Shown: in pieces, positions 1 to 33,223 of the stretch | Numbering within the stretch: position 1 is the first letter of the stretch | Layout of the letters: each line of letters opens with the position of its first letter | IMG/VR virus record: IMGVR_UViG_3300034522_000044 | Coordinates: 1-33,223 of that record | Source: a virus | Strand: one strand, 5' to 3' | DNA: 33,223 nucleotides | The notes under the pieces: model-generated | Told to the model about the DNA's origin: nothing | What the model saw: the letters and a program-made list of their open reading frames with translations, nothing else | Database searches by the model: none | Program-made: the position numbers and the translations under genes

Positions 1-1115
1 TTGATCCAACGCGCATAAGTCGAGAGCAGCATCTGCACACTATGGCCGAGCTGCTGGGAGATGAAGGCGGGGTTCATGCCAGACATAATGCATATTGTCG
101 CATAGGTGTGACGACAGTTGTATGGCGGCCGACGACGGATATTCAAAGCCTTCAGGGTCGGAATCCACTGCTTGTGCAGGTCGGATGTCTGTTTCACGTA
201 CTCCGAGTTCTTTGAAGGCGGGAATATGAAAGGCGTTTCCAGCACCTTGCCCTTGCCACTTTTCCGACGATTAGCGTACTCCCTGGCGAACTGCAGGGCG
301 TGCATCGCTCGGTCATTCAACAGTACGAAACGGTCTGTACCAGTCTTCGTCCGCTCCACCACTTCCCCCAGAGCGATCCCTCGACAAACGTGGGCAGTCC
401 TCTTCTCTTCGTCTACCGCATCCCAGCGCATCGCTAGAGCTTCGGATAGACGCATGCCGGTGAAAAACACAAACTCAAAAAATGCCGCATAGATCGTGCT
501 GGGCCAATGATCATGCGCGTACATCTTCGCGATGATCTGATTTGCTTCTTCCAGGGTGAACGGGTCGATCTCTTTTTTGCTGCGCTTGGGCAACTCCAGA
601 ATAGCCGCCGGGTTCTTCGGAATCAGTTCCTCGGATACGGCTGAGTTCAGGATGGTGGAAAGCTTCGAGATGGCGTTGCGCTTCACTCCTGGCGACTTCC
701 ACTCGTTTGCCGCCATTATCCGGCGGAGCAGGGTGGTGGTAATCAGGTCAATCCGCACCAGGGCCAAGCCGGGCATCCAATAGCGGTTCAACGCGCCCTT
801 GTAGTTTCCCTTCGTTCCAGCGACCACCTCACGACTGTCTAGCCAGAGCTGGGCATACTCGCCGAAGTTGATCTTCCCGCCAGCGGCGTTGGTGGAACTA
901 GGGAAAAGCTCGGCGTACTTGTCGTCGTCGAGCAACCCCAGCTTGATCAGCCCTTTTACTTGATCAACAACCTGCGAGGCAGACTTGATTCCTTTCGGCG
1001 TCGGGGGATAGGGGAGCGTTTCACTGTGCCGGCTGCCGTTCCACATAAAGCGGATGCGGATCGATCCGTGGTGGAGGTCCATTCCTGCGGGCAAACCCAT
1101 TGGCTTTCGAGCCAT
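1..1115 (-). CDS. int: Phage tyrosine integrase, C-terminus cut by window edge
   Basis: Site-specific recombinase that would insert and excise the phage at att. About 371 residues lie in the window and the frame runs open off the left edge. The N-terminus (MARKPMGLPAGMDLHHG) looks like the DUF3596-type arm-binding domain of Pseudomonas phage integrases. A SAM-like core-binding segment follows, then the catalytic domain: Arg in GMRLSEA, Lys in RTKTG, HxxR-type box in YNCRHTYAT, His in QQLGHS, and the Tyr nucleophile in STYARWI. Only the short tail after the Tyr is missing. The start ATG lies inside the upstream excisionase-like gene, so the two are probably translationally coupled. The gene sits at the distal end of the PL operon, as in lambda. 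Family assignment is firm; the exact end is unseen. Confidence 0.95.
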   Translation of the reverse strand, partial: MARKPMGLPAGMDLHHGSIRIRFMWNGSRHSETLPYPPTPKGIKSASQVVDQVKGLIKLGLLDDDKYAELFPSSTNAAGGKINFGEYAQLWLDSREVVAGTKGNYKGALNRYWMPGLALVRIDLITTTLLRRIMAANEWKSPGVKRNAISKLSTILNSAVSEELIPKNPAAILELPKRSKKEIDPFTLEEANQIIAKMYAHDHWPSTIYAAFFEFVFFTGMRLSEALAMRWDAVDEEKRTAHVCRGIALGEVVERTKTGTDRFVLLNDRAMHALQFAREYANRRKSGKGKVLETPFIFPPSKNSEYVKQTSDLHKQWIPTLKALNIRRRPPYNCRHTYATICIMSGMNPAFISQQLGHSVQMLLSTYARWI

Positions 1116-1300
1116 TCGTAGTATCTCCTGATGCTGTACATAACGCGGCTGCCGTGTTTATTCCAGACGCCGAGGGGGATTTGGTTTCTGGCTCGCTTGG
1201 AGCGCAGGGCCGCTAGGGTGGTACCCAGGAGCTCCGCCATCTGCGCCTCGGGCACCTTGTCTCCGGTGATACCATCGTTGAGCTGTTCTGCTGCCGTCAT
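956..1300 (-). CDS. Excisionase-like small HTH protein overlapping int
   Basis: Predicted 114-residue protein starting MTAAEQLNDGITGDKVPEAQ, with TACC-rich DNA and an AGGTAGGT-type ribosome site just upstream. Residues about 18-70 (AQMAELLGTTLAALRSKR, then GVWNKHGSRVMYSIRRYYEWLES) look like a MerR-type winged helix: a helix-turn-helix followed by a wing and a WLESQW end, the pattern of many Pseudomonas phage excisionases. The C-terminal 45 residues are basic and overlap the start of int by about 160 bases in another frame, much longer than the lambda xis-int overlap. Position directly upstream of int supports a directionality factor. A general DNA-binding regulator is the alternative. The tail may be real or just read-through until the first stop. 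Confidence 0.6.
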   Translation of the reverse strand: MTAAEQLNDGITGDKVPEAQMAELLGTTLAALRSKRARNQIPLGVWNKHGSRVMYSIRRYYEWLESQWVCPQEWTSTTDRSASALCGTAAGTVKRSPIPRRRKESSLPRRLLIK

Positions 1301-1302
1301 AC

Positions 1303-1524
1303 CTACCTCCCGCCGGCCGCCGTGGGCCGCGCTGTCTTGATGATGTGAACGATCATGCCGAAGGTGAAAAGCATCCAGCCGCACGTTACGCCGAATGCGT
1401 AGAGAAGGTCGGACGTCTCTCCGTCCATGACCAGTTCGGGGGCGATCCAGAAGATCCAGCAGACGGTGCCGGACACGTACAGCGTTATGCCCATAATGAG
1501 CAGGGTGAGTTTTATTGCGAACAT
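1303..1524 (-). CDS. Small two-helix membrane protein
   Basis: 73-residue protein beginning MFAIKLTLLIMGITLYVSG. Two hydrophobic segments (about residues 3-28 and 42-65) are separated by a short acidic loop, so it should sit in the inner membrane. This start is preferred over an upstream in-frame ATG because a GAGGT ribosome site lies 8 bases before it. It ends 2 bases from the excisionase-like start, so it is in the same transcript. No family is recognised. A frequent type of accessory gene in the early operon of temperate phages; function unknown. Confidence 0.65.
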   Translation of the reverse strand: MFAIKLTLLIMGITLYVSGTVCWIFWIAPELVMDGETSDLLYAFGVTCGWMLFTFGMIVHIIKTARPTAAGGR

Positions 1525-1654
1525 GCGAATACCTCGCCCGCCGCTCACCGGCAGGCATGTAGGGATATTTGGAATGCCGTGGGATTCCGCCAGCGCCGCA
1601 GAAAGTTCAACAAGATTGAGCTAAGTCACTTATCTGCCTGGAAAGGGAGTACAA

Positions 1655-2005
1655 GTGGCGGATTCTCTAATGCGGATCGACATCATGTTTTTAAAGAAAC
1701 GAGGGCGAGTGTTTTGGGATTGGTCTGATTGCGAGCTTCATTCTCGGTGTCACGATGGCCTACTTCCGGATGGGGGGCAGATTGACGTTCAAGTGCGCAC
1801 CTCTCGAAGAGGTTTGGTTCAGCTGTTTGTGGGCGCATACAGCGCGAGCGGTGGCGTACTCTTTGAGGAGTACTACAAGGAACGCCAAGGGGAATCTATG
1901 ACTTCAGCCCTGGCCTTCGGCGTGGCAAGGGCAGTGATGCTTACAGCTGTGAAGCTTTCACCTATCCCTTCCACTAAACACTTTGGGATCTATCGCAACA
2001 TTTGA
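1655..2005 (+). CDS. Hypothetical protein, paralogue of the gene at 2980
   Basis: Up to 116 residues. GTG at 1655 has a GGGAG ribosome site; the ATG at 1685 (MFLKKRGRVFWDW) aligns better with the paralogue's start, so the true start is uncertain. The core shared with the 2980 product runs: an aromatic VFWDW segment, LPDG, VxVRxSxxGxVQLFVGxY, LFEExYxExxGExMTxA, then GxxRA. This looks like a small alpha/beta protein. It lies alone on the plus strand inside a minus-strand operon, convergent with the nuclease-like gene. No known family is recognised; expression probably comes from its own promoter. Confidence 0.65.
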   Translation: MADSLMRIDIMFLKKRGRVFWDWSDCELHSRCHDGLLPDGGQIDVQVRTSRRGLVQLFVGAYSASGGVLFEEYYKERQGESMTSALAFGVARAVMLTAVKLSPIPSTKHFGIYRNI

Positions 2006-2069
2006 CTTCTTGCGCCGGCTCATTCCGGCACTTTCTAGGGGAAGACGTAGGCGAACCAGAGGGTGGCGA

Positions 2070-2852
2070 TCATGGCGTCAACTCCAATTCGGCCGGCGCA
2101 GTAGCGGCCAGGGTTTCGACGGCAAGGGCGTACACGTCCGGGTGCTGCTTGTCGAAGGCCGGCATATGCTCAGTTTCGATCCAGGTGCCGCGCACTGCGC
2201 CCTTGGCCAGCCAAGCCGGCTTGCTCCCGGGCGCCTGCGTCCACGCGCTGACGCCGATGCCGTGGCTGGAGATCTGCTTGGCGGTGATAAAGCCTTGGCG
2301 CCTGAGCTGGGCCAGCACCTTCAACGCCGACTCTTTCCACGGTGTCAGGCGCACAGGAGAGGGAACGCCCGCCGGCAAGTTCGTGACCAGCACCGGCACC
2401 TGGCAGCGCTCAGGCGGGTTCCAGTCGAACATGTACCAGTCGTAGAAAGGCTTGCGGCCGCTTACCTCCATCAGGGAATGCTCAAGGCTGAAGGTCATGC
2501 AGTTGCCTTGTCGGGTCCAGCTCTGTCTCGGCACCAGTACTCTGACGCCGAGGTGTTCCAGCATCTTCACGATTCCTTTGCTGGCGTCGGTGATTTTGCT
2601 CACGATCACTAGCCGGTAATCCGGGCCGGCACGGCCGTACAGCTCGTCGCCGCGACACGGCAGGATCTGGTCAGCCAACTTGGCGTTCAGCTGCATCTTC
2701 GCCTCGACGCCTATCTGCCGGCCGTCTTCATGCACAACCAACAGGTCGAAGCCCGCGGCCTCGGGGTAGCACGTCCAGCCGGGCAGCTCGTTGAACTCCT
2801 GGATGAACAGCGCGCAGAGGTCAACCTCCTTTTCGATTTTCTCGATAGGCAT
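2070..2852 (-). CDS. Hypothetical protein with PD-(D/E)XK-like nuclease motif
   Basis: 260 residues, cytoplasmic. The N-terminal third carries what looks like a restriction-endonuclease fold core: Glu31 in YPEAAGFDLLVV, Asp36 (FDLLVV strand), then Glu50-Ala-Lys52 in IGVEAKMQ, followed by a YRLVIVSK strand. This D...ExK arrangement is the active site of PD-(D/E)XK nucleases. The second half (about 150-260) has no recognised domain and may be a DNA-binding or partner module with a winged-helix-like stretch (ALKVLAQLRRQGFITAKQISSHG). It is flanked by two plus-strand paralogues. The nuclease call is inference from the motif only; no homologue was searched. Confidence 0.6.
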   Translation of the reverse strand: MPIEKIEKEVDLCALFIQEFNELPGWTCYPEAAGFDLLVVHEDGRQIGVEAKMQLNAKLADQILPCRGDELYGRAGPDYRLVIVSKITDASKGIVKMLEHLGVRVLVPRQSWTRQGNCMTFSLEHSLMEVSGRKPFYDWYMFDWNPPERCQVPVLVTNLPAGVPSPVRLTPWKESALKVLAQLRRQGFITAKQISSHGIGVSAWTQAPGSKPAWLAKGAVRGTWIETEHMPAFDKQHPDVYALAVETLAATAPAELELTP

Positions 2853-2979
2853 GTTTCGTCCTTGCCGCTATAGCGGCTGACTTTGATGGTAGGGGATGAA
2901 AAAAAGTGTTTTGGAGATATTCCGTCGCCGCTGCTTGAGCCCCATAATCCCGGCCCTCTTTAACTTCAAGGCGTAGCAG

Positions 2980-3309
2980 ATGAGAACTCGAGGCGCTGTT
3001 TATTGGGAATGGGCCGATCCGTCGCTGCATGTACGTTCTGTAGATGAGCGCCTGCCGGACGGCACACTGCTCAACGTGCTGGTTCGCATGTCGTCCTCTG
3101 GTCAGGTCCAGCTTTTTGTGGGTGTTTACACGGTCACTGGTGTGATGCTGTTCGAAGAGGCCTTCTATGAACGGCCTGGCGAAACGATGACTAAAGCCAT
3201 GGAGTGGGGCATAAATCGGGCTAAAGAACAGGTTGCTGCCAAAGTCGCCCCACCAGTCAGGCGGAAACGTCCGCGAACACGGAAAGTCACCTCAGCCCAA
3301 CGCCATTGA
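2980..3309 (+). CDS. Hypothetical protein, paralogue of the gene at 1655
   Basis: 109 residues from ATG at 2980 with an AAGGCG ribosome site. It shares VYWEW, LPDG, VLVRMSSSGQVQLFVGVY, LFEEAFYERPGETMTKA and GINRA with the 1655 product, so the two arose by duplication or separate acquisition. It adds a basic tail (VRRKRPRTRKV) that the paralogue lacks, which could bind nucleic acid. Lone plus-strand gene in the leftward operon. Function unknown. Confidence 0.65.
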   Translation: MRTRGAVYWEWADPSLHVRSVDERLPDGTLLNVLVRMSSSGQVQLFVGVYTVTGVMLFEEAFYERPGETMTKAMEWGINRAKEQVAAKVAPPVRRKRPRTRKVTSAQRH

Positions 3310-3510
3310 TTAGCGGCATTCGTGCATCGGTCTGGTATCGATGCTACCGAATAACTCCCGCGTGCCCACGGCGATAGATGGGAGTTATCTATGCCAATCA
3401 TTGGCTTACCATTCATCGCCTCGCGGATCTTCAATCCGAACTCTGGATTTTTTTTCCGTCCTATACCGAAAGCGTCACTAATAAATGTCGTCTGGCAGAG
3501 GACCAGATCT

Positions 3511-3717
3511 ATGAACAGCATTGAAGAATTTCGATATAAATCTCACCAACTCCTTCTTGAGCTTGATGCAGCCACCACGAGGATGATGATGCTCGTCGCG
3601 CTTCGCGAGGTGTCGGGCCCGGTGTGGAATGAGGCTTACCAGGATCATTGCAACGCGTACAAGGCGTGGAATGACTACGTTAATACGCCTTTTGTGGTCC
3701 TGCCGCAGGAGGCATAG
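3511..3717 (+). CDS. Small hypothetical phage protein
   Basis: 68 residues starting MNSIEEFRYKSHQLLLELDAATTRMM, with GAGG 10 bases upstream, which decides the start over the in-frame ATG at 3391. It is predicted to be almost wholly helical, with a Trp/Tyr-rich second half (WNEAYQDHCNAYKAWNDYV). The 3' end overlaps the convergent DUF4406 gene by 38 bases. The roughly 200 bases before it (3310-3510) hold a T-run but no gene I can support. No family recognised. Confidence 0.55.
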   Translation: MNSIEEFRYKSHQLLLELDAATTRMMMLVALREVSGPVWNEAYQDHCNAYKAWNDYVNTPFVVLPQEA

Positions 3718-4021
3718 AAGCGTTGTCTGCCAGATGATGGGCATTCACAACCATCATGCCGAGGCGTTCGGCGATCAGGCCTTCCAGGCGGGCACCCTTT
3801 GAGTGCTCCCAGCCGGGCAGGGTGGCCACGGTGTCGCAGTCCATCAGGGCTGCAATGTCGCGGCGCATGCAGTCGTTTCAGGTGCCGCCGTCTGGGTTGA
3901 GCTCGGCGGGGTTGGTGACGGTGTGGCCGCCGGCGCGCAGGTTACTGGTCATGGCGTGGAAGGCGGCGAAGTTGAGGCCGGGCAGGCCGGTCATGGGGCC
4001 GCTGAGGTAGATGCGCTTCAT
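3680..4021 (-). pseudogene. DUF4406-family protein with in-frame TGA at codon 48
   Basis: From the ATG at 4021 the frame reads MKRIYLSGPMTGLPGLNFAA and continues to NPDGGT, then TGA at 3880-3878, then NDCMRRDIAALMDCDTVATL to the end. The stop falls where the family normally has Trp (GGTWxxCMRRDIAAL), so a single TGG to TGA change explains it. Without it the protein would have 113 residues, normal for DUF4406, which resembles nucleoside 2-deoxyribosyltransferases. The ATG overlaps the upstream gene's stop (ATGA), so it belongs to the operon. A 62-residue restart at 3868 is possible but would lack the N-terminal strand and SGPMTG loop. Most likely an inactivated gene. Confidence 0.8.
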
Positions 4022-4596
4022 GCCGCCACCTGCTGCTGTTCCTGGCCCAGCGCCTGCTGGACCGCGTGAATGATCCGCTCGAGGTAGGCGTAATCGGGGT
4101 TTGGCTCGGTGGCGTCATTGGTTAGGTGCCACCATTCATCACCGAACAGTTTCGTCATCAACTCGCTGTGTGCACCGTGGAGATATTCAATCGATCGCGA
4201 GTCGCGCAGATCTTCTGCCTCATCGAACCGCTCGCGGGCCTCGTCGGCGCCGTAACAAAACTGGCGGCGCTCTTTCAGTACGAGGCGCTGCGCCTCCCTT
4301 GAAAGCGCTTCACCACTGAATTGCCGTGGCCTCATCGCCTGGTCGAAGTAGCCGATGATATAGCCGGTGTTCAGCTTGCAGAAGAACTGCCCGATGCTCA
4401 GACCATCCCACATGCCGCCCCAGTAGGCCGTCCAGCTCTTGCCCCAGCAACTGACGGTGATCTTGCCCTTGCATGGGGCCAGGTCCTCGAGGAACACGGT
4501 GATCGGGTCAAGGTTTGGCGCACCTGTGATAACCAACTTGGTGACTGTCGATCGCTCTACCTGCAGCGGCGCGGTCGGATTGTTTTCTGTAGGCAT
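4018..4596 (-). CDS. Conserved phage hypothetical protein
   Basis: 192 residues from MPTENNPTAPLQVERSTVTKL; AAGGA lies upstream of this ATG, so the longer upstream extension is unlikely. The N-terminal domain is rich in beta strands (TKLVITGAPNLDPITVFLED, KGKITVSCWGKSWTAYWGGM) with a run of Trp, Cys and Gly. The rest is helical and ends in a Glu/Gln-rich tail. The protein type is familiar from early regions of Pseudomonas and enteric phages, but no function is known to me. It overlaps DUF4406 by four bases, so the two are probably cotranslated. Confidence 0.75.
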   Translation of the reverse strand: MPTENNPTAPLQVERSTVTKLVITGAPNLDPITVFLEDLAPCKGKITVSCWGKSWTAYWGGMWDGLSIGQFFCKLNTGYIIGYFDQAMRPRQFSGEALSREAQRLVLKERRQFCYGADEARERFDEAEDLRDSRSIEYLHGAHSELMTKLFGDEWWHLTNDATEPNPDYAYLERIIHAVQQALGQEQQQVAA

Positions 4597-4756
4597 GGGG
4601 AGTCCTTGCCGGCCGTCACGACCGGGTGTGATGTCAAGGGGGAGGCGTGAGAGAAAGTTGCTACTTGTAGGAAGGCTTACGACAAGTTTCAGGTATACAA
4701 CCGAATCCGTCGTGACATCAGAATCAGTGGCACCTAAATGAAACGGCGCTGCCAAC

Positions 4757-4840
4757 ATGCAAACCCTGATTGATGTTGTCGAACTGATTTCTCTGATCCT
4801 TGCGATTCTTTGCTCGCTAAAGGAGCTGGGATGGCTCTAA
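4757..4840 (+). CDS. Possible 27-residue membrane peptide
   Basis: Short frame encoding MQTLIDVVELISLILAILCS and a KELGWL tail: a single hydrophobic helix with a charged end, in the AT-richer gap between the methyltransferase and the 4018 gene. Its last bases overlap the methyltransferase stop on the other strand. No good ribosome site precedes it (only GGCG), and a TATACA at about 4721 is the only promoter-like hint. It could be a small membrane peptide, or chance. Confidence 0.3.
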   Translation: MQTLIDVVELISLILAILCSLKELGWL

Positions 4841-7038
4841 GCCGCTTCAGCCTGGCGCTCATCCGCTCGCCACGGGTCGTTGGCCCTTGCCAGCGCAGCC
4901 ATCGGCGGCGGGCTAACGCTGTTACCGCACATGTGCACCTGCTGGGTCTTGGTGAACGACTTGCCGTCGGCGCCGTGGCTGATGATGTAGTCGGCGGGGA
5001 AGCCCTGGGCCTTGTACAGCTCGGACGGCTTCAGCATCCGCAGGCAGATGTCGACGATCACGTAGGGCGTGCCTTTGACCATCACGGTGACCATTGCCAG
5101 GCGGTCCTTGGTGGTGATCGTCGGCGCCGGCGAGTCGCAAGCGCTGATGTTCTCGGTACCGTAGTAGCTGATCAGGAAAGCGGCTACGCGGAGGGCACCG
5201 GCTTCGTGTTCCGGTGACAGCGTGAGCGACACCAGCGAACTCTTGCCACCGCCGCCGGCTGTGATGGTCGGCGCGGGTTCTTCCAGACCCTGGCCAACAC
5301 TGCCGCCAAATGCCCGTTCCATGAATGCGCTGACCAACCCGTGGTGCTGGCCGCCGGCGCTGACGGTGTGCAGCGGGTCATTCACGTCCCGGGCATCGCA
5401 GTTGCCGCGCAGGTGCACCAGGTTCGCCACCGCCAACTGCTGTTGGCTGCCGGTGTTGGTTACCGTGGTCATGGGTTCGTGCATGCTCTTGGCGTGCGTG
5501 GTGTTGAATCCGCCATTGGCCTGGATCATCACCGCGGCGCTTACTGACTGGCCGCCCCCGCTGGCAGTTACGGTGCCGATAGGGCCGCTGATGTCGTTCA
5601 CACCATGGGATCGACGTTTGTTCGTCCCTGAGCCTTCACCGTGCCCGGCCTGGACTATGCATGCCGACGCGACCGCGCGGTGGCTTCGAGTCATGACAGT
5701 GCCGACGGGTTGGTCCGCAGCTACCGGGTGTCCGGCATATACCGGCCCGCCAGCACCTACCAAAACTGAGCTGGTCAGGGCGTGCTTGACGCCGCCGGCG
5801 ACCACTGTCCCCAGCGGTTGATCCAGGCCTGGCACTCGCGGCTCCTGGCCCTGGCGCTCGCCATAGCCCGATTGAATCAGCGTTGGGCTGATCAGCGTCA
5901 GCTCGCCGCGGTTCGCGCACGTCACCGTGGGCAGCGGGGCAAGCGGGTCGTTGATTCGGTCGCTGCCCTGGTGCGTGGCCGGCGCGATGATTGGGCTGAC
6001 AACCGAGAAGGCACCGCCTTTCGGGTAGGAGGTGATGGTGCGCAGCGGCTCATCTGCCGAATGCACTGTCTGCCCTGACCAGTTCGCTATCGGCACGATG
6101 AACGGCGCGGGGTTGTCGATGACGAATTTCTTCATGCCCTTGGCAACGCGGCGCAGGGTAGCGTCGGCCAAGTCTTTCTTGCGGCCGAAAATGCTTTTGC
6201 CCAAGTCGCTGAAGTCGATGCAGTCAGCGGCCGTTTTCCACTTCTGCTGGCCTTTGATGGGGTTCTTTGCATGGGTTGGCTCAGGCCACACCACCGGACG
6301 CCCGTCGCATCGAGCGATCATAAATAGGCGCTCCCGGCTGGTTGGTGCGCCGAAGTCGCACGCCCTGATCACCTTCCACTCCACGACGTAGCCCATGCCT
6401 TGCAGCAAGGACACAAAACGACGCCAGGTGCGGCCGCGTTGCTTCGGGTCAGGGACCAAGAACTGGTTAGATACCGGCACTTGCTCACCAGGTGCGGCGA
6501 TCCGGTTGGTTGTCTTTCCTTTTTTGGTAGGGTGCGGCACTTGATCCAGCGTAACTACCCGCCCGGTGGCGCTGTCTCGTTTGGCGATCAGGCGGCCCCA
6601 CTGCAGGATCTGTTTCACGTTTTCCAGGCTGATCACCCGAGGCCGCTTCATGCCCGCCCATTTGAGGCCGATCCATGACAGGTTGCGGATCTCGCGTTTG
6701 CGCGGCTGACCGCCGGCCGCCTGGCTGTGGTGGGTGCAATCCGGCGACATGTGGAACCAGCCCACAGCCTTGCCGCCGCACTCGGTGTCCGCATCACCCT
6801 CGAACACGTCGGTGGTGAAGTGCTGGGCGCCTGGGTGGTTCATCGTGTGCATGCTGATGGCTTTCGGGCTGTGGTTCTTTGCCACGTTTATCGCGCGGCC
6901 CAGGCCCATTTCCAGGCCGGTACCGGCGCCGCCACCACCACAAAAGAAGTCGACTACGATTTCATCATCTTGTGGGCTGAAGCCAAGGCCGTATTGGGTT
7001 TTGAAATCGAAGGGGTGTTTCTTCTGTTGTGCGGACAT
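4837..7038 (-). CDS. DNA (cytosine-5) methyltransferase with nine internal repeats
   Basis: 733 residues. It would transfer methyl from S-adenosylmethionine to C5 of cytosine, probably to protect phage DNA from host restriction. Motifs are complete: motif I DFFCGGGGAGTG (30-41), catalytic Cys101 in SPDC in place of the usual PPC, motif VI ENV (139-141), motif VIII RERLFMIA (235-242), and motifs IX-X at the end (LYKAQGFP, MCGNSVSPPP). Between VIII and IX, where the target-recognition domain sits, lie nine degenerate repeats of about 33-49 residues with a P-x-x-T-V-T-x-x-G-G core (Thr near 334, 371, 411, 447, 489, 525, 558, 591, 640). This makes it much longer than usual. No restriction endonuclease gene is adjacent. 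AGAGG precedes the ATG. Confidence 0.9.
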   Translation of the reverse strand: MSAQQKKHPFDFKTQYGLGFSPQDDEIVVDFFCGGGGAGTGLEMGLGRAINVAKNHSPKAISMHTMNHPGAQHFTTDVFEGDADTECGGKAVGWFHMSPDCTHHSQAAGGQPRKREIRNLSWIGLKWAGMKRPRVISLENVKQILQWGRLIAKRDSATGRVVTLDQVPHPTKKGKTTNRIAAPGEQVPVSNQFLVPDPKQRGRTWRRFVSLLQGMGYVVEWKVIRACDFGAPTSRERLFMIARCDGRPVVWPEPTHAKNPIKGQQKWKTAADCIDFSDLGKSIFGRKKDLADATLRRVAKGMKKFVIDNPAPFIVPIANWSGQTVHSADEPLRTITSYPKGGAFSVVSPIIAPATHQGSDRINDPLAPLPTVTCANRGELTLISPTLIQSGYGERQGQEPRVPGLDQPLGTVVAGGVKHALTSSVLVGAGGPVYAGHPVAADQPVGTVMTRSHRAVASACIVQAGHGEGSGTNKRRSHGVNDISGPIGTVTASGGGQSVSAAVMIQANGGFNTTHAKSMHEPMTTVTNTGSQQQLAVANLVHLRGNCDARDVNDPLHTVSAGGQHHGLVSAFMERAFGGSVGQGLEEPAPTITAGGGGKSSLVSLTLSPEHEAGALRVAAFLISYYGTENISACDSPAPTITTKDRLAMVTVMVKGTPYVIVDICLRMLKPSELYKAQGFPADYIISHGADGKSFTKTQQVHMCGNSVSPPPMAALARANDPWRADERQAEAA

Positions 7039-7083
7039 AGAGGGCCTCTGGATGTATAGTTCAAGCTTTATAGGGAGATACGT

Positions 7084-7755
7084 ATGCGATTAGCTTTAGC
7101 AATATTTGGAGTTTTAGTGTTTTTGTGCTCCGTAGCCCTATCTTTCTATTTACTTTCGATAGGGAAGTTTTCAGGGGCCGAGTTCACTGCCTTTGTTGTC
7201 TCATTTGCAGTACTTTCACTCGCGGTAGGTTTTGCCCCCGAAATTCAAGAGGTTTCAATTGCTGGAAATGTCGTGAAGTTGAAAGAAGTCAAAGCGGAGG
7301 CTCTTAAAGCAATTGAAAGTCTCAATAAGTCGCGTGTAGAGACTCTTCGTGTACTTCTTGGTCTGGAATTGAAAACTGAAGGCGGGTTCGGTAATGAGGC
7401 GGAAATAGATCCCAGGATTCCTGGGTTTTGGCGATTGATCAACCTTGCTTCTGAATACGAATGCTTAAAAGATGTTAAGGCGGAAGTGTTGTTTGGTGTG
7501 GCTGTATTGCTTAAAGGTCAGCTCTCGGTTATCCAACAAAGAACTGCTAGCACGCAAGTTGCTGCGATAAATTCGCTAGGCGACTTTATCGAACCAATTG
7601 AGCTAGCATCGATTGCCCTAGAACCAGCAGGGATACAGGAGCGAGCAGAGCATCGCCGTGAGTCCTTCGATAAAGTCAGGGCTGAGCTCGTTGTAGCAAT
7701 TGATCAATACTTTAAACTTTTTCAGCTAAAGAGAAAGGTTGACGCTTTAAGCTAA
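7084..7755 (+). CDS. Membrane-anchored protein, likely moron
   Basis: 223 residues. Two N-terminal hydrophobic helices (about 3-25 and 32-52: LALAIFGVLVFLCSVALSF, FTAFVVSFAVLSLAVGF) are followed by a cytoplasmic helical domain with a coiled-coil-like start (VVKLKEVKAEALKAIESL). GGGAG precedes the ATG. It is divergent from the methyltransferase and clearly more AT-rich than its neighbours, which suggests recent transfer. No family is recognised. Phage membrane proteins expressed on their own strand in a lysogen often alter superinfection or host envelope traits, but that is inference here. Confidence 0.75.
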   Translation: MRLALAIFGVLVFLCSVALSFYLLSIGKFSGAEFTAFVVSFAVLSLAVGFAPEIQEVSIAGNVVKLKEVKAEALKAIESLNKSRVETLRVLLGLELKTEGGFGNEAEIDPRIPGFWRLINLASEYECLKDVKAEVLFGVAVLLKGQLSVIQQRTASTQVAAINSLGDFIEPIELASIALEPAGIQERAEHRRESFDKVRAELVVAIDQYFKLFQLKRKVDALS

Positions 7756-7772
7756 GATCCCGTGAAACGGAA

Positions 7773-8402
7773 TCAAGGCCTATTACTTGTTCCGCAGTTC
7801 TGGCAGTCTTCCCGATAGCGTTGCGCGTCGCTTATGAACCTGCCGCAACCATCGCAGTTGAACATCATCATTCGCGGCTTTTGCGGTTTCGCCAGCTTTA
7901 TGCCGGTGCCTCGCAAGGCCTCCTTGATATTCACGTCGTCGCGTTCAACCAAACGGCGTGCAAACTTATCGATGTATGGTTTAGGCCACACTATGGCGCC
8001 TGTCTGGCCCAGCTTTCCGATCCAAGTAATGGTGTGCGCCCTTGGCACTACCACTGCTTTTGACAGGTCGCTAGTGAATATGCCGTCATCACAAAGCCAA
8101 ATCAGGTTATTGCCGTTCCAGCACTGCGGCTTTTGGATGTAAAACTCTGCTGCGTCAGGGGGCTGGTCCAGCGCCTCACTCAGCGTCACATATTGGCAGT
8201 CAACACCTAATCGCGCCCTGGCATCCACGTAGGCCTTGGGCCACGGTATGTCCATGTCGCGGTGATCGCAGGCGCCGTCCCTGGTGAATACCTGGGCTTT
8301 AGCCAGGTCGGTCACATATCCAGAGCCGCCCACGCCCCAGAACGACAGGCCGTCGCCGACATAAGCATGGCTCCGGCTGTCCTGTAGATAAAACTGATCC
8401 AT
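7773..8402 (-). CDS. Hypothetical protein with duplicated domain and C-terminal zinc ribbon
   Basis: 209 residues. Residues about 4-78 and 87-163 are two copies of one module: FYLQD...VTDLAKAQVF...WPKAYVDAR...VTLSEAL matches FYIQK...FTSDLSKAVVV...WPKPYIDKF...VNIKEAL. A zinc ribbon closes the protein (Cys183, Cys186, Cys200, Cys203 in CDGCG and CQNCG). It is probably a cytoplasmic protein interacting with nucleic acid or protein. Its leader carries one copy of the 55-bp repeat also found before ndpA. Function unknown. Confidence 0.7.
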   Translation of the reverse strand: MDQFYLQDSRSHAYVGDGLSFWGVGGSGYVTDLAKAQVFTRDGACDHRDMDIPWPKAYVDARARLGVDCQYVTLSEALDQPPDAAEFYIQKPQCWNGNNLIWLCDDGIFTSDLSKAVVVPRAHTITWIGKLGQTGAIVWPKPYIDKFARRLVERDDVNIKEALRGTGIKLAKPQKPRMMMFNCDGCGRFISDAQRYREDCQNCGTSNRP

Positions 8403-8415
8403 GGATCATCTCCAG

Positions 8416-8470
8416 TTAGGCGCCGCCCTCCGGCTTCCGGTGGTGGCAATTTGGTTTTGGTTGGGGTATT
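8416..8470. repeat. 55-bp intergenic repeat, copy 1
   Basis: Matches 9890-9944 at 49 of 55 positions by my count. It contains GGTGGTGGCAATTTGG and TTGGGGTATT. It lies between divergent genes: 14 bases before the ATG of the 7773-8402 gene and 36 bases before the plus-strand gene at 8506. Probably a regulatory element (promoter, operator or RNA leader); no clean -10/-35 pair is visible. Confidence 0.8.
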
Positions 8471-8505
8471 GATAGTCGGCCCATGACGGGCATAAGGAGT
8501 TGAAA

Positions 8506-8784
8506 ATGGAAATAACTTCTGTCAAACACACCATTAAGCTGAGCACTGACGACATGTCGGGCTGCGCGTTTTGCAGTCAGAGCTTTGGTACATCCCTGGA
8601 CTGGGATATCAATCACCTAATTCAGGCTCACGGCGGCAAGCTCCTCCATGTCGGCACTCAATCACTGAATGTTGCAGACGAGCCAGCGTACTATTCAACA
8701 GTGGCATTGGTTGGCTTCGATGAGGCGCCTCCGGCGAGGGAGCCGTCGGTTCGTTTCACGACTCAGCTACCTCCCGGCGCTTAA
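8506..8784 (+). CDS. Small C2H2-type zinc finger protein
   Basis: 92 residues from ATG at 8506, chosen because AAGGAG lies 6 bases upstream. Residues 20-42 show a classical finger: C20-x2-C23-x13-H37-x4-H42 (CAFC ... HLIQAH) with hydrophobic Phe and Leu at the expected places. Eukaryotic-style C2H2 fingers are uncommon in bacteria but are known in Ros/MucR and in phage proteins. It could bind DNA or a host protein. The remaining residues form an unrecognised beta-rich tail. Lone plus-strand gene directly after the 55-bp repeat. Confidence 0.65.
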   Translation: MEITSVKHTIKLSTDDMSGCAFCSQSFGTSLDWDINHLIQAHGGKLLHVGTQSLNVADEPAYYSTVALVGFDEAPPAREPSVRFTTQLPPGA

Positions 8785-8881
8785 TCTCTTTAAGTTCCTC
8801 ACGCTGCTGCGCAATATCTAATTTCCGCACCACGTTTTCACCAATCACGATTTCGTGGCGCGGATAATCAGGCCCCTGCAC
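8756..8881 (-). CDS. Small basic helical protein after ndpA
   Basis: 41 residues from GTG at 8881, which lies inside the 3' end of the nucleoid-protein gene; the frame is closed by a stop just upstream, fixing the start. The sequence includes [20 protein letters not shown] then [17 protein letters not shown], a charged helix. It fills an otherwise empty 90-base gap and overlaps the convergent 8506 gene by 29 bases. Protein-like composition and coupling to the upstream gene support it, but it is short and has no known family. Confidence 0.45.
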
Positions 8882-9875
8882 GTTTCAGTTGATCAGTGAG
8901 CTGCGTCGGCAGATTCCGCAGCGTCAGCGTGCCCCCAGCCTGGTCAAACTCGATCATGTCGCCCAGCAGGTGGGCCTCGAAGCTGATCGACATGCCTACT
9001 GTCCGGCCGGTGAACCGCCGGAATTTGTTGATCGTCTTTTTATCCGGTGGCAGGGTGTCGGAAATGCTGTAATCCTTTGCCTTGATGAAGTCGTAGAAGC
9101 ACTTCGGCCGGTCTTCGTCGATCAGGCCCGACAGCTCGTCGAGCGTGATCGGCTCCCCGATTTTGGCCTGGGCCATTGAATAGTTGACCAAGGTGGCCGT
9201 CTTCTCACGTGCCGCCTCATCGACCATGTCCTCGCTCTCAACAAAGTCGCTGAAGGCCTTCAACAGCGTGCGGGTTTCGCCCGGGCCGTCGATTCCTTCC
9301 TGGCAGCCGATGAAATCGCGAAAGTACTCGTTGAACTTGCGGCCCTGCTTGCCCTTGAGGTAGGAGATGTATTGCAGCGAACGCGGGTTGTTCTGCCATT
9401 CGCTGATATTGATCCGCGCGGCCAAGCGGATGTGGTCCAGGTCCAGGCGCTTCACTGTCATCAGGTGGAGTTCATCGGTCATGGTCACCGCTTCTGTTTC
9501 CTGCACCAGGGCGATGACCAGGTAATCGGTCATACCTTGCTGGTAATGGCAGAAGAGCGCGTGCCCACCGGTGGAAAGGTTCGATTCTTCCATCAGCTTG
9601 GTCAGGTGTTCGACAGCGGTGGTGCTGAACTCCAAGAAGGTGGAGCCGCCGGCCAGGTACTTGCTCAGCCAGCCGCTGAGGGGATACGCACCCGACTCGG
9701 CGTGAAAGAACCCCCAGGCCTTGCCGGCGGTGGCGTTGTAGTTTTCGTTGAACTGCTGCATCAGATCGTCGCGGGCCTGGCTTTCGACCTGCTCGGAGGC
9801 GCCCAAGAACAGCACAGCCGGGCTACCGTCGGGCTTCTTGTCGATTTTGTGGATGACACTGTGGCGAATGGGCAT
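8868..9875 (-). CDS. ndpA: Nucleoid-associated protein NdpA/YejK family
   Basis: 335 residues from [20 protein letters not shown], the same length as E. coli YejK; the upstream 28-residue extension lacks support, while GAGGT precedes this ATG. The start ([12 protein letters not shown]), the middle ([19 protein letters not shown]) and the end ([22 protein letters not shown]) are typical of the 37-kDa nucleoid-associated family. The chromosomal protein is a DNA-binding component of the nucleoid. A phage copy could compact or shield phage DNA, or interfere with host transcription or nucleoid function. It carries the second copy of the 55-bp repeat in its leader. Confidence 0.9.
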
Positions 9876-9889
9876 TGCGTTTACCTCAG

Positions 9890-9944
9890 GTAGGCGCCGC
9901 TCTCCGGTGGCCGGTGGTGGCAATTTGGTTTGGGTTGGGGTATT
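9890..9944. repeat. 55-bp intergenic repeat, copy 2
   Basis: Near-identical to 8416-8470 in the same orientation. It starts 15 bases upstream of the ndpA ATG and ends 46 bases before the plus-strand gene at 9990, so both copies sit in equivalent divergent positions. Shared bases include TAGGCGCCGC, CCGGTGGTGGCAATTTGG and GGTTGGGGTATT. Confidence 0.8.
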
Positions 9945-9989
9945 ACGGATCACCGGCATGGAGCCGGATGAGTGAATGAGGAGCAGGTA

Positions 9990-10547
9990 ATGGATGGGTG
10001 GTGGTGGAACGCACTATCGGCTGTAGGAACTCTTGCGGCAGTGGTAGTTGCGCTGTGGTTTTCCGTTCAGTCTGTCAGGTTAAATGGAAGGTCAGAAAAG
10101 GATCGCTCAGAATTGGCTGCTGCGAAGATGCTCAGCCCGCTTATGACGTTAGAGCGTAAAGTGGTTACCCTATACGCGCACTTCAGTTTCGAAGGAGAAG
10201 ACTTCGTCGATCAGCATCCTAATGTTCTGTTGGAAATTCAGGAGCTTGAGGCCATGGCGAGGTCTATTTCAGTAGAAGATTTGTACCCGCTACTTCATCT
10301 CGAAGGTCACGCTGCAAAGAGGTCCGCAAGGGCTTTGGGGTTGATTCAGACTTTCTCTGACGATGCAGTTGCCATACTTCTGCATCCCTCCTGGGACCCT
10401 TCAAGAGGGCGTAAAATTATGCACAAAAGGTGGGCTGGAATGCTGGCTGAAGTCAACGATCATCTCTCGATTGCTGTTTCGGTATGTGCAGCGGCAGCTT
10501 CGACCGGAGCACCTAGGCCTATTGCCGAAGAAACATGTAGACCTTAA
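9990..10547 (+). CDS. Single-pass membrane protein, likely moron
   Basis: 185 residues from ATG at 9990; GAGGAG lies 6 bases upstream, favouring it over an earlier GTG. One transmembrane helix near the N-terminus ([20 protein letters not shown], about 7-28) is followed by a charged cytoplasmic helical domain of about 155 residues ([25 protein letters not shown]). Lone plus-strand gene, more AT-rich than the ndpA gene beside it, behind the 55-bp repeat. No family recognised. The architecture (membrane anchor plus soluble domain) parallels the 7084 gene. Confidence 0.7.
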
Positions 10548-10630
10548 CGCTTACGCCCCCGTTATGCTTCTTCGGCGTCTAGCCTTAATGCTTGGAGCTG
10601 GCCGATGGCGTAGAGTTCTGCCGCCACGGT

Positions 10631-10873
10631 TTATTTAACTTCGATTTTGTGGCGCGAACGGAGCGCTTCCCGCGCACCGTCTGGCCCAAGCGAATGAACA
10701 TAGCGTAGACAGCCTTCAATCACCGAAGCTTGTTCGGTGTCCGAACTCCAGGCCATGAGCTCCTCCAGCTTTTGCCGCGTTCCAAGGCGGCACCGGTGTC
10801 GCAGCTCCTTCTCGTCGAACTTGATCCGCTTCAACGCGGCCTTCGCCGATCGTTCTTGTTCACTCTTGGCCAT
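10631..10873 (-). CDS. Small ribbon-helix-helix-like protein
   Basis: 80 residues with AGAGGT before the ATG. A basic start (MAKSEQERSAKAALKRIKF) leads into a strand (ELRHRCRLG), helix A (TRQKLEELMAWSS) and helix B (EQASVIEGCLRYVHSLG), the order and spacing of Arc/MetJ-type ribbon-helix-helix DNA-binding proteins. Its role would be as a small regulator in the early operon. The domain call comes from pattern only. Confidence 0.6.
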   Translation of the reverse strand: MAKSEQERSAKAALKRIKFDEKELRHRCRLGTRQKLEELMAWSSDTEQASVIEGCLRYVHSLGPDGAREALRSRHKIEVK

Positions 10874-10942
10874 AGCCTACCTCTTCTATTCCGCTGGCCG
10901 GCAGTGCAAGCCAGGTTTGACGTTTGCGTTGCTGGGTGCGGG

Positions 10943-11413
10943 CTATGCGGCGCATGAGCCTACCTTCACCTGTTGCCAGGCGCCGACCGAAGTCAGCAAG
11001 GATGACAGTTGCGCCTCGGTTACCGTCTTTTCGCCAGGCACTGCCAGCCACCCCATACCTACTCGGTGATTCGGGTTGCAGTCCGCCTTCACTTCTTCAT
11101 AGAAGTGCTCAAGGACGTCCGAAAGCCTTTCCACCAGGTGCACGCCGTCAGGTCTGATGTCGATCGATTTCATGTACTGGGCGCCATCTTGGCGAACACA
11201 GATGCTGGCGATGTATATCGTCCAGCGGTGTGCAACATCGCAGAGCGCGTCTGAAACCGTTCTCGAAAGAATCTGCTTTCCGTTCTTCCAGTTGATCATC
11301 ACCTGCAGGCCGCTTGGATCGATGTTGATGACTGCAGCATGGTTGGTGTTGATAAGGGCCCGCATGCTGCGTTCGATCTGAACGCGCCGATTGCACGGCT
11401 TGCGCTTGCTCAT
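10943..11413 (-). CDS. Conserved phage hypothetical protein
   Basis: 156 residues, starting MSKRKPCNRRVQIERSMRAL. A basic N-terminus is followed by beta-rich sequence (AAVINIDPSGLQVMINWKNG, QYMKSIDIRPDGVHLV) and a helical tail. It overlaps the upstream gene by four bases (ATGA at 11410-11413), so it is cotranslated with that gene and Gp157. No catalytic motif is visible and the function is not recognised. Confidence 0.7.
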   Translation of the reverse strand: MSKRKPCNRRVQIERSMRALINTNHAAVINIDPSGLQVMINWKNGKQILSRTVSDALCDVAHRWTIYIASICVRQDGAQYMKSIDIRPDGVHLVERLSDVLEHFYEEVKADCNPNHRVGMGWLAVPGEKTVTEAQLSSLLTSVGAWQQVKVGSCAA

Positions 11414-11655
11414 AATGCCTCCGCGAGTTTGCGCAGCGCCTTACGTTCTGCCGCTGTGATAGGCGGCTTGCGGCGCTTGAGTATGGTTTCGGGATCGATC
11501 TTGGTGGAGCGGTGCGGTGGCGGCGGGTTGATTGATGGGCTCTTGCCTTGGTAGATCGTCCCGCCGGCGGCCAGGAACTGTGCGGTACGTTCCGCGATTG
11601 AATCAAGGTGCTGCCGCTGTTCCTCGACCAGGCTTAGGTGGTTGCTGACGTACAT
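11410..11655 (-). CDS. Small hypothetical phage protein
   Basis: 81 residues from MYVSNHLSLVEEQRQHLDSI; GAGGT 6 bases upstream decides this start against a longer frame. A helical first half is followed by a Pro-rich linker (SINPPPPH) and a basic end (KRRKPPITAAERKALRKL). It lies 7 bases after the Gp157 gene in the recombination cluster, so a role in that module is possible. No family recognised. Confidence 0.65.
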   Translation of the reverse strand: MYVSNHLSLVEEQRQHLDSIAERTAQFLAAGGTIYQGKSPSINPPPPHRSTKIDPETILKRRKPPITAAERKALRKLAEAL

Positions 11656-11662
11656 GGCGACC

Positions 11663-12226
11663 TCACTTGATTCGGATCGAACTATCGCCGCGCTCCAAGT
11701 GAGCCCAGGTAGGTTCGGGTAAAAGTTCGTGTTCAGCGTCTTCACCGGCTGCCATGCGCTTGCGCACCGCTTCGTTATGCTCGCGTATCTCCTTGAGCTT
11801 GGCGGCAATGGCCTTTTTATCCGGAGCAATGCTCGACTTCACAGTGGTCAGTTCGTCCGGCACTGCATCTTCGTTGTCCACGATCACCCGCTCGCTGCCC
11901 ATGGCCAGCGTGACGGTGAAGAGCGGACGCTTGATCGACTTGATGTTTGCGGCTTCCATGTTGCTGCGCAGGTAGTCGCCGATCTGCGACACGCTGTTGG
12001 ACTTGATCCGCTTGAGTTCAGCCAGGCGCTCGATTTCGTTGTCGATAGCCGTCACGTCGCTTTCAATGTTCCGGCGCAACATGACGATCTTGTCAGCCTT
12101 ATCGTTGAAGTCGCCTTGCACTTCGTCCATGGCGTGCTGCAGGGCCTCTTTCAGGCCCTCATCATCGGTATCGGCCATGGCCTGAAGTTCGGCGAGTTTG
12201 CCGGTGAGTGCGTAGAGTTGGGTCAT
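11663..12226 (-). CDS. Siphovirus Gp157 family protein
   Basis: 187 residues. The N-terminal half is a long coiled coil (MADTDDEGLKEALQHAMDEV, then DFNDKADKIVMLRRNIESD and an IKSNSVSQIGDYLRSNMEAA stretch). A short beta domain follows (LFTVTLAMGSERVIVDNED, PDELTTVKSSIAPDK). This is the layout of the Gp157 family first described in Streptococcus thermophilus phage, where its expression gave phage resistance; in many phages it sits beside single-strand annealing proteins. It overlaps the annealing gene by four bases. Probable accessory to recombination or replication. Confidence 0.85.
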   Translation of the reverse strand: MTQLYALTGKLAELQAMADTDDEGLKEALQHAMDEVQGDFNDKADKIVMLRRNIESDVTAIDNEIERLAELKRIKSNSVSQIGDYLRSNMEAANIKSIKRPLFTVTLAMGSERVIVDNEDAVPDELTTVKSSIAPDKKAIAAKLKEIREHNEAVRKRMAAGEDAEHELLPEPTWAHLERGDSSIRIK

Positions 12227-12966
12227 GCTGCGGCCTCCGTGCCTTTTTCAAGCACAGCTTTGCGCTCCTCGAATGCTCGAGTGATTCGCGCGATGAAGGT
12301 GGGTTCGTTGCGACGAGTTGCCTCGCGGATGTATTTCACGTTCAGAAGCTTGAGTTCGTGAGTCGTGACGGCCTTGCCAATGGTTTCGACCGCTGAGGCA
12401 AGCCAGTCGACACGCTCTTGTTTTTGGCGAAGTATCTCGGCGTCCTTGTCCTCGGCTTTTTCAAGCTTGAATTCTTCGGTGATGGTGTCGACGTAGGTCG
12501 GATCGTCAAACATGCCCATGTAGATGTCGGCGGCGAACCCCAACGGCTGCAGGCATTTACCGATGGCGTCCGTCAGCGATTTTTTCGCTGCGTCCCAGTC
12601 AGTAAGAATCTTTCCCTGCTGCAGGTAGATAAATGGCGTATGGCCGTAGTGCTGAACCGTGCATTTTTGCCCGGCGTTGCCCAGGTACCAAAGCTCGATT
12701 TTTACGGTGTGCAGCTTCGCGCAGATCATTGGAGCCTCTGGCCACTCTTTAGTGGGCGCCTGAAGCGGTGCACCTTCGTCAAATCGATCCTCAAGGACAT
12801 TCCAACCCCAACCCTCACCGCATGGTCCGAAAATCTCTGTTGCCTTGCGCATGAGGTAGGTTGGCCTGATCGCAGTGCCCTTAAAGCCACCCGCGCCAGT
12901 GTATTTTTTAGTAGCGTCAGGGTCGGTTGTGTTAACCTGGTCCCAAATTCTCGTGTTCTCGGACAT
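12223..12966 (-). CDS. Rad52-like single-strand annealing protein
   Basis: 247 residues. The fold signature is visible: GGFKGTAIRPTYLMRKATEI, FGPCGEGWGW, a beta hairpin with KIELWY and QHYGHTPFIYL, then SLTDAIGKCLQPLGFAADIY followed by MGMFDDPTYV. This matches the Rad52-superfamily annealing proteins of phages (DUF1071/Sak3-like group is my best guess). It would coat single-stranded ends and pair complementary strands in phage recombination. The C-terminal helical tail likely mediates oligomer or partner contacts. The start ATG shares one base with the stop of the GHKL gene (TAATG), so the two are coupled. Subfamily uncertain. Confidence 0.8.
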   Translation of the reverse strand: MSENTRIWDQVNTTDPDATKKYTGAGGFKGTAIRPTYLMRKATEIFGPCGEGWGWNVLEDRFDEGAPLQAPTKEWPEAPMICAKLHTVKIELWYLGNAGQKCTVQHYGHTPFIYLQQGKILTDWDAAKKSLTDAIGKCLQPLGFAADIYMGMFDDPTYVDTITEEFKLEKAEDKDAEILRQKQERVDWLASAVETIGKAVTTHELKLLNVKYIREATRRNEPTFIARITRAFEERKAVLEKGTEAAA

Positions 12967-14060
12967 TACTTATTCCTCCAGCCGTCAGCGCGCTTGACCA
13001 GTTCCTTGAAGGCAGTCGACGGCAGCCTGCTCATGTATTTTTTGTTGTCGCGATACCATTCTTCCAGGGCGGCTTTGGGCGTCTGGATGGCAACGACGTG
13101 GGAGACCTGTTGCTTGTACGAAGTCGAGTTTGAAACCTGAGAGTGGAAGGTCCGGCTCACCACTACAGTGTTGGTCATTCCCTGCTTGACCAGGTTGTTC
13201 AGTTCTTCCTGGGATTGAACGGCAATGGCACCAGGGTGCTTCTGCTGGAACAACCGGTAGCAGGCCTCCCGTACAAGCTCGGTACTGCCGTACTCGACAT
13301 ATTCAACGTCAGGAATACCAGCCTCGATCTTCTCCGCCACCTCATCCAAGCGCCCGGTGTCAATCCAGGCGTTTTTCGACACCTGTTTCAAATCCCATCC
13401 GCTAACCGTTTGGCGGTCTCGCTCAAGCTGCAGATGCTCGGGGAGAATGTCATAGCCGTAGGTCAGATCGGTGTCGCATACGAAGAGGGTGCCGACGTAC
13501 AGCTTGCCGGGCCGGGAGGGCAGGATATGGCCGTATTTGGTACCGATGACGTCGCTCATTGGCGGCTGCATACGCAGGCACATGTTCCGGATTTCCGTTT
13601 CGTCTTCCTCGGTGAGGCCGGAGACAACGAACTCAACGCCCTGATTCTGCCTATGTGCCGGCGCCTCGTTGATGCACAGCACCTCCGCGTCGAACTGGTC
13701 GCTATGCCGGAACTCAGGCACCCACTGCTTATTGCCATTCCAGACCTTCACGTCGTACCCGTTCCGGGTCAATACCAACAGGGCGATTTTGTAGCCCTCG
13801 CCGAAGCTGCCGATGGCATCGGGGCGGTCGGACTTAGACGTGCTGCCTAGAACCAGGGTGCTGGCCTCCAGCCTTGCAAAGCGGCTGGTGATGAACAGCT
13901 GGCCGTTGGCGAAGGCGTATTCGAAAGGCGACTCGCTATCCAGCGCGTTCTGCACCAACTCCCGGATGGCTTCTTTCAGGCCCCAATGGCGGACGTAATC
14001 GCGGGACAGGGGAAGTTCGTAGGACTTGGACCGGATGCGATCTGCAATAGCTGCGAGCAT
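12966..14060 (-). CDS. GHKL-type ATPase
   Basis: 364 residues. It carries the Bergerat ATP-binding fold: N-box with Glu34 and Asn38 in AIRELVQNALDSE (31-43), then a G-box GSFGEGYKIALL (84-95), with LEASTLVLGSTSKSD between as the lid region. This fold is shared by Hsp90, MutL, gyrase B and histidine kinases; no histidine-kinase or gyrase domain follows. The rest (100-364) is unrecognised and includes beta-rich sequence (GVEFVVSGL, GKLYVGTLFVC). GGGAG precedes the ATG. Close coupling to the annealing protein suggests an ATP-driven role in recombination or repair, but that is inference. Confidence 0.75.
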   Translation of the reverse strand: MLAAIADRIRSKSYELPLSRDYVRHWGLKEAIRELVQNALDSESPFEYAFANGQLFITSRFARLEASTLVLGSTSKSDRPDAIGSFGEGYKIALLVLTRNGYDVKVWNGNKQWVPEFRHSDQFDAEVLCINEAPAHRQNQGVEFVVSGLTEEDETEIRNMCLRMQPPMSDVIGTKYGHILPSRPGKLYVGTLFVCDTDLTYGYDILPEHLQLERDRQTVSGWDLKQVSKNAWIDTGRLDEVAEKIEAGIPDVEYVEYGSTELVREACYRLFQQKHPGAIAVQSQEELNNLVKQGMTNTVVVSRTFHSQVSNSTSYKQQVSHVVAIQTPKAALEEWYRDNKKYMSRLPSTAFKELVKRADGWRNK

Positions 14061-14105
14061 GGCAATACTCCCGCGCCATCCTTGCGGGGCGCTGTGATGT
14101 GTTGG

Positions 14106-14222
14106 TTATTGAGTGATTCGATCAGCGAGGGCGCTGAGCAACATCAGAAAGGTGCAGACGGAGAGGGCAGAGAAGGAACCGCGCCAGATCAGCATGCGCC
14201 TGGTGCGCTGGTGGGGAGTCAA
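14106..14222 (-). CDS. Small single-helix membrane protein with TTG start
   Basis: 38 residues if started at the TTG that overlaps the upstream stop (TTGA at 14219-14222); an internal ATG at 14195 would give 29 residues. A basic head (TPHQRTRRMLIWR) leads into one hydrophobic helix (SALSVCTFLMLLSALADRIT), so the N-terminus should stay in the cytoplasm. The stop-start overlap suggests translation by coupling. No family recognised. Confidence 0.5.
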   Translation of the reverse strand: MTPHQRTRRMLIWRGSFSALSVCTFLMLLSALADRITQ

Positions 14223-14413
14223 GGCCGAACCCTCACCGCGATGCGACCACCCTTCATGGTTGGCGCCAGGCGCTGTGGCAGATCCCGCACCAGGTCTTCA
14301 CGCTTGCGGCCGATGAGCTCGTTGAAGGGAAGGCCGAAGCCCAGGATGGCAATGTGGCGCTCGATGTCGTCGAGCTGCTCGTCGATCAACGATTTAACCG
14401 GTGCCGTGGCCAT
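14219..14413 (-). CDS. Small hypothetical phage protein
   Basis: 64 residues with a strong AAGGAGG ribosome site 6 bases before the ATG. The first half is an acidic helix (VKSLIDEQLDDIERHIAILG), the second is basic (RKREDLVRDLPQRLAPTMKG). It overlaps the upstream gene by 28 bases in another frame. Probable small early regulatory or accessory protein; function unknown. Confidence 0.65.
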   Translation of the reverse strand: MATAPVKSLIDEQLDDIERHIAILGFGLPFNELIGRKREDLVRDLPQRLAPTMKGGRIAVRVRP

Positions 14414-14601
14414 GCAGCCTCCTTGCGGTGCCTGGTGATTTTCAGCAGGCGCTGGCAGTAGTGGTTGAATTCTTCGACGGTGATCGCGTCGCCGGTGAGC
14501 ATGTTGGTGATCATCCGCACCACGACGGCTTGGGCGCCGGCCTCGCTGCTGGGATGCTCAAGTGCTTCAATTGCCTCATCGATCAGGATGTGCGGACTCA
14601 T
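14386..14601 (-). CDS. Small hypothetical phage protein
   Basis: 71 residues, starting MSPHILIDEAIEALEHPSSE, with an ATGA overlap with the upstream gene. Helical, with a basic C-terminal tail (KITRHRKEAAWPRHRLNR) that overlaps the next gene. No known domain seen. Confidence 0.6.
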   Translation of the reverse strand: MSPHILIDEAIEALEHPSSEAGAQAVVVRMITNMLTGDAITVEEFNHYCQRLLKITRHRKEAAWPRHRLNR

Positions 14602-15035
14602 AGGTCGGCACCCACATCGTCTTCGCGCTCTTCCCGTTCTGCTGCTACTGCGTCTTTGGCATACGGTCTCAGCAGCGCTACAGCGATCTTCTCGACCGCT
14701 TCAATCGGGCGTTGATGGCCCAGCAGGTCGGCTGCGTGAGCCCGGGCATCGCTCTGGCTGCCGAGCATCGCCGACAGCAGTAGGCGGGCAAACGAATCAC
14801 GCTGGTCCAGGCCGTCGATCTGACGCTGGTTCAAGTAGCCCTGCAGGGCCGTGCAGAACCGGTCGAACGTCACCACGTGCGGCTGGCCGTAGCGGCGCTT
14901 CCACTTGATATCGACTCCGCACACAAGGCGCTCCGCCGAATGCACAAGCCAGTCCGTCACCTCGTCGCTCTCGCTGACCTCTGGAGGCAACTGAGCGTCG
15001 TAACGCTCCTGGCAAATTTTCAATGCTGCGTTCAT
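14598..15035 (-). CDS. Hypothetical phage protein
   Basis: 145 residues from MNAALKICQERYDAQLPPEV; GGAGG lies 7 bases upstream, which excludes the longer frame. All-helical appearance with a central WKRRYGQPHVVTFDRFCTAL segment and a charged acidic end (AAEREEREDDVGADL). First well-supported gene of the leftward operon after the leader. Family not recognised. Confidence 0.65.
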   Translation of the reverse strand: MNAALKICQERYDAQLPPEVSESDEVTDWLVHSAERLVCGVDIKWKRRYGQPHVVTFDRFCTALQGYLNQRQIDGLDQRDSFARLLLSAMLGSQSDARAHAADLLGHQRPIEAVEKIAVALLRPYAKDAVAAEREEREDDVGADL

Positions 15036-15080
15036 GGTCGCCTCCAAGGTGGCGGGTTGTTCACCTGTATTCGTCAACAC

Positions 15081-15284
15081 TCATGCCTCCCGCTGGTTGC
15101 CGATGGGCGCGGGGGAGGAGTGCTGACGTAATAGAGGCGGGGAAGGGTGCCCAGGCCCGCTACTGGCGACGGCCTGGGGTTGTTGCGTCAGCGGTGTTGG
15201 CCAATTACCCGCTGCTGATTGCAGGGCTGGCCGGTCGTCTTCGGTGCGGGCTTCGAGCTTCCTACTCACAGCGTCAAACAGCAT
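15081..15284 (-). CDS. Possible small leader-proximal gene
   Basis: 67 residues, starting MLFDAVSRKLEARTEDDRPA, then a Pro/Ser/Gln-rich low-complexity second half. The start has only a weak ribosome site, but the position (first frame after PL, 46 bases before the next gene) is where an operon leader gene would sit. Composition of the first 25 residues looks protein-like; the second half may be chance. Uncertain. Confidence 0.35.
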   Translation of the reverse strand: MLFDAVSRKLEARTEDDRPALQSAAGNWPTPLTQQPQAVASSGPGHPSPPLLRQHSSPAPIGNQREA

Positions 15285-15655
15285 CTGTTCGCCGTGGATA
15301 ACAGGTCCTTAAACATGCACGCTACAGCTCTGAATGCCCTGGCTGAGTGGGGCAGGGTGCATGAGGTCCGGCGGTCCCAGCCGAGGCTATCGGGACCGCT
15401 AATTGGATTCGGTATGTCTCCCTTCTGCCGCTGGGATTCGCGGGGCGCATTGCTTGCCGGGTCACTCACTCAGTTCTGGCGTTTCACCATCGAGCAGCCG
15501 TACAGGGTTTTCCCTGTCGTTGGCAGGCTTTCGGGCCTGTCTGCTCGCCGGTCGCCGGTAGAGGCAATGCGGTCTGTTGTTTGTTGCGCTGGCTGTTAAA
15601 GAGCGGCGGGCTGTGAGGCCCTGGCGAGTCCCTGTTGGGTGACTCGATGGAGTAA
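15285..15655 (-). ncRNA. Structured PL leader without a clear gene
   Basis: About 370 bases between PL and the first possible gene. I see no supported coding frame here. In transcript order it holds a boxA (15605-15594), a hairpin at 15539-15524 (stem CAGGC), a hairpin at 15517-15502 (ACAGGG, AAAA loop, CCCTGT), and a larger hairpin at 15399-15371 (perfect 8-bp stem GCGGTCCC with an inner AGCC/GGCT stem). None is followed by a U-run, so they do not look like terminators. This suggests RNA-based control such as antitermination. Confidence 0.5.
15594..15605 (-). promoter_or_regulatory. boxA (nut-like) element in the PL leader
   Basis: On the minus strand it reads CGCTCTTTAACA, matching the boxA of bacterial rRNA leaders and phage nut sites. 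It lies about 45 bases downstream of the predicted PL start, where lambda nutL sits. A lambda-style boxB does not follow directly; the nearest tetraloop hairpin is about 77 bases further on. NusB/S10 recruitment is the expected role. Confidence 0.6.
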
Positions 15656-15684
15656 ACATTAGGCATTCCTTCTTTTGCAGTCAA
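15656..15684 (-). promoter_or_regulatory. PL promoter of the leftward early operon
   Basis: Minus strand: -35 TTGACT (15684-15679), 17-base spacer, -10 TAATGT (15661-15656). One operator covers the -10 and another abuts the upstream edge of the -35, the same geometry as at PR. Drives the leader and genes down to int. Confidence 0.85.
15660..15671. promoter_or_regulatory. Repressor operator OL1
   Basis: TAGGCATTCCTT, one base away from the palindromic consensus TAGG-N-AT-N-CCTA. Overlaps the PL -10, so bound repressor would block RNA polymerase. Exactly 25 bp from OL2. Confidence 0.8.
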
Positions 15685-15696
15685 TAGGTATGCCTA
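15685..15696. promoter_or_regulatory. Repressor operator OL2
   Basis: TAGGTATGCCTA, a full match to the operator consensus. Adjacent to the upstream side of the PL -35. The 25-bp step to OL1 puts repressor dimers on nearly the same helix face. Confidence 0.8.
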
Positions 15697-15713
15697 ATTA
15701 TTTTTCGTCAGGC

Positions 15714-15740
15714 ATAAAAAAGCCCGCTCAATGGCGGGCT
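15714..15740 (-). terminator. Rho-independent terminator
   Basis: Minus strand: stem AGCCCGC/GCGGGCT with a six-base loop, followed by a run of six T. It ends transcripts from the 15759 gene before they reach the PL region, insulating the repressed operon. Confidence 0.85.
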
Positions 15741-15758
15741 GTTTGTAGGCGCTATGGG

Positions 15759-15974
15759 TCAGTCTGGTTCCTGGGCTCTGAGCCTGGCCAAGGCCTGCTT
15801 GATGTGCACTGCATTCTCGCCGATGGTTTCCAGGGCGCCGCGGACATTCTGGTCTACATGATGGCCTCCGTGGTTAGCCGTCCACAACGACAGCTCCATG
15901 ATGGCTGCCTCCAGGGCGAGCTGGTTCTCATAGATGCGTTCGAGCATGTCAGGGAGGGAGTAGGGCGCTGTCAT
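15759..15974 (-). CDS. Small conserved phage hypothetical protein
   Basis: 71 residues from ATG at 15974 (MTAPYSLPDMLERIYENQLA); a GTG at 16022 would add 16 residues, and neither start has a clear ribosome site. Wholly helical (ALEAAIMELSLWTAN, NVRGALETIGENAVHIKQAL). This kind of protein recurs in immunity-side regions of Pseudomonas phages as far as I recall, without known function. Ends 19 bases before a terminator. Confidence 0.65.
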   Translation of the reverse strand: MTAPYSLPDMLERIYENQLALEAAIMELSLWTANHGGHHVDQNVRGALETIGENAVHIKQALARLRAQEPD

Positions 15975-16083
15975 ATGATGCGTCGATAAAGAAGGTTCAG
16001 AGTTCAGGCAGGGAGGAGACACATTCAGCTGTTCAACTTGAATTTAAAGACACGACGAAGACTGTGCAAATGCAATCTGCTGC

Positions 16084-16317
16084 TCAAGAGCACACACCGG
16101 CATGAGGAGTCCTTTCACCAGTGACCACATAGAGTACATCAACTCCTGCTCTGGCAACGTTCGAGAGGTAATTCGCATTCGGCACGCGAGCGCCTCGTTC
16201 GTAGACGCTTTGGGCATTAACCCTGATGCCGCCGAGAACGGCGAGCTCCTCCTGTGTAAGCCCTAAACGGATTCGCTCTTCTCTAAGGCGGTCTGTGATC
16301 TCTTTCATTGGCTTCAT
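16084..16317 (-). CDS. XRE-family HTH regulator
   Basis: 77 residues; start at 16317 or at the ATG three codons later (16308). A lambda-repressor-type HTH fills the N-terminus: ITDRLREERIRLGLTQEELA, then NAQSVYERGARVPNANYLSN and VARAGVDVLYVVTGE, the usual third to fifth helices. No cleavage domain. It sits in the accessory block right after a terminator, so it may regulate its own small unit or the accessory genes rather than the lytic switch. Confidence 0.85.
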   Translation of the reverse strand: MKPMKEITDRLREERIRLGLTQEELAVLGGIRVNAQSVYERGARVPNANYLSNVARAGVDVLYVVTGERTPHAGVCS

Positions 16318-16378
16318 CCCTATTCGATTGAAAAATCTAATATTAACTTCGAGAAGAGGCTATGGGATTAGTGAAACC

Positions 16379-16402
16379 AAAAAAAGCCCGCGTGTGCGGG
16401 CC
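16379..16402 (-). terminator. Rho-independent terminator
   Basis: Minus strand: stem GCCCGC with loop ACAC and GCGGGC, followed by seven T. Stops transcription from the exported-protein cassettes before the HTH regulator. Confidence 0.85.
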
Positions 16403-16500
16403 CAAGTCGAGTACAGAGGGGAGTTGTGATCTCGACTATTAAAGCGCAGACCGGCTCGATTTTTGGTCAAGAAGTCAACATCGACTAGCCTGTTGCTGAT

Positions 16501-16826
16501 TCATAGAGATGAAGCAATGGCCCGAGCAAGTTGCATGTCGGTCATCAAGGGCGAGCTGTAAGTAGAGCGGTAGTACCTAGACGCCTGCTCAAACTCCGCG
16601 CCGCATATTTCGCCATCTGAACCAATGAATGCAAGCGCATCGGCCTTCGCTGATTTGAGTGGTTTCTGCGAATCGTCCGTTGTATAGCTGGCAACGTCGT
16701 CAAAGCGGTTGGTAGGATAGATGTATAGGTCATCACCTTATCGAACGGAGTGGCCTTTTCATTCGCCATTGCCTGGGTTCCGATCAATACCATTGCAACA
16801 ATCGCTGCCGTCTTCCTTGAGTTCAT
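16501..16826 (-). pseudogene. Frameshifted copy of exported protein (paralogue of 17627-17953)
   Basis: The start MNSRKTAAIVAMVLIGTQAM is a Sec signal peptide like that of the 17627 gene. After PFDK the frame is lost, and the other frame carries on with DDVASYTTDDSQKPLKSAKA, ADALAFIGSDGEICGAEFEQ and YSSPLMTDMQLARAIASSL to TGA at 16501. The span is 326 bases against 327 in the intact paralogue, so one base (probably an A at GATAAGG, near 16738) has been lost. Intact, it would be a 108-residue periplasmic or secreted protein. The C-terminal half is strongly conserved between the copies while the middle has diverged. A sequencing error is the alternative. Confidence 0.8.
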
Positions 16827-16894
16827 TCTTCACTGCTTCCATTGCGATCAACGGGCTCCACCGTAGCAGAGTCGAGTTCTGATCGGGGAGGGCA

Positions 16895-16924
16895 GATACA
16901 AGAAGCCCTGCGCTGGGCCGGGCT
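16895..16924 (-). terminator. Terminator repeat, copy 1
   Basis: One of three 30-bp near-identical hairpins (also 17380 and 18013). Minus strand: AGCCCGGC-type stem and loop followed by TTCTTGTATC. It lies 60 bases after the stop of the 16985 gene. This copy has a C-to-T change on the stem (GCCCTGC on the plus strand). Confidence 0.6.
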
Positions 16925-16984
16925 CGATGATGGCTGCTTATGCTGCTACCGCCAGGGTATCGGCTCTCACAAGCACCAGGATAT

Positions 16985-17329
16985 TCACAAGGCGGCCTTC
17001 AGAAGGACTTTGCATTCGGCGTCGTATTTTTCACGCAGCTTGGCAGTACTAGCTGGCGTCATCGGCCCTGGTGTCTCTTTGTGCAATTCCACCATTTTTT
17101 GCGCAACTTCTTCCTGGGCCTGCGGGGTGTAGCCAGCGTGCACCAATATTACATAGGAGGCTCTTGAGGACTGACTGCGGCTTATGTCTGGCTGGTCACC
17201 AGCTACTGAAAGCACTTCGTAGTAGGCCGCGCAGTGGATGTCTCTTTCTTTTTTGGTGTCGGCTTGGGCGGTTAAGGAAATGCAGGTGAAGATGGCGCAG
17301 AAGGCCAGTGGCATTGAGGATAGGCGCAT
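16985..17329 (-). CDS. Small exported protein
   Basis: 114 residues from MRLSSMPLAFCAIFTCISLT, a Sec signal peptide with probable cleavage after TAQA. The mature part (about 91 residues) has two Cys (DIHCAAYYEV and DAECKVLLKA) that could form a disulphide in the periplasm. The remainder is helical and rich in Ala, Gln and Glu. A longer upstream frame is rejected because it lacks a signal peptide at its start. The gene is bounded by two terminator repeats, so it is an independent unit. Function unknown. Confidence 0.65.
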   Translation of the reverse strand: MRLSSMPLAFCAIFTCISLTAQADTKKERDIHCAAYYEVLSVAGDQPDISRSQSSRASYVILVHAGYTPQAQEEVAQKMVELHKETPGPMTPASTAKLREKYDAECKVLLKAAL

Positions 17330-17358
17330 GAAAACGAGTCCATTCGAGAGGGGCACAG

Positions 17359-17386
17359 ATTTTATCAGCCCAGGGCATAGATACAA
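17359..17386 (-). promoter_or_regulatory. Possible promoter in the tail of terminator repeat 2
   Basis: Minus strand: TTGTAT (17386-17381), 16-base spacer, TAAAAT (17364-17359), 30 bases before the ATG of the 16985 exported protein. The -35 lies in the terminator's T-rich tail, so the repeat may both end one unit and start the next. Confidence 0.4.
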
Positions 17387-17409
17387 GAAGCCCGGCGCTG
17401 GGCCGGGCT
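17380..17409 (-). terminator. Terminator repeat, copy 2
   Basis: Stem AGCCCGGC/GCCGGGCT with a 5-base loop, then TTCTTGTATC on the minus strand; on the plus strand it is followed by TTTT, so it may work both ways. It lies directly after the stop of the 43-residue peptide gene. Confidence 0.65.
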
Positions 17410-17414
17410 TTTGA

Positions 17415-17546
17415 TCAGGAGCAGGTCCCGCCCTTATGGTGCGATCCTGTTCCACCTGTTGGGTGAGTGCCTTTTGGGCATGCTGAGGCGGAAAAAGAAG
17501 CAATCGAAAGCAGGGTCACCAGGCCAATCACAGCGAATTTTTTCAT
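17415..17546 (-). CDS. 43-residue exported Cys-containing peptide
   Basis: Too short for usual gene finding, but well supported: GGAGGC ribosome site 6 bases before the ATG, a clear signal peptide (MKKFAVIGLVTLLSIASFSA), then a mature part of about 21-22 residues, CPKGTHPTGGTGSHHKGGTC with a final Ser. The two Cys near the ends of the mature peptide could close a disulphide loop; His, Gly and Lys dominate between them. Cleavage probably falls at SASA|C; a lipoprotein box is a weaker reading. It ends just before terminator repeat 2. Could act on the envelope or outside the cell; function unknown. Confidence 0.7.
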   Translation of the reverse strand: MKKFAVIGLVTLLSIASFSASACPKGTHPTGGTGSHHKGGTCS

Positions 17547-17626
17547 AAAGCCTCCATGCACTGCGGAATGCAGTATCAGGGCATCGGCGTGCCGGGATAT
17601 TGCTTGAGTGAAGAAACCCGGTGAAT

Positions 17627-17953
17627 TCAGAAGGACGAAGCAATCGCCCGAGCCAGTTGCATGTCGCTCATCAAAGGCGAACTGTAGGTCGCCCTGTAGT
17701 ACCTGGAAGCCTGCTCAAACTCAGCGCCGCGAATCTCGCCATCCGAACCTATGAAGGCAAGGGCGTCGGTCTTGGCTGACTTGAAAACCTTCGGCGGCTC
17801 GGTCGTGAGGGATGTGGTCGCCCCAATTAAAATTGTTGGCGCGCAAATTGTGAGGAATATCGCGGCGGCGATAGGGTTGGCCCCATCACCTGATACAGCC
17901 TGAGTGCTGACTGACAACAGTAGGGCGGCCGCCAGGGTCTTCCATGAGTCCAT
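17627..17953 (-). CDS. Small exported protein, intact paralogue
   Basis: 108 residues. Signal peptide MDSWKTLAAALLLSVSTQAV, cleaved around SGDG; a second hydrophobic stretch follows (AAAIFLTICAPTILIGATTS), so it may remain in the membrane. The C-terminal 50 residues (SAKTDALAFIGSDGEIRGAE, ASRYYRATYSSPLMSDMQLA) match the frameshifted copy at 16501 closely. The upstream region also shares a GTAGCAGAGT-like stretch with that copy. Periplasmic or inner-membrane accessory protein of unknown role. Confidence 0.65.
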   Translation of the reverse strand: MDSWKTLAAALLLSVSTQAVSGDGANPIAAAIFLTICAPTILIGATTSLTTEPPKVFKSAKTDALAFIGSDGEIRGAEFEQASRYYRATYSSPLMSDMQLARAIASSF

Positions 17954-18012
17954 GCTTCGTTGCGTCCGTTGCGTTCAGAGGGCGCTACGATAGCAGAGTA
18001 GGGCGCTTGGCA

Positions 18013-18042
18013 GAAACAAGAAGCCCGGCGCTGGGCCGGGCT
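18013..18042 (-). terminator. Terminator repeat, copy 3
   Basis: Same hairpin as copies 1 and 2, followed by TTCTTGTTTC on the minus strand. It lies 17 bases after the stop of the NTase partner gene and separates that pair from the exported-protein cassettes. Confidence 0.65.
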
Positions 18043-18059
18043 AGACTTTAGATTCCACT

Positions 18060-18974
18060 TCAGTGGACAGATAGTAGGTTCCGTTTAAAAATATTTTTCT
18101 TCTCTACTGCATCCCAATATTTCGATGTTTCAACACTGATTTTGGCGTGAGACGCAATCTTTAGCTTTTGAACCTGAGCAGTCAATTTAAGGGGGAATCG
18201 GATTAGAACCTTACCTTCGGCGGTGCGTAAAGCAAGCCTCCCGGTATCTGTAATACCCGCGACACTGCCCTCTATAGTTTCTGGATACTTCTCAGGCTCG
18301 TTCACCGTAGCAAGCAGAGCCCTAACGCGGGTTATCTCGTCAGGTCTGCCTATCCACTCACGAAGTCCCTGATTGGATTGCCACGAGAACTGAACGGCCA
18401 TTCCTGCTTTATCGAGGCCTTTCATAAATTCGCCAAGCTGATGAGCGGAGCGGCCGCCAACCGCATCAACAGCATCATAGAAGTCAGCCGGATCCGAATT
18501 CAATAGGCGGAAGGTTTGATCTAAGGTGGCCTGTAGCAAGCTATCGCCCGTCAGATCAGGGGATGCATTTCCTGTGATGAATACGTGGGTAGAACCTGGT
18601 GCCAAACCAGCCAACTTGAAATTCAAGGCGCTAACCACGTCAGCCGCAACTCCACGTACCGCATCACGACCATAGCGAAGGCGATGAGCAGCTAACTTCC
18701 ACGATCTAGTAAGGGGGCCTATGGTATCAAGGAAGGCATCTACCGGGACGGCACCATTCGCTCGCGGCCCAATTAGACGAACATCAAGCAATTCACCCAA
18801 GGCCGAAACCTGCTCCATGGATGCTTCTCTGAGCGCAGCCTGAGCGGAATCATGCTGATTTTTTGCTGCAAGTTGAAGAAAAAAGTTGCCTGGGTCAGCA
18901 TCTGCCTGAGCCTTGGTTTCAGCAGCAAACTCAGCTAGAGAGTCGGCGTGGTCGCGAAGAAAACTAGTGCTCAT
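18060..18974 (-). CDS. Unknown partner protein of the nucleotidyltransferase
   Basis: 304 residues from MSTSFLRDHADSLAEF; its ATG overlaps the stop of the NTase gene (ATGA), so the two are cotranslated. The N-terminal 60 residues are helical and acidic. The middle holds an alpha/beta segment (RLIGPRANGAVPVDAFLDTI, STHVFITGNASPDLTGDSLL). The C-terminal 70 residues look like a small beta barrel (IEGSVAGITDTGRLALRTAE, GKVLIRFPLKLTAQVQKLKI) ending NIFKRNLLSVH. No signal peptide or membrane helix, so cytoplasmic. No family recognised. The fixed partner and position suggest the effector or substrate-binding half of a two-gene system. Confidence 0.7.
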   Translation of the reverse strand: MSTSFLRDHADSLAEFAAETKAQADADPGNFFLQLAAKNQHDSAQAALREASMEQVSALGELLDVRLIGPRANGAVPVDAFLDTIGPLTRSWKLAAHRLRYGRDAVRGVAADVVSALNFKLAGLAPGSTHVFITGNASPDLTGDSLLQATLDQTFRLLNSDPADFYDAVDAVGGRSAHQLGEFMKGLDKAGMAVQFSWQSNQGLREWIGRPDEITRVRALLATVNEPEKYPETIEGSVAGITDTGRLALRTAEGKVLIRFPLKLTAQVQKLKIASHAKISVETSKYWDAVEKKNIFKRNLLSVH

Positions 18975-19447
18975 AGGGCTATCTCCGCAAATCCTTTGGC
19001 TGTGACTCGATCGTGGCAAAACCCTAGCATACCTCGCCAGTACGCTTCACGATGCAATACCCGATCAGGGGCAGGGCTCTCCATGTAAAAATCTAGGCTG
19101 AAAATGGTTTCCGTATAGGCTCGATCTAGCAGCTTTGACACTTCTGCTTTTACCTGTGGAGTCGCATTTTTTTCGTCTACCCAAGATGGACTCCAGAAAA
19201 TGCAATCAAGATCACTTGGCCCCACCTTTTCAGTAAGAAAGGAGCCGTCAAGCCAGAGTCTGCCTCGGACTCCAGAGGCACGAAGGGTGGTCACCCACAA
19301 TCTGAGCTTCTCGTATAACTCAGTCCTCCGGGAGTCCATTGGGAAAGGCGCTACAGCCAAAGCATGCAGGGTCTCTATAGTCAGGACGTGTATTCCTGGC
19401 TTTAAAAGGGCGGGAAAGTCTGGTTTTTGCATCCAGCAAGATTCCAT
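18971..19447 (-). CDS. Nucleotidyltransferase-fold protein (possible two-gene defence or toxin module)
   Basis: 158 residues (start could also be the ATG at 19432). It carries the Pol-beta-type nucleotidyltransferase signature: LDGSF (67-70 region), then D79-L-D81 in GPSDLDCIFW, and a possible third acid at D119 in FSLDFYME. It resembles DUF6932/MNT-like minimal NTases. Such proteins can add nucleotides to a protein or tRNA, and often act as half of a toxin-antitoxin or abortive-infection pair. The downstream gene overlaps by four bases. The pair is flanked by terminator repeat 3 and a 140-base gap, so it is a separate transcription unit in the lysogen. Confidence 0.75.
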   Translation of the reverse strand: MESCWMQKPDFPALLKPGIHVLTIETLHALAVAPFPMDSRRTELYEKLRLWVTTLRASGVRGRLWLDGSFLTEKVGPSDLDCIFWSPSWVDEKNATPQVKAEVSKLLDRAYTETIFSLDFYMESPAPDRVLHREAYWRGMLGFCHDRVTAKGFAEIAL

Positions 19448-19588
19448 TCATTTACTCATTTAACGACGATTTCCGTCGCCGTCTTAGATCATGGAGTTTA
19501 GGTACAGACTACAATTTAATGCGTCACCCCATTCCGCTCAGCCATGCTCTTATCCAGGTCGCTCTAGATTTATCTGCTCGGTTTTCAC

Positions 19589-19807
19589 TTATCGCCGAGC
19601 GCTGTAGAAGTGATTCAGCACTATCAGCTCAACCACCGCCACGAAAACGCAGAGCACAACGAAGCCAGGGCTGAAGAGCCGCTTGCGGCCGGATGAGCCC
19701 CAGCTAAGCCCGGCCGCGTCGGAGTATCCAGGGATCATCATAAGCAACGCCAGGCAAGCAATTACCCCAACCTTGCTCCAGAAGCTCTGCTCTCGCCATG
19801 TAGTCAT
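19589..19807 (-). CDS. Small two-helix membrane protein
   Basis: 72 residues. Hydrophobic helices at about 14-32 (VGVIACLALLMMIPGYSDA) and 47-66 (GFVVLCVFVAVVELIVLNHF), with a Ser/Gly/Arg-rich loop between. Starts four bases after the end of the 19812 gene, so it is in the same transcript. No family recognised. Confidence 0.6.
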   Translation of the reverse strand: MTTWREQSFWSKVGVIACLALLMMIPGYSDAAGLSWGSSGRKRLFSPGFVVLCVFVAVVELIVLNHFYSARR

Positions 19808-19811
19808 GGCT

Positions 19812-20048
19812 TTATTCCGCTTCTCGCTTTATCCGGCCGGCATTCACTTCATCTGCATAGCCGACTAGCCGATCCACAATTAACTGGTGGTTTGCGGCGA
19901 TTTTCAGCAGCTCTTTAGCATCAGTTTGTTGACCAAACCCAGATGTCCTGACGGCGGCCTGCATGAGGTCGACTGTCGCCCATTTCAGCAGGTCAGCAGC
20001 CTCCTTTAAATCACGATGCAGATTCTGATTGAGTGTCGTGAGAGGCAT
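19812..20048 (-). CDS. Small helical protein, tandem paralogue A
   Basis: 78 residues with GGAGT before the ATG. Shares NQ-L-R-LKEAA-LLKWA-VDL, then KELLKIA and LVGYADEV with the 20147 product. Both are wholly helical and Ala/Leu-rich. They lie just downstream of the repressor on the same strand, so they are probably expressed in the lysogen with it. Function unknown. Confidence 0.65.
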   Translation of the reverse strand: MPLTTLNQNLHRDLKEAADLLKWATVDLMQAAVRTSGFGQQTDAKELLKIAANHQLIVDRLVGYADEVNAGRIKREAE

Positions 20049-20056
20049 ATGGACTC

Positions 20057-20146
20057 CTAAAGCATTCCTCCGCGCCAGACGACGCGCCCGATGATGCGAA
20101 CCTCGTTTATCTCCCCATCACGCAGCGTCTCGTTGCCGTAGCGCGC
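20057..20146 (-). pseudogene. Remnant of an S24 repressor C-terminus
   Basis: Between the two paralogues the minus strand reads RYGNETLRDGEINEVRIIGR then VVWRGGML and a TAG stop. The ending IIGRVVWRGG is typical of the last strand of LexA/CI-type S24 peptidases of Pseudomonas phages. It is not the end of the intact repressor here (which closes QARVLLVWNARKL), so it is the leftover of a different repressor. No start is present. Confidence 0.6.
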
Positions 20147-20386
20147 CTACTCTGGCTTGCTTCGAATTATCTGCTCCGCCTTCACCTCATCCGCATAACC
20201 CGCCAGCTTGTCCTCAGTCTCCTGAAGGCTAATTGATATCTTCATCAGCTCCATGGCGCCTTGATCGTCGCCGCCAGCCATCATTCGCTTGGAGACGACA
20301 TACAAATCCACACCCGCCCACTTAAGCAGGGCCGCAGCCTCTTTCAGGGCGCGTCGCAGCTGCTGGTTGGGTTTGGACAGGGCCAT
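20147..20386 (-). CDS. Small helical protein, tandem paralogue B
   Basis: 79 residues from MALSKPNQQLRRALKEAAAL; this ATG matches the paralogue's start, so the longer frame is not used. LLKWAGVDL, then MELMKISISLQ and LAGYADEVKAEQI align with the 19812 product. Eight bases after the repressor stop, thus in its transcript. Confidence 0.65.
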   Translation of the reverse strand: MALSKPNQQLRRALKEAAALLKWAGVDLYVVSKRMMAGGDDQGAMELMKISISLQETEDKLAGYADEVKAEQIIRSKPE

Positions 20387-20394
20387 GGGTACTC

Positions 20395-21126
20395 CTATAG
20401 CTTTCGAGCGTTCCATACGAGCAGAACGCGAGCTTGGATATGCACCTTGGCGAGCATATCGCCCTCGATCATGATTGCTGGGTACACCGGGTTATCCGAA
20501 ATCATGCGCAGGGAGCCGCCAGTCAGGCGCTGAAGGCGCTTAATAAAAAGCTCGCCCTCCAGCGTGAAGACATAGACCGCATCGGTTCGGATCTCGGTGA
20601 TACCGCGATCCACCAACAGGGCGTCGCCGTTGCGGAATGTGCCCTCCATGCTGTCACCATCGCCATCGATAATGGCCAGGTTCTCTAGCTTGGAATACGA
20701 CAAGCCCTGCGTCTTCAGCCAGTCGAGATGAACGGTAATATCTCTGATTACTTCGATGTGATCAGGCGGCACTCTTCCCGGACCCATTGAGCCGGCCACG
20801 TCCAACTGAGGGATCGTGATGAAGCTGGAATCCTGCGATTTTCGGCGAGATTCAATCGGCACGACATTGCTCTCCTTGATTGCAGGCTGCGCTCCGCCAT
20901 CCGATCCCTTGCGCATCGGCCCCTTTCCAGTAGCCAGCCACATCGGCATCACCTTGAGATAGTCGGCGGCGATCAAAAGATTCTGCCCCTCAATCGTCTT
21001 GGTTTTCCCTGAAATCCAGTCGTTTACAGATGGCGCTCGAATCCCGCAGGCGCGGGCCAGCGCGGCCTGCGTAACCTTTGGCGGGCCTGCCATCGCCAGT
21101 TTTAGCCGTTCTTGAAGTGTCCTCAT
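20395..21126 (-). CDS. cI: CI-like phage repressor (HTH plus S24 peptidase)
   Basis: 243 residues. N-terminal HTH (QERLKLAMAG, TQAALARACGIRAPSVNDWI) binds the operators. A linker precedes the self-cleavage site Ala111-Gly112 (DVAGSMG). The S24 peptidase dyad is Ser159 (GDGDSMEG) and Lys196 (ELFIKRLQ). RecA filaments would trigger cleavage and induction. The start codon lies only 22 bases from a possible weak -10 (TTAGAT, 21153-21148) and has no ribosome site, resembling the nearly leaderless lambda cI message. Its promoter is covered by the three OR sites, so autoregulation is expected. It is followed by the small paralogues in the same transcript. Confidence 0.95.
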   Translation of the reverse strand: MRTLQERLKLAMAGPPKVTQAALARACGIRAPSVNDWISGKTKTIEGQNLLIAADYLKVMPMWLATGKGPMRKGSDGGAQPAIKESNVVPIESRRKSQDSSFITIPQLDVAGSMGPGRVPPDHIEVIRDITVHLDWLKTQGLSYSKLENLAIIDGDGDSMEGTFRNGDALLVDRGITEIRTDAVYVFTLEGELFIKRLQRLTGGSLRMISDNPVYPAIMIEGDMLAKVHIQARVLLVWNARKL

Positions 21127-21138
21127 TAGGGGAGCCTA
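21127..21138. promoter_or_regulatory. Repressor operator OR, cI-proximal
   Basis: TAGGGGAGCCTA: outer arms match TAGG...CCTA, centre differs. It starts one base before the cI start codon, so occupancy would shut off cI at high repressor level, as OR3 does in lambda. Confidence 0.7.
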
Positions 21139-21151
21139 ACACCAGGCATCT

Positions 21152-21163
21152 AAGGTATTCCTA
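21152..21163. promoter_or_regulatory. Repressor operator OR, middle
   Basis: AAGGTATTCCTA, close to consensus. Directly upstream of the PR -35. Exactly 25 bp from each of its neighbours. Confidence 0.8.
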
Positions 21164-21192
21164 TTGACCCAAATAAAAGGTATGCCTAATAT
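21164..21192 (+). promoter_or_regulatory. PR promoter
   Basis: -35 TTGACC (21164-21169), 17-base spacer, -10 TAATAT (21187-21192). Transcription would start near 21199, 27 bases before cro. Mirrors PL in sequence and operator placement. Confidence 0.9.
21177..21188. promoter_or_regulatory. Repressor operator OR, PR-proximal
   Basis: AAGGTATGCCTA, close to consensus, overlapping the PR -10. Expected to be the main site for shutting off Cro and replication genes. Confidence 0.8.
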
Positions 21193-21225
21193 CCGTACCT
21201 ATGCGAATAGCCGGAGAAATCAGGC

Positions 21226-21420
21226 ATGAACCCAAATGAAATTATTGACGCTCTTGGTGGCACTTTCCGTGTCGCCGAGCTGTGTGAAGTTCGGCCTCCA
21301 TCGGTAAGCGATTGGAGGAAACACGGGATCCCAAGGGCCCGGATGATGTTTTTGCGCATCGCCAGGCCAGATGTTTTCAAGGAGCTGGACGCCCCGGGCA
21401 CGAAGAAAACAGCCGCCTGA
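21226..21420 (+). CDS. cro: Cro-like repressor
   Basis: 64 residues. A compact HTH fills it: MNPNEIIDALGGTFRVAELC then EVRPPSVSDWRKHGIPRARM and a helix to FKEL. First gene after PR and divergent from cI, the classical cro position. It would bind the same operators and favour the lytic side by lowering cI and tuning early transcription. Confidence 0.85.
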   Translation: MNPNEIIDALGGTFRVAELCEVRPPSVSDWRKHGIPRARMMFLRIARPDVFKELDAPGTKKTAA

Positions 21421-21502
21421 CATCCCTGTCCGCCGCTCCATTGAGCAAATGATCGCCTCTGCACCCGCAGGGCGCCACGTAAAGAATTTCGAGGTTTTAG
21501 GT

Positions 21503-21925
21503 ATGCAGGATTTTCTGAGGGCTTGCGACACCTCCGTCGAAGAGGCGAATACCAAGAATCTCGCCACGTTGATGAGCATGCCGCCGGTGAGCTTGCTCCA
21601 GCGCGCCAACGCGAACTACGACGGTGCTTGGTTCAACGTGAAGCATCTGTACTCCCTGCTCCTGCATACAGAGGACATGCGTCCATTGGCGGCGCTGGCT
21701 GGCGAGTTCGGTTATTCGATCGTTAAGACCGACCAGCCTATGGCTATCGACATTCATCACGCACTGGGGCGCGCAACGCTGGAGTTTGCAGAAGTTACCG
21801 TCGAGACGCATGCGGCGATGGCTGATGGGCGAGTTGATCAGGTCGAGCGCGCCCGGATTCTGCGTGAGATAGATCACGCCGAGAGCGCCCTGGCTCAGCT
21901 GAAAGCCTCTGTGAAGGTTGCCTGA
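21503..21925 (+). CDS. CII-like phage regulatory protein
   Basis: 140 residues from ATG at 21503 with GAGG upstream; the frame continues further back into cro but without a better start. The segment MPPVSLLQRANANYDGAWFN, then LYSLLLHTEDMRPLAALAGE and FGYSIV resembles the Phage_CP76/CII family: a DNA-binding helical head followed by a helical tail. Second gene of PR, as with lambda cII. It may activate the repressor or int promoters. Family membership is by pattern; the role is inferred from position. Confidence 0.65.
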   Translation: MQDFLRACDTSVEEANTKNLATLMSMPPVSLLQRANANYDGAWFNVKHLYSLLLHTEDMRPLAALAGEFGYSIVKTDQPMAIDIHHALGRATLEFAEVTVETHAAMADGRVDQVERARILREIDHAESALAQLKASVKVA

Positions 21926-21940
21926 ATTTCAAACACAAAA

Positions 21941-21968
21941 AAGCCACCGGACGAGGGTGGCTTCTTCT
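21941..21968 (+). terminator. Terminator between CII-like and Bro-N genes
   Basis: Stem AAGCCACC/GGTGGCTT with a 7-base loop, then TTCTTCT. The T-run is imperfect, so partial termination like lambda tR1 is likely. Confidence 0.7.
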
Positions 21969-21994
21969 ACAGCGGTAAACATCTGGAGCGAATC

Positions 21995-22336
21995 ATGCAC
22001 CAACACACCGAATCGATCAATAGCCCCAACATTCCCGCGCCACGTTTTTCGCAACCTGAAAACGTGGCGCGCAATTCCTCAGTGATTCCGTTCGACTTCG
22101 ACGGCGCCGCAATCCGGGTCATCACCGGCAAGCTCGGCGATCCGTGGTTTATCGCGCGTGACGTCGCCGACGCCCTGGGCTACTCCAAGCCAGAGAACGC
22201 CGTGTCCCGTCATTGCAAGGCTGCGACCACTACCCCGAAACAGGGTGGTGGTTTCATGACCATCATCCCGGAGACGCAGCCTCACTGGTATGTGGATCGC
22301 TTCCTTGAATTGGCCGCTAAGGTCGGGAAGGCCTGA
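21995..22336 (+). CDS. Truncated Bro-N domain protein
   Basis: 113 residues. Residues about 30-92 (VIPFDFDGAAIRVITGKLGD, PWFIARDVADALGYSKPENA, VSRHCKAATTTPK) are a Bro-N domain, normally the N-terminal DNA-binding part of phage antirepressors of about 250 residues. It stops after GGGFMTIIPE and ends with an unrelated 20-residue tail (TQPHWYVDRFLELAAKVGKA), so the usual C-terminal domain is lost. It may work as a DNA-binding domain alone, or be a decayed antirepressor. Stop and next start are one base apart. Confidence 0.75.
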   Translation: MHQHTESINSPNIPAPRFSQPENVARNSSVIPFDFDGAAIRVITGKLGDPWFIARDVADALGYSKPENAVSRHCKAATTTPKQGGGFMTIIPETQPHWYVDRFLELAAKVGKA

Positions 22337-22337
22337 C

Positions 22338-23315
22338 ATGCAATACACCGTCACGATTAACCAGGTGAAGGCGCTGGAGTGGGGGCTGAATTCTCAGCAG
22401 GCCCTGCTGTTCGCCTTCGTCTACGGCTGCCCGAGCTGGACCAAGCCACTCAAGACTGATGACGGGATCTTCTTCGCGCTGAGCAAGGCCAAGATCATCG
22501 AGGAGCTGCCGCTGCTCACTGATAAGCCGGACACCGCTTACCGCATGCTGAAGGCCCTAGAAGAGGCCGGTTTGATTGAGCTTTCCAGCACGTCGAACAT
22601 CACGCTTTTTCGCTTGACCGAGAAGGCCGTCGAGTGGAACCAGAAGCTCGACGGGTCGGAAAAATATCCGACCCCACCAAACAACAAGGGTCGGAAAAAA
22701 ATCCGATCTACCTCGGATAAATCTCCGAGCAAGGTCGGAAAAAAATCCGAGCAAGGGTCGGAAAAATCTCCGACAAATCAGGATACCAATCATCAGGGTA
22801 CCAATCAGGACACCAGTCAGGACTTGCAGGACGCCACCGGCAAGCCGGCTCAGTCCCGCGGCTTGGTGCTGATGGTTGATCGCACCGATGCCCCACGGGT
22901 TGAGATCCCCGCCGACATGCCGGGCCCCAAAGACCAGACCTGCAAAACCTTCAAGGTCTGGGCGAACTACGCCATGGCTTACCGCAAACGCTACGGCGCC
23001 TGGCCGGTGTGGAACGCCAAGGTCGGCGGCCAGCTCGGTCAGTTGGTCGACCGGCTCGGTGCCGATGTCGCTCACCACGTCGCCGCTCACTTCCTGAAAA
23101 CCAGCGACGCCGCCGTCCTGCGCAAGTGCCACAGCCTCAACGAACTGCTGGCCAACGCCGAGAGTTACCACACCCAGTGGGTCACCGGACAGCGCGTCAA
23201 CGGCACAACCGCCCGCCAGATGGAACGGACTGAGGCAAACCTCTCCGCAGCCGAACAGGCCGCCCAGATGGTTTTGGCCAAACGCCAAGCAGGTGACCGC
23301 AATGAATACCTTTGA
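22338..23315 (+). CDS. O-like replication initiator containing the origin
   Basis: 325 residues from MQYTVTINQVKALEWGLNSQ. The N-terminal 105 residues form winged-helix DNA-binding sequence (KIIEELPLLTDKPDTAYRML, KALEEAGLIELSS, NITLFRLTEKAVEW). A low-complexity linker (about 107-165) is coded by iteron DNA. The C-terminal domain (VWANYAMAYRKRYGAWPVWN, GQLGQLVDRLG) would contact the helicase loader. This is the layout of lambda O, with ori inside the gene. Start 22338 lies one base after the previous stop. Confidence 0.8.
   Translation: MQYTVTINQVKALEWGLNSQQALLFAFVYGCPSWTKPLKTDDGIFFALSKAKIIEELPLLTDKPDTAYRMLKALEEAGLIELSSTSNITLFRLTEKAVEWNQKLDGSEKYPTPPNNKGRKKIRSTSDKSPSKVGKKSEQGSEKSPTNQDTNHQGTNQDTSQDLQDATGKPAQSRGLVLMVDRTDAPRVEIPADMPGPKDQTCKTFKVWANYAMAYRKRYGAWPVWNAKVGGQLGQLVDRLGADVAHHVAAHFLKTSDAAVLRKCHSLNELLANAESYHTQWVTGQRVNGTTARQMERTEANLSAAEQAAQMVLAKRQAGDRNEYL
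22656..22773 (+). repeat. Five origin iterons inside the initiator gene
   Basis: Five 16-bp copies of TCGGA-6N-TCCGA with an AT-rich centre, at 22656, 22691, 22713, 22735 and 22758. The last four are spaced 22, 22 and 23 bp, about two helical turns, so initiator dimers would sit on one face. Each is itself an inverted repeat, like lambda ori iterons. Predicted replication origin. Confidence 0.8.
22779..22823 (+). repeat. Short direct repeats next to the iterons
   Basis: CAGGATACCAAT, CAGGGTACCAAT and CAGGACACCAGT follow each other at 15- and 12-base steps, then CAGGAC. They code for a QDTN-like repeat in the linker. They may be part of the origin or merely a coding microsatellite. Confidence 0.5.
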
Positions 23316-24099
23316 AATGAATGACCAGCAGGTTGCCGGGCTGGCCGCCGCCATCTGCGCCACAGCCGAGGCCATGGGCCAGGAAATGAACCCGGGCACT
23401 GCCGCGATGATGGCCGAAGACCTCTGTGCCTACCCGGTGCACGTCGTGAAGGCGGCGCTGAAGGCGTGTCGCTTCGAAGTGAAGGGAAAGCTGGCGATGG
23501 CCGACATCCTGCAACGGGTCCAATCCTCCGATGGCCGGCCGGGCAAGGACGAGGCCTGGGCTATCGCCATGACGACCAACGATGAATTCGAAACGGTGGT
23601 GCTGACCGACGAGATCCAGCTGGCACTTGCTGCTGCGAAACCCATTCTGGATGGCGGCGACAAAATCGGTGCGCGCATGGCGTTCATCGACGCTTACCAA
23701 AGGTTCGTGGGCCAGGCTCGCGAGGATGCGAAACCGGTCAACTGGCACGTGTCCGTGGGCTTTGACGCCAACCGACGGATCCAGGCTGTGACCAAAGCGA
23801 TGGAGCTGAAACGCATCCCGCGAGAACACGCACAGAAGTACCTGGCGGACCTGAGTGTCGAGCCGATCAACGAGGATGGTCGGGCTATCGCGGGCTTGCT
23901 AACCGGCACCGTTACGCGGCCAGCGCCGGCGCTTCGCCATAAGCTCGAACTGGTGAGGAACTCCATGCTGGAGATGCGTAAGGCCAGTGCCGAGAGGAAA
24001 ACCGAAATGCGGATTGATGCAGCGAATGAGTTGGCTGATCGCCGAGCGCTGCTAATCAAGCAGGCCCGAGAGCTGGAAGCGAAGAGGGCGGCACAATGA
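23302..24099 (+). CDS. Replication-associated protein, possible helicase loader
   Basis: 265 residues from ATG at 23302 with AGGTGA 5 bases upstream; it overlaps the initiator gene by 14 bases. The N-terminal half (MAEDLCAYPVHVVKAALKAC, ILQRVQSSDGRPGKDEAWAI) and the middle (GDKIGARMAFIDAYQRFVGQ) are helical. The C-terminus is a charged coiled coil (NSMLEMRKASAERKTEMRID). It occupies the position of lambda P, after O. No AAA+ Walker motif is seen, so a P-type adaptor loader fits better than a DnaC type. Inferred from position only. Confidence 0.6.
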   Translation: MNTFEMNDQQVAGLAAAICATAEAMGQEMNPGTAAMMAEDLCAYPVHVVKAALKACRFEVKGKLAMADILQRVQSSDGRPGKDEAWAIAMTTNDEFETVVLTDEIQLALAAAKPILDGGDKIGARMAFIDAYQRFVGQAREDAKPVNWHVSVGFDANRRIQAVTKAMELKRIPREHAQKYLADLSVEPINEDGRAIAGLLTGTVTRPAPALRHKLELVRNSMLEMRKASAERKTEMRIDAANELADRRALLIKQARELEAKRAAQ

Positions 24100-24566
24100 C
24101 CGACAAGATCAGCGTCAACTGCCAGGCCAAGCTCTCCGAAGTCATTACCAAAATCAGCGCCATGTACAAAGACAAGAAGTTTGTCGTGGTGACCCTGCGC
24201 CCGGGCAAGGACCGCACCCTCGACCAGAACCGGCTGTGGTTCGGGATGTACAAGCGAATAGCCGAAATGACCCAGATTGGCGACGCGGCGGACGCCCGGC
24301 GCTACTGCAAGCTGCACTTTGGCGTGCAGATATTGCTTAACGAAGACGCTGGGTTCCAGGCCGAGTGGTACCGGGTTATGCGTCATCTGCCCTACGAAAC
24401 GAAGCTGGCCATGATGGGCGAGTGTCATTTGTTTGGCCCTGATGGCTTCCCTGTGACCAGCCTGTTTAACCGTGCCCAGGGCATCGCTTACACCGACCGC
24501 ATTGCAGCCTACTTCACGGGCCAAGGTGTGGTTTTTACTGATCTACTCAGCAAGGAGGCTGCATGA
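24096..24566 (+). CDS. NinB-like recombination protein
   Basis: 156 residues. The segment KFVVVTLRPGKDRTLDQNRL then WFGMYKRIAEM resembles the conserved RSLDQNRKLW region of NinB (Orf), a single-strand DNA-binding recombination mediator. It lies right before NinG, the same order as in the lambda nin region. Starts with a four-base overlap. The middle diverges from lambda NinB, so the call is tentative. Confidence 0.65.
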   Translation: MTDKISVNCQAKLSEVITKISAMYKDKKFVVVTLRPGKDRTLDQNRLWFGMYKRIAEMTQIGDAADARRYCKLHFGVQILLNEDAGFQAEWYRVMRHLPYETKLAMMGECHLFGPDGFPVTSLFNRAQGIAYTDRIAAYFTGQGVVFTDLLSKEAA

Positions 24567-25162
24567 TCGCCAAGCAACCCAAACCGAAGAAATGCAAGAA
24601 CCCAGCGTGCGGCATCAGCTTTCCGCCGCAGCGCCTCGGACAGGCCGTATGCAGCCCGAAGTGTGGCCTGGCAATCAAGGACGTAAATCAGACGAAGGCG
24701 CGTAAGTCTCTGGCTCAAGTTGAGCGGCGCGAGATCAAAGTCCGCAAGGAGAAGCTGAAGAGCAGGGCGGATCACCTGCGCGAAGCCCAGGCGGCGGTGA
24801 ATGAATACGTGCGTCTCCGTGACGCGCACCTGCCCTGCATCAGCTGCGACTTCACGCCGAACGATAACGACCTCATGACTGGCAGCCGGTGGGACGCCGG
24901 GCACTATCGATCCGTCGGCGCCTGCCCGGAGCTGCGCTTCGAGCCTCTGAACATCCACCGCCAGTGTGTGAAGTGCAACCGCAATCTTTCCGGCAATGCC
25001 GTGGAGTACCGCATCCGCCTGGTGCAGCGCATCGGCGCCGAGAAGGTGGTCTGGCTGGAAGGTCTGCACCCAGCCTGCAAGTACACCGTGGAAGAGATCA
25101 AGGCCATCAAGGCCAAATACCGGGCAATGACCAGAGAGCTGAAAAAAGGGGAAGCCGCATGA
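24563..25162 (+). CDS. ninG: NinG (Rap) recombination endonuclease
   Basis: 199 residues. An N-terminal zinc knuckle (Cys11, Cys16, Cys30, Cys34 in KCKNPACGISFPP and VCSPKCG) precedes a long basic helix (RREIKVRKEKLKSRADHLRE). The core LPCISCDF, WDAGHYRSVGACPELRFEPL and NIHRQCVKCNRNLSGN is diagnostic of lambda NinG/Rap, a structure-specific endonuclease acting on recombination joints. Overlaps both neighbours by four bases, so it is tightly coupled. Firm family call. Confidence 0.93.
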   Translation: MIAKQPKPKKCKNPACGISFPPQRLGQAVCSPKCGLAIKDVNQTKARKSLAQVERREIKVRKEKLKSRADHLREAQAAVNEYVRLRDAHLPCISCDFTPNDNDLMTGSRWDAGHYRSVGACPELRFEPLNIHRQCVKCNRNLSGNAVEYRIRLVQRIGAEKVVWLEGLHPACKYTVEEIKAIKAKYRAMTRELKKGEAA

Positions 25163-25704
25163 CCTATCGCAACGTTGTTTCAGCAGTAGTTCGAGCCCTC
25201 GCGGCCGAGACCATCACTTCCGCCGGCGGCTGCGACTTTGAACCGAAGGTGCAATGTGCCAAGCAAAAGGGGGAGATCATTGGAAAGGAGGCGGCGTTTC
25301 TCCAGGACTGCTGGGTGTTCGGCCGGCTGCGCAAGGCGCTCACCCCGGCGCACTGGCGAGCACTCGTGGCGAAGTATTCCACCCATGAGGAGCGTAAGCA
25401 CGGCGCGATTCTGGAACTGCTCAACTCGGTGCGCACGCCTGCGCCGAAACGTTTCCGGGAGTGCGCCGTATTGACCTGGGCGATTCCACAAGTGGCCGGT
25501 GCCGAAGGCAAGCGCTCCGTCGCAGTGCTGCCGGCCGCCTGGTACGACATCACCAATTGGGATAACGACGGCAAGCCAGAATCTACTCGGTACCGGTGGC
25601 GCTCAGGGATCCGCAAGACGCTCGATGACCAGGTGAACGAGGCGCTCACCGCTGCCCAGGAGCTGCTCGACGCCGAGGGTTTAATCGAAAGTTGCGCGGC
25701 GTAG
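25159..25704 (+). CDS. Probable late antiterminator (Q position)
   Basis: 181 residues from ATG at 25159, overlapping NinG by four bases. Helical sequence with conserved-looking blocks (LQDCWVFGRLRKALTPAHWR, ALVAKYSTHEERKHGAILEL, YDITNWDNDG). It is the last gene before a promoter-terminator pair and the late genes, the place of lambda Q. The sequence is not close to lambda Q; other Pseudomonas phage late regulators look similar. Function inferred from position. Confidence 0.5.
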   Translation: MTYRNVVSAVVRALAAETITSAGGCDFEPKVQCAKQKGEIIGKEAAFLQDCWVFGRLRKALTPAHWRALVAKYSTHEERKHGAILELLNSVRTPAPKRFRECAVLTWAIPQVAGAEGKRSVAVLPAAWYDITNWDNDGKPESTRYRWRSGIRKTLDDQVNEALTAAQELLDAEGLIESCAA

Positions 25705-25714
25705 CAAATAGCCA

Positions 25715-25743
25715 TTGCAATGAGTGAGAAAGTGAGAGATTAT
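25715..25743 (+). promoter_or_regulatory. Possible late promoter PR'
   Basis: TTGCAA (25715-25720), 17-base spacer, GATTAT (25738-25743), straight after the Q-position gene and about 35-65 bases before a strong terminator. The arrangement copies lambda pR'-tR'. Confidence 0.5.
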
Positions 25744-25784
25744 TTATCCATCCTGTCGATCTTGCGCGTTAGGGATTGACATAA

Positions 25785-25814
25785 AAAAGCCCGGCCGCTG
25801 TGTCGGGTTTTTTG
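25785..25814 (+). terminator. Terminator tR'-like
   Basis: GCCCG/CGGG-type stem followed by TTTTTT on the plus strand; the minus strand also has six T, so it is probably bidirectional. It would stop late transcription unless antitermination occurs. Confidence 0.8.
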
Positions 25815-25824
25815 TTGAGGTGAT

Positions 25825-26181
25825 ATGGATACTGCCCATAAGTATAGCCAGGTTTTTTTTGCGGCTCTTTTCGTTCCTGGATTCGTTTCCGCCGCCCTGG
25901 TAGTTGCTCTATCGCAGGCTCGAATAAAATTCCCCACCATTTCTCGCTGGGTAGCCGTAGTACTATTCGGAACAGGATTATTGTTTAGCGCTGGCGCGTT
26001 GCCCGCATGGCAGATCCTGTTCCCTGAGCCTTGCCTTTATTCTTTTACCAAGCCAATGAGCCTGTGCTGGATGCAGCCATCTGCAATTTTTCAGATGGGA
26101 TTGTTTGCAGGCCTGCTCGGCGCGCTAACTGCTCTTCTGTTGATAAAAATATGGCGAGTCATGGCCAGGACGCGCATATAA
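25825..26181 (+). CDS. Small membrane protein (three helices)
   Basis: 118 residues with GAGGTGAT before the ATG. Hydrophobic segments at about 9-28 (QVFFAALFVPGFVSAALVVA), 41-58 (WVAVVLFGTGLLFSAGA) and 88-110 (IFQMGLFAGLLGALTALLLI). First gene after the terminator and more AT-rich than its neighbours. It is not a recognised holin, though its location in the late leader allows a lysis-linked role. Could equally be a moron. Confidence 0.6.
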   Translation: MDTAHKYSQVFFAALFVPGFVSAALVVALSQARIKFPTISRWVAVVLFGTGLLFSAGALPAWQILFPEPCLYSFTKPMSLCWMQPSAIFQMGLFAGLLGALTALLLIKIWRVMARTRI

Positions 26182-26269
26182 AACACCTTACGAAACACAG
26201 ATGCCTAGCCTTCGCGCTGGGCTTTTTATTGCCCACGGAAAAGGGCGATTCAGCAAAAGGAATTTGCAG

Positions 26270-26455
26270 GTGTTTAAAGAATTCAGATGCGGTAACTGCA
26301 AAAGACTTCTCGCCCGTACGGGTGGGTTTACAGAGCTCCAGATCAAATATTCCCGATGCGGGACATTGAATCATGTGAAGGCCACGAGCCTCGAGCAATC
26401 GCCTTTGAGCGACATGAAAGCGGAATTCTCCGCGACAAATCATTCGACTCAATAG
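26270..26455 (+). CDS. com: Com-like zinc finger protein with a missing Cys
   Basis: 61 residues from GTG at 26270 with AAAGGA upstream. The sequence FKEFRCGNCKRLLAR, then FTELQIKYSRCGTLNHVKAT, is the Com family, small Zn-binding RNA regulators known from phage Mu, where Com activates mom translation. The usual four Cys are C7, C10, C27 and C30; here residue 27 is Tyr, so Zn binding may be weakened. In Mu-like cases a DNA-modification gene follows; here an unrelated 107-residue gene does, nine bases downstream. Confidence 0.75.
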   Translation: MFKEFRCGNCKRLLARTGGFTELQIKYSRCGTLNHVKATSLEQSPLSDMKAEFSATNHSTQ

Positions 26456-26463
26456 GTGAAAAA

Positions 26464-26787
26464 ATGGAACCAGGACAAATCGGCAGCCGTTTCAAATCGG
26501 TGGCAACCAGCTACGCAGAGGCAATTTTCACTCCGGCACAGAACGTCAATGGCGCTGTAGTTCGGACAGCTACGATGATCAGCCCTGTCGGGAACGGATT
26601 TATTAGTACCGGCACGACCATTCCGGAAGGGCGTTGGGTGACCAACGTGCCCGTTATCTTGTCCGCCGTTAGCGGTTCTTCCACTCTTCCGTTCTCTGTG
26701 ACCATCCCTGCCGGTCAGGGCCTGTGGGTAGCAATGACGCAGAATGGCGGCGGTACGGCCTACGTGACCTACGACCTGCTGCCGTAA
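26464..26787 (+). CDS. Hypothetical beta-rich phage protein
   Basis: 107 residues from MEPGQIGSRFKSVATSYAEA; AGGTGA before the ATG supports this start over the longer frame. Strand-rich (AIFTPAQNVNGAVVRTATMI, SVTIPAGQGLWVAMTQNGGG, then AYVTYDLLP) with Gly/Thr-rich turns, like small phage structural or decoration proteins. If Com acts here, it would be the regulated gene. Function not known. Confidence 0.65.
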   Translation: MEPGQIGSRFKSVATSYAEAIFTPAQNVNGAVVRTATMISPVGNGFISTGTTIPEGRWVTNVPVILSAVSGSSTLPFSVTIPAGQGLWVAMTQNGGGTAYVTYDLLP

Positions 26788-26845
26788 GAAGCGGTGGGCT
26801 GCATCTGCAGCCGTTTGCTTTTCTCCTGTCCTTACGTGACAGGCC

Positions 26846-26879
26846 AAGGCCCTGGCATTTGCCGGGGCCTTCCTATTTT
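26846..26879 (+). terminator. Terminator before the holin gene
   Basis: Stem AAGGCCC/GGGCCTT with an inner GGC/GCC stem and ATTT loop, then CCTATTTT. The T-run is modest, so it may be partial or lie under late antitermination. Confidence 0.6.
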
Positions 26880-26961
26880 CGGCTCCGCCACACCCATTGC
26901 TCCGAGCTGGGAGTGCTGCTGGAGCCGACCTATTTCAAACATGCCCCACGGAGTCGAGCGC

Positions 26962-27300
26962 ATGGAGTATCTACAGCGCCTGCTCGACAAGATCGACAGG
27001 TTCGAATTGCTGATTGCGGGCCTGATTGGGGCTGTCGTTGCGAGCTGGTGGCACAAGGACGACTTGTCTGACTGGCGCGCCTGGATGGTGTTCTTGATCA
27101 CTGGGGTTGCCTGCTCGCTGTACCTGACGAGCATGGTCAGCGCCTACCTGAATGTAACCGAGCCGAAGATCGTTGCCGGGATTGGCTTCTTGCTGGGCAC
27201 ATTCGGCGGTTCGCTCCTGGCAGCAATCAACAGAGCCATCAAAGCCGCTGACCTCTGGGCGCTTATTCGCCAGCGGTTCGGGGGAGGCAATCCACCATGA
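26962..27300 (+). CDS. Phage holin-like protein
   Basis: 112 residues from ATG at 26962 with GGAG 8 bases upstream; another ATG seven codons earlier is a possible dual start. Three hydrophobic helices (FELLIAGLIGAVVASWW; AWMVFLITGVACSLYLTSMV; IVAGIGFLLGTFGGSLLAAI) with charged ends and a basic tail. This is the plan of a class I holin. It would permeabilise the inner membrane at lysis. No endolysin is in the window. Overlaps the next membrane gene by four bases. Confidence 0.75.
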   Translation: MEYLQRLLDKIDRFELLIAGLIGAVVASWWHKDDLSDWRAWMVFLITGVACSLYLTSMVSAYLNVTEPKIVAGIGFLLGTFGGSLLAAINRAIKAADLWALIRQRFGGGNPP

Positions 27301-27641
27301 ATCTTGAACTGATCAACTCCATCGCCTGCGGCCTTATCGCGCTGTGGGCGGCCTGGTGCGTACTGAGCGGGAAGGTGAGGGACGGCATTCTCGGGAAGCT
27401 GATCTACTCGACGATCGCCATCACCGGTTTCGTTGTGATGGTACGCAGCCAGAACATCTTCTTCGGCCCGACCACTGCCGGCCTGACGTTGCATGTCGCC
27501 CTGGCCCTGGCCGGTGCACGGCATATCTTCATGGTCACGTACTGGCAGTGGGTGAAGGTCTGGCTGTGCCGGACGCTGAACTGCGAGCACTGCCTGAACT
27601 GTAACAAGGCACCTGGCGGTGTCGAGCGCAGAGCCAAGTAA
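27297..27641 (+). CDS. Membrane protein next to holin (possible second holin)
   Basis: 114 residues. Three helices (INSIACGLIALWAAWCVLSG; LIYSTIAITGFVVMV; LTLHVALALAGARHIFMVTY) and a Cys-rich C-terminal tail (NCEHCLNCNK) that could bind metal. Coupled to the holin-like gene by overlap. This pair occurs in other Pseudomonas prophages, as far as I recall. It may be an antiholin or accessory lysis protein. Confidence 0.65.
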   Translation: MNLELINSIACGLIALWAAWCVLSGKVRDGILGKLIYSTIAITGFVVMVRSQNIFFGPTTAGLTLHVALALAGARHIFMVTYWQWVKVWLCRTLNCEHCLNCNKAPGGVERRAK

Positions 27642-27650
27642 TGCGAGGGC

Positions 27651-28016
27651 CTACCATCCCCCTGGAAACCACTGACGGGCGAGGCTTACCGTCACACGCA
27701 AAGCATGCTGACTTTGATCACACTCCAACTGCTGATCTTCGGGCGTTGCGGGTTTGCGCCACCTGAGATTTGCCGTTAAACCTTTGGCGTAAGATCGCTC
27801 AAATTCGGTATTCGCTTCTTTGGTAAGGCGCATGGCTTTCGCATAGTCCGCGTCAAGGTCATCAGGCAGCGATTCACAAGCCAGTTTGGCTTGCTGATAC
27901 CTAACGGCATACATGTAGCCGTCAGTTGGGGCTTCGTCGTAGCTGTAGCGAGAGGGCTCCACAGCCATTGCTGGGCCAGTGATAAGTAAAGCGATGAGAT
28001 ACAGGCGTCCGTGCAT
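27651..28016 (-). CDS. Small exported protein on the opposite strand
   Basis: 121 residues. Signal peptide MHGRLYLIALLITGPAMAV, then a mature helical domain rich in charged residues (YMYAVRYQQAKLACESLPDD, RLTKEANTEFERSYAKGLTA) with two Cys. It runs against the late operon, the classical arrangement of a moron expressed from its own promoter. A TATACT at about 28040-28045 on the minus strand is a weak promoter hint. Function unknown. Confidence 0.65.
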   Translation of the reverse strand: MHGRLYLIALLITGPAMAVEPSRYSYDEAPTDGYMYAVRYQQAKLACESLPDDLDADYAKAMRLTKEANTEFERSYAKGLTANLRWRKPATPEDQQLECDQSQHALRVTVSLARQWFPGGW

Positions 28017-28114
28017 GGGTTTGAAGTCTCGAAAAAATCAAATTTGGCGGAGTATACCTGGCTCATCCGCGCCGCGTTTTCGAATGCGCCAAATCGTGGC
28101 GCGAGGTTCTGCAG

Positions 28115-28306
28115 ATGAGCAACGTCACCCGACTGCGTCACGCGCTGCCGATGAGCTCGGACATCAACGCAGCAGTAAACGCCCTCGACAAGGCCATTGC
28201 TACCGCCGTGGACGCAGCCAAGGCTGCCGGGCTTCCCCAGGGCTTGATCGTTGGACTGCTCCACGGCCATTCCCATGCACAGACACACCAGATGGTGACC
28301 GTATGA
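28115..28306 (+). CDS. Small hypothetical phage protein
   Basis: 63 residues with GAGG 11 bases before the ATG. Helical (SDINAAVNALDKAIATAVDA) followed by a GLPQGLIVGLLHGHSHAQTH segment with four His, perhaps a metal or partner site. It overlaps the next gene by four bases. A late-region accessory gene; no family recognised. Confidence 0.65.
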   Translation: MSNVTRLRHALPMSSDINAAVNALDKAIATAVDAAKAAGLPQGLIVGLLHGHSHAQTHQMVTV

Positions 28307-28554
28307 CCGTTAAGGTTCTGGAGTTCAAGCGGGAAGACTGGCGCGATGCAGCCAAGACCCTGCGCAAGATTGCCGATGACCTGGATGCAGGTGAGCATCC
28401 CGAATGCACCGTAGGCGCCTTGACCCTGATCGGCGCGAAGGGAGAGGTCACCGTGTTCGGTCTCGGCCCTAAGTGCGACGACCTGCAATGCCTGGGTGCG
28501 ATGCGCCTGGGTGAGCAGAAGCTGATTGATGTGCTGCTTGATCAGGCAGATTAG
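28303..28554 (+). CDS. Small hypothetical phage protein
   Basis: 83 residues from MTVKVLEFKREDWRDAAKTL, ATGA overlap with the 28115 gene. Charged N-terminal helix followed by a beta hairpin (VGALTLIGAKGEVTVFGLGP) and LGAMRLGEQKLIDVLLDQA. Small alpha/beta protein; unknown role. Confidence 0.65.
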   Translation: MTVKVLEFKREDWRDAAKTLRKIADDLDAGEHPECTVGALTLIGAKGEVTVFGLGPKCDDLQCLGAMRLGEQKLIDVLLDQAD

Positions 28555-28600
28555 CAAGCGAGTGCCATACTCATCCTCCTGTATCACACCAGGAGGCGCT

Positions 28601-29068
28601 ATGAAGCACTTACCCGTAACACTGGAGCAGCAAGAAATTGCACGTTATACGTTAAGCGACCTGGAGCAAATAAACAGAGCTGCGCAAAGCATATTTGATC
28701 GGCTGCGCACCTATTTGGCTGGTTCCGGCGCCAAGGACACGTGGGGCATATCTATCGAGTCAAAAGGCGACGGGCCGCTCATTGAGTTCAATACTCCTTT
28801 CGGCCCTACAAGGATGGTCCTTGTTCCCTTTACTGACGAAAGAGGAGTTCAAGCCCGATACGTCCTTGAAAAAGAAGCAACAAATAGCCTGGGGCACAGC
28901 TACTGGCATGACGTTTGGTCATTGAGGATAGACAAACATGGCAATGTTTATCAGGGTGAAGATTCAACGACGTCGTTCCCGGCCCGCCTGCAATTTATGG
29001 CTCAAGATGAATACATAGGCGGTGTCGCCTTATCCATCTTGTATGCCTCAGGTGCTGAAATCAGATAA
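28601..29068 (+). CDS. Hypothetical accessory protein
   Basis: 155 residues with a strong AGGAGG ribosome site 7 bases before ATG 28601, which fixes the start. Helical N-terminus (LEQQEIARYTLSDLEQINRA), then a beta domain (WGISIESKGDGPLIEFNTPF, TRMVLVPFTDERG, HDVWSLRIDKHGNVYQGED). More AT-rich codons than the terminase genes and its own terminator, so probably an inserted moron. No family recognised. Confidence 0.65.
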   Translation: MKHLPVTLEQQEIARYTLSDLEQINRAAQSIFDRLRTYLAGSGAKDTWGISIESKGDGPLIEFNTPFGPTRMVLVPFTDERGVQARYVLEKEATNSLGHSYWHDVWSLRIDKHGNVYQGEDSTTSFPARLQFMAQDEYIGGVALSILYASGAEIR

Positions 29069-29084
29069 TTCAGCCCATCCGCTC

Positions 29085-29112
29085 AGCCTCGCCCAGTGCG
29101 GGGCTTTTTATT
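29085..29112 (+). terminator. Rho-independent terminator
   Basis: Stem AGCCTCGC/GCGGGGCT (one T-G pair), 5-base loop, then TTTTT. Ends the accessory unit 28115-29068. Confidence 0.8.
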
Positions 29113-29126
29113 GAGTGAAATTCAAC

Positions 29127-29195
29127 ATGGCAACCAAGCAACCCGACTGGGAGGCAATCGAACGCGCCTACCGGGCCGGGTTGCATTGTGGTTAG
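29127..29195 (+). pseudogene. N-terminal remnant of a terminase small subunit
   Basis: Reads MATKQPDWEAIERAYRAG then LHCG and a stop. The first 18 residues are the typical start of HTH-type small terminase subunits, which continue with LLSVREIA and a helix-turn-helix. Everything after residue 18 is missing and replaced by the region of the small minus-strand membrane gene. A complete, unrelated small subunit (DUF2280) lies 0.9 kb further on. Confidence 0.7.
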
Positions 29196-29329
29196 AGTTT
29201 AAATATTTGCCATAGGGTGACGCCTCCTAGTACAAATATCAGCACTGTTTTCGGTGTGAGTCGCCCCGTTAGGTAAAGTCCAATCAAGATGACAAGAAGC
29301 GCCTTCGATATTATCTCTGTGTAGCTCAT
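29192..29329 (-). CDS. 45-residue two-helix membrane protein
   Basis: Short frame from ATG at 29329: MSYTEIISKALLVILIGLYL, TGRLTPKT, then VLIFVLGGVTLWQIF and KL. Two hydrophobic helices joined by a basic turn. AT-rich compared with both sides. It lies on the minus strand where the truncated terminase gene stops, and may have come in with the event that broke it. Weak AGGCGA ribosome site. 29330-29450 holds nothing else I can support. Confidence 0.5.
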   Translation of the reverse strand: MSYTEIISKALLVILIGLYLTGRLTPKTVLIFVLGGVTLWQIFKL

Positions 29330-29450
29330 GCGTATCGCCTGTAATGAATGAGCTACCTATCCTCCACGCCTAATTCACTCCTGAGTGCTGTATTCGTACC
29401 ATTTTCCGGTCTGAATTAAACGTGCTGTCGCTTCAAAGATCAGGTGAGCA

Positions 29451-30074
29451 ATGAACAGACCGATCCCTCCCGCATCACTGATTGAGCTGTCGGAGCTATC
29501 CGACGTCGGTATTCGACTGACTCCAGCCACAGAGGTTTGGGAATGGCTCCAAGCCGAGATTCTTGCCGACACCGGCAGCATTCACAACGAAGACCATGCC
29601 CATCTACTGGATGCAGACATCCGTGTGATGTGGGCGTCGTCGAGCTTCACCAAGCAGGGCCGCGCTGTCCTGGGCCAAGCCGAGCAGGTAGCGTTCCGCG
29701 CCGGCGGTTGGCAGAAAGCCCGGATGGAGCAACAGATGCGTGATTGGTTCGGCGATGTGCCGGACTTCATCATCACCCTGGCCGCTGACTACTGCTCTGA
29801 GTGCAGCGACACCGACTTCTGCGCTCTGGTGGAGCATGAGCTCTATCACATTGCCCAGGCGACCGATAAGTACGGTCAGCCAGCTTTCACCCAGGAAGGC
29901 TTGCCCAAGCTTGAGATGCGCGGACACGACGTTGAAGAGTTCGTCGGTGTGGTTCGCCGCTATGGTGCAAGCCCTGACGTTCAAGCGTTGGTGGATGCTG
30001 CAAACAGTCCTTCTGAGGTGGGGAAATTGAACATTGCGAGGGCCTGCGGAACCTGTCTGCTCAAGTCGGCCTGA
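29451..30074 (+). CDS. Putative phage metallopeptidase
   Basis: 207 residues. The motif H129-E130-L-Y-H133 (VEHELYHIAQ) is a gluzincin-like HExxH zinc site, with a possible third ligand in MRGHDVEEF. Family: putative phage metallopeptidase, known next to terminase genes. Upstream, VMWASSSFTKQGRAVLGQAE is the conserved N-terminal region. Precise substrate unknown; processing of a virion or host protein is possible. Directly upstream of the small terminase gene. Confidence 0.85.
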   Translation: MNRPIPPASLIELSELSDVGIRLTPATEVWEWLQAEILADTGSIHNEDHAHLLDADIRVMWASSSFTKQGRAVLGQAEQVAFRAGGWQKARMEQQMRDWFGDVPDFIITLAADYCSECSDTDFCALVEHELYHIAQATDKYGQPAFTQEGLPKLEMRGHDVEEFVGVVRRYGASPDVQALVDAANSPSEVGKLNIARACGTCLLKSA

Positions 30075-30106
30075 TTCCATGACAGGTATTGACGGATGAC
30101 AACCAT

Positions 30107-30583
30107 ATGGCAGTACTACGAAGCGAGGTCAAAGCCTTCATCGTTCAGGCTCTGGCCTGCTTCGATACGCCGTCCCAGGTGGTAGCAGCGGTCAAGACAG
30201 AATTCGGGATTGAGATCACCCGACAGCAATGCGAAACGCACGACCCGACAAAGTTTGCCGGGCAGAAGCTCGGCAAGACCTGGGTGGACCTGTTCCACGC
30301 TGCTCGCAAGCGATTCCGTGAAGAGACAACCGATATCCCCATTGCCAATCGCGCGTACCGACTTCGCGGTCTTGGGCGGCTGGCCGAGAAGGCTGAGAGC
30401 ATGCGCAACCTGGCGCTGACTGCTCAGTTGTATGAGCAGGCCGCCAAAGAAGTGGGCGATGCCTACGTGAATCGCCGCCTTGAACTTGAAAAGCCTTTGG
30501 GCTCCCACGCTGACCAGCAGCACGCCGTTGCTGAGTACACCCTGGAGCCTGATGAGAATGTCCCCGCTACCCCGTACCTATGA
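30107..30583 (+). CDS. DUF2280 protein, probable terminase small subunit
   Basis: 158 residues from ATG 30107 (MAVLRSEVKAFIVQALACFD), the usual family start; a TTG at 30089 is less likely. The N-terminal 60 residues (TPSQVVAAVKTEFGIEITRQ, QCETHDP) form an HTH-like head; the rest is coiled coil (AEKAESMRNLALTAQLYEQA). DUF2280 sits before the large terminase in many Pseudomonas phages, so it should recognise pac or cos DNA. Overlaps terL by 26 bases. Confidence 0.8.
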   Translation: MAVLRSEVKAFIVQALACFDTPSQVVAAVKTEFGIEITRQQCETHDPTKFAGQKLGKTWVDLFHAARKRFREETTDIPIANRAYRLRGLGRLAEKAESMRNLALTAQLYEQAAKEVGDAYVNRRLELEKPLGSHADQQHAVAEYTLEPDENVPATPYL

Positions 30584-31877
30584 CCCGCCGGTAAAGCTGA
30601 CGCCCAAGCAGGCGAACATTTACTGCTGGGGCTTCCAGCCTGAGGCCCGCTTCCGCGATGCGGTGTGTGGTCGACGGTTCGGCAAGACATTTTTGGGCAA
30701 AGCTGAGATGCGCCGCGCAGCTCGACTGGCTGCTGAGTGGGGCGTGAGCGTCGAGGACGAGATCTGGTACGGCGCGCCTACGTTCAAGCAGGCCAAGCGC
30801 GTGTTCTGGCGCCGGCTGAAGCAGGCGATCCCTGAAGCGTGGCGTGCACACCGCCCGAACGAAACTGAATGCTCGATCACGCTCAAGTCTGGCCACGTCA
30901 TGCGTGTGGTCGGGCTCGACAATTACGACAACTTGCGCGGCTCCGGTCTGTTCTTCGTCTTGGTGGATGAGTGGGCGGACTGCCCGTGGGAAGCATGGGA
31001 AGAAGTCCTTCGGCCGATGCTCTCGACCTGCCAATACTCGATACCGGGCATCGGCATGCGAAAAGGTGGTCACGCGCTGCGCATCGGCACGCCGAAGGGC
31101 TTCAACCATTGCTACGACACGTTCCTTGATGGCCGGCCAGGCCATGAGCCCGATCACAAGAGTTGGCTCTACACCTCGCTCGACGGTGGCAACGTTCCGG
31201 CTGAAGAGCTGGAAGCTGCCCGCCGCAAGATGGACCCTCGGACCTTCCGGCAAGAATACGAGGCCAGCTTCGAGAACTACCAGGGCGTCGTCTACTACAC
31301 GTTCAATCGTGAGGTGAACCGAACCAGCGAGACGATCAAGCGCGGCGAGGCGCTGCACATCGGCATGGACTTCAACGTCATGAAGATGGCCGCCGTGGTT
31401 CATGTCATCCGTGACGATCTGCCATTGGCCCTCAGCGAGTTCTCCGAGGTGCGTGACACACCGGAGATGATCGAGAAGATCAAGCTTCGCTTCCCTGATC
31501 ACAGCATTGCGATCTACCCAGACGCCAGCGGCCAGAACACAAGCAGCAAGAGCGCGAGCGAGTCTGATCTATCACTGCTCAGGAAGGCTGGTTTCACCGT
31601 AGTGGTGGATTCGACCAACCCCGCGGTTAAAGACAGGGTCAACGCCATGTGCGCAATGTTCGCCAACACGTATGGCGAGCACCGCTACCTGGTCAACGTT
31701 GACCAATGCCCGAAATATACGCAGTGCCTGGAGCGGCAGATCTACACGGATAAGGGTGAGCCCGACAAGAAGGCCGGATACGACCACCTCGTGGACGCCC
31801 CTGGCTACTTCATTGCCAAGCGCTACCCGATCAAAACACGCACAGGCGGAACACGCCGAATTGGAGGCTTGGCCTGA
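30558..31877 (+). CDS. terL: Terminase large subunit
   Basis: 439 residues (ATG 30558; ATG 30552 is possible). ATPase: Walker A variant GRRFGKT (38-44), Walker B VLVDE (134-138), and a coupling motif near RIGTPKGFN. Nuclease domain: Asp in GMDFNVMKMA, Asp in YPDASGQN and Asp in DHLVDAPGYF, the RNase H-like metal triad. It packages DNA into the prohead and cuts the concatemer. Its stop shares bases with the portal start (TGATG). Confidence 0.95.
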   Translation: MSPLPRTYDPPVKLTPKQANIYCWGFQPEARFRDAVCGRRFGKTFLGKAEMRRAARLAAEWGVSVEDEIWYGAPTFKQAKRVFWRRLKQAIPEAWRAHRPNETECSITLKSGHVMRVVGLDNYDNLRGSGLFFVLVDEWADCPWEAWEEVLRPMLSTCQYSIPGIGMRKGGHALRIGTPKGFNHCYDTFLDGRPGHEPDHKSWLYTSLDGGNVPAEELEAARRKMDPRTFRQEYEASFENYQGVVYYTFNREVNRTSETIKRGEALHIGMDFNVMKMAAVVHVIRDDLPLALSEFSEVRDTPEMIEKIKLRFPDHSIAIYPDASGQNTSSKSASESDLSLLRKAGFTVVVDSTNPAVKDRVNAMCAMFANTYGEHRYLVNVDQCPKYTQCLERQIYTDKGEPDKKAGYDHLVDAPGYFIAKRYPIKTRTGGTRRIGGLA

Positions 31878-33223
31878 TGCCAGTGCAATCGACAAACCCC
31901 GACTACGACGCGCACATCGCGGAGTGGGAGATGATGGACGACGCGCTCGAGGGTGAGTGCGCCGTGAAGCGTAACGAGCGCAACCTGCCCAAGCCGAGCG
32001 GTATGGTTGAGGCCGAGAAGATCGACGCCGCGGGCAACAAGTACCTCTACGAGAACTACACCAGCCGGGCTCAGTACGAGCATTGGGTGCGCGACTCGTT
32101 GCGTTCGATGATGGGGCTGGTGTCTCGGCTGATTCCTGAGATCGAACTACCGTCTGGCCTGAAAGGGCTGGAGGACAACGCCACAGCCGACGGCTTCGGC
32201 CTGAAGCAGTTGTTCTTCCGGATGGTGCGCCAGGCCATTTCCCACGGCCGGGTACCGCTGGTGGTGAACATCGACGAGAGCGGCGAGCCATACTTCTCGA
32301 CGTACGCCACCCGCAACGCCATAAATTGGGACACTGCTGATCAGGGCGGACGGCAGGATCTGGTCCTTTCGGTGTTCCGCGAGTTTCGCAAGAAGGGCGG
32401 CGATCGCTACAGCCACGATTGCGACACGGTTTTCCGGGAGTTCTTTATGCTGGGCGATGTTTGCTACACCTCGGTGCGAAATGAAGGCGGCGAGCTGGTC
32501 GAGGACGAAAAGCCGCTGGGCACCACCGGAACTGACAACCGCTTGGTCAAAGGCCTGCCATACCTGCCCGTGATCTACTGCGGTTCGACCGACAACTCCC
32601 CGGATGTTGATGAGGTGCCGCTGCTGACCATGGCGCGGGCCGCATTGAAGTCCTACCAGATCAGCGCTGACTACTTCAGCTCTCTGCATCAGACCAGTCA
32701 CCCGCAACCGTGGGTTTCCGGTCTGGATGAGGCTGTAGAGCTGAGTGTGACTGGTCCTTCGGCAGCATGGGACCTTGGCCCAAGCGGCAAGGCTGAATAT
32801 CTGGAGTTCAAGGGCACTGGCATTGAAGCCAACCGCAAAGCGATGGATGACCAGAAGAACGCCGCGCTTGAGGCAGGCGCCAAGGTCATGGACGTGGCCG
32901 GCACTGAGTCGGGCGAGGCGCGCAAAACGCGTCAGAACGACCAGCACGCCACGTTGCACAGCATCGTCATCACGGTGGCCGAGGCGGTGGAGCAAGGCTT
33001 GCGGTACGCAGCCGAGTGGAAGGGCTACGACCCCAAGCAGGTCAAGTTCAAGGTAAATCCTGAGTTCGTGACCCCGGTGGTCGACGCCCAAGTGCTCGCC
33101 GAACTGCTCAAGGGCGTGATGGCCGGCACGATCAGCGCCGACACCTACTGGCAGTACCTCACCACCGGCAAGCTGCCGGAGCGCCCATACGAAGACGAAG
33201 CCGATCTGATCAGCGATGAGCGC
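31877..33223 (+). CDS. Portal protein (DUF4055), C-terminus cut by window edge
   Basis: 449 residues in the window, frame open at the right edge. The sequence (WVRDSLRSMMGLVSRLIPEI; FGLKQLFFRMVRQAISHGRV; SHPQPWVSGLD; EAGAKVMDVAGTESGEARKT; HSIVITVAEAVEQGLRYAAEW) is typical of the DUF4055 portal family of siphophages and podophages. It forms the dodecameric DNA channel at the head vertex and is the docking site for terminase. A small part of the C-terminus is missing. Confidence 0.85.
   Translation, partial: MPVQSTNPDYDAHIAEWEMMDDALEGECAVKRNERNLPKPSGMVEAEKIDAAGNKYLYENYTSRAQYEHWVRDSLRSMMGLVSRLIPEIELPSGLKGLEDNATADGFGLKQLFFRMVRQAISHGRVPLVVNIDESGEPYFSTYATRNAINWDTADQGGRQDLVLSVFREFRKKGGDRYSHDCDTVFREFFMLGDVCYTSVRNEGGELVEDEKPLGTTGTDNRLVKGLPYLPVIYCGSTDNSPDVDEVPLLTMARAALKSYQISADYFSSLHQTSHPQPWVSGLDEAVELSVTGPSAAWDLGPSGKAEYLEFKGTGIEANRKAMDDQKNAALEAGAKVMDVAGTESGEARKTRQNDQHATLHSIVITVAEAVEQGLRYAAEWKGYDPKQVKFKVNPEFVTPVVDAQVLAELLKGVMAGTISADTYWQYLTTGKLPERPYEDEADLISDER

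Follow-up and report, generated by a model that had tools for sequence, protein, structure and literature searches.

A putative replication origin within the initiator gene of a temperate Pseudomonas phage, and nuclease chimeras that may be directed against such origins

The virus record analysed here (the window, 33,223 bases, with Pseudomonas phages and prophages as its nearest relatives) carries at positions 22656-22823 a segment that is very probably the origin from which a temperate Pseudomonas phage replicates. The segment lies within the gene of the phage's own initiator, the N-terminal domain of which would bind the iterons. This assignment draws on the sequence, on a predicted structure and on known origins. 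By analogy with lambda O (PMC7466680) and with pSK41 RepA (PMC5703833), we infer that iteron binding, melting, helicase recruitment and the start of replication take place at this segment. The N-terminal winged helix would bind five palindromic iterons, probably in the form of dimers set about two helical turns apart, and the initiator would wrap and bend the iteron A-tracts. The adjoining AT-richer repeat tract would melt, and the C-domain would then recruit the machinery for helicase loading. As at lambda ori, transcription from the rightward early promoter may assist. The preliminary description had proposed a lambda-type origin inside the initiator gene, and the layout supports it: iterons about 22 bp apart, an AT-richer tract, a linker and the gene order.

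The gene order of the early region is cI-cro-cII-O-(P)-ninB-ninG, with the following features in the window:

20395-21126, minus strand: cI
21164-21192, plus strand: promoter-like site TTGACC-17-TAATAT, 5' of the cro-like gene, a consensus match only (1 found against 0.8 expected)
21226-21420: cro-like gene
21371-21925: CII-like gene
21995-22336: Bro-N protein
22338-23315, plus strand: O-like replication initiator, 325 aa, ATG at 22338
22338-22649, plus strand: N-terminal winged-helix domain, aa 1-104, predicted to bind the iterons (structure model, alignment)
22773-22823, plus strand: presumed unwinding tract of AATCAGGATACC-like direct repeats, GC 0.48 against 0.59 for the gene
22890-23312, plus strand: helical domain at the C-terminus, aa 185-325, with a presumed role in recruiting the helicase machinery (model, sequence comparison)
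23302-24099, plus strand: gene in the lambda P position, PHROG 6028 (no assigned function), alternative GTG start at 23293
24096-24566: NinB-like gene
24563-25162: NinG

The initiator matches PHROG 11527 (E 1e-187) and PHROG 391 'replication initiation O-like' (E 1e-21). It is 76.9% identical to a gene of phage Medea1 and 71.4% identical to the 'replication protein' of phiAH14a; Pfam and NCBIfam searches with it gave no informative match. In the predicted structure, the winged helix spans approximately residues 8-101 (pLDDT about 81-94 over 11-100), and the alignment places the invariant or near-invariant residues K63, D65, T66, Y68 and R69 in the predicted recognition helix. Between the winged helix and the helical C-domain, residues 117-199 are predicted to be disordered (pLDDT < 50), in agreement with the earlier placement of the iterons in a low-complexity linker. 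The C-domain is common to initiators with other N-domains and other origins. The gene in the lambda P position gave a helical model without a match among solved PDB folds and has no detectable relation to helicase loaders, a point that counts against the origin. The site at 21164-21192 is a candidate for the rightward early promoter, which would transcribe the origin. A gene pair on the minus strand (18060-19447), on the side of the early region where cI lies, matches the PADLOC candidate defence PDC-M63A/B.

The array consists of five perfect palindromes of the form TCGGA-N6-TCCGA, all in the linker of the initiator gene:

22656-22671, plus strand: iteron 1, TCGGAAAAATATCCGA, frame 0, read as SEKYPT
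22691-22706, plus strand: iteron 2, TCGGAAAAAAATCCGA, frame 2, read as GRKKIR
22713-22728, plus strand: iteron 3, TCGGATAAATCTCCGA, frame 0, read as SDKSPS
22735-22750, plus strand: iteron 4, TCGGAAAAAAATCCGA, frame 1, read as VGKKSE
22758-22773, plus strand: iteron 5, TCGGAAAAATCTCCGA, frame 0, read as SEKSPT

Their start-to-start spacing is 35, 22, 22 and 23 bp, and hence four of them lie at 22-23 bp from each other. The preliminary description had given the same five 16-bp inverted repeats, this spacing, short direct repeats after them and the bounds of the segment, all of which are correct. The five copies are the only exact matches in the whole window. With up to one mismatch, the pattern occurs 6 times against 0.97 expected, and none of 100 shuffles reaches 6. 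A search near the array found no DnaA box; lambda ori is not known to need one. A text search of openly licensed papers returned no description of the TCGGA iteron sequences. The palindromes might instead be transcription terminators or RNA hairpins, and three weak terminator-like sites do lie in the array, on the minus strand. However, such sites occur at the rate of shuffled sequences (4 found in the region, mean 3.2), and termination would leave unexplained both the spacing of about two helical turns and the pairing with one DNA-binding domain. We find this explanation scarcely credible.

The direct repeats after iteron 5, presumed to be the unwinding tract of the origin, start at 22773, have a unit of 12-15 bp and extend to approximately 22819. 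The least stable 50-mer around the array is at 22761-22810, and 1.7% of the window is less stable. The tract beside the iterons is moderately AT-rich in the window (GC 0.48) and strongly so in relatives (GC about 0.22; 0.21-0.24 in the aligned tract of distant relatives, i.e., 76-79% A+T). The moderate value, in a phage that is itself GC-rich, is another point against the origin. Synonymous diversity in the repeat tract is 0.12 of expectation (95 genes). Short direct repeats rich in A+T or purines also directly follow the last iteron in pSK41 (L436, 13616-13800), lambda (L435, 635-760), L119 and L124. These are often GATACT/ATTACA-like across unrelated initiators (RepA_N, lambda O and HTH_36 types), and short post-iteron repeats may be a feature common to the unwinding tracts of unrelated initiators.

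Selection acts strongly on the DNA of the array, and not on the peptide. If the repeats were a mere low-complexity linker of SEKSPT-like peptides, the likeness of the DNA would be due to the peptide, and the linker is indeed of low complexity and predicted to be disordered. However, the iteron motif is read in all three frames, giving unrelated peptides, and 20,000 synonymous recodings of the same protein with the gene's own codon usage produced at most 2 of the 5 iterons (mean 0.027). We then compared 95 distinct genes, at least 85% identical. The ratio of synonymous diversity to expectation is 0.0046 in the iteron codons, against 0.44 in the N-domain and 0.54 in the C-domain. This is around 100-fold below the rest of the gene, and in 20,000 draws no random set of codons fell to this value. 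Over most of the array, the residues encoded by the same genes show less conservation than those of the N- and C-domains. Iteron 1 keeps each of the codons TCG, GAA, AAA, TAT and CCG in 43 of 43 genes, with adjacent codons free to vary. Synonymous sites are frozen and amino acids drift, which already contradicts the explanation by the peptide and leaves it a negligible probability. The comparison of iteron bases with the encoded linker, proposed earlier as a check, is thus decisive, and these results bear out the idea that the coding sequence was bent to hold the repeats. Five iterons are present in 117 of 121 full-length relatives and the spacing is identical in 116 of the 121, keeping in mind that these are mostly Pseudomonas phages and not independent samples.

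The N-domain and the TCGGA iterons are near-obligately paired and, judging from their distribution, move together as an exchanged module. When the search started from the protein, using a distant N-domain profile, 62 of 68 non-redundant relatives had at least two iterons in the gene. One other (L386) has four iterons just past a frameshift, and the remaining five include one diverged and one reduced case, one iteron-free gene and two short linker-less ORFs. When it started from the DNA, using iteron pairs in IMG/VR, the N-domain was found beside the iterons in 111 of 120 loci; eight of the other loci are at the end of the sequence examined, and the ninth has a divergent N-domain. All 124 genes with a window-type N-domain have TCGGA iterons, against none of 19 Pseudomonas genes with a similar C-domain (48-97% identical to the window's) and a different N-domain. 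In those inspected, the linker holds other repeats in place of the TCGGA iterons. Homology to the window restarts just past the repeat tract in genes with a swapped N-domain, mostly at 22844-22905.

Phages of Pseudomonas (F116 among them), Psychrobacter, Mannheimia, Pseudoalteromonas and Flavobacterium have the pair of N-domain and iterons, as do Parabacteroides phages, with slight alterations, and a Leptotrichia plasmid; the C-domains differ among these taxa. The plasmid, NZ_AP019843.1 of Leptotrichia wadei (L267, 29.6 kb), encodes the N-domain with four related iterons, some of which lack one base, and a tract very rich in A+T comes after them; it is possibly a phage-plasmid. Stand-alone N-domain ORFs of 106-110 aa, without linker or iterons, overlap the 5' end of the lambda O-like gene that follows in L432 (2001-2318) and L434 (2001-2330); these may be regulators or competitors.

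The iterons could also be operators, the winged-helix protein being mainly a regulator of transcription that uses the array for repression or autoregulation. The resemblance of the N-domain to the winged helices of regulators is in line with this, and a dimeric regulator would fit palindromic sites. However, the sites are intragenic, about 320 bp past the gene start, they are nearly always in the initiator linker, and a conserved AT-richer repeat tract adjoins them. Moreover, no promoter-like site was found at the array. The next-door genes in relatives encode a DnaB-like helicase, a P-like loader, a primase/helicase-like protein or PHROG 6028, and the first three are also at odds with operators. 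We give operators a slim chance and favor a replication origin.

Around 50 related Pseudomonas phage loci have a window-type N-domain, 69-96% identical to that of the window, fused to an HNH nuclease instead of the iteron linker. In four chimeras, the nuclease half matches PF01844 HNH (E 1e-10 to 1e-11). When IMG/VR was scanned with this half, 47 Pseudomonas-type phage loci with the same HNH were retrieved, nearly all with an intact N-domain fused to it. The chimera loci are:

L562-L608, L120 (1949-2548), L122, L131 (1928-2515), L124 and L561: window-type N-domain fused to HNH nuclease

Among the loci listed, the initiator that follows has a different N-domain, its start overlaps the stop codon of the chimera, and there is no TCGGA iteron. 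The 46 whole viral records with a chimera, some of which are fragments, contain a single stray match with a GC-rich centre, which is not an iteron, and no iteron pair was found in 13 host genomes carrying the chimera. The chimera is absent from 45 records with a window-type origin, one of which has a more distant HNH protein. Reciprocal chimeras, i.e., the N-domain of another initiator fused to HNH in window-type phages, were not found. A search of openly licensed papers found no account of an HNH nuclease fused to the initiator domain of a phage.

We considered that N-domain copies 5' of other initiators could be remnants, and dropped this idea given the intact HNH fusions under purifying selection. 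Among 49 full-length chimeras, 44 are distinct. The recognition helix LLTDKPDTAYR is exact in 39 of these 44, the other five differing by one residue in or next to the motif, and only one chimera, a D-Y variant, departs from the histidine-asparagine pattern of HNH. The median dN/dS is 0.10 in the DNA-binding half and 0.09 in the HNH half. Hence, the kept motifs and the low dN/dS in both halves indicate that chimeras are maintained proteins, not debris. In two derivatives, L560 and L597, most of the DNA-binding domain is gone.

In chimera loci, homology to the window gene stops at 22382-22645 (median 22583) and restarts at 22843-22905, so that the replaced interval always takes out the iterons. 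The insert (median 796 bp) comprises the nuclease, a new initiator N-domain and a new origin, and this geometry fits homing. In a tree resting on 80 columns, chimera N-domains are scattered among initiator N-domains, with 21 changes, at least 6 of which are forced by supported branches. Nucleotide identity between chimera and initiator N-domains reaches 100% over 240 bases.

From these sequence patterns and the analogy with a known nuclease discussed below, we infer that the chimera is an origin-directed, possibly homing, nuclease against window-like origins. Its targets are likely other temperate phages, including that of the window. That competing Pseudomonas phages carry an origin-directed homing nuclease aimed at the window-type origin is a serious possibility, to which we assign slightly less than even chances. 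The chimera would bind TCGGA iterons through its captured N-domain and cut the origin of a rival. Repair across the common flanks (N-domain and C-domain) would swap the iteron segment for the nuclease, another N-domain and another origin, and after each conversion the N-domain of the victim would become the DNA-binding part of the new nuclease. The scatter in the tree and the stretch of complete identity are as expected if conversions capture the victim's N-domain, or if recombination repeatedly refreshes the domain. Two further arrangements involve HNH proteins. In L558 (2084-2497, genome G286), and similarly in L621, an HNH protein with a cysteine-rich N-terminus is encoded directly 5' of a window-type initiator. 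In L559 (1889-2380, genome G397), a different winged helix is joined to the same kind of HNH directly 5' of a third type of initiator, and because of this the origin-directed chimeras may be a general theme.

These results provide a quantitative case of a coding sequence shaped by the putative origin embedded in it, and of one iteron and its recognition domain conserved between phyla as their surroundings all change. With the HNH chimeras, the long-standing problem of why temperate phages keep exchanging replication modules becomes testable: they suggest direct attack on origins by competitors, and the attack itself may drive the module swap.

The closest analogy is with lambda ori and the lambdoid Stx phages (PMC7466680), which likewise have iterons followed by an AT-rich tract in the initiator linker. 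In lambda the iterons are at 635, 655, 679 and 702 of L435, with a spacing of 20-24 bp. Lambda O likewise has an N-domain for binding and a separate C-domain, and the early gene order is alike. However, lambda iterons are of the ATCCCTCAAA type, against TCGGA-N6-TCCGA in the window, and lambda P has no detectable relation to the gene in its position in the window. The window initiator has no match to PF04492 (Phage_rep_O) at E 0.1, whereas lambda O itself scores 123 bits. PF04492 is also absent among the 25 families listed for 30 members, and hhalign against the lambda O family gives a probability of 1%. By analogy, the window origin would work like lambda ori; its N-domain is not filed as a lambda O protein because it matches neither PF04492 nor PF06970.

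The N-domain gave only weak winged-helix matches when its profile was searched against the PDB by sequence. Its top three Foldseek matches are RepA_N domains of staphylococcal plasmid initiators (4pql, 4pt7; probability 1.00, E 3e-3, TM-score 0.47-0.49 by target length). It has no Pfam match to RepA_N (PF06970), and hhalign is not significant (probability 2.6%, E 0.018). The profile comparisons used small families assembled by hand, since the pSK41 RepA query of IMG/VR found no relative and the lambda O query only near-identical copies. Like the window, the RepA_N plasmid pSK41 has repeats of about 22 bp in the middle of rep, followed by AT-rich direct repeats, and in the staphylococcal plasmid pPR9 the N-domain and origin were swapped as a block (PMC5703833). 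The window iterons are inverted repeats converging on an A-tract inside the initiator gene, as are RepA_N iterons (PMC7145576), and the C-domain of RepA_N initiators, specific to the host genus, is a further likeness. The iterons themselves differ from those of RepA_N plasmids, and the window origin sits in a phage early operon.

Finally, the chimeras resemble Odn of phage ICP1, which joins the DNA-binding domain of an initiator to a GIY-YIG nuclease and cleaves the origin of PLE, a satellite (PMC8263062); other Odn-like genes that would act on satellites have been proposed (PMC10448857). In both cases an initiator DNA-binding domain and a nuclease are combined in an element whose own origin differs. 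The Pseudomonas chimeras have an HNH instead of a GIY-YIG nuclease and a different initiator domain and, unlike Odn, they lie directly 5' of the swapped initiator and would target temperate phages rather than satellites.
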